DNA from: a virus
Virus record (IMG/VR): IMGVR_UViG_3300021061_000099
Location: 1-36,782 of that record
Length of the DNA stretch: 36,782 bases
Reading direction: 5' to 3' (one strand)
A program made the translations under genes and the position numbers. Below the pieces are notes generated by a model that worked only from the letters and a program-made list of their open reading frames with translations, was not told the DNA's origin and ran no database searches. Below, one piece after another: positions 1 to 36,782 of this stretch; the first letter of the stretch is position 1; each line of letters opens with the position of its first letter.

Positions 1-13
1 GGGAGGTAAGGAG
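1..13. repeat. 13-bp terminal direct repeat, left copy
   Basis: The first 13 bases (gggaggtaaggag) are identical to the last 13 bases at 36770-36782. The simplest reading is that the sequence is circular or circularly permuted and was cut open here. A short terminal repeat of a linear virion is possible but less likely at this length. Joining the ends produces one continuous purine-rich tract. Confidence 0.75.
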
Positions 14-47
14 GGGGATATAGGGGGGTGTGGGGGGAAAAAGGGGG
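13..47 (+). other. Strong G-quadruplex motif
   Basis: Four runs of five or six G occur at 13-17, 23-28, 32-37 and 43-47, separated by loops of 5, 3 and 5 bases. This is a textbook intramolecular G-quadruplex motif, with more G per run than the usual minimum of three. It lies in the non-coding junction. Its function is unknown; replication initiation, replication pausing or packaging are possibilities. Confidence 0.8.
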
Positions 48-53
48 AACCAT

Positions 54-70
54 CGGAGGGGGAGCCTCCG
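54..70. other. Small GC hairpin
   Basis: CGGAGG at 54-59 pairs with CCTCCG at 65-70 around a 5-base loop. No T run follows on either strand, so it is not a clear terminator. On the minus strand it lies beyond the integrase stop and the palindromes, so it could slow integrase transcripts, but that is only inference. Confidence 0.4.
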
Positions 71-78
71 TGAGGCGC

Positions 79-153
79 GCGCGTATACGCGCAGGCGTCT
101 TCGCGCGTCGACGCGTCTACACGGTTAGTCCCCTGTGCCCGCGCGTCTACGCG
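79..153. repeat. Palindromic repeats of the form CGCGT-NN-ACGCG
   Basis: Three copies lie at 80-91 (central AT, extended to a perfect 14-bp palindrome at 79-92), 104-115 (central CG, perfect) and 142-153 (central CT). A one-mismatch copy at 112-123 overlaps the second. Such dyad-symmetric repeats in non-coding DNA are typical of binding sites for a dimeric protein, at an origin, partition site or recombination site. A related TACGCGTA palindrome is at 36681-36688 on the other side of the junction. Confidence 0.65.
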
Positions 154-160
154 TATAGGG

Positions 161-242
161 ATTTTCGCAGGCCGGATATTCCAAACTGGCCAGGAAAAGC
201 CCGGAACGCCTTCAGGGAAATCCAAAACGGCCCCGCGAAAAT
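161..242. other. Candidate phage attachment site region (attP)
   Basis: An 8-bp perfect inverted repeat (ATTTTCGC at 161-168, GCGAAAAT at 235-242) encloses two similar direct repeats, CCAAACTGGCC (181-191) and CCAAAACGGCC (222-232). The segment lies immediately beyond the 3' end of the integrase gene. Phage attP sites often sit next to the integrase gene and contain a core plus arm-type repeats. The core itself cannot be identified without a host attB sequence. Confidence 0.3.
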
Positions 243-248
243 CGAATT

Positions 249-1169
249 TCAAGCCCTCGGGTGACTGGCCCCGAACGTCTGCTCCAGGTGTTTCTGGCTG
301 ACGAGCGTGTAGAGCTGGGTCGTCGCGACGGTCGCATGCCCAAGAGTCTCCTGCACCGCCCGGAGGTCTGCCCCGCCTTCGAGCATGTGCGTTGCCGTCG
401 AATGCCGCAGGCGATGCGGGTAGACCCGTTCCGTGATGCCGACCCGAAGGGCGGCTTGCCGCAGCCGTAGCCGGACGGTGTTGCAGTTCAGCCGCCTGGA
501 TCCGCAGAGCCCAACCCACAGCCAGTCGTCGGACGGCGGGGCCTTGGAGCGGGCCAGGGCTTCCGCGCGCCAGGCCAAGAACGACCGGAGCGCAGCCACC
601 GCCGGCCGGCCGATGATCGAGTACTTGGTCCGGTTGCGCTTGCCGACCGTGAACCGCAGGCGTCCGCGCCCGTCTGGCCGCTCGAGCTCGAGGTCCGAGA
701 CCCTGAGATTCAGGACCGCCGTATGCCGCTGCCCGCTGGCGTAGAACACCTCCCAGAGCGCACGGAACAGCGGGTGCGGCTCAGCTTCGATCAGCTCGCG
801 CGTCTGGCTCTCCTGAAGCGGGTTCGGCAGAGGCGCTTCGGCCTGCACCGGCTCCATGGCGTCGAACGGATCGTGCCACACGTAGCGCTTCCGGCGAAGC
901 CAGCGATACCACCGCCGCAGGATCGAGGTATGCCCGCGAATCGTCCAGCCCTTGAGATTTTTTACCGTGCTGGCGTGGACGATGTACGCGTCGACGTCGT
1001 CGTAGTCGGCCTCCGCGTAGGTCTTGCCGCGAGTGGCCAGAAAAGCGCACCACTCGCGTGCCACACGCGGATAGTGGCGACACGTCGATTCCTTCTTCCC
1101 GTACGCCCGGAGGTACTTCGCCCACTCGATGATGAGGTGGGCAACTGCCGCACCGGTGGCAGATCCCAA
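249..1169 (-). CDS. int: Tyrosine-type site-specific recombinase (phage integrase)
   Basis: A 306-residue protein of the usual XerC/XerD-like length and layout. An N-terminal SAM-like core-binding domain covers roughly residues 10-105 and a catalytic domain roughly 115-295. The catalytic set is visible: Arg148, a Lys near 177-182, His252-x-x-Arg255-His256, His278 in LGHAT and the nucleophile Tyr287. It would integrate the circular phage genome into the host chromosome or excise it. The start used is TTG at 1169, because no ATG lies near; a purine-rich GGCGGGA lies about 10 bases upstream. It is transcribed toward the non-coding junction, where the candidate attP lies. This is the complete recombinase of the two in the window. 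Confidence 0.92.
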   Translation of the reverse strand: MGSATGAAVAHLIIEWAKYLRAYGKKESTCRHYPRVAREWCAFLATRGKTYAEADYDDVDAYIVHASTVKNLKGWTIRGHTSILRRWYRWLRRKRYVWHDPFDAMEPVQAEAPLPNPLQESQTRELIEAEPHPLFRALWEVFYASGQRHTAVLNLRVSDLELERPDGRGRLRFTVGKRNRTKYSIIGRPAVAALRSFLAWRAEALARSKAPPSDDWLWVGLCGSRRLNCNTVRLRLRQAALRVGITERVYPHRLRHSTATHMLEGGADLRAVQETLGHATVATTQLYTLVSQKHLEQTFGASHPRA

Positions 1170-1312
1170 GCACCTGTATCCCGCCTTGCGGAAGGACGGC
1201 TACGCACGCGAGGCAAAGTCCCTTAATCCCCACGGCCTCGCAGAGGTGCCCGAACGCAAGGTGACAAACGCCGGTGGTGGCTCAAATGTTTTCGACTTTC
1301 TGAATTTTTTTC
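1170..1312. other. Intergenic region upstream of integrase
   Basis: No convincing gene is seen between the integrase start and the rightward promoter. On the minus strand, out of frame with the integrase, an open frame starting with GTG at 1233 encodes a CxxC-x14-CxxC arrangement and then runs into the integrase gene. Control elements for the integrase probably lie here, but no good minus-strand promoter could be picked by eye. Confidence 0.4.
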
Positions 1313-1343
1313 TTGACACATTTGCATGCGCAGGGCATCCTAT
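1313..1343 (+). promoter_or_regulatory. Rightward early promoter (perfect -35, weak -10)
   Basis: A perfect TTGACA lies at 1313-1318, preceded by a T-rich stretch resembling an UP element. The -10 is weak: CATCCT at 1336-1341 with 17-bp spacing, or TCCTAT at 1338-1343 with 19-bp spacing. Transcription would start near 1348, at the edge of the first inverted repeat. The poor -10 suggests dependence on an activator, or that the start differs. Confidence 0.45.
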
Positions 1344-1346
1344 GGG

Positions 1347-1458
1347 CGTGACACACGCACGGTTGACGGACTTGAACCCAGCGGCCCCCACCACCCCGAG
1401 TCGGTGCGTGTGTCACGACTCTGCATTCGGCACGGGAATGGTGGGCACCGCTGGGTTC
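1347..1458 (+). ncRNA. Structured leader: two interleaved inverted repeats (pseudoknot order)
   Basis: Arm A (1347-1360) pairs perfectly over 14 bp with A' (1404-1417). Arm B (1374-1397) pairs with B' (1435-1458) at 20 of 24 positions, including 11 and 7 uninterrupted pairs. The order is A-B-A'-B', so the two stems can form together only as a pseudoknot, or else compete as a two-state switch. The element begins where the upstream promoter is expected to start RNA synthesis and leads into the gene at 1566. No known riboswitch family is recognised. Confidence 0.5.
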
Positions 1459-1493
1459 GTTTCGGCAGGCTCCGCCCGCACCCTCTAGCAGTC

Positions 1494-1525
1494 ACTTCAG
1501 CGGCATTTTCTTTTTGCCGCTGAGT
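1494..1525 (+). other. Hairpin with a T-rich loop in the early leader
   Basis: CAGCGGCA (1498-1505) pairs with TGCCGCTG (1515-1522). The stem extends by three or four pairs past one bulged T, and the loop is almost all T. The T run is in the loop rather than after the stem, so this is not a standard terminator on either strand. It may be a protein- or RNA-binding site in the leader. Confidence 0.45.
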
Positions 1526-1545
1526 GGTGCAGGGGTGACGAGCGG

Positions 1546-1565
1546 AGCCGCCTTGGGAGGCGGCT
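1546..1565 (+). promoter_or_regulatory. Hairpin masking the ribosome binding site of the first early gene
   Basis: AGCCGCC (1546-1552) pairs with GGCGGCT (1559-1565). The Shine-Dalgarno-like GGGAGG (1555-1560) lies in the loop and the start of the 3' arm, and ATG follows at once at 1566. This arrangement can limit ribosome access and so regulate translation. The architecture is visible in the sequence; the regulatory role is inferred. Confidence 0.5.
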
Positions 1566-1898
1566 ATGGCGTACCGCGAAATCGCGGGCCTGCGGCTCGG
1601 CAGGAACACCCTGGAGCCCATCCGGGAGACGGAGATCCGGTCTTGGGTCGACAAGGGGCCGTACGGCCCGGTTGAGGACTGGAAGGGCTGGATCGAGGTC
1701 GACGTCCTTCCGCGCTGCATCCTGTCGGATGAGCTCAAGCTGGACGTCGCTAAGCGCCTTGCAACGGAGGCGCTCCCGCATTCCTTCGAAGTCGATCACG
1801 ACGGCTGGAAGATCGAGCGTCCCAATCAGTTCGTCATCCGCCTGCGCCCCTATCACTGGACCGAGTCGCGCGGGCTGGGGTTTGAGGTGGTGCGGTAA
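1566..1898 (+). CDS. Hypothetical early protein
   Basis: A 110-residue soluble protein with no recognised domain and no transmembrane segment or signal peptide. It is first in the rightward early transcript, just after the structured leader, so its synthesis is the most likely target of any leader control. The ribosome site is inside the hairpin ending at 1565. Its stop overlaps the next start (TAATG), implying translational coupling to the HNH-type gene. Confidence 0.7.
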   Translation: MAYREIAGLRLGRNTLEPIRETEIRSWVDKGPYGPVEDWKGWIEVDVLPRCILSDELKLDVAKRLATEALPHSFEVDHDGWKIERPNQFVIRLRPYHWTESRGLGFEVVR

Positions 1899-2470
1899 TG
1901 CGCCCGGTGGAGGAGGGGGGGCGCAATATCCCCACAACGGCCCCGGCTCTGGACATCCTCGCGGAGGTCAACCCGAACGCAACGGGAGGGCCGGGGAATT
2001 CTTCTGACGGTCAGCTGCGGCTCACGCCTCGAGACGTAACCCGCAAGTGCTCTGACTGCGGCTCGGAAAAGCCGCTCGACGAGTACTACACCTGGCTGGA
2101 CACCAACCGGCAGGGCAAGCAGTACATCCGCCGCGCCACGCGCTGTCGCCTGTGCCACAACCAGCGGCGCGAAAGATACCTGCAAGCGCAGCTCAAGGAA
2201 GACGCCGCGCTGCGCGAGATCCGCAAGGCGCGTATCAAGGTGCGCGAGGCCATCGAAGCGGGGCGCCTGAAGAAGCCGGCGAAGTGCTCCTGCTGTGGCC
2301 AGAAGACGCCAAAGCCCAAGCTGCACGCGCACCACCACAACGGCTACGCCGTGGCGCTCGACGTGAAGTTCATCTGCGGCCCCTGCCACTTCAAGGAGCA
2401 CGGCAAGCGCGTCTGGCGCGTGGTGGTCCTGCTGTTGGTGCCGTGGCTGCTGCTTACGTACGCGGTCTGA
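1898..2470 (+). CDS. HNH-endonuclease-like zinc-binding protein with C-terminal hydrophobic tail
   Basis: A 190-residue protein. Two paired-Cys knuckles (Cys51/54 and Cys83/86) precede a helical charged section. A third module follows, with a CxCC near residue 130, a His-rich stretch at 143-147, Asn148 and CGPCH near 160-164. This Cys/His layout resembles HNH or zinc-finger endonucleases, but the catalytic assignment is uncertain. Residues 172-190 form a hydrophobic segment able to span a membrane, which is unusual for an HNH protein. It overlaps the preceding gene by one base. Confidence 0.6.
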   Translation: MRPVEEGGRNIPTTAPALDILAEVNPNATGGPGNSSDGQLRLTPRDVTRKCSDCGSEKPLDEYYTWLDTNRQGKQYIRRATRCRLCHNQRRERYLQAQLKEDAALREIRKARIKVREAIEAGRLKKPAKCSCCGQKTPKPKLHAHHHNGYAVALDVKFICGPCHFKEHGKRVWRVVVLLLVPWLLLTYAV

Positions 2471-2479
2471 GTTTTTTAA

Positions 2480-2500
2480 CCGCGCCTATGGTGGGCGCGG
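2480..2500 (+). other. Hairpin before the annealing-protein gene
   Basis: CCGCGCC (2480-2486) and GGCGCGG (2494-2500) form a 7-bp stem with a 7-base loop. The T run (2472-2477) is upstream of the stem, so it is not a plus-strand terminator. It sits just before the strong GGAGGAG ribosome site of the next gene. Confidence 0.4.
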
Positions 2501-2512
2501 ATTGGAGGAGAC

Positions 2513-3700
2513 ATGGAAGCGACTGCCCTGCCTAAGGGTGATGCGCCCGCCAATGGCGGCCTCATCCCCGAACCGGCCGCGCAGGACAAGCCGAGTGGGC
2601 TTGTGCCCGTGGTCGAGAAGCCCGAAGCGATGGCCGCCTTCAAGGCCGATCCGTACAGAGGGATCGCGGCGACTCCTTTTCCGTCCGAGGTGGCACAGCG
2701 GCTAATGGCGCCTATCGATCCGAAAGACGTAGAGATCAAGCCGGACGGGATCCTGTACTACCCGGAAATCAAGTACCGCCGCCGGCTCAACGAGGCGTTC
2801 GGCGTCGGTGGCTGGGCCATGCTGCCGCGAGGCCCGTTCATCATGCTCGACAACACGCTGTCACGCGAGTACGCGCTGATCGCGTACGGGCGATTTGTCG
2901 CTGAGGCGCGCGGGGAACAAGACTACATCCCGACAAACGCCAACATGTCCGAGGCTACTGCCAGCGAAGGCGTGAAGTCGAACGCCATCATGCGCTGCTG
3001 TAAGGATCTCGGCATCGCCTCGGAGCTCTGGGACCCGAACTTCATCAACGACTGGAAGCAGCAGTACGCCTTCTGCGTGTGGGTCGAGAACGTCAGCAAA
3101 GGCGACCAGGCCGGGAAAAAGAAGCCGATGTGGCGTCGGAAGGACCGCCCGCGCTTCGACTACCCGTGGCGAGAAGACGGAACCGCGCCAGTCGACAACG
3201 CCACCTTCGCCGCTCAGCAGGATGAGGCGAAGCCGCAGCAGAAGAGGGCCGCGCAAGCTAAGCCGCTGAAGCCTCAGGCGCCTTCGACGGACGCTTCCGC
3301 TCAGCCTCCGACCGAACCCGCGAAGCCTGCAACTCCAGCTGCCAAGGTCACGAAGACCAAGGTGGAACGGAAGAAGTTCGCAAGCTCCGACGAGGCCATG
3401 CAGGCAGGCTTCCTACCCTGCACCGTGGCCAACATCACCAGCAAGAAGGCGGCGAACGGATCCATGCGCTACGGCTTCCGCGTCGAGTTCTGTCACGAAG
3501 GCGCCCCGGAAGGGGAAGTCTGGCTCAACAGCTTCAGCGCGTCCGATCACGCCTTCATGGCAGAGGCCAAGGACAAGACGGCAATGGCCCATGTGAAGGT
3601 CAAGGAGACGGTCAAGGACGTTGTCGACCCGGAGACAGGCGAGACGGTTCCGCGCACGTTCCGGGACATCGAGGAAATCGCGGAGGTGCACCTTGGGTAG
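2513..3700 (+). CDS. Mgm101/Rad52-like single-strand annealing protein
   Basis: A 395-residue protein whose core (about 75-190) resembles the Mgm101 family, Rad52-related annealing proteins known from yeast mitochondria and from phages. Recognisable blocks are YYPEIKYRRRLNEAFG near 82-97, a REYALIAYGRF block near 118-128 and the SEATASEGVKSNAIMRC block near 146-162. It should anneal complementary single strands during phage recombination or replication. A low-complexity Ala/Pro/Lys linker (about 225-290) leads to a C-terminal domain (about 290-395) that could be an OB-fold, possibly replacing a separate SSB; that is inference. ATG at 2513 follows GGAGGAG. Confidence 0.75.
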   Translation: MEATALPKGDAPANGGLIPEPAAQDKPSGLVPVVEKPEAMAAFKADPYRGIAATPFPSEVAQRLMAPIDPKDVEIKPDGILYYPEIKYRRRLNEAFGVGGWAMLPRGPFIMLDNTLSREYALIAYGRFVAEARGEQDYIPTNANMSEATASEGVKSNAIMRCCKDLGIASELWDPNFINDWKQQYAFCVWVENVSKGDQAGKKKPMWRRKDRPRFDYPWREDGTAPVDNATFAAQQDEAKPQQKRAAQAKPLKPQAPSTDASAQPPTEPAKPATPAAKVTKTKVERKKFASSDEAMQAGFLPCTVANITSKKAANGSMRYGFRVEFCHEGAPEGEVWLNSFSASDHAFMAEAKDKTAMAHVKVKETVKDVVDPETGETVPRTFRDIEEIAEVHLG

Positions 3701-4148
3701 CACGGCTGAGGAATACATCGACTGGGAAGCAGAAGCCAAGAAGCAGGCCGAGCCTAAGACGCAGTTCTTCAGGGGCGAGGCCCGCATCGACCTGATGCTT
3801 TGTGAGGAGACGCCTACTCTTGTGGCATACGCGGCATCCCTTGAGGCCACGCTGGAAGAGATCAAGGACCAGTTGGAGAAGTGCCGCGAAGAGATCAAGA
3901 AGCGGGAGCACGTCGACCAGCTAACCGCGAAAGCCGTGCGTGAGTACGGAGATCATCAAGTCATCCTCACCCCGCGCGAAGGCTCCGTGACGTTCGACGC
4001 AAGAGCCTACGTCATTTCCACGATGACGAAGGCCGCGTGGGACGAACTGGAAGAGACAAAGCGCCTAGTCAAAGACGGTAAGGCGACGTCGCCTTTCTTC
4101 AAGGTCGGCAAGTCGTCCGTGGCGCTCGAGATCATTCGCAAGACCTAA
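3693..4148 (+). CDS. Hypothetical protein, possible partner of the annealing protein
   Basis: A 151-residue protein of unknown function with a predicted coiled coil around residues 45-70, rich in Glu and Lys. The start chosen is TTG at 3693, with GGAGG at 3682-3686 and six bases of spacing. An earlier ATG at 3621 would add 24 residues that only read through the preceding gene out of frame. It overlaps the annealing-protein gene by eight bases, so the two are probably co-translated. Annealing proteins are often paired with an exonuclease, but no nuclease motif is visible here. Confidence 0.65.
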   Translation: MGSTAEEYIDWEAEAKKQAEPKTQFFRGEARIDLMLCEETPTLVAYAASLEATLEEIKDQLEKCREEIKKREHVDQLTAKAVREYGDHQVILTPREGSVTFDARAYVISTMTKAAWDELEETKRLVKDGKATSPFFKVGKSSVALEIIRKT

Positions 4149-4159
4149 CGACCCCGTCT

Positions 4160-4181
4160 GGCGGTCCCGGGTGGGACCGCC
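4160..4181 (+). other. Strong GC hairpin between early genes
   Basis: GGCGGTCCC (4160-4168) pairs perfectly with GGGACCGCC (4173-4181) around a 4-base loop, 12 bases after the preceding stop. No T run follows, so it is more likely an RNA-stability or pausing element than a full intrinsic terminator. Confidence 0.5.
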
Positions 4182-4214
4182 GCTCAGGGTTGCTCGGTTA
4201 TGGAGGGGGAACAC

Positions 4215-4652
4215 ATGGGTAGTCCGGGGCGGATGGTGGACGTCAGGCTGCCGGGGGACATGGCCACGCAGCTTGACCCGCGCGCGTGTCCGAGGTGCGG
4301 ATCGTCACGGCTGGAAGACAGGGGGACCGCAGAGCCTGGGGTCCGGGATTACAAGTGCCGCGCCTGCGGCCGGATCGAGCAGGCGATGACGTACGGCGGG
4401 AAGCCAATCCAGTGGCTTCTACCGGGGGACGGCCCAGAGACGGCCGGCTATCGAAACGGCGGGGTCCCAAGCTTCTACCTGCCTTCCAGGGTCCCCTGCG
4501 GGTGCAAGCGGAGCTCCCCGCAGATCCGCCTTGTCGCGGACGGGAATCGCGTGTGTGAGAAGCACGGCGTCAAGTTCCGCTTGCAGCTGATCTTCGTGGA
4601 GGTGGTGCATGCCCGGACGCATCAGCGTCGAGCAGCTTCCGCCTGGGCTTAG
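4215..4652 (+). CDS. Zinc-ribbon protein
   Basis: About 145 residues. The N-terminal part has a clear four-Cys ribbon (CPRCGS ... CRACGR), and further Cys occur in the PCGCK and VCEKHG segments in the second half. Zinc ribbons bind nucleic acid or protein; no enzyme activity is implied. The start at 4215 is preferred over ATG 4200 because the GGAGGGGG ribosome site lies between them. The 3' end overlaps the next gene by 44 bases. Confidence 0.6.
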   Translation: MGSPGRMVDVRLPGDMATQLDPRACPRCGSSRLEDRGTAEPGVRDYKCRACGRIEQAMTYGGKPIQWLLPGDGPETAGYRNGGVPSFYLPSRVPCGCKRSSPQIRLVADGNRVCEKHGVKFRLQLIFVEVVHARTHQRRAASAWA

Positions 4653-4890
4653 GAAGCGGCTCCTGTCCGGCAGGGCGCCGCGACGTAAGAAGCAGCCGCG
4701 CGTGATGTGTTACGCGGGAAAAGCGGTTGTCGCGGGACATGGTGAATGGGCGTACTGCGAGGCGCACGGGGCTGCCGGATGGCCGGCGAGTGAGTGGCGC
4801 TGCCCGTATTGCCCGGATCCTGAGGTGGACAAGTTGGGTTGCCCGTACTGCGTGGACCGAGGGGGAGACAATGTGGAAGCGGTTGGATGA
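4609..4890 (+). CDS. Small Cys-rich protein
   Basis: A 93-residue protein with a basic N-terminal third and a C-terminal CPYC-x(11)-CPYC pair that probably binds zinc. GGAGGTGGTG precedes ATG 4609. It overlaps both neighbours (44 bases before, 20 after), as expected in a tightly packed early operon. No specific function is recognised. Confidence 0.55.
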   Translation: MPGRISVEQLPPGLRKRLLSGRAPRRKKQPRVMCYAGKAVVAGHGEWAYCEAHGAAGWPASEWRCPYCPDPEVDKLGCPYCVDRGGDNVEAVG

Positions 4891-5350
4891 CTCTTTGATC
4901 GAGTGCGAGAAGTTCGCGCAGCTGCCGTTCTCTGCCGACATGCTGTACTTCCTAATGCTGTCCCAGGTAGACAGCAGGGGGCGCTTTCCAGCGGCGCCGC
5001 CGTGGATCAAGGCGCGTGTCTTCACCCTGCATGAGAACGTAACTGTCGACCACATCAAAGACGCGCTGGTGCAGCTAGCCGCCGTCAAGCTGATCCACGT
5101 ATACAAGGCTGGCGACGACCGGCATTACCTCGTCTACCACAACCACGACAAGTACAACCCGCCTGGGGCGCTCAAGAACTTCCCGCCTCGGTATCCGCCG
5201 CCGCCTGCGGACATGTGCAAGTGCCTTACCGACCAGGCTGCCGCCGCGCTTGTCTGCAAACATTGCAACGGCAAGCGCACGTTCTACGACCCGAAGCGGA
5301 AGGAGAACTACCCGTGCCCGCGCTGCACGGCCACTGAGGTGCGTGCGTGA
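4871..5350 (+). CDS. Probable replication-initiation-type winged-helix protein with zinc finger
   Basis: A 159-residue protein. Residues about 15-85 have the helix-rich pattern (SADMLYFLMLSQVDSRG, then a helix ending in KLIHVY and a short beta wing) of the N-terminal winged helix of phage replisome organisers of the DnaD/O type. The C-terminal part has CKHCNG and CPRC knuckles. It may recognise an origin or recruit host helicase; this is inferred from fold-like pattern and position, not from a strong motif. The start at 4871 follows GGGGGAG; an upstream ATG at 4727 reads through the previous gene out of frame. Confidence 0.55.
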   Translation: MWKRLDDSLIECEKFAQLPFSADMLYFLMLSQVDSRGRFPAAPPWIKARVFTLHENVTVDHIKDALVQLAAVKLIHVYKAGDDRHYLVYHNHDKYNPPGALKNFPPRYPPPPADMCKCLTDQAAAALVCKHCNGKRTFYDPKRKENYPCPRCTATEVRA

Positions 5351-5580
5351 ACTACAACGAGCCTTACGAGCTGGCGCTGCTGCGGATCTCGGCCAGCATC
5401 AAGCAGCCGGACACAGCGCGCATGGTGCTTAAGCAGTTCCGGGACCTGAAGCTGCACCTACCAGACACGGTACGTAGGCGACTCGAGGAAATCATCCGCA
5501 CAGAAACGGCGCCGATAGCTCCATCGCCTGCCCAGGTAGCGGCGATGGCTGATGAAGACGGCTGGTACGACGACCACTGA
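5347..5580 (+). CDS. Hypothetical small protein
   Basis: A 77-residue mostly helical protein starting with GTG in a GTGA overlap with the preceding stop, with GAGGTG upstream. It has no Cys and no membrane segment. Coupling to the winged-helix gene suggests a replication-related role, but there is no direct evidence. Confidence 0.6.
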   Translation: MNYNEPYELALLRISASIKQPDTARMVLKQFRDLKLHLPDTVRRRLEEIIRTETAPIAPSPAQVAAMADEDGWYDDH

Positions 5581-5722
5581 GGCAGGCCCTGGGTAAGGGG
5601 GAGGCTCGCGCGACCGGGCGGGGGGCAAGGGTGCCCCTCGAAATATTGTGTGCCGCTTGAGGTGAGGAGACAAGCGGCGTGATTGAACGTGGATTGGGGG
5701 AAGCGAGGAGCGTGATGGACTG

Positions 5723-6499
5723 ATGCAAGGCGCATGGAATCTGCCAGAGCACAAGATGATGGCGACGGAGGAACGTCGAGCCATTATCGAGGTCGCAAAG
5801 ACGCGGGACCCGTTTCTTTACCCCCTGCTGGTGACAGGGGCTAACACGGGCCTGCGCTGCTGCGAGCTCATCCACATCCGCTGCGAAGATGTGCTTGGGA
5901 AGGGCAAGCTGCGGGTGACGCGGCGCAAGAAGAAGGTCTTGCAGCCGGAAGTCATGGGCATCCTGCCGGACCTGGAAAAGATCCTGATGGGGATCAAGGA
6001 ACAGCGGCCGAATGGATGGCTGTTCCCTGGGGGCGCCGGGGCCTGCGTGCTGGAGCGCCGGCCGCAGTTCAAGAAGCTGGTCTGCCCTGACTGCAACAAG
6101 CAGATAGCGGACCCGTCGCTCTACAAGAAGTCAGCCGACCTTAAGCGCCTCTTCTTCGCTCACCTCACCCAGGAACACAGACGAGACGCTATGGACGTCT
6201 CCATGTGGATGGAGTTTGAGAGCGAATCGACGAAGGAGACGCTTTGCGGCGGCGGCCACATCAGCAAGCGGGACGTGCAGTACCGATGGACGCTGATTCT
6301 CGCTGAGGCAAAGCTGCGGATGCCTGGAAGGGGCATCCACAGCCTGCGGCACGGGTTCGCCATCGACTTCTACAACAAGACGAAGGATCTGCGAGCCACG
6401 CAGATGGCACTCGGCCACTCATCGCCCGTCGTCACGCAGAAGTATGCCAACGTGCTCGACATGGACGAGAAGCTTAGAAAGATGGAGCCGCTGATCTAA
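5723..6499 (+). CDS. Second tyrosine recombinase, catalytic domain only, with inserted C2H2 zinc finger
   Basis: A 258-residue protein that begins almost directly at the catalytic domain of tyrosine recombinases. Conserved residues are Arg45 in NTGLR, His206-x-x-Arg209-His210 in HSLRHG, His232 in LGHSS and the nucleophile Tyr241. Between the first Arg and the HxxRH block lies an insertion of about 60 residues with Cys121-x2-Cys124 and His147-x4-His152, a C2H2-like zinc finger. The N-terminal core-binding domain of ordinary integrases is missing, and no open frame upstream supplies it. Possible roles are inversion, resolution or DNA-end processing. The start (TGATG context) follows GAGGAG. Confidence 0.8.
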   Translation: MQGAWNLPEHKMMATEERRAIIEVAKTRDPFLYPLLVTGANTGLRCCELIHIRCEDVLGKGKLRVTRRKKKVLQPEVMGILPDLEKILMGIKEQRPNGWLFPGGAGACVLERRPQFKKLVCPDCNKQIADPSLYKKSADLKRLFFAHLTQEHRRDAMDVSMWMEFESESTKETLCGGGHISKRDVQYRWTLILAEAKLRMPGRGIHSLRHGFAIDFYNKTKDLRATQMALGHSSPVVTQKYANVLDMDEKLRKMEPLI

Positions 6500-6660
6500 T
6501 GCTTCGCCTTGCTCTGAGCCTTGCGCTGGTAGTAGGCCCGGTGGCGGGCCGCGTCCCCGCACGCCTTGGAGCAGTACTTGCGCCACGGTTTGAGGGGGGT
6601 GAACCGTTTCGGTTTGCCCCCCTCGCCGCCGGCGCAGCGTTCGTTCGCGCAGATGTTCAT
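6496..6660 (-). CDS. Small zinc-finger protein, divergent from the operator-bearing promoter
   Basis: A 54-residue basic protein (60 if GTG at 6678 is used). It has CANERC, then YCSKAC and a run of Arg/Tyr/Lys, resembling the C-terminal CGNR-type zinc-finger pattern of some bacterial regulators. It is the only minus-strand gene inside the early region and is transcribed away from the three operator-like repeats at 6690-6748. This makes it a candidate regulator of that promoter. Its 3' end overlaps the recombinase stop by four bases. Confidence 0.55.
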   Translation of the reverse strand: MNICANERCAGGEGGKPKRFTPLKPWRKYCSKACGDAARHRAYYQRKAQSKAKH

Positions 6661-6689
6661 CCGCCCGAAGTGTACCACGGATTATTTTC

Positions 6690-6748
6690 TCATGCCATGA
6701 TTTTTTCTGTTGACACTTCTCATGCCATGAGATATTCTCATGGCATGA
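6690..6748. promoter_or_regulatory. Three operator-like 11-bp sites TCATGSCATGA
   Basis: TCATGCCATGA occurs at 6690-6700 and 6720-6730, and its reverse complement TCATGGCATGA at 6738-6748. Each is a near-perfect dyad, so a dimeric regulator is likely. The second copy fills the spacer between -35 and -10 and the third covers the predicted transcription start. Binding there would block RNA polymerase. The local AT-rich composition contrasts with the flanks. Confidence 0.75.
6710..6738 (+). promoter_or_regulatory. Rightward sigma70-type promoter
   Basis: TTGACA at 6710-6715 is separated by exactly 17 bp from TATTCT at 6733-6738. It is the best consensus promoter in the window. The expected start is near 6745, inside the third operator copy. 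It would drive the run of small genes from 6793 to 13577. Confidence 0.8.
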
Positions 6749-6792
6749 CGATGACAAAGGCGCCGGCCAGTGTGGAGAAGGATGGACGCCTT

Positions 6793-6942
6793 ATGAAGAT
6801 CACGACGAAGCGTTGGAAGATCGAGTTTAAGCGCGGCTGGTACTACCTCGACATCCTGATCGGGGACAACTGGGTGTCCTACGGCCGGTACTTCGACCGC
6901 TGCAACGCGATGGAAACTGTCAAGCTGATGAGGGTGGGGTAG
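6793..6942 (+). CDS. Hypothetical small basic protein
   Basis: A 49-residue protein rich in Lys, Trp and Tyr, first in the small-gene operon. The start at 6793 is preceded by GGAGAAGG at 6774-6781. An in-frame ATG at 6745 coincides with the predicted transcription start and would give a 65-residue product from a leaderless message. Both are possible. No domain is recognised. Confidence 0.55.
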   Translation: MKITTKRWKIEFKRGWYYLDILIGDNWVSYGRYFDRCNAMETVKLMRVG

Positions 6943-6944
6943 TC

Positions 6945-7100
6945 ATGACCCACCCCAACTACCACCCGGACATGAAGTGCGGGGCCTGCGGAGGCCCCCT
7001 TGAGGATGACCGGACGGCGGTGTGCCATACCTGTACGCCGGAGTCGGTCTGGTTCGACATGGCCGCAGCGGCTCATGGTGGAAAAGAGAAGGGCGACTAG
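6945..7100 (+). CDS. Tiny zinc-ribbon protein
   Basis: A 51-residue protein with CGACGG and VCHTCT pairs, giving a compact four-Cys ribbon followed by a short charged tail. It starts two bases after the previous stop, with GAGGGTGGGG upstream. Function unknown. Confidence 0.6.
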   Translation: MTHPNYHPDMKCGACGGPLEDDRTAVCHTCTPESVWFDMAAAAHGGKEKGD

Positions 7101-7122
7101 TTCTACCGATTGGAGAAGGCAT

Positions 7123-7341
7123 ATGAACTTCGGACACCATCCTGACCCGGCCGTGGACTTCTGCGTCGAGGTGGACACGCTGGAGGGCCTCGTGGAGGAC
7201 GTGAGGGCTGGCCTGGAGAAGCGGAAGCCGGTCGAGGACCGCATCTTCCGGGCCACCATGTTTCGCGTCGGCGGGGACGAGCGGGCGGTCGAGGCCCGCA
7301 AGCGGCTGCTGGAAGCCGAGTCGAAGATCGGCACGCTCTAA
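7123..7341 (+). CDS. Hypothetical small protein
   Basis: A 72-residue acidic, helical protein without Cys clusters. The start at 7123 follows GGAGAAGG at 7112-7119. An earlier in-frame ATG at 7000 would overlap the preceding zinc-ribbon gene and has no ribosome site. Not recognised. Confidence 0.6.
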   Translation: MNFGHHPDPAVDFCVEVDTLEGLVEDVRAGLEKRKPVEDRIFRATMFRVGGDERAVEARKRLLEAESKIGTL

Positions 7342-7362
7342 CGGGTTGATTGGGGAGGACGG

Positions 7363-7611
7363 ATGAAAGGCAAGGAATGGCCGTGCTACAGGGGCAAAGA
7401 GGCTTGCCCGAAGTGCGGAAGCACGAACACCGGGACGGACGTGATAGCCACGTCTGGAACCCACATGACGTTCTGTTGCGCGGAGTGCCGGCACGAGTTC
7501 CGCGTGCCATCGGGCAAGCACTCGGCGCTGTCGAAGAGGTTGGCGGAGGAGTTGAAGATCCTCAAACCGGAACGGCCCAAGCTGAAGCGCAAGAAGAAGG
7601 ACGAGAGCTAA
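7363..7611 (+). CDS. Zinc-ribbon protein with basic tail
   Basis: An 82-residue protein. CPKCGS and CCAEC form a four-Cys ribbon in the first half, and the C-terminus is strongly Lys-rich. The pattern resembles TFIIS-like ribbons that bind nucleic acid. GGGGAGG precedes ATG 7363. Confidence 0.65.
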   Translation: MKGKEWPCYRGKEACPKCGSTNTGTDVIATSGTHMTFCCAECRHEFRVPSGKHSALSKRLAEELKILKPERPKLKRKKKDES

Positions 7612-7625
7612 CGCAGGAGTGAACG

Positions 7626-7739
7626 ATGGGACCGATATTCAACGACGGAGACGGCTGGCGACTCCTTGGCTGCGGCTGCTTTCTGCTGCTGGCCGCCGCC
7701 GCGATTGGCGGCCTTGTCGCGTACTTCTGGCTCCGTTGA
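7626..7739 (+). CDS. Single-pass membrane micropeptide
   Basis: A 37-residue protein. Residues 14-34 form a hydrophobic segment rich in Leu, Ala and Gly with two Cys at its start. AGGAG lies just upstream. It could act at the host membrane early in infection; there is no specific family evidence. Confidence 0.55.
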   Translation: MGPIFNDGDGWRLLGCGCFLLLAAAAIGGLVAYFWLR

Positions 7740-7750
7740 TGGAGTGAACC

Positions 7751-7876
7751 ATGGAACCTGAAGAGATCGAGTCGGAGGCCGAGGAGCAGCCGATGCCCGT
7801 CGCCAAGTGCCCACGCTGCGGGGCCGACTGGTACATCGTCGGCGTCGGCTTCTGCGGCGGGTGCGAGACGCGCTGA
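7751..7876 (+). CDS. Tiny zinc-ribbon protein with acidic N-terminus
   Basis: A 41-residue protein with an acidic lead (seven Glu in the first 13 residues) and then CPRCGA and CGGCE, a minimal zinc ribbon. GGAG precedes the start. Function unknown. Confidence 0.6.
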   Translation: MEPEEIESEAEEQPMPVAKCPRCGADWYIVGVGFCGGCETR

Positions 7877-7895
7877 AGGACTGAAGGGTGAGGCG

Positions 7896-8198
7896 ATGAG
7901 CGACGTACACGCGGAATGCCGTAGAGCCCTTGCTGTGAAGAACGCTGAGATTGGCGATTTGCAGCGTCAGGCGTTCCGGGAGGCTGTCAGAGCCCTTCCT
8001 GTCGATCCTGACGCGCCAGACGGCGCTGTAGCCATCGTGGCGTACGTCCACGCGGGCGAGGTCATCGTTCTTGAGCAGCCCGGCTTTGAGAAGTCGGACA
8101 CCGAGGACGAGAACAGCCCGCTCTATCACAACTGTGATGCGATGGGCTGCGGGACACTCAGTCACGTCGCGGCGCGGTTTAAGATCGGTGAACGCTAA
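7896..8198 (+). CDS. Hypothetical protein
   Basis: A 100-residue protein with a helical first half and a beta-like second half ending in a CDAMGCG segment. It follows the previous stop by 19 bases, in a GGGTGAGGCG context. It is not assigned to a family. Confidence 0.6.
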   Translation: MSDVHAECRRALAVKNAEIGDLQRQAFREAVRALPVDPDAPDGAVAIVAYVHAGEVIVLEQPGFEKSDTEDENSPLYHNCDAMGCGTLSHVAARFKIGER

Positions 8199-8219
8199 TC
8201 GACTCAAGAGGGAATGCAG

Positions 8220-8483
8220 ATGAAGCTGATCCGATGGGCGGTCCTTCTGGTGCTTGTGGTTCCCCTGCTGTCCTGCACGGACGCTGGCTGCGCCAAGAAC
8301 CTTAAGAGCTACGGCAACAAGAACCGCGTGCGCCTGTACAGCGGTGGCAAGGTCGCCGCCGAGTGGGAGTCCACAGGCCGCGTCGGGGACGACGAGAGCG
8401 GCGCTGGATTCTACTTCGTGGACAAGGCGACCGGCCGCATGGTGCGCGTCCAAGGCGACGTGTCCGTGGAAGAGATCGACTAA
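8220..8483 (+). CDS. Predicted small lipoprotein
   Basis: An 87-residue protein with a signal peptide (Lys2, Arg5, a hydrophobic stretch 6-17) and a lipobox LLSC ending at Cys19, so it is probably lipid-anchored after cleavage. The mature part looks beta-rich. The start at 8220 is preferred over the in-frame ATG at 8214 for spacing from AGAGGGA. An early-region lipoprotein in a phage is often a superinfection-exclusion factor; that role is inference. Confidence 0.65.
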   Translation: MKLIRWAVLLVLVVPLLSCTDAGCAKNLKSYGNKNRVRLYSGGKVAAEWESTGRVGDDESGAGFYFVDKATGRMVRVQGDVSVEEID

Positions 8484-8506
8484 GGCGAGGACTAACGACT
8501 CGATCT

Positions 8507-8647
8507 ATGGACGCTGAAGAACTGTACGTTTGGATCGACGCGCTGACGCTGGCGATGGATGGCTATTGGGACGACAGCGAGGCGCTCGACTTCTTCATGC
8601 TGTGGAGCTTGGACCTGGCGCAGGAGTACGAGAGGCTAACGGCGTGA
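8507..8647 (+). CDS. Small acidic protein
   Basis: A 46-residue, very acidic, Trp/Leu-rich protein (Asp and Glu about one quarter). It overlaps the next gene by four bases (GTGA). The ribosome site is weak. Small acidic early proteins can mimic DNA or inhibit host enzymes, but nothing specific is recognised. Confidence 0.5.
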   Translation: MDAEELYVWIDALTLAMDGYWDDSEALDFFMLWSLDLAQEYERLTA

Positions 8648-8832
8648 CCAAGCGCTTTGAGCGTATGGCGAAGATGCACGCGGACATGAGGTCCGGCGGG
8701 ATCATCGGCGGCGGATACCAAGGCACCGGAGACGATCCGTTTGTGTGTGCTGGCGCTGGGTGCGCTGGGTTGGCGCTGGGCTTGATAGGCGCTGTCTGCG
8801 TGCTGTGGCTGTGGGCCGCGCTGATTGGGTAG
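8644..8832 (+). CDS. Small membrane protein
   Basis: A 62-residue protein starting with GTG in a GTGA overlap. A basic N-terminal part is followed by a long hydrophobic segment (about residues 36-61) rich in Gly, Ala and Leu. One or two membrane passes are likely. No family assigned. Confidence 0.55.
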   Translation: MTKRFERMAKMHADMRSGGIIGGGYQGTGDDPFVCAGAGCAGLALGLIGAVCVLWLWAALIG

Positions 8833-8859
8833 CGCACTAGCAACGAAGGAGGCTGGCAA

Positions 8860-9066
8860 ATGAGACTACCGCATGTCGGAGAACGATGGATCGTGATGCC
8901 GTGCAAGGCGCACGTCAACAGCCCTGGGGCCTACGTGTGGCAGCCGCCGCCGATCTTCGACGGTTCCCTACAGCGGCAGACGGAGCGGATCAAGTGCGGC
9001 TGCTTCTTCCCGGAGGTCGAGTGCGGCGTGGAGGCTGAGAAGGTCTCTGAGGAAGCGCGAGTCTAG
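8860..9066 (+). CDS. Hypothetical small protein
   Basis: A 68-residue protein with a CGCFFPEVEC segment in the second half. AAGGAGG lies 8 bases before ATG 8860, a strong ribosome site. Not recognised. Confidence 0.6.
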   Translation: MRLPHVGERWIVMPCKAHVNSPGAYVWQPPPIFDGSLQRQTERIKCGCFFPEVECGVEAEKVSEEARV

Positions 9067-9088
9067 ATGCGAGGAACGAGGGGAGCTA

Positions 9089-9406
9089 ATGGATAACTGG
9101 GTTGTGTGCCGGGTGTGCGAGGCCGACTGCACGACGACCTACGCCCACATCTGCCCGCGATGCCTTGGGCTGGTGAACACCGTACAGGCCGCCGTCCAAG
9201 CGGAGCGGGATCGGATGTTCGCATACTGGCGCGAGGGCTTCGCGAAGCATGGCTTGACGCTGCACTACGGCCTTACGCCAGACCGCAACGCGGCCGAGAT
9301 CGTGGCCTTGCTGCGCGAGAAGTACGCCAAGATCGCGGAGAAGTACGCCTGCAACGTCGAGGGGTGCGATAGCACGATTCCCGAAAAGATCCGTGAAGGC
9401 GCTTGA
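9089..9406 (+). CDS. Zinc-ribbon plus helical protein
   Basis: A 105-residue protein. The N-terminal 30 residues carry CRVCEADC and CPRC, a zinc knuckle. The rest is helical, with a CNVEGC near the end. The arrangement suggests a nucleic-acid- or protein-binding adaptor. No enzyme motif. Confidence 0.6.
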   Translation: MDNWVVCRVCEADCTTTYAHICPRCLGLVNTVQAAVQAERDRMFAYWREGFAKHGLTLHYGLTPDRNAAEIVALLREKYAKIAEKYACNVEGCDSTIPEKIREGA

Positions 9407-9411
9407 TCGAT

Positions 9412-9552
9412 ATGGCGAGAAAGACACGCTGCGAGGTCTGTAGGCACACCGAGGCTGGGCATACCTACAGGCGCGGCAAGGGCGGCATATACGCGGCCTG
9501 CACCAGGCGCGGGTGTAGGTGCCGGGTGCTGGTGTTGCGCGAGATCAGATGA
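9412..9552 (+). CDS. Tiny basic Cys-rich protein
   Basis: A 46-residue protein with CEVC, CTRRGCRC and many Arg, probably a zinc-binding nucleic-acid protein. It follows the preceding stop by five bases and has a weak ribosome site, so it may rely on coupling. Confidence 0.5.
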   Translation: MARKTRCEVCRHTEAGHTYRRGKGGIYAACTRRGCRCRVLVLREIR

Positions 9553-9567
9553 AGGCAAGGAGGAGAC

Positions 9568-9675
9568 GTGAAGAAAACCTGTGAGCTATGCGGCAAGGAG
9601 GCGGAGGAACTGTTCTGGTGCTACATCGACAACCTGAACCTCTGCCGCCCGTGCTTTGACGACCGGGACGAATGA
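9568..9675 (+). CDS. Micro zinc-finger protein
   Basis: A 35-residue protein starting with GTG after AAGGAGGAG. It has CELCGK and CRPCF pairs spaced by about 18 residues, so nearly the whole protein is one four-Cys zinc module. Confidence 0.55.
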   Translation: MKKTCELCGKEAEELFWCYIDNLNLCRPCFDDRDE

Positions 9676-9681
9676 GTGGTT

Positions 9682-9777
9682 ATGCACCGGCACAAGTGGA
9701 CGCCATGGCTGAAGACGCTGATCCTGCGCTGGCGCGTGTGCGTCCGATGTGGGGCCAGCCAAGAGCGTGAGCGATAG
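9682..9777 (+). CDS. Possible basic micropeptide
   Basis: A 31-residue basic Trp/Arg-rich peptide with a single CVRC pair. GTG at 9676 is an alternative start. It is kept because it fills the space between two genes in the same operon; a chance frame cannot be excluded. Confidence 0.35.
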   Translation: MHRHKWTPWLKTLILRWRVCVRCGASQERER

Positions 9778-9784
9778 GGACCTT

Positions 9785-9961
9785 ATGGCTAAGCAAAAGA
9801 AATGGCAGTTCTGCCCGGTGTGCGGGAAGGGCTACACCGAACGCAGCAAGAACAGGTTTCGCCACTGGGAGAGCGGCAAGGTGACGTGGTGCAAGTGGCA
9901 CGAGAAGGCTTGCCCGGCGATCCAGGCGTGGGACGTGCCCCGCGCATGTACCTGCGCTTAA
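9785..9961 (+). CDS. Zinc-ribbon protein
   Basis: A 58-residue protein with CPVCGKGY, then CKWHEKAC and a terminal CTC. This is a likely Cys/His zinc site. The start at 9785 is chosen over 9749, which overlaps the preceding small gene. Function unknown. Confidence 0.55.
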   Translation: MAKQKKWQFCPVCGKGYTERSKNRFRHWESGKVTWCKWHEKACPAIQAWDVPRACTCA

Positions 9962-9968
9962 CAAACGA

Positions 9969-10496
9969 ATGAGCCGCACCCTTCTTGTCTTGGATCTGTT
10001 CTGCGGCCTGGGCGGCTTCTCGAAAGCCTTCCGGGAGCGTGGGCACCGTGTCATCGGGGTTGATATCGTTCCGCCCTGCGAGGTCCAAGCCGACGTGAAG
10101 CGGCTCCCTTTCCCCAAGAGCTTCCGGCCCGACGTGATCCTGGCATCCCCGCCCTGCACGGAGTACGCCCGCGAGTGGATGCCGTGGAGCCGCACCGGGA
10201 AGGAGCCGGATCACTCACTCATGCACGCGGCTTACAAGGCCGTGGCGACGTACAAGCCCCGCTGGTGGGTCATCGAGAACGTGCGCGGAGCGGTCCAGTA
10301 TTGGCCGCCGTACAGGCTTCGCATCGGCTCCAGGTTCCTGTGGGGGAAGTTCCCTATCCCGGCGCTGCTGCCGAACGAGGCCATCTGCCACGGCAAGGAG
10401 CGGCTTGGGCCTACGGTGAAGGATCGCGCCAGGGTGAGGGCCATCATCCCGTACCCGATCAGCTTGGCGCTGTGTCAGTCAATCGAGGCCGCATAG
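9969..10496 (+). CDS. Compact C5-cytosine-methyltransferase-like protein
   Basis: A 175-residue protein with class I methyltransferase features of the C5 family. Motif I is DLFCGLGG at 9-16 (S-adenosylmethionine binding), motif IV is SPPC at 60-63 with catalytic Cys63, and motif VI is ENV at 103-105. Full C5 enzymes exceed 300 residues and carry a target-recognition domain, which is not evident here. It could be a minimal orphan methylase protecting phage DNA, need a partner, or act on another target. No restriction nuclease lies beside it. Confidence 0.75.
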   Translation: MSRTLLVLDLFCGLGGFSKAFRERGHRVIGVDIVPPCEVQADVKRLPFPKSFRPDVILASPPCTEYAREWMPWSRTGKEPDHSLMHAAYKAVATYKPRWWVIENVRGAVQYWPPYRLRIGSRFLWGKFPIPALLPNEAICHGKERLGPTVKDRARVRAIIPYPISLALCQSIEAA

Positions 10497-10515
10497 ACTA
10501 TCGAAGGGTGAAGAG

Positions 10516-10740
10516 ATGCTGAAGACAACCCGGTACTGCTTCAAGTGGAAGCGCGTGTGGCGTGGCCCGGATAGTCGTCGCAAGCTGCGCGGCCCCGGGA
10601 TGCTTCTTCCGTGGCTTCAGGGTGACACCAAGGAGGAGGCGTGGAGGGCGGCCGAACGTGCCATCGGCCATGGCAAGGAGCGCCTGATCGCCTGTGAGGG
10701 CGACGTGGTCAAGGTTCGGATCAGCGAAGTCGGACCTTAG
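10516..10740 (+). CDS. Hypothetical basic protein
   Basis: A 74-residue protein with a basic N-terminal beta-like half and a helical middle. GAAGGGTGAAGAG precedes the start. It shares the short string HGKERL with the methylase-like neighbour, probably by chance. Not recognised. Confidence 0.6.
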   Translation: MLKTTRYCFKWKRVWRGPDSRRKLRGPGMLLPWLQGDTKEEAWRAAERAIGHGKERLIACEGDVVKVRISEVGP

Positions 10741-10876
10741 CTAAGGCGAGAAAAACTAATGGCCCCGTACTCGCAGGGAGATTAGGGCCGCCTATACGAA
10801 TGCAGCGGAGTGCGCTGGGGGAGCCTGCCCTCCCCCGGCCGTAAACACGGATGAGGGCAAAGGTGAGGAGGTAAGC
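10741..10876 (+). other. Gap with a GC hairpin
   Basis: No gene is seen. GGGGGAG (10817-10823) and CTCCCCC (10830-10836) form a 7-bp stem with a 6-base loop, without a following T run. It may slow transcription or stabilise RNA before the strong ribosome site (GAGGAGG) of the gene at 10877. Confidence 0.4.
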
Positions 10877-11092
10877 ATGGGACCCGGAGAGGAGTACGCG
10901 CAGAGCCTTCACGACGAGCGGATGAGAGAACACGAGGAAAAGGACGCGCTGAAGAGGGAGCGTGACGAGGCCATAGCGATTCTGAAGCGGGCGCTGAAGC
11001 AGGTCGCCTGCGACGGTGATCTCTGCGCCTATGCATGGCACGAGGACGCCAGGGCGCTCATCCGGCAGAGCGAGCCGGATTGGGTCATCTAA
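10877..11092 (+). CDS. Hypothetical coiled-coil protein
   Basis: A 71-residue protein, highly charged and helical over residues 5-45 (Glu/Lys/Arg-rich, probable coiled coil), ending with an acidic and hydrophobic tail. It has a strong GAGGAGG ribosome site. No family recognised. Confidence 0.6.
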   Translation: MGPGEEYAQSLHDERMREHEEKDALKRERDEAIAILKRALKQVACDGDLCAYAWHEDARALIRQSEPDWVI

Positions 11093-11112
11093 GAGCTATT
11101 GAGGAACCGCAG

Positions 11113-11415
11113 ATGAGCATTGCGAATCCGGAGAAGAAGACCCCTCGGGAGTGGTCGCGGGAGTGGCTCATCCGAGCCGACATGGCTGGCGCGGAAGCCT
11201 CCCCGTCCGAGGTCGTCGAGGTCATCGTGACCGAAGCCGTCGCCTACGAGCGGGAGCGGCTTGCGACCTGGGCTCGCGAGCAGGGCAGGAGCCACCACAT
11301 GCTGTCTGTGGAGGCCCACGACGCAAAGGACGAGGAGCGCGGAACCATGCACACCGCGCTGTCGAGCGCCTACTTCCGCCTCGCAGACGAGGTCCGGAAG
11401 GAGTCTCGCGCATGA
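11113..11415 (+). CDS. Hypothetical helical protein
   Basis: A 100-residue helical, charged protein without Cys or membrane segments. The start at 11113 is chosen because the longer frame from 11035 overlaps the previous gene. Its stop overlaps the next start (ATGA). Confidence 0.6.
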   Translation: MSIANPEKKTPREWSREWLIRADMAGAEASPSEVVEVIVTEAVAYERERLATWAREQGRSHHMLSVEAHDAKDEERGTMHTALSSAYFRLADEVRKESRA

Positions 11416-11555
11416 CGACAAGAGCGCAATGCCGGGAGTGCGGCTTGCGGCGTAGGGTCGGCACCTGCCGCGCGTCCAAGGCTCCACACTGCCGAGGGTG
11501 TTGCAAGAAGAATGGGGGCGGGCTACAGGACCGATGGAAGGTGGTGCGTCGATGA
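11412..11555 (+). CDS. Tiny basic zinc-ribbon protein
   Basis: A 47-residue protein with CRECGL and a later CRGCCKK, rich in Arg and Lys, a likely nucleic-acid-binding zinc knuckle. It is joined by ATGA overlaps to both neighbours. Confidence 0.6.
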   Translation: MTTRAQCRECGLRRRVGTCRASKAPHCRGCCKKNGGGLQDRWKVVRR

Positions 11556-11704
11556 CTGGAGCGTTTTGCGGGTGCTGCGATGCCCTGGACTGCTGGTCCT
11601 GCGACCCGGCCCGCTACTGCTTCGACTGCCAGAACTGCGCCTCGTGCTGTACGTGCGACATTGACGAGGACGAATCCAGCGGTTCGGACGGTCAAAAGAA
11701 ATGA
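11552..11704 (+). CDS. Extremely Cys-rich mini-protein
   Basis: A 50-residue protein with eleven Cys, at positions 6, 8, 9, 14, 17, 23, 26, 29, 32, 33 and 35, followed by an acidic tail of Asp, Glu and Ser. The density is metallothionein-like, or suggests two interleaved zinc clusters. There is no signal peptide, so a cytoplasmic metal-binding role is more likely than disulfides. It has ATGA overlaps on both sides. Confidence 0.55.
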   Translation: MTGAFCGCCDALDCWSCDPARYCFDCQNCASCCTCDIDEDESSGSDGQKK

Positions 11705-11707
11705 CGG

Positions 11708-11769
11708 CTGGCCAGGGGGCATCGAGGCTGGGGAAGCGTCCCTACCCCGAGGAGGATCCCCCTGGCCAG
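11708..11769 (+). repeat. 12-bp perfect inverted repeat before a ribosome site
   Basis: CTGGCCAGGGGG (11708-11719) and CCCCCTGGCCAG (11758-11769) are exact reverse complements around a 38-base loop that itself holds GGGG and CCCC tracts. The second arm ends about 20 bases before the GGAGGGG ribosome site of the gene at 11800. It may be an RNA control hairpin or the trace of an inserted element. Confidence 0.65.
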
Positions 11770-11799
11770 CACGGTCTAAGGATAGCCCGGAGGGGAGCG

Positions 11800-11949
11800 A
11801 TGTGGCCGTGGCCGTGTGCAGAATGTGGGCATGACGTCCTAGATCACCGTGACCTAGGGCCTAACGATGCCGAGGCCCCATGCGAGCGGGACGGGTGCCC
11901 GTGTAAGAACTGGCTGTACCAACCAGCCCAAGAAGGAGACCGGAAGTGA
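11800..11949 (+). CDS. Small zinc-binding protein
   Basis: A 49-residue protein with CAECGHD and CERDGCPCKNW, a likely zinc site. ATG at 11800 follows GGAGGGG closely. A longer reading from ATG 11701 (82 residues, ATGA overlap) would make the inverted repeat coding; both are possible. Its stop overlaps the next gene (GTGA). Confidence 0.55.
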   Translation: MWPWPCAECGHDVLDHRDLGPNDAEAPCERDGCPCKNWLYQPAQEGDRK

Positions 11950-12344
11950 GCGACTGCACTTGGCCCGATGCCTACGTGCCCAAGGAGGATTTCGACGCCC
12001 TGAAGGCCATCCTTCAGCGCGGTCTGGACTGGATGGAGTCGTTCCAGCCGACCGCAGAGCGTCCGGCGTGGGTGATAGACGCGACCAAGGCCCTTCACCC
12101 TTCAGCGGAAAAGCCCACGCCGAACCATCCGGAAACTCCGGATAGTTACCCGCGCTGCGCGGCCCACATGAACAAGATCCGGTGCGACCTCGTGTTTGGT
12201 CACGACGGGTTGCATTGCAAGTTCGGCCAGATCCCGGAGACGACGATCCACTGGCGGGTCGGGCCGATCCCTGGCTACACGGTGGACCATCCAGTTGGGT
12301 GCCGCTGCATCGGCGGGGATCACGGAACTAAGGAAACGAGGTGA
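11946..12344 (+). CDS. Hypothetical protein with Cys/His pairs
   Basis: A 132-residue protein starting with GTG in a GTGA overlap. A helical N-terminal half is followed by a Cys/His-rich half (CAAHMNKIRC, HDGLHC, CRC), the pattern of a structural zinc site. Function not recognised. Confidence 0.6.
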   Translation: MSDCTWPDAYVPKEDFDALKAILQRGLDWMESFQPTAERPAWVIDATKALHPSAEKPTPNHPETPDSYPRCAAHMNKIRCDLVFGHDGLHCKFGQIPETTIHWRVGPIPGYTVDHPVGCRCIGGDHGTKETR

Positions 12345-12347
12345 CGA

Positions 12348-12512
12348 ATGGGCGAGACTTTGCAGGACGCGCTGTACACGGCGATCTACGCCGCACGAGA
12401 CGCCGGGAAGCTAAACCCCGAGTCTGTGGAGGCCCTGAAGAAGCTGGCGCGGGAGATCGGCAGCAAGGATCTGGAGCATGTCGTTGCGCTTCTAAATCAT
12501 CACTACGAATAG
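12348..12512 (+). CDS. Hypothetical small helical protein
   Basis: A 54-residue helical protein rich in Ala, Leu and Glu, starting with ATG three bases after the previous stop. GAGGTGACGA lies upstream. No Cys; possibly a small adaptor or dimeric protein. Confidence 0.55.
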   Translation: MGETLQDALYTAIYAARDAGKLNPESVEALKKLAREIGSKDLEHVVALLNHHYE

Positions 12513-12522
12513 ATCTGACGTT

Positions 12523-12732
12523 ATGCGCAAGACGGACGAGGCTTGGGACTTGGTGCTGGCCTTCTTCGGCGGCGACAAGGACAAGGCTCATCTGTGGTTT
12601 ATGAGCAAGAACCCCATGCTAGGCGGGATCTCCCCGGACCAGATGATTGACGCTGGGAGATACGATAGGCTGTTGAGGTTCATCCAGCAGAGCCTTGCGG
12701 ATAATGAACGTCCTGCAGGTGATCCGCGATGA
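12523..12732 (+). CDS. DUF2384-like (MbcA/ParS/Xre antitoxin toxin-binding domain) protein
   Basis: A 69-residue protein whose residues 25-60 match the DUF2384 pattern: a Trp, then NPMLGG-x-SP at 30-38, a GRYD-like turn at 45-48 and a terminal helix. In known systems this domain neutralises an ADP-ribosyl-transferase-like RES toxin. No RES toxin and no DNA-binding Xre domain is visible here. It could be a stand-alone anti-toxin used against a host system; that is speculation. Confidence 0.45.
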   Translation: MRKTDEAWDLVLAFFGGDKDKAHLWFMSKNPMLGGISPDQMIDAGRYDRLLRFIQQSLADNERPAGDPR

Positions 12733-12992
12733 CGGAAGATAGCTGCCCACCCCATGTCCCGATGGAGTTCCCTGGCGGGGCATACCCCATCATGACTTTC
12801 CGGGACGTGAAGCCAGAAGCCGCCGATAAGTACCCGAGCTTCAGCGAGGACCCGGAGACGGAGTTTTACTTTGGCAAGCTACCGCCAGAGCATGAGCTGC
12901 CGCCGCTTATCGGGCGCGTCTGGATATGCTCTCGCTGCAAGCTACTGTACTTCAATGGTCATGCTTCGGATGAAACGAGGGGGCAGAAGTGA
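12729..12992 (+). CDS. Hypothetical protein with C-terminal CxxC
   Basis: An 87-residue Pro-rich, acidic protein ending with WICSRCKLLYFNG, half of a zinc ribbon, with CPPH near the N-terminus possibly completing the site. It overlaps the previous gene by four bases (ATGA). Confidence 0.6.
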   Translation: MTEDSCPPHVPMEFPGGAYPIMTFRDVKPEAADKYPSFSEDPETEFYFGKLPPEHELPPLIGRVWICSRCKLLYFNGHASDETRGQK

Positions 12993-13147
12993 ACCTAGAC
13001 CCGCTATTCATGGTAATGGCCAAGCCTCACCTCTACTGCCTAAAGGAATGGTTGGTCAAGGGGGGCGGCTCATGTCGGTGCTATAGACGGAAGCGGCATC
13101 GCGGGCGCTGCTTTTGTGTATGCAACCGGCAGCACAGGAAAGCGTGA
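12989..13147 (+). CDS. Small basic Cys-rich protein
   Basis: A 52-residue protein starting with GTG (GTGA overlap). The second half is Arg/Lys/His-rich with SCRCY and CFCVCNR, suggesting a zinc-dependent nucleic-acid-binding mini-protein. Confidence 0.5.
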   Translation: MNLDPLFMVMAKPHLYCLKEWLVKGGGSCRCYRRKRHRGRCFCVCNRQHRKA

Positions 13148-13182
13148 TATAGTTAGCCGTTCTTGGAACCTGGGAGGAAACC

Positions 13183-13386
13183 ATGGAGCCAGACAGTGTC
13201 GGCATTTTGCAGGTGATTGGGCATCTGAAGGCGACCCACAGAGCACTTTCGATAATCATCGACCGGCTGTCGAATGAAGGGTTTGCTACTTCGGATGAGG
13301 TGAAGCGGCTATCCAATATCAGGATGTCCGTTGCGCAGCATATAACTGACCTGACTAATTACCACAAGCTTGGCGCTGACCTATAG
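13183..13386 (+). CDS. Hypothetical helical protein
   Basis: A 67-residue helical protein with lower GC than the preceding genes. GGGAGGAAACC precedes ATG 13183. A TATAGT lies at 13148-13153 but no matching -35 is visible. Composition suggests it and the next gene may be recent arrivals. Confidence 0.6.
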   Translation: MEPDSVGILQVIGHLKATHRALSIIIDRLSNEGFATSDEVKRLSNIRMSVAQHITDLTNYHKLGADL

Positions 13387-13394
13387 GAGGCACA

Positions 13395-13577
13395 ATGCAG
13401 CCGCAACTTTGGGAGTACACGGTCGTTACCATCAACCCTGACCGTCTACTGAAGCTTGGCGAAGAGAATATAACGTCCGGCTTGGACGCGCACGGCGATG
13501 TAGGCTGGGAACTTGTAGCGCTTATTGAGCGCAACGGTTGGATGTACGCCTTCATGAAGAGGCCAAAGGCTCAGTAA
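13395..13577 (+). CDS. DUF4177-like small protein
   Basis: A 60-residue protein with the hallmarks of the DUF4177 family: WEYTVV near the start, GWELVA at 37-42 and a C-terminal FMKRP. Family members are small alpha/beta proteins of unknown function in bacteria and phages. It is last in the rightward operon. AGGAGG precedes the start. Confidence 0.6.
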   Translation: MQPQLWEYTVVTINPDRLLKLGEENITSGLDAHGDVGWELVALIERNGWMYAFMKRPKAQ

Positions 13578-13583
13578 AAGAAA

Positions 13584-13605
13584 ACCCCCGGTCGTCACCG
13601 GGGGT
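13584..13605 (-). terminator. Intrinsic terminator ending the leftward late operon
   Basis: CCCCCGGT (13585-13592) pairs with ACCGGGGG (13597-13604), plus a flanking A-T pair, around a 4-base loop. On the minus strand the stem is followed by TTTTCTTTT, a good U-tract. On the plus strand only A-rich sequence precedes it, so it works best for leftward transcription. It separates the converging early and late units. Confidence 0.85.
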
Positions 13606-13623
13606 CAGCGAGGAACGTGAATC

Positions 13624-13923
13624 TTAGAGGCCGGCCAGCAGCGCCTTGAAGGCGATACCGAGTATGCGCGGCAGGACTTCTTCGCCAATGCCGTTTACCC
13701 TGATCGACTTCTGTACGGTGCGCTGCCGGACGGTTTCCTGAATGATGGCGATCTCCATCTCGACGGTCGTATCGCCGGCCACCTTGCGCGCAGCAAGGGA
13801 GGCGGCTTCCTTCGCCATTTCCTTCAGGAAGGCTTCATCCTCAGGGCCGTCCCAGAGCCCGCGCGCGCCGTCTCTGAGGACCGGCAGGAGATTCTCAGCT
13901 AGGGCCTTCGTATCTACGCTCAT
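13624..13923 (-). CDS. Hypothetical protein at the end of the late unit
   Basis: A 99-residue helical, Ala/Glu-rich protein with no recognised domain, just before the terminator. Its ATG lies in AGGTAGGCCATG, overlapping the end region of the lipoprotein gene. A lysis-related or accessory role is possible from position only. Confidence 0.6.
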   Translation of the reverse strand: MSVDTKALAENLLPVLRDGARGLWDGPEDEAFLKEMAKEAASLAARKVAGDTTVEMEIAIIQETVRQRTVQKSIRVNGIGEEVLPRILGIAFKALLAGL

Positions 13924-13926
13924 GGC

Positions 13927-14157
13927 CTACCTCGTCGCTTCCTTGGCTTCCGCGATGGTGCGCTCCCACTCCTCCACCAGGCGCAGCCGTCTGGCGCGCT
14001 GCTCCGCGTCGAGCGTCAGCGGCTCGCCACGGTACACGGCCTTGAGGTCCGGGAGCACCTTGGACGCCGCGCCGTCCATGGCGTCTACGAACTGCTTGTT
14101 GACGCTGCCGCAGCCGAGAAGACACAGTGCCAGGAACACCGGGGCGAGAAAGCGCAT
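13927..14157 (-). CDS. Predicted small lipoprotein
   Basis: A 76-residue protein with a hydrophobic signal (residues 4-14) and lipobox LLGC at Cys16. The mature part is helical and charged. AGGAGG precedes the ATG. Lipoproteins at the end of late operons can be spanins or exclusion factors, but the Pro-rich character of typical outer-membrane spanins is absent. Confidence 0.65.
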   Translation of the reverse strand: MRFLAPVFLALCLLGCGSVNKQFVDAMDGAASKVLPDLKAVYRGEPLTLDAEQRARRLRLVEEWERTIAEAKEATR

Positions 14158-14169
14158 AGAAAGCCTCCT

Positions 14170-14364
14170 ATGTTAAAAGGTTGCGGAACCGTCCTGCTCT
14201 TTGTGTTCCTGCCGCCAGTGATAGTTTTGTTGGCCGTGGAAACCTATAGGCCGCTCGGGTACGTAGCGGCTGTGGCGTACGTCATATACATCGCCTATAT
14301 GTCCTGGCACGGCAGCGGTAATGGACCAGATAGGCCGCCGCCGGACTTTGGAGATGGAGGGTAA
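14170..14364 (+). CDS. Small two-pass membrane protein on the opposite strand
   Basis: A 64-residue protein with hydrophobic segments at about 7-25 and 30-46 and a Gly/Pro-rich tail. It lies on the plus strand between minus-strand late genes. No good ribosome site is visible (TCCTATG context). Hydrophobicity argues for a real gene, and no minus-strand alternative looks protein-like. A holin-like role is conceivable. Confidence 0.45.
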   Translation: MLKGCGTVLLFVFLPPVIVLLAVETYRPLGYVAAVAYVIYIAYMSWHGSGNGPDRPPPDFGDGG

Positions 14365-14368
14365 CGCC

Positions 14369-14599
14369 ATGTCTGACGCGCAAGACCTTAAAGATGTGGA
14401 CTCGGCAGGGTTCGCAAAAGTCTCATTCATCAGTGGCTACCTCTTCGGAGCTGCCGCTATTTACGCTGGATGCACGGTGGATTACCAAGACAACGAAGGC
14501 GCGTTGTGGGTAGTGGTCGGTATAGTTGTAATAGTCGGATCGACAATTCTTCATTGCATACCAGCTACTCGTCGTCGTCGCCACGTCGGCGGCGGTTAA
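14369..14599 (+). CDS. Small two-pass membrane protein
   Basis: A 76-residue protein with hydrophobic segments at about 18-36 and 46-63 and an Arg-rich C-terminal tail (68-72), which favours a cytoplasmic C-terminus. GGAGGG lies about eight bases before ATG 14369. It follows the previous plus-strand gene by four bases and its last 35 bases overlap the end of the large late gene on the other strand. Confidence 0.5.
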   Translation: MSDAQDLKDVDSAGFAKVSFISGYLFGAAAIYAGCTVDYQDNEGALWVVVGIVVIVGSTILHCIPATRRRRHVGGG

Positions 14600-17500
14600 G
14601 TTCAAGCCAATCGCGCAACCCTTCTGACATCTGCTCCCGCCGGGCGGGTGGCATCCTGCGAAGCTGCTGTATGGTTTCACGGACCACGCGCATTTCGGTA
14701 CCCTGCTCCCTCATCCTAAGCTCGTCGATATCGACACTATCGAACGGTACACCAGCAACCTTTGAGAGGCGCTGAAGCAGGGAGACCGGGTACATGGGCG
14801 ATCCATCCGCGTCTTGAATCGCCTCCTGAAAGCCAATCCAGCCGCGATCCGTTGTGACGTACGGGAGTGCCAGCGTGTCGATCAGTTGGCTGGTAGGCCA
14901 AAGACGCCACAACGCCCTCAACGGCGACGGCTGCGCGATGGTCTTCCGCACGCGCCCGTCTTTGGTGAACTCGTACACCTCGCCGGTGTCCATGCGGACC
15001 ATGTTTTCGCCCGGAGTGATCGGGCGCTTTGAGTATTCCGGCGTGGCCCCCTTCAGCTCCATGTAGAGCTTCCCGAGTGGATGCGCCTGCGGGAAGTCAA
15101 GCAATCCAGGAACGGACATGCCGCCGATTTCGCTCGCGCGGACGCCGTTCCAGGGGATGAACTGGGACACCTTGACGATTACCGTGGCCCCGTCGTCCGT
15201 GTGCCCGACTGGGATGTAGTCCTTGAGCCATTCCGGGGCCTCAGGATCCCTGAACTGGTCGGCGACGATCTGGCTCCAGCGGTTCCAGAGGAACATCCGC
15301 TTGGGGTATAGGTACGGCAGCGAGACGACGAGCTTCGTCATCGTCTTCGTGTAGGTCCAGAAAGGCACAAGGCGCTTGAAGACCGTCCGCTCGACTGGGT
15401 GCAGGCGGTTGTACGCACCAGCTAGGCGGTTTCCGGCATCGATGGCCTCATCCGCCCAGGCGGCCACCTGCTCAAGTTCCGGCATCTGCGCGCGCAGCTG
15501 GCCGGCGTCGGCCATGCGCTGGGCGACTTCTGCGCGCTGGGCCTTCAGATCGGCTTCCAGTGATGCGGCCACGCGCTTGAGGTCTTCGAGGTCTCCGACT
15601 TCTTGGGCCAGCCGCGCACGGACCGCCTTGCCTGGACCGTCTTCGGCCAGTCGCTGTCCCTGCCGCCGCAGGTCAGCCCACTTCTTCTTCGCCGCCTTCA
15701 GGGCCTGCGCGATCTCCTCCGCGCGCTCTGACAGCTGCTTCGCAACCTTGCGCCCACGCTTACCCAACAGGCCTGGATCGTTCAGGAGCCCAGTGGTAAA
15801 GCTGAAAATCAGGTCTTCTTCAGCCGCAGTAGCCGCCCGCTTTGCGCCAGACTTGGCTTCAGACAGGAGCCGCTCGAGGTCTGCGCCGGACTCCCGCGCT
15901 AGGTCCATCTCGGAGGCCAGCCGCTGCATCCGGACGGCCCCACCGGACTCCCGTTCGATCTGGGACAGTTTGGCGCGCAGGGCGGCGATCTTCTCCTCCT
16001 GCTGGGCAACAGCGCGGGCAGCTCGTTCTGCCTTGACGGTCGGCGCGCGCAACTCGACGAGCTTGCCTGAGAGCTCCTCCTGAAGCGCCTGCAAGCGCCT
16101 GGATGCCTCGGACAGCTTCTCAGGCGATAGCGCAACCAGCTGGGCGAACTTCTGTGGGTCGTCGAGTACTTCCTTGGCGATGAAGAATGCAGCCCCAGTA
16201 CGCTGGAGGTTCTCGCGGAGCTGCCGCCGCACGGCCTCCGTCTCCTTGGCGAAGATGGGGCCACGCGTGACGATTTCGTCGAGCTTCTGGTAGTACTCCC
16301 CCAGCTTGCTCGTCATCCGCTGGTAGAGCCCCGTATTCTGGTCGACGAACTCCTTGATGTTCCCGCGAATCTCTGGAGGCATGATCTCCCGCAGCTGCTT
16401 GGCGCGGCGGAAGGAGTCTGGTCCAACGCCGTGCAGGACGTCCATCAAGGCGTTCCCGACCGCCGTTCCGACCCAGTTGCGCGGGTTCCAGAGGACGGCC
16501 AGCCCCTTCCAGTGTCCAAGTACGGTGTCGTATAGCAGCCCGAGCCCGGACGGCGGGGCGAACTCCAGGTCGATCAGCCGGGCGACGTGCTTCGGAACGG
16601 CAATGTGGTTCGCGCGAGCGAAGGTCCGAAGGGTTTCTGGGTCGTCGACCACCTTGCGGATGGCGCCCTCGATGGCTTCGCCTGGGCCGAGCCCCTTCTG
16701 GAGGTTCTCGACGAGCGCGGCGCCGGCGCGGTTCTTTACCTCGAAGTACTTCTTCAGGATAGGCGTCTCGACGACGGCGTAGCCCTCCGGCAGGTCGTCG
16801 ATCTTGGCAACGGTCTTCAGAACCCCCTTACGGGACAGATGGTTCAGCAGGGAGTCCATCCACCGGATCTTCGCCTTCGTGGCGTGGAAGGCGTCCATCT
16901 GGCGCATCGCCACCTGGAAGATGTCCCGTTCGTAGTCGCCGCCGCCCCTGCGACCCTCCAGCCGCCCGTAGCGCCGGTTCGCCTCGAAGTCCTTGACGAG
17001 CAGGTCTAGGAGGTTCGCTTCCTCGGTCGGCTTGAACAGGCTGGCGTAGGTCGGGTTCCACTCGCCAGACTCGATCTTCGCCAGCGCGGCTTCGACCATC
17101 TCCTTGTTCTTCGCGGCGTCCGGACCCCACTCCTCCATGGCCGCCGCGATGGCGTTTGCGCGTGTGGCTCTTTGGTCAGTCAGGCCGACGCGGCGTTCCT
17201 TCAGGAACTCTTCCTGCCCCTTGGCGCCAGCCACTTTCCCACGGAAGGCGTCGTACCACTTGCGCGCGTCAGGGCTGAGGGCGGCGATATCCGCATCGGA
17301 GCCACGCCGAACAGCTGCCGACAGCGCCGCCCCGTCCTCCAGGGACAAGCGGTCGTATGCGAGGTCCAGCTTGTCGGCCGCATTGGCAAGCTCCTCCGAC
17401 GCGTACTCATTGGCCCGGATACGCAGGGCATCGTCGGTGTGTTCCCCGAGGCCAGCCCAATCGGCGAAGCGCTTGGCTGGCTTAGCGAGGACACCCTTTA

Positions 17501-18203
17501 CTGCCTTTCCACCCCAGGACAGCGGATCCAAGGCGCTGGCGGCTTTCTCCATGGCTTCGCCAGCCCGGACGACCTTATCCGCCTTGCCCATCTTTGGCAG
17601 CGCATTGGCTATTTCCGCAGGGATGCGAAGGCGAGAGGCCCCGCCAGCTGTCTTCCCGGCCAGCTTAGTAGCCCCACCGGCCAGCGAAGCGATCCCGGCG
17701 ATGTCGGCGAGGGTATGCGCCGGACGCTTGATCATGGCGTCGAGCAGCGCTAGATTTCCTTCGTCGTCCTTGTAGTTCTCCGCGACGGCGTCCCATAGAA
17801 CGCCGGCCGTTTCGGACATCATCTTTCCGCTGCCGTAGAGGCGACGCATGTCGCGGAGCCACTCGGAAGGGTTCGCGACGTAATCCGCCGCGATCTTCCC
17901 AGTGTGGAAGATGCCCATCGCCAACTCTTTGGCGAGGTTCGTAAAGTCTTCTATTGGATCTTCCGCGATGCCCTCGCGGTGGGCGGGCCGCTCCTTCTTC
18001 TGCTCGACGGGCTTAGGCGGCGCAACTGGTGCAGGTGCTGGCTTGGATGGCTTCGGAAGCGGCCTACGCTTCGGAAGCTGCATGGCCGCTTCGAAGTCCA
18101 CGTCCGGCAGGTCCTGAAGCTCAAGCGGCTCCAGCCCTTCCTCGTCGGGGTATACCTTCAGCTTGAGGGGTTCGAAGCCGTTGGGGTCCTGCTGAGGCTG
18201 CAA
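14565..18203 (-). CDS. Large internal virion / ejection-type protein
   Basis: A 1212-residue protein, the largest in the window. The N-terminal 90 residues are Pro/Lys-rich and look disordered. Residues about 90-640 are helical and mixed. About 660-950 is a very long coiled coil rich in Ala, Glu, Arg and Gln, and the C-terminal 250 residues form another mixed domain. Size, position after the tail genes and coiled-coil content match ejection or inner-core proteins of short-tailed phages, which are delivered into the cell with the DNA. No lytic transglycosylase motif was noticed. Confidence 0.65.
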   Translation of the reverse strand: MQPQQDPNGFEPLKLKVYPDEEGLEPLELQDLPDVDFEAAMQLPKRRPLPKPSKPAPAPVAPPKPVEQKKERPAHREGIAEDPIEDFTNLAKELAMGIFHTGKIAADYVANPSEWLRDMRRLYGSGKMMSETAGVLWDAVAENYKDDEGNLALLDAMIKRPAHTLADIAGIASLAGGATKLAGKTAGGASRLRIPAEIANALPKMGKADKVVRAGEAMEKAASALDPLSWGGKAVKGVLAKPAKRFADWAGLGEHTDDALRIRANEYASEELANAADKLDLAYDRLSLEDGAALSAAVRRGSDADIAALSPDARKWYDAFRGKVAGAKGQEEFLKERRVGLTDQRATRANAIAAAMEEWGPDAAKNKEMVEAALAKIESGEWNPTYASLFKPTEEANLLDLLVKDFEANRRYGRLEGRRGGGDYERDIFQVAMRQMDAFHATKAKIRWMDSLLNHLSRKGVLKTVAKIDDLPEGYAVVETPILKKYFEVKNRAGAALVENLQKGLGPGEAIEGAIRKVVDDPETLRTFARANHIAVPKHVARLIDLEFAPPSGLGLLYDTVLGHWKGLAVLWNPRNWVGTAVGNALMDVLHGVGPDSFRRAKQLREIMPPEIRGNIKEFVDQNTGLYQRMTSKLGEYYQKLDEIVTRGPIFAKETEAVRRQLRENLQRTGAAFFIAKEVLDDPQKFAQLVALSPEKLSEASRRLQALQEELSGKLVELRAPTVKAERAARAVAQQEEKIAALRAKLSQIERESGGAVRMQRLASEMDLARESGADLERLLSEAKSGAKRAATAAEEDLIFSFTTGLLNDPGLLGKRGRKVAKQLSERAEEIAQALKAAKKKWADLRRQGQRLAEDGPGKAVRARLAQEVGDLEDLKRVAASLEADLKAQRAEVAQRMADAGQLRAQMPELEQVAAWADEAIDAGNRLAGAYNRLHPVERTVFKRLVPFWTYTKTMTKLVVSLPYLYPKRMFLWNRWSQIVADQFRDPEAPEWLKDYIPVGHTDDGATVIVKVSQFIPWNGVRASEIGGMSVPGLLDFPQAHPLGKLYMELKGATPEYSKRPITPGENMVRMDTGEVYEFTKDGRVRKTIAQPSPLRALWRLWPTSQLIDTLALPYVTTDRGWIGFQEAIQDADGSPMYPVSLLQRLSKVAGVPFDSVDIDELRMREQGTEMRVVRETIQQLRRMPPARREQMSEGLRDWLELNRRRRGDDDE

Positions 18204-18206
18204 TGG

Positions 18207-19730
18207 CTACTCTCCTGTTCCAGATGCGAGGCTTTCGAGGTCAGCAGCGAGCTGCTCCAGCCTGGCCGCCGCCTCTGTCTGAATGCGCATGAACTCTTCT
18301 GGCTTCATGGCGCGCGTGGCTGCCTGCTCGCTCGCCGATCGGATCTTCAAGCGCTCGCTTTCCATGCGCTCCAAGATGGCCTTGCCGAGCATGGTCATCT
18401 GGCGGCCACGGTCAGCGTTCTCAACGGAGATGGCGCGCACCCTGGCGTTGAAGCGGGCCACCTTGTCACGGGCAGCGCCTTCCGCCTCGCGCTGCTTGCG
18501 GGCAGCCTCCGCGATGCGTTCGCGCGAGGCAATGGCTTCCGCCTGCCTACCACGTGCCTCGTAGGCTCCGTACACCTCGCTGCCGATACGGCCTTTCATG
18601 GCGTCGTACTGGCGCTGGTCTGCGTCCATGTCGAGAAGCGCTTGACCGCCGTACCGGCCGGTAGCCCACGCGCCAAGGACGGCCCCGGCGCCATTGGACA
18701 GCGCCAGAAGTAGCTTCTCGACGGTGAACCGCTTCGGCCTCTGGCCGAGCTCCATATTGACCCTGCGGAGGAACGTCCGCTCACGCTCGTCGGCTTCGGT
18801 CTGATCGGCCATCTTCATGATGTCCGTCATGACGGCCTGCGGGTTGCCCTTAAAATCGTTCTCTGCCTTCAAGGAGAGATCCTTGATCTCCGGCATCTTC
18901 GGCGTCTCGGCAGCCGCTTCAGCCTCGCCGGGTTCGCCCTCAGCGGGCGGAAGCGTGTCCTGCTGCGGCAGGAGCGCGGAGGGCGACGGAGCGTTGATCT
19001 TGCCAGCCCGCACCTCGGCAGGCGAAAGGGCGCCAGACTGCTTCATGGCTTGGAAGCGCTTCGCCTCTTTGATGGCCGGGTCTTCCGGCGGAAGCATGGC
19101 CTGAACCTGCTGTTCGTCACGAATGATGTTGTCAATGAGGCGCAGGACTTCAGCCTTGCCCTCAGCAAGGGGGTTGGGCTCCTCAAGATCTCGCGGGGTA
19201 CGCTTAGGTTTCACGTCCGGCACGGACGCGACGCGCTGGCGAAGCTCAGAAAGCTCCTTTGTGGACGCGTTCGGAGAGACGTCCCCAAGAAGCGCCGACC
19301 CGTCGCTGTAGAACCCTGCCTTACTCTTCATGGCCATGAGCGCCTGAGGCAGTAGCTTTCGGTTCTGGCTCGCAATCTGCGGAAGCTTCTGCTGCCTGGA
19401 CTCCTTGATCTCAGGCGGAATGTCCTGAGGCACAAGCGCGGCCGGCGAAGGCGAGGCGGCCTGCTGCCCAAGCGTCTGGGCAGGGCCAGCCTGTAAAGGC
19501 GCAGGCGCAGGCGCCGCTTGGCCGCCACCTTCCGGCATTGGCTGTGCCGGTCCCTGCTGCGTCGAAATGTTCTGAGCGATGGACAGCAGCTTGTCGACGC
19601 GCTGGCTGGCAGCGTCGAGCTTCGAGAAGTCCCCGGTCTCTATGGCCTCGTCCTGAAGCTGCGGCAGGGCCGCCTTTGTGCGCCCAAGCAGCGCCTGAAC
19701 CTTCTTCAGGGTTTCCATCTGGTCGACCAT
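18207..19730 (-). CDS. Probable internal virion / ejection protein
   Basis: A 507-residue protein. Residues 1-60 are helical, about 60-130 are Pro/Ala/Gln-rich and flexible, and a Gly/Ala-rich hydrophobic stretch near 350-365 is followed by a long Ala/Arg/Glu coiled coil to the end. The start overlaps the preceding stop (TAATG). Placed between the S74-type gene and the 1212-residue protein, it probably belongs to the same ejected set. Confidence 0.6.
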   Translation of the reverse strand: MVDQMETLKKVQALLGRTKAALPQLQDEAIETGDFSKLDAASQRVDKLLSIAQNISTQQGPAQPMPEGGGQAAPAPAPLQAGPAQTLGQQAASPSPAALVPQDIPPEIKESRQQKLPQIASQNRKLLPQALMAMKSKAGFYSDGSALLGDVSPNASTKELSELRQRVASVPDVKPKRTPRDLEEPNPLAEGKAEVLRLIDNIIRDEQQVQAMLPPEDPAIKEAKRFQAMKQSGALSPAEVRAGKINAPSPSALLPQQDTLPPAEGEPGEAEAAAETPKMPEIKDLSLKAENDFKGNPQAVMTDIMKMADQTEADERERTFLRRVNMELGQRPKRFTVEKLLLALSNGAGAVLGAWATGRYGGQALLDMDADQRQYDAMKGRIGSEVYGAYEARGRQAEAIASRERIAEAARKQREAEGAARDKVARFNARVRAISVENADRGRQMTMLGKAILERMESERLKIRSASEQAATRAMKPEEFMRIQTEAAARLEQLAADLESLASGTGE

Positions 19731-20557
19731 TACATGCGCTCCTGTTCAAGCCGCCAGATGCGGCGCTCTAGGCGTTCGATCATGTACGCCTGTGCTTGGA
19801 TGGACGCCAGCGCCACGCCGAAGGCGTCGACGACTTCGATCTTGGTCGGGTCCGCACCGACTCCGAACGTCTCAAGGAAGTCCTGCGCCATGGGGCCGAT
19901 ATGCTCCCCGGGAGGTCCCTGCCCAGGCTTGTACTCGAAGCGGCTGATTTTGAGCATGGTAAGGCCCTTGAGGACTTCCAAGGCGTCCACCTCAGCGACA
20001 ACAACCTTGGCATTCCGGTCGCAGACGATGGACGCCACGCTGATGGCCGTGTCGATGGACGCGGCGATGACCGCTTCCTGGTGCTCGATCTTCTCGAGCT
20101 TCTTCTGGATATCCCTGACCTTCTCCCTCGCCGCATACCCGTGGCGCATCAAGGCGCGCTGCTGACGCAGGGCGTTCAAGTGCTGGTCTCGCTTGAACAT
20201 GTGCATCTTCTTGGAGAACTCCTTATCGGAGCTCTCCGCGATGCCACGGTCGGCGAAGTGGCTACCAATGTCGTACTGCCCATGTTCAGACGTCCGAAGA
20301 ACGTCCGCTTCGGCCTCAAGCGAATCCTTGATAGCAGCGTCGAACTGCATCCGCTCATGCTCGCGCTGCGCCTTCTCAGCCTTCTTCCGCAGCTTCTTCT
20401 TCTTGCCTGCGTTGATGAGACCGACAAGGGTCTTGGTGGCGCTGCCGGCAGCTTGAGCCCCTAGGGCGAGAGCATCCCCCGTCTGATCGGACGTAAAGGC
20501 GTAGCCCTTATCGTAGGTAGACCCTTGCTGTGACGTGACGGGAGGGATATAGACCAT
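19730..20557 (-). CDS. Helical protein with C-terminal S74-type intramolecular chaperone-like domain
   Basis: A 275-residue protein. Residues 1-175 are helical and Lys/Glu-rich, with a Gly/Ala-rich segment at 28-50. Residues about 176-275 resemble the S74 (endosialidase-type) chaperone: CDRNAK at 179-184, an EHIGPMAQD block near 218-225 and a terminal coiled coil. In typical members the first position is Ser (SDRxxK), which with the Lys drives self-cleavage. Here it is Cys. The family normally sits at the end of tail spikes and fibres to drive trimerisation; here it is fused to a non-fibre protein. Confidence 0.6.
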   Translation of the reverse strand: MVYIPPVTSQQGSTYDKGYAFTSDQTGDALALGAQAAGSATKTLVGLINAGKKKKLRKKAEKAQREHERMQFDAAIKDSLEAEADVLRTSEHGQYDIGSHFADRGIAESSDKEFSKKMHMFKRDQHLNALRQQRALMRHGYAAREKVRDIQKKLEKIEHQEAVIAASIDTAISVASIVCDRNAKVVVAEVDALEVLKGLTMLKISRFEYKPGQGPPGEHIGPMAQDFLETFGVGADPTKIEVVDAFGVALASIQAQAYMIERLERRIWRLEQERM

Positions 20558-20566
20558 CTTAGCCCT

Positions 20567-20956
20567 CTAGATCGTGGCCCCCTCGGGCAACTCAGGCTGT
20601 CCGAGCTTCGCGCGCAGGGCGTTGATGCGTGCCCGAGCCATGGACTTCAAGCCCCTAGCGCGCGCTCCGGCCTCACCCTCCAGGGAGGAGCGGAATTCGC
20701 GCGTGTCGGCCCAAGTTCCGGCACGCCTCGCATCAGCCTCAGCGTCAGACAGCATCTTTGCGTCGATGCCGCCGTACTCGGCCATCTCCTTCTCAAGGAG
20801 CTTGGCCGGATCCTGCTCGCCAGCCAGTTCGTCTAGCTGACCCTGGAGGGCAGACGCCTTGTCCTTGTACTTCTTCTCGGCATCGGTATCCATGCCGACC
20901 GTCGCCTTGGCCCTGTTGAGCTTCCGCTTCAACTTCCTCTTCCAGCTTTTTCCCAC
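20567..20956 (-). CDS. Hypothetical late protein
   Basis: A 129-residue helical protein with a strongly basic N-terminus (KRKLKRKLNRAK) followed by Ala/Glu/Asp-rich helices. It lies between the tail beta-propeller and the ejection-type genes, so it is probably a minor virion or assembly protein. Not recognised. Confidence 0.6.
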   Translation of the reverse strand: MGKSWKRKLKRKLNRAKATVGMDTDAEKKYKDKASALQGQLDELAGEQDPAKLLEKEMAEYGGIDAKMLSDAEADARRAGTWADTREFRSSLEGEAGARARGLKSMARARINALRAKLGQPELPEGATI

Positions 20957-20974
20957 AGCGATCCCCCTTTCTCG

Positions 20975-22417
20975 TTAAGCCGCGTATTTCTGCGGCGGAC
21001 TCACATCGGCATGCAACTGGAACTCATAGATTTCGATAGGCGCTGAGGTCTCGTTGTTGTAGAACTCTATTTCAACAAAGCGCCCATGCGATCCGCTTGG
21101 AACGGATTCCCCGATGAGCTTGATGTCCTCATCCGTCCCGCTGCGCTGGCGAGCCGTCAACGACACGTTCTTGTCACTCCCGACCTGCACTCCATCGACG
21201 CGGACGCGGACAGTCAGGGTCTTCCCGGCAATGGGCTTTGCGTAGACGAAGTACTCATGCAGCGTCTTCATCGCTGAAATGTCACCCCAGCCGAACTTCT
21301 TGGAGCGCCACTTCATTTCAATGGCCACGCCTTCGTCGTTGTCAGTGGTGTCGTGCTGGCGCACGATGGTCTTGTTGTCGGCGCCGCCCGACAGAAGCGT
21401 GTTGTCCAGCTTCAGGCACCAGGACCGCGCGTTGATGTTCGTCCAGCGCGTCCACGCCCCAGTCAGGGTATCGAGCACGTACGCCGAGTCATTTCGCCCG
21501 TTGGCGTCCGAGTCGTAGGCCAGGATGTAAAGGTCGTTGTACCGCGTTGCCTGCGTCCCGGTTTTCGTCAGACCGCGCAAGTCGAACTCAAGCGCCGGAT
21601 GCAGCAGCCCCTGCTTGTCTGTGGACAGGGAATGCAGGCCGTAGTCGGACAGGTAGATGACGAAAGGACCCATGTTCACAAGGGACCGGTGCTCCGCGCA
21701 GCCGTAGTTGCGCTTGACGGGGCGCACTTCGAAGTTCGTAGGGTTCCAGCCGATCAGCATGTAGACCGTGCGGCGCTTGAAGATGTAAAGCGCGTTGTCG
21801 GCCGCGATCAGGCCTGTAATCTCGTCGCCGTCGTCAGGATCAATGTCGTAGAAGCCAGCCTGTCCGGCCGTGGTCCAGTCCTCCGCATTCCCTTCGACGC
21901 AGTAGTTGATGCGACTCTTCCCGCCGCCGTGGTTGGCGATCCAGACGCGGCCCTTATAGACGGCGATGTACTTTGCATTCGCTGGCGGGGTTCCCAAGAG
22001 GGCAGAGAAGGACGCGGCAACCCCATCCCATTTCCGGGTTGTTTCCGTGGCGCCGACCATGATCAGGGTGTCTTCGAACGTGGCGAACTCCACGTTAGCC
22101 CCGGCCATGGCGCCCGTGTACTTAGACGTCCACGTTCCGGCAGACACCGAATACACGTCGTTATTTGCTGCCGCCATTAGGAGGTCAGTCCCGCTCGACT
22201 TCTTGTACTGGTACAGCGTGGACACAGGGTTCCCGCCTGCAAGCTCTGCCTGGTTAACAGCGATCCCTCGCCGCTTGGCGATGCGCCCTCGCACACGCGC
22301 ATAGTCGACGTTCTGTGAGATCTGCGCCGCGCCGTCTGGAATGGCGTGCGGCGGGTCGGCCGTGATGAGCCCCGTCACGAGGTCGCGAGGCCCGACGACC
22401 ATCGCGTTCCTAGGCAT
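20975..22417 (-). CDS. Beta-propeller tail protein (stabilisation / nozzle type)
   Basis: A 480-residue, beta-rich protein. The opening pattern (AQISQNVDYARVRGRIAKRRG near 31-51) and regular repeats resemble the packaged-DNA stabilisation or tail-nozzle proteins of P22-like and T7-like phages. These close the head-tail channel. It follows the adaptor gene with an eight-base overlap, the usual order for short-tailed phages. Fold assignment is by pattern, not by search. Confidence 0.7.
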   Translation of the reverse strand: MPRNAMVVGPRDLVTGLITADPPHAIPDGAAQISQNVDYARVRGRIAKRRGIAVNQAELAGGNPVSTLYQYKKSSGTDLLMAAANNDVYSVSAGTWTSKYTGAMAGANVEFATFEDTLIMVGATETTRKWDGVAASFSALLGTPPANAKYIAVYKGRVWIANHGGGKSRINYCVEGNAEDWTTAGQAGFYDIDPDDGDEITGLIAADNALYIFKRRTVYMLIGWNPTNFEVRPVKRNYGCAEHRSLVNMGPFVIYLSDYGLHSLSTDKQGLLHPALEFDLRGLTKTGTQATRYNDLYILAYDSDANGRNDSAYVLDTLTGAWTRWTNINARSWCLKLDNTLLSGGADNKTIVRQHDTTDNDEGVAIEMKWRSKKFGWGDISAMKTLHEYFVYAKPIAGKTLTVRVRVDGVQVGSDKNVSLTARQRSGTDEDIKLIGESVPSGSHGRFVEIEFYNNETSAPIEIYEFQLHADVSPPQKYAA

Positions 22418-23270
22418 CGCCGTACCACCCCATGCCGAATTCTTCGTCCTTCACGCCCTCGCATCCGTCCATCGTCTCGGCAAAGCGTTCCTCACGCGCC
22501 TCTTCTCTGGCGATCTTGTACTCCTTCAGCATGGCCGTTCCTTCCGGCATCTTCTGCATCGGCCCCATCAGCGCCTGGGCGGCCACGTACTTGGCGATGA
22601 TCGGGATGTACTGATCCGGGATCTTCAGAGCCGTCGAGTCGTCCGACAGGTCAGGCGGCAAAGACCGGCACCATAGCTGCAACGTGCCGTCAGTGACGGT
22701 AGCTCCGTTTAGGTGGCTGGCCGCCGTGGTATCAGCATCGCCACGCCGCGCCAGCAGGAAGTTTGTCGCATCCTTGTTGAAGTGCCTGATCTGTTCGGAC
22801 CCCACGAGGATGAACCCATCGGCCAGAAAGCTTGAGGTAGCCGCCACAGGGATGGTCGTCACGGAGTTGTTCAGCGCGCCGTTCAGGGTAGTTGTCACAC
22901 TGGACGCGCTCGGCGCAGGCTCAAGCATCAGCCGCTTGTCGTGCGGGAACACCGTGCAGCGGACAGGCTCCCCCTGTGCGGCGCCCGCGAAGGTGGCGTA
23001 CGCATACGTCGACTTGTCCACCATCCGGACGCGCTGGCCCGCCTTCCACCGGACCATTTCGACTTTGATGATGTCCGTGGGCAACGTGATCTCACCGACG
23101 CGGGCGGTCACGGACAGGGCAACCAGGCGCTGATACCACTGGACTCTGGCCGTGAAGTCCCTGCCGCCGTAGTTGATCCAGCGATTGAGATCCGTATCCA
23201 GGACAACGGCTTCAGTCCGTTCCTGAATAATCGCCCGCGCTTCCGTGCGTATGTCGCTTCGTGTAGCCAT
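22410..23270 (-). CDS. Head-to-tail adaptor protein
   Basis: A 286-residue protein whose N-terminal helices (TDLNRWINYGGRDFTAR near 26-42) and following beta section resemble phage head-tail adaptors that bind the portal. A Ser/Thr-rich insertion of about 60 residues occupies the middle (about 120-185), and helices return at 215-265. It is next to the nozzle-type gene, consistent with the neck. Confidence 0.65.
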   Translation of the reverse strand: MATRSDIRTEARAIIQERTEAVVLDTDLNRWINYGGRDFTARVQWYQRLVALSVTARVGEITLPTDIIKVEMVRWKAGQRVRMVDKSTYAYATFAGAAQGEPVRCTVFPHDKRLMLEPAPSASSVTTTLNGALNNSVTTIPVAATSSFLADGFILVGSEQIRHFNKDATNFLLARRGDADTTAASHLNGATVTDGTLQLWCRSLPPDLSDDSTALKIPDQYIPIIAKYVAAQALMGPMQKMPEGTAMLKEYKIAREEAREERFAETMDGCEGVKDEEFGMGWYGDA

Positions 23271-23273
23271 GGC

Positions 23274-23501
23274 TCAATCGGTGGGCAGCTTCTTCTCCAT
23301 CTTCTCGAGGATGGCGACAGCACGCGCCATAAGGGTCTTGAGACCGTCAATCGTTACAAACTGATTCCACAGCAGGAAGGCGCAGACGACGATGGGGAAC
23401 CCAATCTCCTTGATAGCGCGGAACCCAACGGCTACCCACCATGGCACCTTTGTGTCATCTGCAGCGCGCGTGCGCACCAGCGTGGCGTCCGTGTCCCCCA
23501 T
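23274..23501 (-). CDS. YvrJ-like single-pass membrane protein, holin candidate
   Basis: A 75-residue protein with one transmembrane segment (about 32-50) containing GFPIVV, followed by an amphipathic charged helix, the layout of YvrJ/BhlA-type small phage membrane proteins. Some of these act as holins, so this is the best holin candidate in the late region. GGAGTGAGAAGG precedes the start. No endolysin gene is adjacent. Confidence 0.5.
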   Translation of the reverse strand: MGDTDATLVRTRAADDTKVPWWVAVGFRAIKEIGFPIVVCAFLLWNQFVTIDGLKTLMARAVAILEKMEKKLPTD

Positions 23502-23508
23502 GGCCTTC

Positions 23509-23817
23509 TCACTCCTCCAGCGTGATCTTCATATCGCGGCACAATGCCGACGCTTTGTTACGGGCTGACGCCGTGACCTTGCTTTCGATGAACCCGACGA
23601 TGGTTTCCACGGCGGCGAGCACATCGGCTGGGATGTCTTCGAACTGCCAGCGCAAGTCGCGCTCCTCAAGCGGGATAGGCAGCTGTACATCCTTGGTGAA
23701 CTTTATGCGGGCTTCGCGCTTGCAGAGGAGCGCGTAGCCAAGCGACAGCCCATCGCCGTCGTCCTTGGCGACCTGCTGGATAATCACAGGCCCCTTTGCC
23801 AGGATGAGCTTAGGCAC
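23509..23817 (-). CDS. Hypothetical late protein
   Basis: A 102-residue protein, beta-like in the first half and helical in the second, starting with GTG after AGGAGG with seven-base spacing. It lies between fibre and membrane-protein genes. Not recognised. Confidence 0.6.
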   Translation of the reverse strand: MPKLILAKGPVIIQQVAKDDGDGLSLGYALLCKREARIKFTKDVQLPIPLEERDLRWQFEDIPADVLAAVETIVGFIESKVTASARNKASALCRDMKITLEE

Positions 23818-23832
23818 TCGTATAGCCTCCTC

Positions 23833-25347
23833 TTACGAACTCGCGTTCCAGCCCCATCCCTCAAGCCTCGCCAGAACTGTGTTGAACTTTGTTGTGATGT
23901 CCGCGAGCGTTCCATCCGCGTCCTCGATGTGCGCACCCTGCCCAGCGCCGGCGGCACCAAAGACACCGATGTTGCTCCCGTCGTGATCGATGTTCCCATC
24001 GATCTCTACGGCGTCGTTGAACACCACCTTGGAGCCGCTCACGTTCACCGTTAGGTTGCCGCTTGTGTCCACCTGGAAGTCGACATAGTCCACGTTGTCC
24101 GTGTGCGTGAGACGGAGCTGTGGGTTGGTGTCGTCCAGGATGTCAAAGCGGCGGCGTGGCGTCGTCCCGGCGTTGACGCCGAAGTGGCCGGATGTGTTCA
24201 TGTACATCCGGGTCGTGAATGTCACGGGGTTCCCGGGCGTGAGGCCCGTGGCGTTGGCGATCCAGAAATCGCCGTTGCTAATGGCTGGAGCCCCGAAGTT
24301 AAGCGCCCCCGTTGCTACGGCTGTGTACTGGGATCCTGTCCAGTAGGCCCCGGCAACCATGATGGCCTGCGCAGGGGACGTAGAAACTAGGTATCCACCC
24401 TCGTTATTGGCGGTTTCCGTGAAGTGCAGGGTTGTTGTACCGCCTCTTACATCGAGCTTGAAAGCCGGGCTTGTTCCTGCACCGACGCCAAGTCGATTGT
24501 TTGTGTCGTCCCAGAACAGATTGCTATTGTCCTGATTGATCTTCCCGCTGGAACCACCAAAGAGGACGCTACCGGCAGTCAGATAAGCGATCCGAACGTC
24601 ACCGTTCTCGCGGATGCTCATCCGCTCCGTGTCTCGGGTTCCGAAAAGAAGGTGGCTGTTAGCGTCGTCCAGGACGTTGACGACAATCAGAGAGCGATTG
24701 CCTGGTCCAGTGCTGGACCCGAAGTAGGCTAGTCCGACAACGCCGGCCCCAGGTGTGTTGTGAAGCCCAGAGGCCGACAGCGTAGTGTTGTTGATCCCGG
24801 CATAACAGCCGTTGTCTTCGTCGCTGATGGCCGTAAACGCCGACCCTGCCAAAGTGCCGGTATTTGTGTTCTTGATGGACACAAGGGCGTTTGCGTTCAA
24901 GCTCTGGTTAATGGCGATGTAGTCTTCGCTTGCCCCTGCGACGTTGTCTTGCGTGGCGCCAATGTAAAGCTTGTAGCCGGCCGCTAGCTTCTGGTGCGTG
25001 GAGGTCCAGTCGATCTTCTTTGTGCCGTCGAGGCTCAAAGCGAGACTGCCGTCCGCTGGCTGCCAGAACCCGCTATCCGCCTCGCCGATGGCGACGGACG
25101 GGGCGGTTTCGATACCGTCGCCGAAAACGTACGTCCCTCCGAACGACAACCCACCGCCGCCTATGGTGACAACGTGCCCCGTTGAAAGGCCGCCTCCGGC
25201 TGGATTCTGCTTTGTAGCAGCCGATAGGTCTGCGTACGCGGCTTTGAAAGCTTCAGGCTGCTGGCCTTCCTGGATCCGATAAGGCGCCCACAGACGGTCT
25301 TTGCCGTCGTAAGCCCGCTTTTCGAACGTCTCCAGGAGCGTCTGCAC
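23833..25347 (-). CDS. Tail fibre protein
   Basis: A 504-residue protein starting with GTG. The N-terminal 70 residues probably attach to the tail. The rest is Gly/Ser/Thr/Asn-rich beta sequence with motifs common in trimeric fibres (NNRLGVGAGTSPAFKLDVRGG near 285). It should contact the host surface. Fibres with such motifs usually end in an S74 chaperone. This one ends in a short beta/helix tail, while an S74-like domain is encoded separately at 19730-20557. Confidence 0.65.
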   Translation of the reverse strand: MQTLLETFEKRAYDGKDRLWAPYRIQEGQQPEAFKAAYADLSAATKQNPAGGGLSTGHVVTIGGGGLSFGGTYVFGDGIETAPSVAIGEADSGFWQPADGSLALSLDGTKKIDWTSTHQKLAAGYKLYIGATQDNVAGASEDYIAINQSLNANALVSIKNTNTGTLAGSAFTAISDEDNGCYAGINNTTLSASGLHNTPGAGVVGLAYFGSSTGPGNRSLIVVNVLDDANSHLLFGTRDTERMSIRENGDVRIAYLTAGSVLFGGSSGKINQDNSNLFWDDTNNRLGVGAGTSPAFKLDVRGGTTTLHFTETANNEGGYLVSTSPAQAIMVAGAYWTGSQYTAVATGALNFGAPAISNGDFWIANATGLTPGNPVTFTTRMYMNTSGHFGVNAGTTPRRRFDILDDTNPQLRLTHTDNVDYVDFQVDTSGNLTVNVSGSKVVFNDAVEIDGNIDHDGSNIGVFGAAGAGQGAHIEDADGTLADITTKFNTVLARLEGWGWNASS

Positions 25348-25371
25348 AGCAGCACTTTCCCCCTATGCGAA

Positions 25372-25405
25372 GGGGAAGGGGCCAACCGAAGCCGACCCCT
25401 TCCCC
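25372..25405 (-). terminator. Very stable hairpin just after the capsid gene
   Basis: GGGGAAGGGG (25372-25381) and CCCCTTCCCC (25396-25405) pair perfectly. On the minus-strand RNA the inner bases continue the stem with five more pairs, three of them G-U, closing on a C(UUCG)G tetraloop. It begins 10 bases after the capsid stop. No real U-tract follows, so it is more likely a partial terminator or mRNA-end stabiliser that favours capsid expression. Confidence 0.6.
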
Positions 25406-25415
25406 GTAATGCCGA

Positions 25416-26363
25416 CTACAGCGCCGGGTTGATGGACGTGAGCTCGCCCTGGTGGCGGCGGCTTTTGCAGATCCAGTTGCCCGCCCACCAGATCTGCCAC
25501 CGATGGACGTCCTCACCGGCCACGCGCGCCATCTTCTCCACCTTGAAGTTGCGCGCCGGATCGGTCCACAGCTCGATGTAGTTCTCGTTGATGAACTCAA
25601 CGACGTTGTCCGTCGAGCCGGAACCGCTGCCAGGAACGTGCGGGTCGACCACCCAGGGCACGCCACGGAAGTTCAGCTGCGCGATGCCGACCGACGCCAT
25701 GTCGGTGTCGACGATGCGCTGCACGGTGTCCCCGAACGTGCTGAACTTGTCGTAGTTCGCCTGGTTCGAACAGATGAGCGTCACCCGCGAGCCGCCAAAG
25801 GTCGTCTCACCAAGGACGCCCTGGAGCCCAAGGATCGTCATCGTGTTCGACGCGGCGGCGTTGATCGCGGCCTTCCACTTGGCGTAGTCGGCCACGGCGA
25901 TCCCGCCGTACGTCGAAGACTCGGACATCATCAAGCCGAAGCCGTCGAGCTCCTTCCCGCCGGAGTTGGAGCCCTGCGTATCGGTGCCCAGGATGTCCGC
26001 GATGGAGTCCTTGCCGTGCTGCGTCTTGCCCTTCACGAAGTCGATGACACCGGCCTTGCCGGAGTTGATCGACATATCGCGGGACGAAACGCTGATAGGC
26101 AGCTGGTACTCACGCAGGGAGTACGCAGCGTGCGTGGAAACCGGGTTGTTCGCGACCGAGAAGGTGTCCCGATCCTGGTAAGCGCCGCCCGAAACGAACG
26201 GAGCGTGCCAGATCGCAGAGCGCACTTCCGTGCCGCCCTGGTAACGGATGCCGCGCTTCTTGGCGCGGAACCACAGCGGGTTCGCGTTGAGGTAGCCCTG
26301 CACCGACCGAGGGATAATGAAAACGGTCGTCAGGGAGTCCACATCGGTGGCCGTGAGAGCCAT
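25416..26363 (-). CDS. Major capsid protein (HK97-fold type)
   Basis: A 315-residue protein directly after the scaffold gene. An N-terminal arm is followed by mixed alpha/beta sequence with a long helix-like section near 105-150 and a beta-rich C-terminus, typical of HK97-fold coat proteins of this size. No protease gene is nearby, so assembly probably uses the separate scaffold. A hairpin (26383-26405) precedes its ribosome site, and a strong hairpin follows its stop, fitting high expression. Confidence 0.75.
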   Translation of the reverse strand: MALTATDVDSLTTVFIIPRSVQGYLNANPLWFRAKKRGIRYQGGTEVRSAIWHAPFVSGGAYQDRDTFSVANNPVSTHAAYSLREYQLPISVSSRDMSINSGKAGVIDFVKGKTQHGKDSIADILGTDTQGSNSGGKELDGFGLMMSESSTYGGIAVADYAKWKAAINAAASNTMTILGLQGVLGETTFGGSRVTLICSNQANYDKFSTFGDTVQRIVDTDMASVGIAQLNFRGVPWVVDPHVPGSGSGSTDNVVEFINENYIELWTDPARNFKVEKMARVAGEDVHRWQIWWAGNWICKSRRHQGELTSINPAL

Positions 26364-26382
26364 ATGCCTGCCCCCTTCTCCA

Positions 26383-26405
26383 GGGCTCGCCTACGCGAGT
26401 CGCCC
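26383..26405 (-). other. Hairpin in the capsid-gene leader
   Basis: CTCGC (26386-26390) pairs with GCGAG (26395-26399), with GGG/CCC pairs outside a 3-base bulge. It lies between the scaffold stop and the capsid ribosome site (GGAGAAGGGGG) and may protect or pace the capsid message. Confidence 0.4.
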
Positions 26406-26408
26406 GGA

Positions 26409-27266
26409 TTAGTCTCTGAGGTTCATGCCCGCGATGGCCTTATCCAGAGCGGCGTTGTAGTCAGCGTCCGGAGCGGCGCCCATGTCGGCGGGTCCGCGCG
26501 CGGAGGACGGCTTGACGCTCGACGTCTCGCCAACCCCCGCTTTCGCTTCCGCTCGGACACGGTTGAGCTGCTCCTGGGTTGCCCTCAGCGATGCGTCGTT
26601 CGACCGACCGAGAGCCCAGTAGAACGCGTCCTCGAGCGAGTACGGTTCCCCGGTCTTCATGGTCATGTCGTGTGCGCGCCGGAAGGCAGCGTCGAACATC
26701 TCCTTGGTCGCACGCTCCCCGAACTTCTGCTTGAGTGTGGAAACCTCGGAATCGACCTGCTTCTCAGCCGCTTCGCGCACCTGCTGCGCCTTCCACTCCC
26801 GCACTGAGGCCAGGTCCTGGTCGTACCGGTTCAGACGGTCTAGGAGCTCCTTGGGGACGTTCTGGGTGCCGCTTTCGCGACGGGCCTCGGAATCGGATGC
26901 CCCGCCCTTCTTGGCGGCCCAGTAATCTTTGGCCGCTTTCTCCAGGGCCTTGTAGTACTGGGGATCCTTCTTCCAGGCTTCGTCCAGCTTCTTGAAGGCT
27001 TCGTACCGCTGTTCCAGGGCCTTCTTCTCGTTGATGACCTTCGAGTGTTCCCTGTACAGGCTGTCGTGGGCCTTCTTGAACTCCTCCAAGCTGGCGTACT
27101 TCCTGCCAGCAACTTCGATCTCCCCACCATCCGCCTTGGGCTCTCCGTCCACCTGGGTCGGCTGAGCGTCACCGCCAGCAGGCGCGCTTCCCGTTTCCGG
27201 GGTCGGCTCGTCCTGCGTGATGCGGTTGAGCTCCGCTTCCAGCTTGTCGTCAAGCTCATCCGTCAT
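26409..27266 (-). CDS. Scaffolding protein
   Basis: A 285-residue acidic, highly helical protein. An Asp/Glu/Pro-rich N-terminus is followed by coiled coil (about 65-190) and a Ser/Ala/Gly-rich C-terminal tail that ends with a small helix, the part that usually binds coat protein. Its position immediately before the capsid gene is classic for a scaffold. It is expected to be lost or recycled during head maturation. Confidence 0.75.
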   Translation of the reverse strand: MTDELDDKLEAELNRITQDEPTPETGSAPAGGDAQPTQVDGEPKADGGEIEVAGRKYASLEEFKKAHDSLYREHSKVINEKKALEQRYEAFKKLDEAWKKDPQYYKALEKAAKDYWAAKKGGASDSEARRESGTQNVPKELLDRLNRYDQDLASVREWKAQQVREAAEKQVDSEVSTLKQKFGERATKEMFDAAFRRAHDMTMKTGEPYSLEDAFYWALGRSNDASLRATQEQLNRVRAEAKAGVGETSSVKPSSARGPADMGAAPDADYNAALDKAIAGMNLRD

Positions 27267-27290
27267 TGCCAGTCCCTCGCGTCATGTCGT

Positions 27291-27316
27291 GCCGCCGGGG
27301 ACCACCCCCGGACGGC
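27291..27316 (-). other. GC hairpin in the scaffold leader
   Basis: GCCG-CCGGGG (27291-27300) pairs with CCCCGG-A-CGGC (27306-27316), one bulge. It is about 25 bases upstream of the scaffold start and downstream of the terminator-like hairpin at 27336-27372. The 155-bp gap 27267-27421 holds only these two hairpins and the ribosome site. Confidence 0.45.
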
Positions 27317-27335
27317 GCCACGTCGTTCTAAAGAA

Positions 27336-27372
27336 AAGGGTCCTAGACCGCCTGCATGCAGTCAGGACCCTT
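27336..27372 (-). terminator. Intrinsic terminator-like hairpin inside the late unit
   Basis: AAGGGTCCT (27336-27344) pairs with AGGACCCTT (27364-27372), with further GAC/GTC pairs inside. On the minus strand the stem runs into TTTTCTTT, a U-tract. It would reduce transcription from the upstream small virion genes into scaffold and capsid, or be read through by antitermination. Confidence 0.65.
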
Positions 27373-27421
27373 CTCGGTCGTCTCGCCCCTGTCGAGCGTC
27401 CCCGACAAGGGCCGGTCTTCT

Positions 27422-27700
27422 CTACATCTCCGGAGGTGCGGCGGCCTCGCCAGACGGCTCCTCACCGCCCTCCGCGCCTTCCGGGTCCTCCGCGCACTCC
27501 TCGATCAGCCGGCGCGCCTGTTCCAGCTTCGAGCGGATGTCGGGATCTCCGGCAGCCGCAATCGCCTTGTCTAGGCAGTCCAGCGCGTCGTCGAGGTACA
27601 CGTCTTCGCCACCACCGCCCATATCGGGCGCAGGCTCAGCCGAAGGCCCCATGGCCTTGGAGAGCGCGCCGAGATAGGCGTCCGCGTCACCCTTCGCCAT
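27422..27700 (-). CDS. Hypothetical acidic protein
   Basis: A 92-residue, strongly acidic protein. Gly/Pro/Met-rich flexible parts flank a central helix pair (about 35-70). It lies just before the scaffold gene. It could be an assembly chaperone or minor head protein, but no family is recognised. Confidence 0.55.
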   Translation of the reverse strand: MAKGDADAYLGALSKAMGPSAEPAPDMGGGGEDVYLDDALDCLDKAIAAAGDPDIRSKLEQARRLIEECAEDPEGAEGGEEPSGEAAAPPEM

Positions 27701-27709
27701 CGTGGCCTC

Positions 27710-28288
27710 CTACGCCGAGTACCGGACCCACACGAGGGGCATAGCGGCCGTCTCGTAGCTGCCGCTGGCCGGGAACGTCTCGCCGTTCGTGAAGAGCGAC
27801 GAGAGCGTGGCCGAGTACGTGACCGAGCCCTTCGACACAGCCGTGATCGGCGTCGGGGTCGACGTGCAGCCGAGGATCTGCGGGAGGCCGCCAACGGCCA
27901 CCGCGCGCACAGTGGCCACCGTGCCGCCGCCGTTCGTGTACACGATCCAGTGCAGGCCGTCGTCGACCTTGTAGCTGACGGTAGTTTCCTTCACAGCAGC
28001 CGCCGTGCCGTCCTCCTCCGTGCCCGCAATCAGGAGCCGGTCGGGATACAGGAGGCTTCCAGCACCCTTGTTGGAGAACAGGAAGATGCGGGCCTTGTTG
28101 CCGGACCCGCCGCCGGTCGTCACTTCGAAGCCGATCCGGTCCAGCGTGCCGGCCTTTAGGTAGATGGGCATCGCCCACAGCTTGTCGATGGCCGGAGCCA
28201 CCGTCGACACGGCGAGACAGTTCACCGCGTTCGAGTACCGCGCCACACCGGCGCCACCAGAGCCCTTGTGGAACATTGTCTCGAGCAT
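27710..28288 (-). CDS. Hypothetical virion protein, beta-rich
   Basis: A 192-residue protein rich in Gly, Thr, Val and Ala with alternating beta pattern and no membrane segment. It sits with two other beta-rich proteins (28535-29038 and 29091-29459) between portal and scaffold genes, where head decoration or head-fibre proteins are common. GAGAAGGAG precedes its start. Confidence 0.55.
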   Translation of the reverse strand: MLETMFHKGSGGAGVARYSNAVNCLAVSTVAPAIDKLWAMPIYLKAGTLDRIGFEVTTGGGSGNKARIFLFSNKGAGSLLYPDRLLIAGTEEDGTAAAVKETTVSYKVDDGLHWIVYTNGGGTVATVRAVAVGGLPQILGCTSTPTPITAVSKGSVTYSATLSSLFTNGETFPASGSYETAAMPLVWVRYSA

Positions 28289-28354
28289 TCCGTTTCTCCT
28301 TCTCTCCGTCCTAAATCTTTCGTTCTCTCGTTATGTCCATTTGGTGAGCGCGGA

Positions 28355-28534
28355 TCATCCAACCTTGTCGATCCGACCGTAGCCCTCGCATAGCCAGCAC
28401 GGCTCAAGGCGGCGGATGACGTGTGTGACGCCGTTCTCGACCTTGACTTGCACCGGATCTCCACGGAGGGCCCCTGTACCTTTCGTGGAGTCGTTGGGAT
28501 CAGTCGGGCACTTCGGGCACTTGATGATGGCCAT
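28355..28534 (-). CDS. Small zinc-finger protein
   Basis: A 59-residue protein with CPKCP at 6-10 and CWLCEGYG near the C-terminus, a DnaJ-like CxxCxGxG half-site, probably a single zinc module. It starts one base after the end of the upstream beta-rich gene. Function unknown. Confidence 0.6.
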   Translation of the reverse strand: MAIIKCPKCPTDPNDSTKGTGALRGDPVQVKVENGVTHVIRRLEPCWLCEGYGRIDKVG

Positions 28535-29038
28535 TTAGAGGGCTCCTCCAGCGCCAGCAACAACCAGGCCACCCTCGGAGACGGGGGCCCAGAAGCAATA
28601 TGCGTCAATGGTGCCGCCAGTAAGCGCGGCAGACGCTATGGCGTACCCGATGTCATCCTCGGAGATGACAAGATCCGCGTTGTTCGTCTGGTGAAGCAGG
28701 AATGTGTACGTCCTGATGCCGGTCGTCACGGTTCCGCCTGGACTCACCATATTCCCGGTGGTCAAGTTGGTGTACGTCTGCGCCGCCGCGTAGGATGTCC
28801 CAGCCGTCTGAAGCCCAAAGCTGATGGTGGCGGCACCTCCAGACGTCAGTGACGACGTGACGTGGAAAATGCACATTGCCCTGACAACGCCGGTCACAGT
28901 GAACACCTCGTGAGTGGCCACCGTGTTCCACGTCGCGGACGTGAACGGGATTGTCACCTTAACCACACGGTGACGCCCCCAAGGGCCGAAGTTGTCTGGC
29001 ATGAGCCCGGTCACGGCGGGATTGCTCTCGACGGTCAC
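28535..29038 (-). CDS. Hypothetical virion protein, beta-rich
   Basis: A 167-residue Thr/Ser/Gly/Val-rich protein with regular beta alternation. GTG at 29038 is chosen because AGGGGG lies just upstream and because a longer reading from 29113 would overlap the preceding gene without a good ribosome site. A possible decoration or fibre protein; no specific match. Confidence 0.55.
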   Translation of the reverse strand: MTVESNPAVTGLMPDNFGPWGRHRVVKVTIPFTSATWNTVATHEVFTVTGVVRAMCIFHVTSSLTSGGAATISFGLQTAGTSYAAAQTYTNLTTGNMVSPGGTVTTGIRTYTFLLHQTNNADLVISEDDIGYAIASAALTGGTIDAYCFWAPVSEGGLVVAGAGGAL

Positions 29039-29090
29039 AGAACACCCCCTAAAGTCATGCGCCCACCGAAGAAGCCAAGGGGGCGCACCA

Positions 29091-29459
29091 TTACGACACC
29101 ACCCCGGCGTCAATCGACGCCCCGGTGCCGCTGATGGAGTCGACCTTCGCGCGGACGTTCAGGTAGTTGCCCTTGATGACGAAGTGGTCGCTGGTGGCGT
29201 CTGTTCCCAGCGTCAGAGTGGAACGTCCGGCCTCCGTCCAGTCACCATCGACAGATGGCGACTCCACGTCCGAGACGTAGAAGATGACCACCGACGCACC
29301 GGCGCCTGCGGTTGTGGAGCCCTTGGCGTGCACCGTCATGTCGGCGCTATACGGCTTGACGACCGAACTGAAGCCGGTCGCCGTACGCCCAGTAAAGAGC
29401 GCCTGACGCCGTCCAGGGCCGACGAGCCGTACGTCGTTCGGATTCTCAGCAGCAGGCAC
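29091..29459 (-). CDS. Hypothetical small virion protein
   Basis: A 122-residue beta-rich protein (Ser/Thr/Gly/Val) with no Cys. It resembles small head-surface proteins in composition and length only. It follows the Gly-rich gene by three bases. Confidence 0.5.
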   Translation of the reverse strand: MPAAENPNDVRLVGPGRRQALFTGRTATGFSSVVKPYSADMTVHAKGSTTAGAGASVVIFYVSDVESPSVDGDWTEAGRSTLTLGTDATSDHFVIKGNYLNVRAKVDSISGTGASIDAGVVS

Positions 29460-29462
29460 GGC

Positions 29463-29699
29463 CTAGAACCCCTTGCTCTTCTTCCCGTGGCCAGAGAAGC
29501 CGAAATCCCCGTGGATGCCGCCGTCGTCGTACTGCGAATCCCCACCCGACGAACCGGCAGGCGTGGCCGACTTGTTCTCGTTCCCCTGCTTGCCCTGCGA
29601 GGGCGAGTCGATCATGCCGGGACCCATGGGGCCGCCGGACAGCTTCTTCTTCGTGTCGCCGCCCATCCCCTGCGTGGCCGGGTTGTCGTACTGGCTCAT
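29463..29699 (-). CDS. Gly/Ser-rich disordered protein
   Basis: A 78-residue, low-complexity, probably unfolded protein. Its N-terminus (QYDNPATQGMGGD) closely matches that of the portal (NYDNPASHGDGGT). It is the first gene after the internal late promoter at 29737-29764. Role unknown; it may share a partner with the portal N-terminus. Confidence 0.55.
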   Translation of the reverse strand: MSQYDNPATQGMGGDTKKKLSGGPMGPGMIDSPSQGKQGNENKSATPAGSSGGDSQYDDGGIHGDFGFSGHGKKSKGF

Positions 29700-29718
29700 G
29701 TCTCGTACCTCGTATGTG

Positions 29719-29770
29719 ACCTATTCAGTCACGCGAAGACTACACCGCGTCCGCGTGTTGTCAAATAGGT
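29719..29770 (-). promoter_or_regulatory. Internal late promoter flanked by a 7-bp inverted repeat
   Basis: On the minus strand TTGACA (29764-29759) is followed after 16 bp by TAGTCT (29742-29737). ACCTATT (29719-29725) and AATAGGT (29764-29770) form an exact inverted repeat around the promoter, possibly an operator. It would boost the small virion, scaffold and capsid genes independently of the terminase and portal genes upstream. Confidence 0.55.
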
Positions 29771-29774
29771 GCGA

Positions 29775-31688
29775 TCACGAATTCGCAGCTTCTGCTTCTA
29801 GGGCCGCGATCTCCTCATCGGACGGCATGCCTGTGGCGTCAGCAGCAGAAGCCGGCGTGGCCGCAGCCTCTGCGACGGGAGCCTCTTCGCCTTCGGGCGC
29901 AGTGGGCGCGGCAGGCTGCGGAGCCGCAGCTTGGGCGGCCTGCTCGGCTTGAAGCGCCTTCTGCATCTCCTCTTGCTCCTCCGTGCGCAGATCCTCGAGC
30001 TCCTGTTCAACCTCGTCTTCCGACAAGCCGGAGCGCCGGAGGAGTCCTTTCTTGCTGAGCGCGCCAGCAGCACGCCATTCCATGGCCTGCTCGAAGCGCA
30101 CGCCTTTGTCTACTGGCAGCGTGGAGCCGACGCCGATCTCTACGTCAAAGTCGACGTCCGAAACGTCGTTCTCGATGACTGGTTTGCCGGTCGCTTCGTC
30201 GATGACCGGATCTCCAGTCGCTTCGTCGCGCTTGAACTTGTTGATCCAGACGTACCGCTTGCCCACGCGAATAACGCGATCCTGGTAGTACTGCTTGATC
30301 AGTTCGATGACCTGTAGCGCCACCTCGCGCAGGTAGCTTTCGAACATGCGCGTCTTGAGGCCAATGCGCCCTGCGGTCATCGCCTGAAGCGACTGAATCG
30401 CCACGCCGGACACCTTCGAAGCCGGCAGCTGCCCACGGCTCGCATCGAAGATTCCGCTGATGTTGTCCAGGTGCAGCTTCTGCGTATCGACGTGCTTGAA
30501 GAACTCAGGCGGGCAGCCAGGCGCAGGCATCCAGTCCGGTGGCTGCTGGCCGTCGTAGACGATGAACGATGCAAGGCGATTCGTGATGTCCTTGAGGCTG
30601 ACGTGGGAAGCCTTCGGGATCCGCATGTACGCGGCAGCCACCATGCGGATGTAGTCCGCGATCTGCGCCTCGGTGCGGTTGATCGCGTCCTGCGGGCCGC
30701 GCTGCTGCGTGACTTCCGACATTCCCCAGAACTGCGAGCCGATGGGGTAGCACAGGCACCGCGCGAACGGGAACAGGCCCAGGCGCCGCCTCTTCGTCGG
30801 CCGCCCGCTACGGTACGGGCTCTTGCCGCGACGGGCCATCACGCCGTTGACGAAGATCGAAACCCACACCTGCCCGGTCTTGTCGCGGTCCCAGATCTCC
30901 AGCTGCGTGGCGAACCGAGCCTCCCCACCCTCGCCGCCGCCTTCGTTGCCGCCAGTCCCGACCATGGCCCCTGTGTCGGTCATGACGTGCATCTGGTCCT
31001 GCTCGTACATCTTGTTCGCCGTGACAGCGTGATGCGTCAGGCTCTCATCCCAGACGCCGCCTTTGATCTTCCCGCGCAGGTGCGGGAAGTCCCGGTAGAT
31101 CGCGCCTACGGGACGATTGACAGCGATGCTCACACGCTCGGCCGTCTGGATGTCCATGCCGCCGGCGGCCACGAAGAACCAGCGCGTGTCAATGTGCGAG
31201 ATGACGATGCGGTCCTGCACGGGGTCGTACCACTGCTTGCTGACGCCCGTGCCGTACAGGTGCTGGTCCTTGAGGACGTACAGGCCCTTGACGTCCGGGA
31301 ACTCGTTCTGAAGGAACACGTCCCGGACGGCGTCCTGCATGAGGTCCGCTTCTTCGAACGTCTCCTCTTCGGTCCCGACGACGTTGATCGTCGGCCGCTG
31401 GTCGGTCATCGTTGGGATGGCCGTCTCGAGGTTCGCAAAGATGTAGTTCGGGGCAGGGCGCGCCTTCCACGCTGGACGGATCTTGTGCCCCCAGTGGTTC
31501 CCGCCGTAGTACTGCCTGTTCGTCTCCCAGTCGGCGTCGTACTTCTTGCGGTCGGCCTTGTCCTCCATGAACCGCCGGTGCGCCCACTCGAACCAGTAGC
31601 GGTCGTCTTTGCCGCCCTTGTCGAGCAGGGTTCCGCCGTCGCCGTGGCTGGCGGGGTTGTCGTAGTTCTCGGAGGTGGCGTCGTCCAT
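29775..31688 (-). CDS. Portal protein (P22-type)
   Basis: A 637-residue protein typical in length for P22-like portals. The early block NRQYYGGNHW (about 57-66), the long central mixed domain, the helical section SGVAIQSLQAMTAGRIGLKT (near 425-445) and a C-terminal Ala/Pro/Glu-rich tail with coiled coil all fit. It forms the ring at the head vertex through which DNA is packaged and ejected, binding terminase and the adaptor. It follows the terminase cluster, the normal order. Confidence 0.85.
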   Translation of the reverse strand: MDDATSENYDNPASHGDGGTLLDKGGKDDRYWFEWAHRRFMEDKADRKKYDADWETNRQYYGGNHWGHKIRPAWKARPAPNYIFANLETAIPTMTDQRPTINVVGTEEETFEEADLMQDAVRDVFLQNEFPDVKGLYVLKDQHLYGTGVSKQWYDPVQDRIVISHIDTRWFFVAAGGMDIQTAERVSIAVNRPVGAIYRDFPHLRGKIKGGVWDESLTHHAVTANKMYEQDQMHVMTDTGAMVGTGGNEGGGEGGEARFATQLEIWDRDKTGQVWVSIFVNGVMARRGKSPYRSGRPTKRRRLGLFPFARCLCYPIGSQFWGMSEVTQQRGPQDAINRTEAQIADYIRMVAAAYMRIPKASHVSLKDITNRLASFIVYDGQQPPDWMPAPGCPPEFFKHVDTQKLHLDNISGIFDASRGQLPASKVSGVAIQSLQAMTAGRIGLKTRMFESYLREVALQVIELIKQYYQDRVIRVGKRYVWINKFKRDEATGDPVIDEATGKPVIENDVSDVDFDVEIGVGSTLPVDKGVRFEQAMEWRAAGALSKKGLLRRSGLSEDEVEQELEDLRTEEQEEMQKALQAEQAAQAAAPQPAAPTAPEGEEAPVAEAAATPASAADATGMPSDEEIAALEAEAANS

Positions 31689-31691
31689 GGG

Positions 31692-32009
31692 CTACACGAT
31701 CAGTTTGAGGTCGGGAGGCGGTTCGTCGTGGGCGCTGGGCGGCTTGATGCCGCATTCCCAGCGGTTTAGCGTCTTGTCGTAGGCGGAGAACGTCTGACAG
31801 TCCATGCAGCGGAAGCGATGCCCGACGATCTGCGGGGAGGACTCAATGGGGTTGATCTTGTTGTAGAAGACGGCCACCACCGGAAACAGTTCGAACGCGT
31901 TGCATCCGCAGCCGCACACGAGGCGCCCCTGTGTTAGCTGGCGCATCGCCATCGACACGTTGTCCTGCTGGACAGGACTGAGCTTCACAGGCTGGTTGTT
32001 GCCGATCAT
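31692..32009 (-). CDS. Zinc-ribbon protein
   Basis: A 105-residue protein with VCGCGCN in the first half and CMDCQ in the second, a likely four-Cys zinc site. It is linked by an ATGA overlap to the preceding zinc-ribbon gene and lies just before the portal. Role unknown. Confidence 0.6.
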   Translation of the reverse strand: MIGNNQPVKLSPVQQDNVSMAMRQLTQGRLVCGCGCNAFELFPVVAVFYNKINPIESSPQIVGHRFRCMDCQTFSAYDKTLNRWECGIKPPSAHDEPPPDLKLIV

Positions 32010-32392
32010 TGCGATTCCCCCACGTTCCCCGCGTCTATCGTGTGGTTCTGCTCGTACACGTCGTTCAGCGCCTTCTCGACTTCCCAGTCCTCCACCAACG
32101 GCGGCGGCTTGGGCTTCCAGTTCTTGTCGACGATCTGCTTGCCGCGCTCGTCACACCAACGCTTGAGGTCAGCCGGCGTGGCGTGGCGTTCGCCGGTCGC
32201 AACCTCCCACGCGTCCTTTTCGAACTCGTAGTGCGCGGCATTCAGGTGTTGACCGCCGACGCCGAAGGACGAGAACTTGCGCTGCATCTGACCGCCGCAG
32301 CGCCCGCAGACAACGGGATCGTCCCGCTTCTCGGTGCGACGGAATAGGTCGCATGCGAAGCCGCAGGAACACCCGTAGTCGAACAGAGGCAT
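32006..32392 (-). CDS. FmdB-like zinc-ribbon protein
   Basis: A 128-residue protein with an N-terminal domain like the FmdB regulatory zinc ribbon: MPLFDYGCSCG then CGRCGGQMQRKFSS. The rest is charged and helical. The start at 32392 is chosen because this is the canonical beginning of the family; upstream codons read another gene out of frame. Such ribbons are frequent small phage proteins of unknown role. Confidence 0.65.
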   Translation of the reverse strand: MPLFDYGCSCGFACDLFRRTEKRDDPVVCGRCGGQMQRKFSSFGVGGQHLNAAHYEFEKDAWEVATGERHATPADLKRWCDERGKQIVDKNWKPKPPPLVEDWEVEKALNDVYEQNHTIDAGNVGESQ

Positions 32393-32394
32393 CG

Positions 32395-32931
32395 TTACTT
32401 GGCCTGCGCCTGAGCGGCGAGCCACTCCTGAACAGCGCGGCTGTTTTCGTAGCCAGGGCGCGGCTTGCGCCACAGCATGAGCTCCATGCGGCCGGGGATG
32501 CGCTTGCCTTCAGGCGTGACACCGACCTGACACTTCTCAGCCGTGCAGGCGACGAACTGCTTGTGGTCAGCCCCGCCCGCGTGGATCCAGTGCCCGCAAT
32601 CGTGGCACCGATAGATCCTGTACTCGATGAACGGGCATTCGATCTGGGTGGGGTCGTTGATGTTGAAGTCGCCAGGCCCGATGACGCGGACGCCTTCCCG
32701 CGTGGGCGTGTGCATCGACGGCGAATTGCCCGTCGTCTGAGGGCGCACGGAAGGGACGGGCTGGCTCTGCATGCTCGCGGACGGCGGCGCCTCGATGCGC
32801 CCTTCAACGCGCGCGACGACTTCCTTGCGGCGGGCCTCAGCCTGCGCAAGATTCGCCTGCACGTCTGCCTTGTCCTGCGCTTCCAGCTCCTTGCCCAGGT
32901 CTTCGAGGCTCACCGCCTGCGCGTCACTCAT
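32395..32931 (-). CDS. Hypothetical protein with C-terminal zinc site
   Basis: A 178-residue protein. A helical N-terminal section (1-50) and a Pro/Ser/Thr-rich linker lead to a CHDCGHW and CTAEKC zinc-like site near 125-150. AAGGAGA precedes ATG 32931. It lies in the terminase-portal interval; function not recognised. Confidence 0.55.
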   Translation of the reverse strand: MSDAQAVSLEDLGKELEAQDKADVQANLAQAEARRKEVVARVEGRIEAPPSASMQSQPVPSVRPQTTGNSPSMHTPTREGVRVIGPGDFNINDPTQIECPFIEYRIYRCHDCGHWIHAGGADHKQFVACTAEKCQVGVTPEGKRIPGRMELMLWRKPRPGYENSRAVQEWLAAQAQAK

Positions 32932-33223
32932 TGCCGTCTCCTTCGCCGAAGTCTTCGGCTGTCCGTTCCTCGTTCCGCATGATCGCCCGCTCAATGTCGA
33001 TCAGGTCTTCCCCGACCACCTTGCGGGGCACGGAGCGCAGTTCGACGCTCGGGGTAGGACCCCGCGCGACAAGCGCCCCGCCGCAGCGTTGCCAGGGCTT
33101 GACCTTGACCGAACACGTACCACGGATTCGGCCTTTGTCAAATGGGCTCGACAGCACCTCGAGTGTGGCTCCGCATCTTTCGCAGCGTACGGGCGTGAAT
33201 GCCTGCGGCACGTCGAGCGGCAT
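32924..33223 (-). CDS. Zinc-ribbon protein after the large terminase
   Basis: A 99-residue protein with CERCGA near 14-19, further Cys near 37 and 47, and an acidic C-terminus. Its ATG overlaps the terminase stop (TGATG), so it is translated together with terminase. It may be an accessory packaging factor. Confidence 0.6.
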   Translation of the reverse strand: MPLDVPQAFTPVRCERCGATLEVLSSPFDKGRIRGTCSVKVKPWQRCGGALVARGPTPSVELRSVPRKVVGEDLIDIERAIMRNEERTAEDFGEGDGNE

Positions 33224-34710
33224 CAAACCACCTCTTTGTCGCCCTTGGACCAATCGTCGGCGTCTGATTCCAGCCCGCCGTACTGCTCGGCGTACTCCTT
33301 CACGCGGTCCGGATCGTCGCCCATGAGCTTGACGCGCCCGTCCGATGGGTCGATAGACGCGTGCGGCAGGGCGCCCAGCCCGTGCTTGTAGTCTGTGTAG
33401 ATCGCGTACCGGAGCGCATCGCACAGGTCGTCACCGACCTTAACCGGCTTGCCGGTCTTCTCATGCCGGTGGTAGTTGCCGATCTCAGCCAAGAGCTTGA
33501 CGCAGTTCCGCGCGATCAGCAGTTGCCCAGTCTCGAAGGCGCGCGCGACAGCGTTGATGCCAAGCTCAACGTCGTTCTCAGCGTCGGACGTGGACAGGCT
33601 GACCTTTCCCATGTCCGCCAGGTCCGCGCGCTCCTGGGCGGCTGACGGGTCCGCATACCGATACTCAACGTACTTGTTCCAGGGGTTCGCATGGATCGCC
33701 TGCGCATGCTTCTCTAGCGTCATTCCGCCGGCGCGGTACTCGTCGACAACCACCATGCGCTTGCCCTTCTTCGCCAGCCAGACATGCGCGGTTGGGTGGC
33801 CGAATCCGAAGTCCAAGCCGCTGAAGATCTTCCATCCGTCAGGCAGCTTTCCGGGCTTGATCGGAGCGCAGGTCATGATGCGCGGGTCGAAGTTCTTCCA
33901 GATCAGGCCGGACCACTGGAAGAAGTCCCCGCGCAGTTCTCGCTTCTGCTCCTCTTCGCTCAGGCCGGTGCGGTAATCCTCAATCCAGCCGTCATCAAGC
34001 GACAGGTTCGCCTCGATGGGGACGCCCTTGATTACCGCAATGCGCTTGTCCTTGGTCGGATCGTCGTCCTTGCGGATCTCAACGGGGTCGATCTTTCCGC
34101 GCGCGTAGTCACAGGCGCCGTAGTCGTATACGACGTGGCCTTTGTCGATGCCTTCGACCCAGAACCAATTCAGGCCGAACGGCGACGACTCAAGGAACAG
34201 GCCGCCCTTGGACGCCAGCACACGCCCGCGCAGGATCTTGAACGTTTCGGCCGTAGGCAGCGCCCCGGCTTCGGTGATGGCTGCTCCGTAGATCGTAGCG
34301 CCGCGCAACTTGGTTGGGTCTTCCGCGCTGCGGACCACAACCTCGAAGGGCGCGCCGTCGTCCGGCGGCATGAGCACGTACGTCGGCCCGCGTTCGCTCT
34401 TGTCGATGATCAGGCCGCCTTCGTCAGCCCAGCCCAGGACGGCTTCCACCTCGGGCCTGATGTTCTCCCAGTACGGATCGCGCGTCGGGCAGACGATCCA
34501 CATGCGACGGACCACGCCAGGCGGGGGAGGCGCCTTGTACTCCGTGTAGCCCCCCTGGACGCGCAGCCAGTTCGCCAAGGCGCGGGTCTTGCCGTTACGG
34601 ATGCCACCTGACAAGAAGACGATGGGGTGCGTGAGCGACAGCTGAAGGGACTGGATTTGATGCGGGTAGAGCTCGACGACCTCTTCTTCGGCGTCGACTG
34701 CCGCGATCAT
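33223..34710 (-). CDS. terL: Terminase large subunit
   Basis: A 495-residue packaging motor. The ATPase part has Walker A GGIRNGKT at 35-42 and a hydrophobic strand ending in TE at 146-147 in the Walker B position, where DE is more common. The C-terminal RNase H-like nuclease has Asp300 (GLDFGFGH), Asp354 (YADPS) and Asp431 (DDLCDALRYA). It pumps DNA into the prohead through the portal and cuts it. It is preceded by the AT-hook gene, the usual small-large terminase order. Confidence 0.9.
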   Translation of the reverse strand: MIAAVDAEEEVVELYPHQIQSLQLSLTHPIVFLSGGIRNGKTRALANWLRVQGGYTEYKAPPPPGVVRRMWIVCPTRDPYWENIRPEVEAVLGWADEGGLIIDKSERGPTYVLMPPDDGAPFEVVVRSAEDPTKLRGATIYGAAITEAGALPTAETFKILRGRVLASKGGLFLESSPFGLNWFWVEGIDKGHVVYDYGACDYARGKIDPVEIRKDDDPTKDKRIAVIKGVPIEANLSLDDGWIEDYRTGLSEEEQKRELRGDFFQWSGLIWKNFDPRIMTCAPIKPGKLPDGWKIFSGLDFGFGHPTAHVWLAKKGKRMVVVDEYRAGGMTLEKHAQAIHANPWNKYVEYRYADPSAAQERADLADMGKVSLSTSDAENDVELGINAVARAFETGQLLIARNCVKLLAEIGNYHRHEKTGKPVKVGDDLCDALRYAIYTDYKHGLGALPHASIDPSDGRVKLMGDDPDRVKEYAEQYGGLESDADDWSKGDKEVV

Positions 34711-34711
34711 G

Positions 34712-35269
34712 CTACTGCACGGCTTTCTTGCCGCCCACGACCATCTTGAACCGGATCAGCCGACGCTTGATCTTCTCGCCCTTCCCGGTTGCAGCGTGCG
34801 CGCCACCGCCCAGGATGCCCAGCGCTTCGCCCAGCATCTTCAAGCGTGCCATATCGGCCGCCGTGCCGTTGTCGCCACGCGCCCCGATGGCTTCCGCGAA
34901 CCACCATTCTGCGACGTCCCGCGACGGGCCGTCCTGCCCGTTGCCGTTGCGGTACTTACGCATGTGCCGCCGCAGCATCTTGGCCTGCTCATCGGTCAGC
35001 CAGACGCCACGCACGCAGATCAGCTTGCGGCCCAGGTCATCGATCTGTGAGGGCAGCTGCGGAGGCTCCGGCGTGCGCTTGGCTACGTCGTCCTTCCTGG
35101 GACGTCCGCGCCGGCGCTTTGGCGGCTCCACGACGATCAAGGGCTCAACGGATAGGGCATCCCCGGCGCCGCTGGGAGGCGTGACGCATTGCGCGTCTGT
35201 TGCCGGTTCGGCGCCGGGGACTGCCCCGCTTTGGGAGGAAACAGTTTGGGGCTTGTTGTCGTCCGTCAC
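34712..35269 (-). CDS. AT-hook protein, probable terminase small subunit
   Basis: A 185-residue protein with an AT-hook (RRRGRPRK at 52-59) after a disordered N-terminus, then helices with a basic C-terminal tail (KIKRRLIRFK). Its place two bases upstream of the large terminase suggests it recognises the packaging site. The assignment rests on position and DNA-binding character rather than on a family match. It starts with GTG in a GTGA overlap. Confidence 0.6.
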   Translation of the reverse strand: MTDDNKPQTVSSQSGAVPGAEPATDAQCVTPPSGAGDALSVEPLIVVEPPKRRRGRPRKDDVAKRTPEPPQLPSQIDDLGRKLICVRGVWLTDEQAKMLRRHMRKYRNGNGQDGPSRDVAEWWFAEAIGARGDNGTAADMARLKMLGEALGILGGGAHAATGKGEKIKRRLIRFKMVVGGKKAVQ

Positions 35270-35637
35270 CGCTTCACCGCGTCGAACGTGGTCGGCACGA
35301 GCTCCGCGCCGCCGACGCCCTCCAGGTTGTCGATGATTTCAGGATCCATGCCGTCCGGGATGCGCGGCCCGTCCTGCTCAGGAATGCCCGCCTTCTCGCG
35401 AAGATCCTGGACACGCCGCTGCATGCCCAAGTTCAGAATCCCGGCCCGTGCGTCGGCCACGTCATGCTCAATGGCTGCAAGGCGCTTCTCGGCGGCCAGA
35501 GCGTCTTCCTGCGAGCGCAGCAGCCCGCAGCGCTTGCAGACGAGCACCACCCCGGCCGCCAGGAGCCCTAGGCAGACGGCACCCGCGATGAACGCCAGCG
35601 CCACCGCGCAGGCGACGAAGACGGCGAGATCGGTCAA
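35266..35637 (-). CDS. Membrane-anchored coiled-coil protein with CxxC
   Basis: A 123-residue protein. Residues 5-33 form a strong Ala/Val/Leu transmembrane segment, followed by CKRC at 34-37 and a coiled coil (about 42-80). TTG at 35637 is chosen because GGAGG lies five bases upstream and the TTGA overlap links it to the previous gene. The layout resembles an inner-membrane spanin, but a paired outer-membrane component is not obvious. Confidence 0.55.
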   Translation of the reverse strand: MTDLAVFVACAVALAFIAGAVCLGLLAAGVVLVCKRCGLLRSQEDALAAEKRLAAIEHDVADARAGILNLGMQRRVQDLREKAGIPEQDGPRIPDGMDPEIIDNLEGVGGAELVPTTFDAVKR

Positions 35638-35846
35638 CGGAACCTCCGTCCGAAGCACATCCACCCCACCGCCGTCAACGCGTTGATTCCGCAGCTGACC
35701 ACCACAGGCCACTTGCGATCCGCTGCCGCCCATGCCCCGATAGCCAAACAGCCTACGAACAGCAGCGGCCAGAAGAGCGACAGCACGCCGTACAGCAAGC
35801 GCTCAAAGAATCCAGGCTTGCTCAGGTGCGGAAGTCCAGCGTTCAC
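35634..35846 (-). CDS. Small two-pass membrane protein
   Basis: A 70-residue protein with two hydrophobic segments (about 13-36 and 43-62) and a basic end (FGRRFR). GTG at 35846 lies in a GTGA overlap with the upstream gene. With its membrane-anchored neighbour it could form a lysis cassette (holin-like), but this is inference. Confidence 0.55.
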   Translation of the reverse strand: MNAGLPHLSKPGFFERLLYGVLSLFWPLLFVGCLAIGAWAAADRKWPVVVSCGINALTAVGWMCFGRRFR

Positions 35847-36145
35847 GCCTGCACCCCCGGAGCGTCCGCGATCTCCCGCGCCACCCAGCGCAGCCACCGC
35901 GCCGCACGACTCGCCGCACCCCAGGACATGCCCTCAGCCTCCAGCGCCCGCGTGATGCGGCTTACCCGCATCGGCGCCAGCGGCAGGATCGCTTGGAAGC
36001 ATCGCAGCACGTCGGCGTCCCGCATGCGCTTGCTGTCGGCCAGGGCTTCCGAACGCCAATCCTCGCGCTTGTCGCCCGTGTCCTTGCGCACGACGAACAC
36101 AGGCTTTCCAACAACGGCCACCCTGCGCTCTCCAACCGGCTTCAC
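35843..36145 (-). CDS. Hypothetical winged-helix-like protein
   Basis: A 100-residue basic protein. The C-terminal half (about 55-95) has the helix-turn-helix-like pattern RVSRITRALEAEGMSWGAASRAARWL, typical of winged helices. GTG 36145 (GTGA overlap) is preferred over an upstream start at 36199 that would lengthen the overlap. It might regulate the late operon that it is part of. Confidence 0.5.
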   Translation of the reverse strand: MKPVGERRVAVVGKPVFVVRKDTGDKREDWRSEALADSKRMRDADVLRCFQAILPLAPMRVSRITRALEAEGMSWGAASRAARWLRWVAREIADAPGVQA

Positions 36146-36381
36146 GCCTGCCCCCTGCCGTTCAGCCCGCTCGGGACGTGATCGCCCACGCAACTGCACG
36201 CGATGCCCTCGAGCGCCATCGCTTCCCGGTGCAGCCTCGCCTCGACGTCCGCAGCCAGTGCGGCTTGGAACGCCGGACTATCGGCCCATGTCCCACCGGA
36301 GCCTTGACCGCGACGAGCAGAGCCACGCGCAGCAGCTTCGACTGCCGCCCGAATCTCCTCCCGACGCTTCGCGAAGTCCAT
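36142..36381 (-). CDS. First gene of the late operon, hypothetical
   Basis: A 79-residue helical Ala/Arg-rich protein ending with a CSC. The start at 36381 is used because TTG at 36420 is part of the -35 hexamer of the late promoter. The predicted transcription start lies only about five bases before this ATG, so the message would be almost leaderless. Function unknown. Confidence 0.5.
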   Translation of the reverse strand: MDFAKRREEIRAAVEAAARGSARRGQGSGGTWADSPAFQAALAADVEARLHREAMALEGIACSCVGDHVPSGLNGRGQA

Positions 36382-36392
36382 CACGCGGCGGG

Positions 36393-36420
36393 ACTCTACC
36401 CCGGCCAGAAAGCTTGTCAA
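36393..36420 (-). promoter_or_regulatory. Leftward late promoter
   Basis: On the minus strand TTGACA (36420-36415) and TAGAGT (36398-36393) are separated by 16 bp. Both features (16-bp spacer, -10 of the form TAGnnT) are shared with the internal promoter at 29737-29764. It should drive the chain of overlapping genes from 36381 through terminase and portal. Confidence 0.6.
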
Positions 36421-36689
36421 ATGCTCACGACGACCTGTGTGCCCTCGGATGTCACATCAGGACGGGCTTTCGAATGGCTAAGCTGCTGGCGTTCTTGTCG
36501 TTACGAGAATCTCGCCTATTTTCGATGGGTGCGAAAAATCTGTGCTGCCGATGGCGCTTTCGCCCTTCAGGCCGTCCGGCGAGTTGCGCGGCGTGCGGCT
36601 CCGTGCGGCGTCCCCCGCGACTCAGACGCGTCCCCTGCGTGCGTCTCACGCGGCAGCCGGCTACGGACGGGCTAGCCATATACGCGTAA
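36421..36689. other. Non-coding junction, right part
   Basis: No convincing gene. Open frames here are Arg/Pro-rich and look like chance. The stretch contains imperfect inverted repeats such as GACGC ... GCGTC (around 36630) and a TACGCGTA palindrome at 36681-36688. Together with 1-248 it forms one regulatory or replication region of about 600 bp if the genome is circular. Confidence 0.5.
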
Positions 36690-36765
36690 CACGCCGCGTT
36701 TGCGCCGTTCAGGCGGCGTGAAAGCGCCGCGTGAGCGCCGCATCGTCTTCGTCTTCGTCTCTCGT
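36690..36765. repeat. Cluster of inverted and direct repeats near the right end
   Basis: CACGCCGC (36690-36697) and GCGGCGTG (36713-36720) are exact inverted repeats with a 15-base loop. AGCGCCGC is then repeated twice (from 36723 and 36734), and a CGTCTT-type microsatellite follows at about 36744-36765. Clusters like this are typical of origins or packaging sites. Confidence 0.6.
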
Positions 36766-36769
36766 CAGG

Positions 36770-36782
36770 GGGAGGTAAGGAG
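36770..36782. repeat. 13-bp terminal direct repeat, right copy
   Basis: Identical to positions 1-13 and supports circular closure. After joining, the purine tract runs from about 36767 through position 49 with only a few T. Confidence 0.75.

What the first reader, a model, noticed from the sequence alone, without database searches (positions are those of the whole stretch)
1347..1565. Leader RNA with interleaved stems (A-B-A'-B') and a ribosome-site hairpin
Seen in the sequence: a perfect 14-bp inverted repeat (1347-1360 with 1404-1417) is interleaved with a 20-of-24 inverted repeat (1374-1397 with 1435-1458). A T-loop hairpin (1494-1525) and a hairpin holding the ribosome site (1546-1565) follow, directly before the first early gene. 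The first arm begins about where the upstream TTGACA promoter should start RNA. Inference: this is a pseudoknot or two-state regulatory RNA controlling entry into the early genes, possibly the lysis-lysogeny switch. It matches no riboswitch class I recognise. If it instead acts as DNA, it may be a complex operator or recombination site.
Basis: partly seen in the sequence, partly recalled or inferred. Interest (0 to 1): 0.78.

Follow-up and report, generated by a model that had tools for sequence, protein, structure and literature searches.

The report
Conserved two-state leader RNA in phages
The front end of this phage's early transcript encodes a folded, switch-like RNA that a second, otherwise unrelated phage has kept with matching paired changes, so it is a real and apparently undescribed regulatory RNA whose exact job is still unproven.

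Summary
In detail: the 14-bp and 20-of-24 interleaved inverted repeats, T-loop hairpin and ribosome-site hairpin are present and beyond chance. I found one homologue in IMG/VR (L005, 45.4-kb phage) with the same order: divergent integrase, TTGAC promoter, arm A starting at the predicted +1, B, A', B', long hairpin, RBS hairpin, start codon. The two phages share no detectable proteins except two ~34%-identical tyrosine recombinases. Between the leaders, arm B carries 7 compensatory pair changes and arm A 2; sliding the partners destroys the signal. Differences fall equally on codon positions, so it is not evolving as coding sequence. No Rfam family matches. In both phages A:A' is the best fold early in the growing chain, then B:B' wins; in both, the conserved UUUC after B' pairs the Shine-Dalgarno in the A state and is captured in the B state. 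Best reading: a co-transcriptional two-state (possibly pseudoknotted) cis-regulatory RNA gating the early operon. Put-like antitermination, CI-like antisense immunity, and a DNA operator in arm A remain open. Only two members, unknown host, no bench data.

The parts
1313..1341 (+). early promoter: TTGACA (1313-1318), 17-nt spacer, CATCCT (1336-1341); predicted +1 at G1348
   Evidence: sequence; same geometry in L005: TTGACT 571-576, 16-nt spacer, CATAAT 593-598, then 6 nt to GTGACACACGC
1347..1360 (+). arm A, 5' end of the transcript; core GCGTGACACACGC is itself a dyad
   Evidence: 14-mer GGCGTGACACACGC identical in L005
1367..1370 (+). helix E 5' strand (CGGA), pairs 1461-1464 in the B state
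   Evidence: MFE of both leaders; one C-G to A-U and one G-U to A-U change in L005
1374..1397 (+). arm B
   Evidence: 20 of 24 pairs with 1435-1458; 7 compensatory changes against L005
1404..1417 (+). arm A', in the apical loop region of the B:B' hairpin
1421..1431 (+). conserved segment between A' and B' (CTGCMTTCGGC)
   Evidence: alignments A1/A4
1435..1458 (+). arm B'
1460..1463 (+). UUUC: pairs the Shine-Dalgarno when A:A' is formed, pairs helix E when B:B' is formed (predicted)
   Evidence: constrained partition functions, same in L005
   Evidence: L005 has a shorter hairpin in the same place, 726-767
1546..1565 (+). RBS hairpin; its first 4 nt overlap the 3' arm of hairpin C (as in L005)
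1555..1560 (+). Shine-Dalgarno GGGAGG
   Evidence: sequence
1566..1898 (+). first early gene, 110 aa, no family; not homologous to the first gene of the L005 phage
249..1169 (-). tyrosine recombinase Int1, divergent neighbour; 33% identical homologue in the same place in the L005 phage
5723..6499 (+). second tyrosine recombinase Int2, in the early operon in both phages (34%)

Best explanation
A conserved structured RNA occupies the first ~220 nt of the early-operon transcript. SHOWN by comparison of two phages: arms A:A' and B:B' pair, in interleaved order, followed by hairpin C, an RBS hairpin and the start codon. INFERRED: it is a co-transcriptional two-state cis switch. A:A' forms first (best fold from ~nt 64-70 to ~97-106) and traps the 5' end; in that state the UUUC after B' can pair the Shine-Dalgarno and hold the first early gene closed. 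When B' has been made, B:B' displaces A:A' (or adds a pseudoknot to it), helix E captures UUUC and the Shine-Dalgarno is freed. A trans-acting factor or RNA, or the speed of transcription, would set how long the A state lasts, and so when the early genes are entered.
For: Homologue with the same layout. Nine compensatory pair changes; 0-2 when partners are slid; 21 of 24 B pairs in L005, reached by 2 of 200,000 shuffles. Same nested MFE shape, z -7.3 and -5.4. Same order of folding along the growing chain. Same A-state/B-state choice for UUUC and SD: SD unpaired 0.34-0.41 against 0.52-0.55 (window), 0.28-0.31 against 0.67-0.83 (L005). Non-coding by codon position, 13/13/13. Conserved 4-nt overlap of hairpin C and RBS hairpin.
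Against: Only two members. The first genes differ in the two phages, which argues against control of one particular protein. The UUUC:SD pairing is pyrimidine with purine and easy to get by chance. The B state is about 8-18 kcal/mol better than the A state, so something must hold the A state if it is to matter. Start site, transcript and host are unknown. Nearest-neighbour energies at 37 C may not suit the host.
Confidence: 0.42

Rival explanations
1. Put-like antitermination RNA: the nascent leader binds RNA polymerase and lets it read through terminators of the ~13-kb early operon.
For: It starts at the first transcribed base of an early promoter, as putL lies just downstream of PL in HK022 (PMC9378689). 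It is conserved while the first gene is not. It contains conserved sequence between the arms (CTGCMTTCGGC).
Against: One copy per genome, none before the late genes, whereas HK022 has putL and putR. put itself was not aligned here. The conserved RBS hairpin and SD/UUUC logic is not needed for it.
Confidence: 0.2
2. Antisense immunity RNA like P4 CI / P1 c4: the B:B' hairpin is released or made as a small RNA whose apical loop (A') pairs with arm A at the 5' end of newly made early transcripts and shuts them down.
For: A' sits in the apical loop of a strong hairpin, and its target A lies upstream in the same leader, as seqA lies upstream of CI in P4 (PMC4825925). A:A' is -23 to -27 kcal/mol as a duplex.
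Against: No second target (seqC-like) downstream: duplex energy of the A' loop with downstream RNA is no better than shuffled. No evidence of processing. A is nearly identical in the two phages, so they would be cross-immune. No match to an Rfam family.
Confidence: 0.17
3. DNA operator: GCGTG-ACA-CACGC at the start site and its inverted copy A' (and GTGACAAACGC at 1261) bind a repressor; A:A' complementarity is a by-product of two inverted operators, and only B:B' is RNA.
For: All three exact GTGACAMACGC copies in the window lie within 1261-1416. A lies across the predicted +1 and its core is identical in both phages.
Against: The A pairing extends 2 bp past the dyad in both phages, with both base pairs compensated. 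A' weakens its own dyad in L005 but keeps pairing with A. There is no third copy in the L005 phage, nor copies at other promoters. No repressor identified among window proteins scanned.
Confidence: 0.15
4. DNA recombination or inversion site for Int1/Int2, the only proteins the two phages share.
For: Shared occurrence of leader, Int1 and Int2. Inverted copies of a crossover site would also co-vary.
Against: B and B' are imperfect copies with mismatches at partly the same places; the element is placed exactly between promoter and start codon; hairpin C and the RBS hairpin belong to it; phage genes lie on both sides in both genomes.
Confidence: 0.04
5. Leaderless leader peptide: translation starts at GUG = +1 (46 codons in the window, 40 in L005) and attenuates by melting the arms.
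For: Frame 0 from the predicted +1 is open in both leaders.
Against: Differences fall 13/13/13 on codon positions, and codon usage scores are negative in every frame while real genes are positive. An open frame this short is common at 65% GC.
Confidence: 0.05

Closest known systems
HK022 put RNA (antitermination), PMC9378689
   Same: cis-acting folded RNA near the 5' end of a phage early transcript; the RNA itself is the conserved part
   Different: put is ~70 nt, two stem-loops, present twice (putL, putR); here ~110 nt of interleaved arms plus a further hairpin and RBS hairpin, one copy per genome
P4 CI RNA / seqA and IsrK of Gifsy-1 (PMC4825925); P1/P7 c4 RNA (PMC12197685)
   Same: phage leader with complementary stretches, one in a hairpin loop; in IsrK two alternative structures decide RBS access
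   Different: no downstream second target found, no evidence of a separate small RNA, no covariance-model match
type I toxin mRNA leaders with metastable or pseudoknotted 5' UTRs (timP, tisB; PMC11295053)
   Same: structure formed during transcription masks the SD; slow refolding or a pseudoknot governs initiation
   Different: those guard small toxin genes with an antisense partner; here the gene is the first of a phage early operon
lambda N leader with RNase III site (own knowledge, not tested)
   Same: ~220-nt early leader with a long hairpin upstream of the RBS
   Different: no nut site recognised here; interleaved arms are not described in lambda

Membership tests
any Rfam family (riboswitches and described phage RNAs included) | covariance-model score above the gathering cutoff | tested here: not met
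   none at gathering threshold over the window; only generic hairpin-type sub-threshold matches for window and L005
HK022 put | located near the 5' end of an early transcript | tested here: met
   arm A begins at the predicted +1 in both phages; +1 is inferred
HK022 put | two adjacent stem-loops of ~70 nt in all | tested here: not met
   interleaved A-B-A'-B' of ~110 nt
HK022 put | terminator read-through with the host polymerase | not testable with these tools
   needs in vitro transcription
P4 CI / c4 antisense immunity RNA | loop complementary to a target in the same leader | tested here: met
   A' with A
P4 CI / c4 antisense immunity RNA | second complementary target downstream (seqC or RBS region) | tested here: not met
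   duplex energy no better than shuffled sequence
P4 CI / c4 antisense immunity RNA | processed stable small RNA | not testable with these tools
   needs northern blot or RNA-seq
pseudoknotted or two-state cis-regulatory leader (general kind) | interleaved helices kept by compensatory change | tested here: met
   (two sequences only)
pseudoknotted or two-state cis-regulatory leader (general kind) | states differ in RBS access | tested here: inconclusive
   predicted in both phages, not measured
DNA operator | copies at other regulated promoters of the same phage | tested here: not met
   exact copies only around this promoter in either phage

The most novel reading that the evidence does not exclude
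A new class of phage RNA: a pseudoknotted 5'-terminal element that travels with a two-recombinase module between otherwise unrelated phages and times entry into the early operon by co-transcriptional refolding without a dedicated protein.
Probability: 0.25. Interest if true: 0.8.

Novelty: new variant of a known kind. Interest (0 to 1): 0.58.

Why it matters
Phage early operons are usually described as governed by repressors and antiterminator proteins; control by RNA alone at their first nucleotides is known in only a few phages. Here the RNA is kept between phages whose structural genes are unrelated, so it is likely a central control element, and the natural compensatory changes suggest ready-made tests.

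Tried and rejected
Protein relatives of ORF1566, Int1, Mgm101-like and TerL in IMG/VR, phages, plasmids and genomes: no close kin with a leader. Arm-A pattern loosened to 18 bases: five further records, all other sequence without B arms. Conserved A'-TTCGG pattern in 84,980 genomes: 15 hits, none with arm A, so chance. Covariance model R1 in three phylum draws of ~345 genomes (the sets overlap): nothing, with reduced sensitivity. Int2 profile in ~885 genomes of three phyla: nothing. Second copy of the element in either phage: none (only antisense self-matches). Intrinsic terminator formed by B:B': U tract weak in the window (sequence). Coding reading: rejected. tRNA, Rfam: none.

Full report
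WHAT WAS CHECKED. The 14-bp perfect repeat 1347-1360/1404-1417 is the longest perfect inverted repeat within 200 bp in the whole window, and none of 1000 dinucleotide shuffles of the local region reached it. The second repeat pairs at 20 of 24 positions. The leader as a whole folds far better than shuffled sequence (z -7.6). The T-loop hairpin is the tip of a longer hairpin, 1468-1549.

THE HOMOLOGUE. A scan of IMG/VR with both arms A (GTGACACACGC N30-58 GCGTGTGTCAC) returned one other virus, IMGVR_UViG_3300037851_000418 (L005, 45,410 bp). A looser 18-base pattern returned only that virus as a true relative, and a pattern from the A'-loop segment again returned only it. Its layout is the same: a tyrosine recombinase on the other strand, TTGACT-N16-CATAAT, six bases, then GTGACACACGCGA, B, TCGCGTGTGTCAC, a segment CTGCCTTCGGC, B', a hairpin, an RBS hairpin, and the start codon GTG. 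In the window the promoter is TTGACA-N17-CATCCT, again six bases before GTGACACACGC. The predicted first nucleotide is therefore the first base of the shared part of arm A in both phages. This +1 is inferred from promoter spacing, not mapped.

COVARIATION. On the alignment of the two leaders arm A has 11 invariant pairs and 2 compensatory ones, and arm B has 7 compensatory changes, 1 one-sided G-U change and 11 invariant pairs. Sliding the partners by 1-3 columns leaves 0-2 double changes instead of 9. In L005 alone, 21 of 24 B positions pair; 2 of 200,000 shuffles did as well. A further short helix E (1367-1370 with 1461-1464) appears in both MFE structures with one C-G to A-U replacement. 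These changes are what selection on base pairing leaves. The differences are spread 13/13/13 over codon positions and no frame has the codon usage of these phages, so the region is not evolving as coding sequence. Frame 0 does open with GUG at the predicted +1 in both.

CONTEXT. The two phages share only two proteins detectable by BLASTP among all ORFs of 60 aa or more: Int1 (33%) and Int2 (34%). Their terminase and portal types differ, and so do their first early genes. Both early operons carry recombination genes: Mgm101-like in the window, an exonuclease in the other. The leader is thus conserved apart from the gene it precedes, which points to a function for the operon rather than for one protein.

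HOW IT MAY WORK. Folding of growing chains gives the same course in both phages: A:A' is complete and optimal from about nt 70 to 94 (window) or 76 to 106 (L005), after which B:B' takes over. With A:A' imposed, the UUUC just after B' pairs with the Shine-Dalgarno, and the SD's unpaired probability falls from 0.52-0.55 to 0.34-0.41 (window) and from 0.67-0.83 to 0.28-0.31 (L005). With B:B' imposed, UUUC is held by helix E. In both phages the 3' arm of hairpin C overlaps the RBS hairpin by 4 nt, so these two also compete. A pseudoknot holding both A:A' and B:B' sums to -60.4 and -58.5 kcal/mol before any knot penalty, against -57.0 and -49.9 for the nested folds. The 13- and 16-nt linkers look just long enough to span the B helix (inference). 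Computation cannot decide between a knot and two states. The translational gate is my best inference, not a result.

RIVALS. Put-like antitermination fits the position and the independence from the first gene, but the RNA is single-copy and of another shape (PMC9378689). A CI/c4-like antisense RNA fits A' in a loop and A upstream (PMC4825925; PMC12197685), but no second target was found. An operator in arm A fits the dyad and the third copy at 1261, but not the compensated pairs beyond the dyad. Leaders of type I toxin mRNAs show that 5'-terminal metastable or pseudoknotted structures can time translation (PMC11295053).

LIMITS. Two sequences, no host, no transcript data. No Rfam family applies.

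Noticed in passing
1-13 and 36770-36782: The record's ends share the 13-bp direct repeat GGGAGGTAAGGAG, suggesting a complete circle or cohesive ends although the record is classed linear.
   Followed up: partly
6687-6748: Copies of the palindrome-like TCATGCCATGA around a TTGACA-N17-TATTCT promoter, between a small zinc-finger ORF (-) and a small ORF (+): looks like a repressor operator region.
   Followed up: no
1261-1271: Third exact copy of GTGACAMACGC, upstream of the early promoter and outside the transcript; absent from the L005 phage.
   Followed up: partly
249-1169 and 5723-6499: Two tyrosine recombinases; both have counterparts in the same relative places in the otherwise unrelated L005 phage. 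Int2 of the window carries an insert with Cys/His residues.
   Followed up: partly
36390-36420 (-): Likely late promoter TTGACA-N16-TAGAGT upstream of the leftward late genes.
   Followed up: no
11707-11770: 13-bp perfect inverted repeat (11707-11719/11758-11770) inside the early operon; equal second longest in the window with 6720-6748.
   Followed up: no
L003: A 5.3-kb contig of another IMG/VR record encodes a TerL fragment 100% identical in protein to the window's.
   Followed up: no
L008:5803-6198: XRE-type HTH regulator in the early operon of the L005 phage; no HTH protein was recognised among the window proteins scanned.
   Followed up: partly
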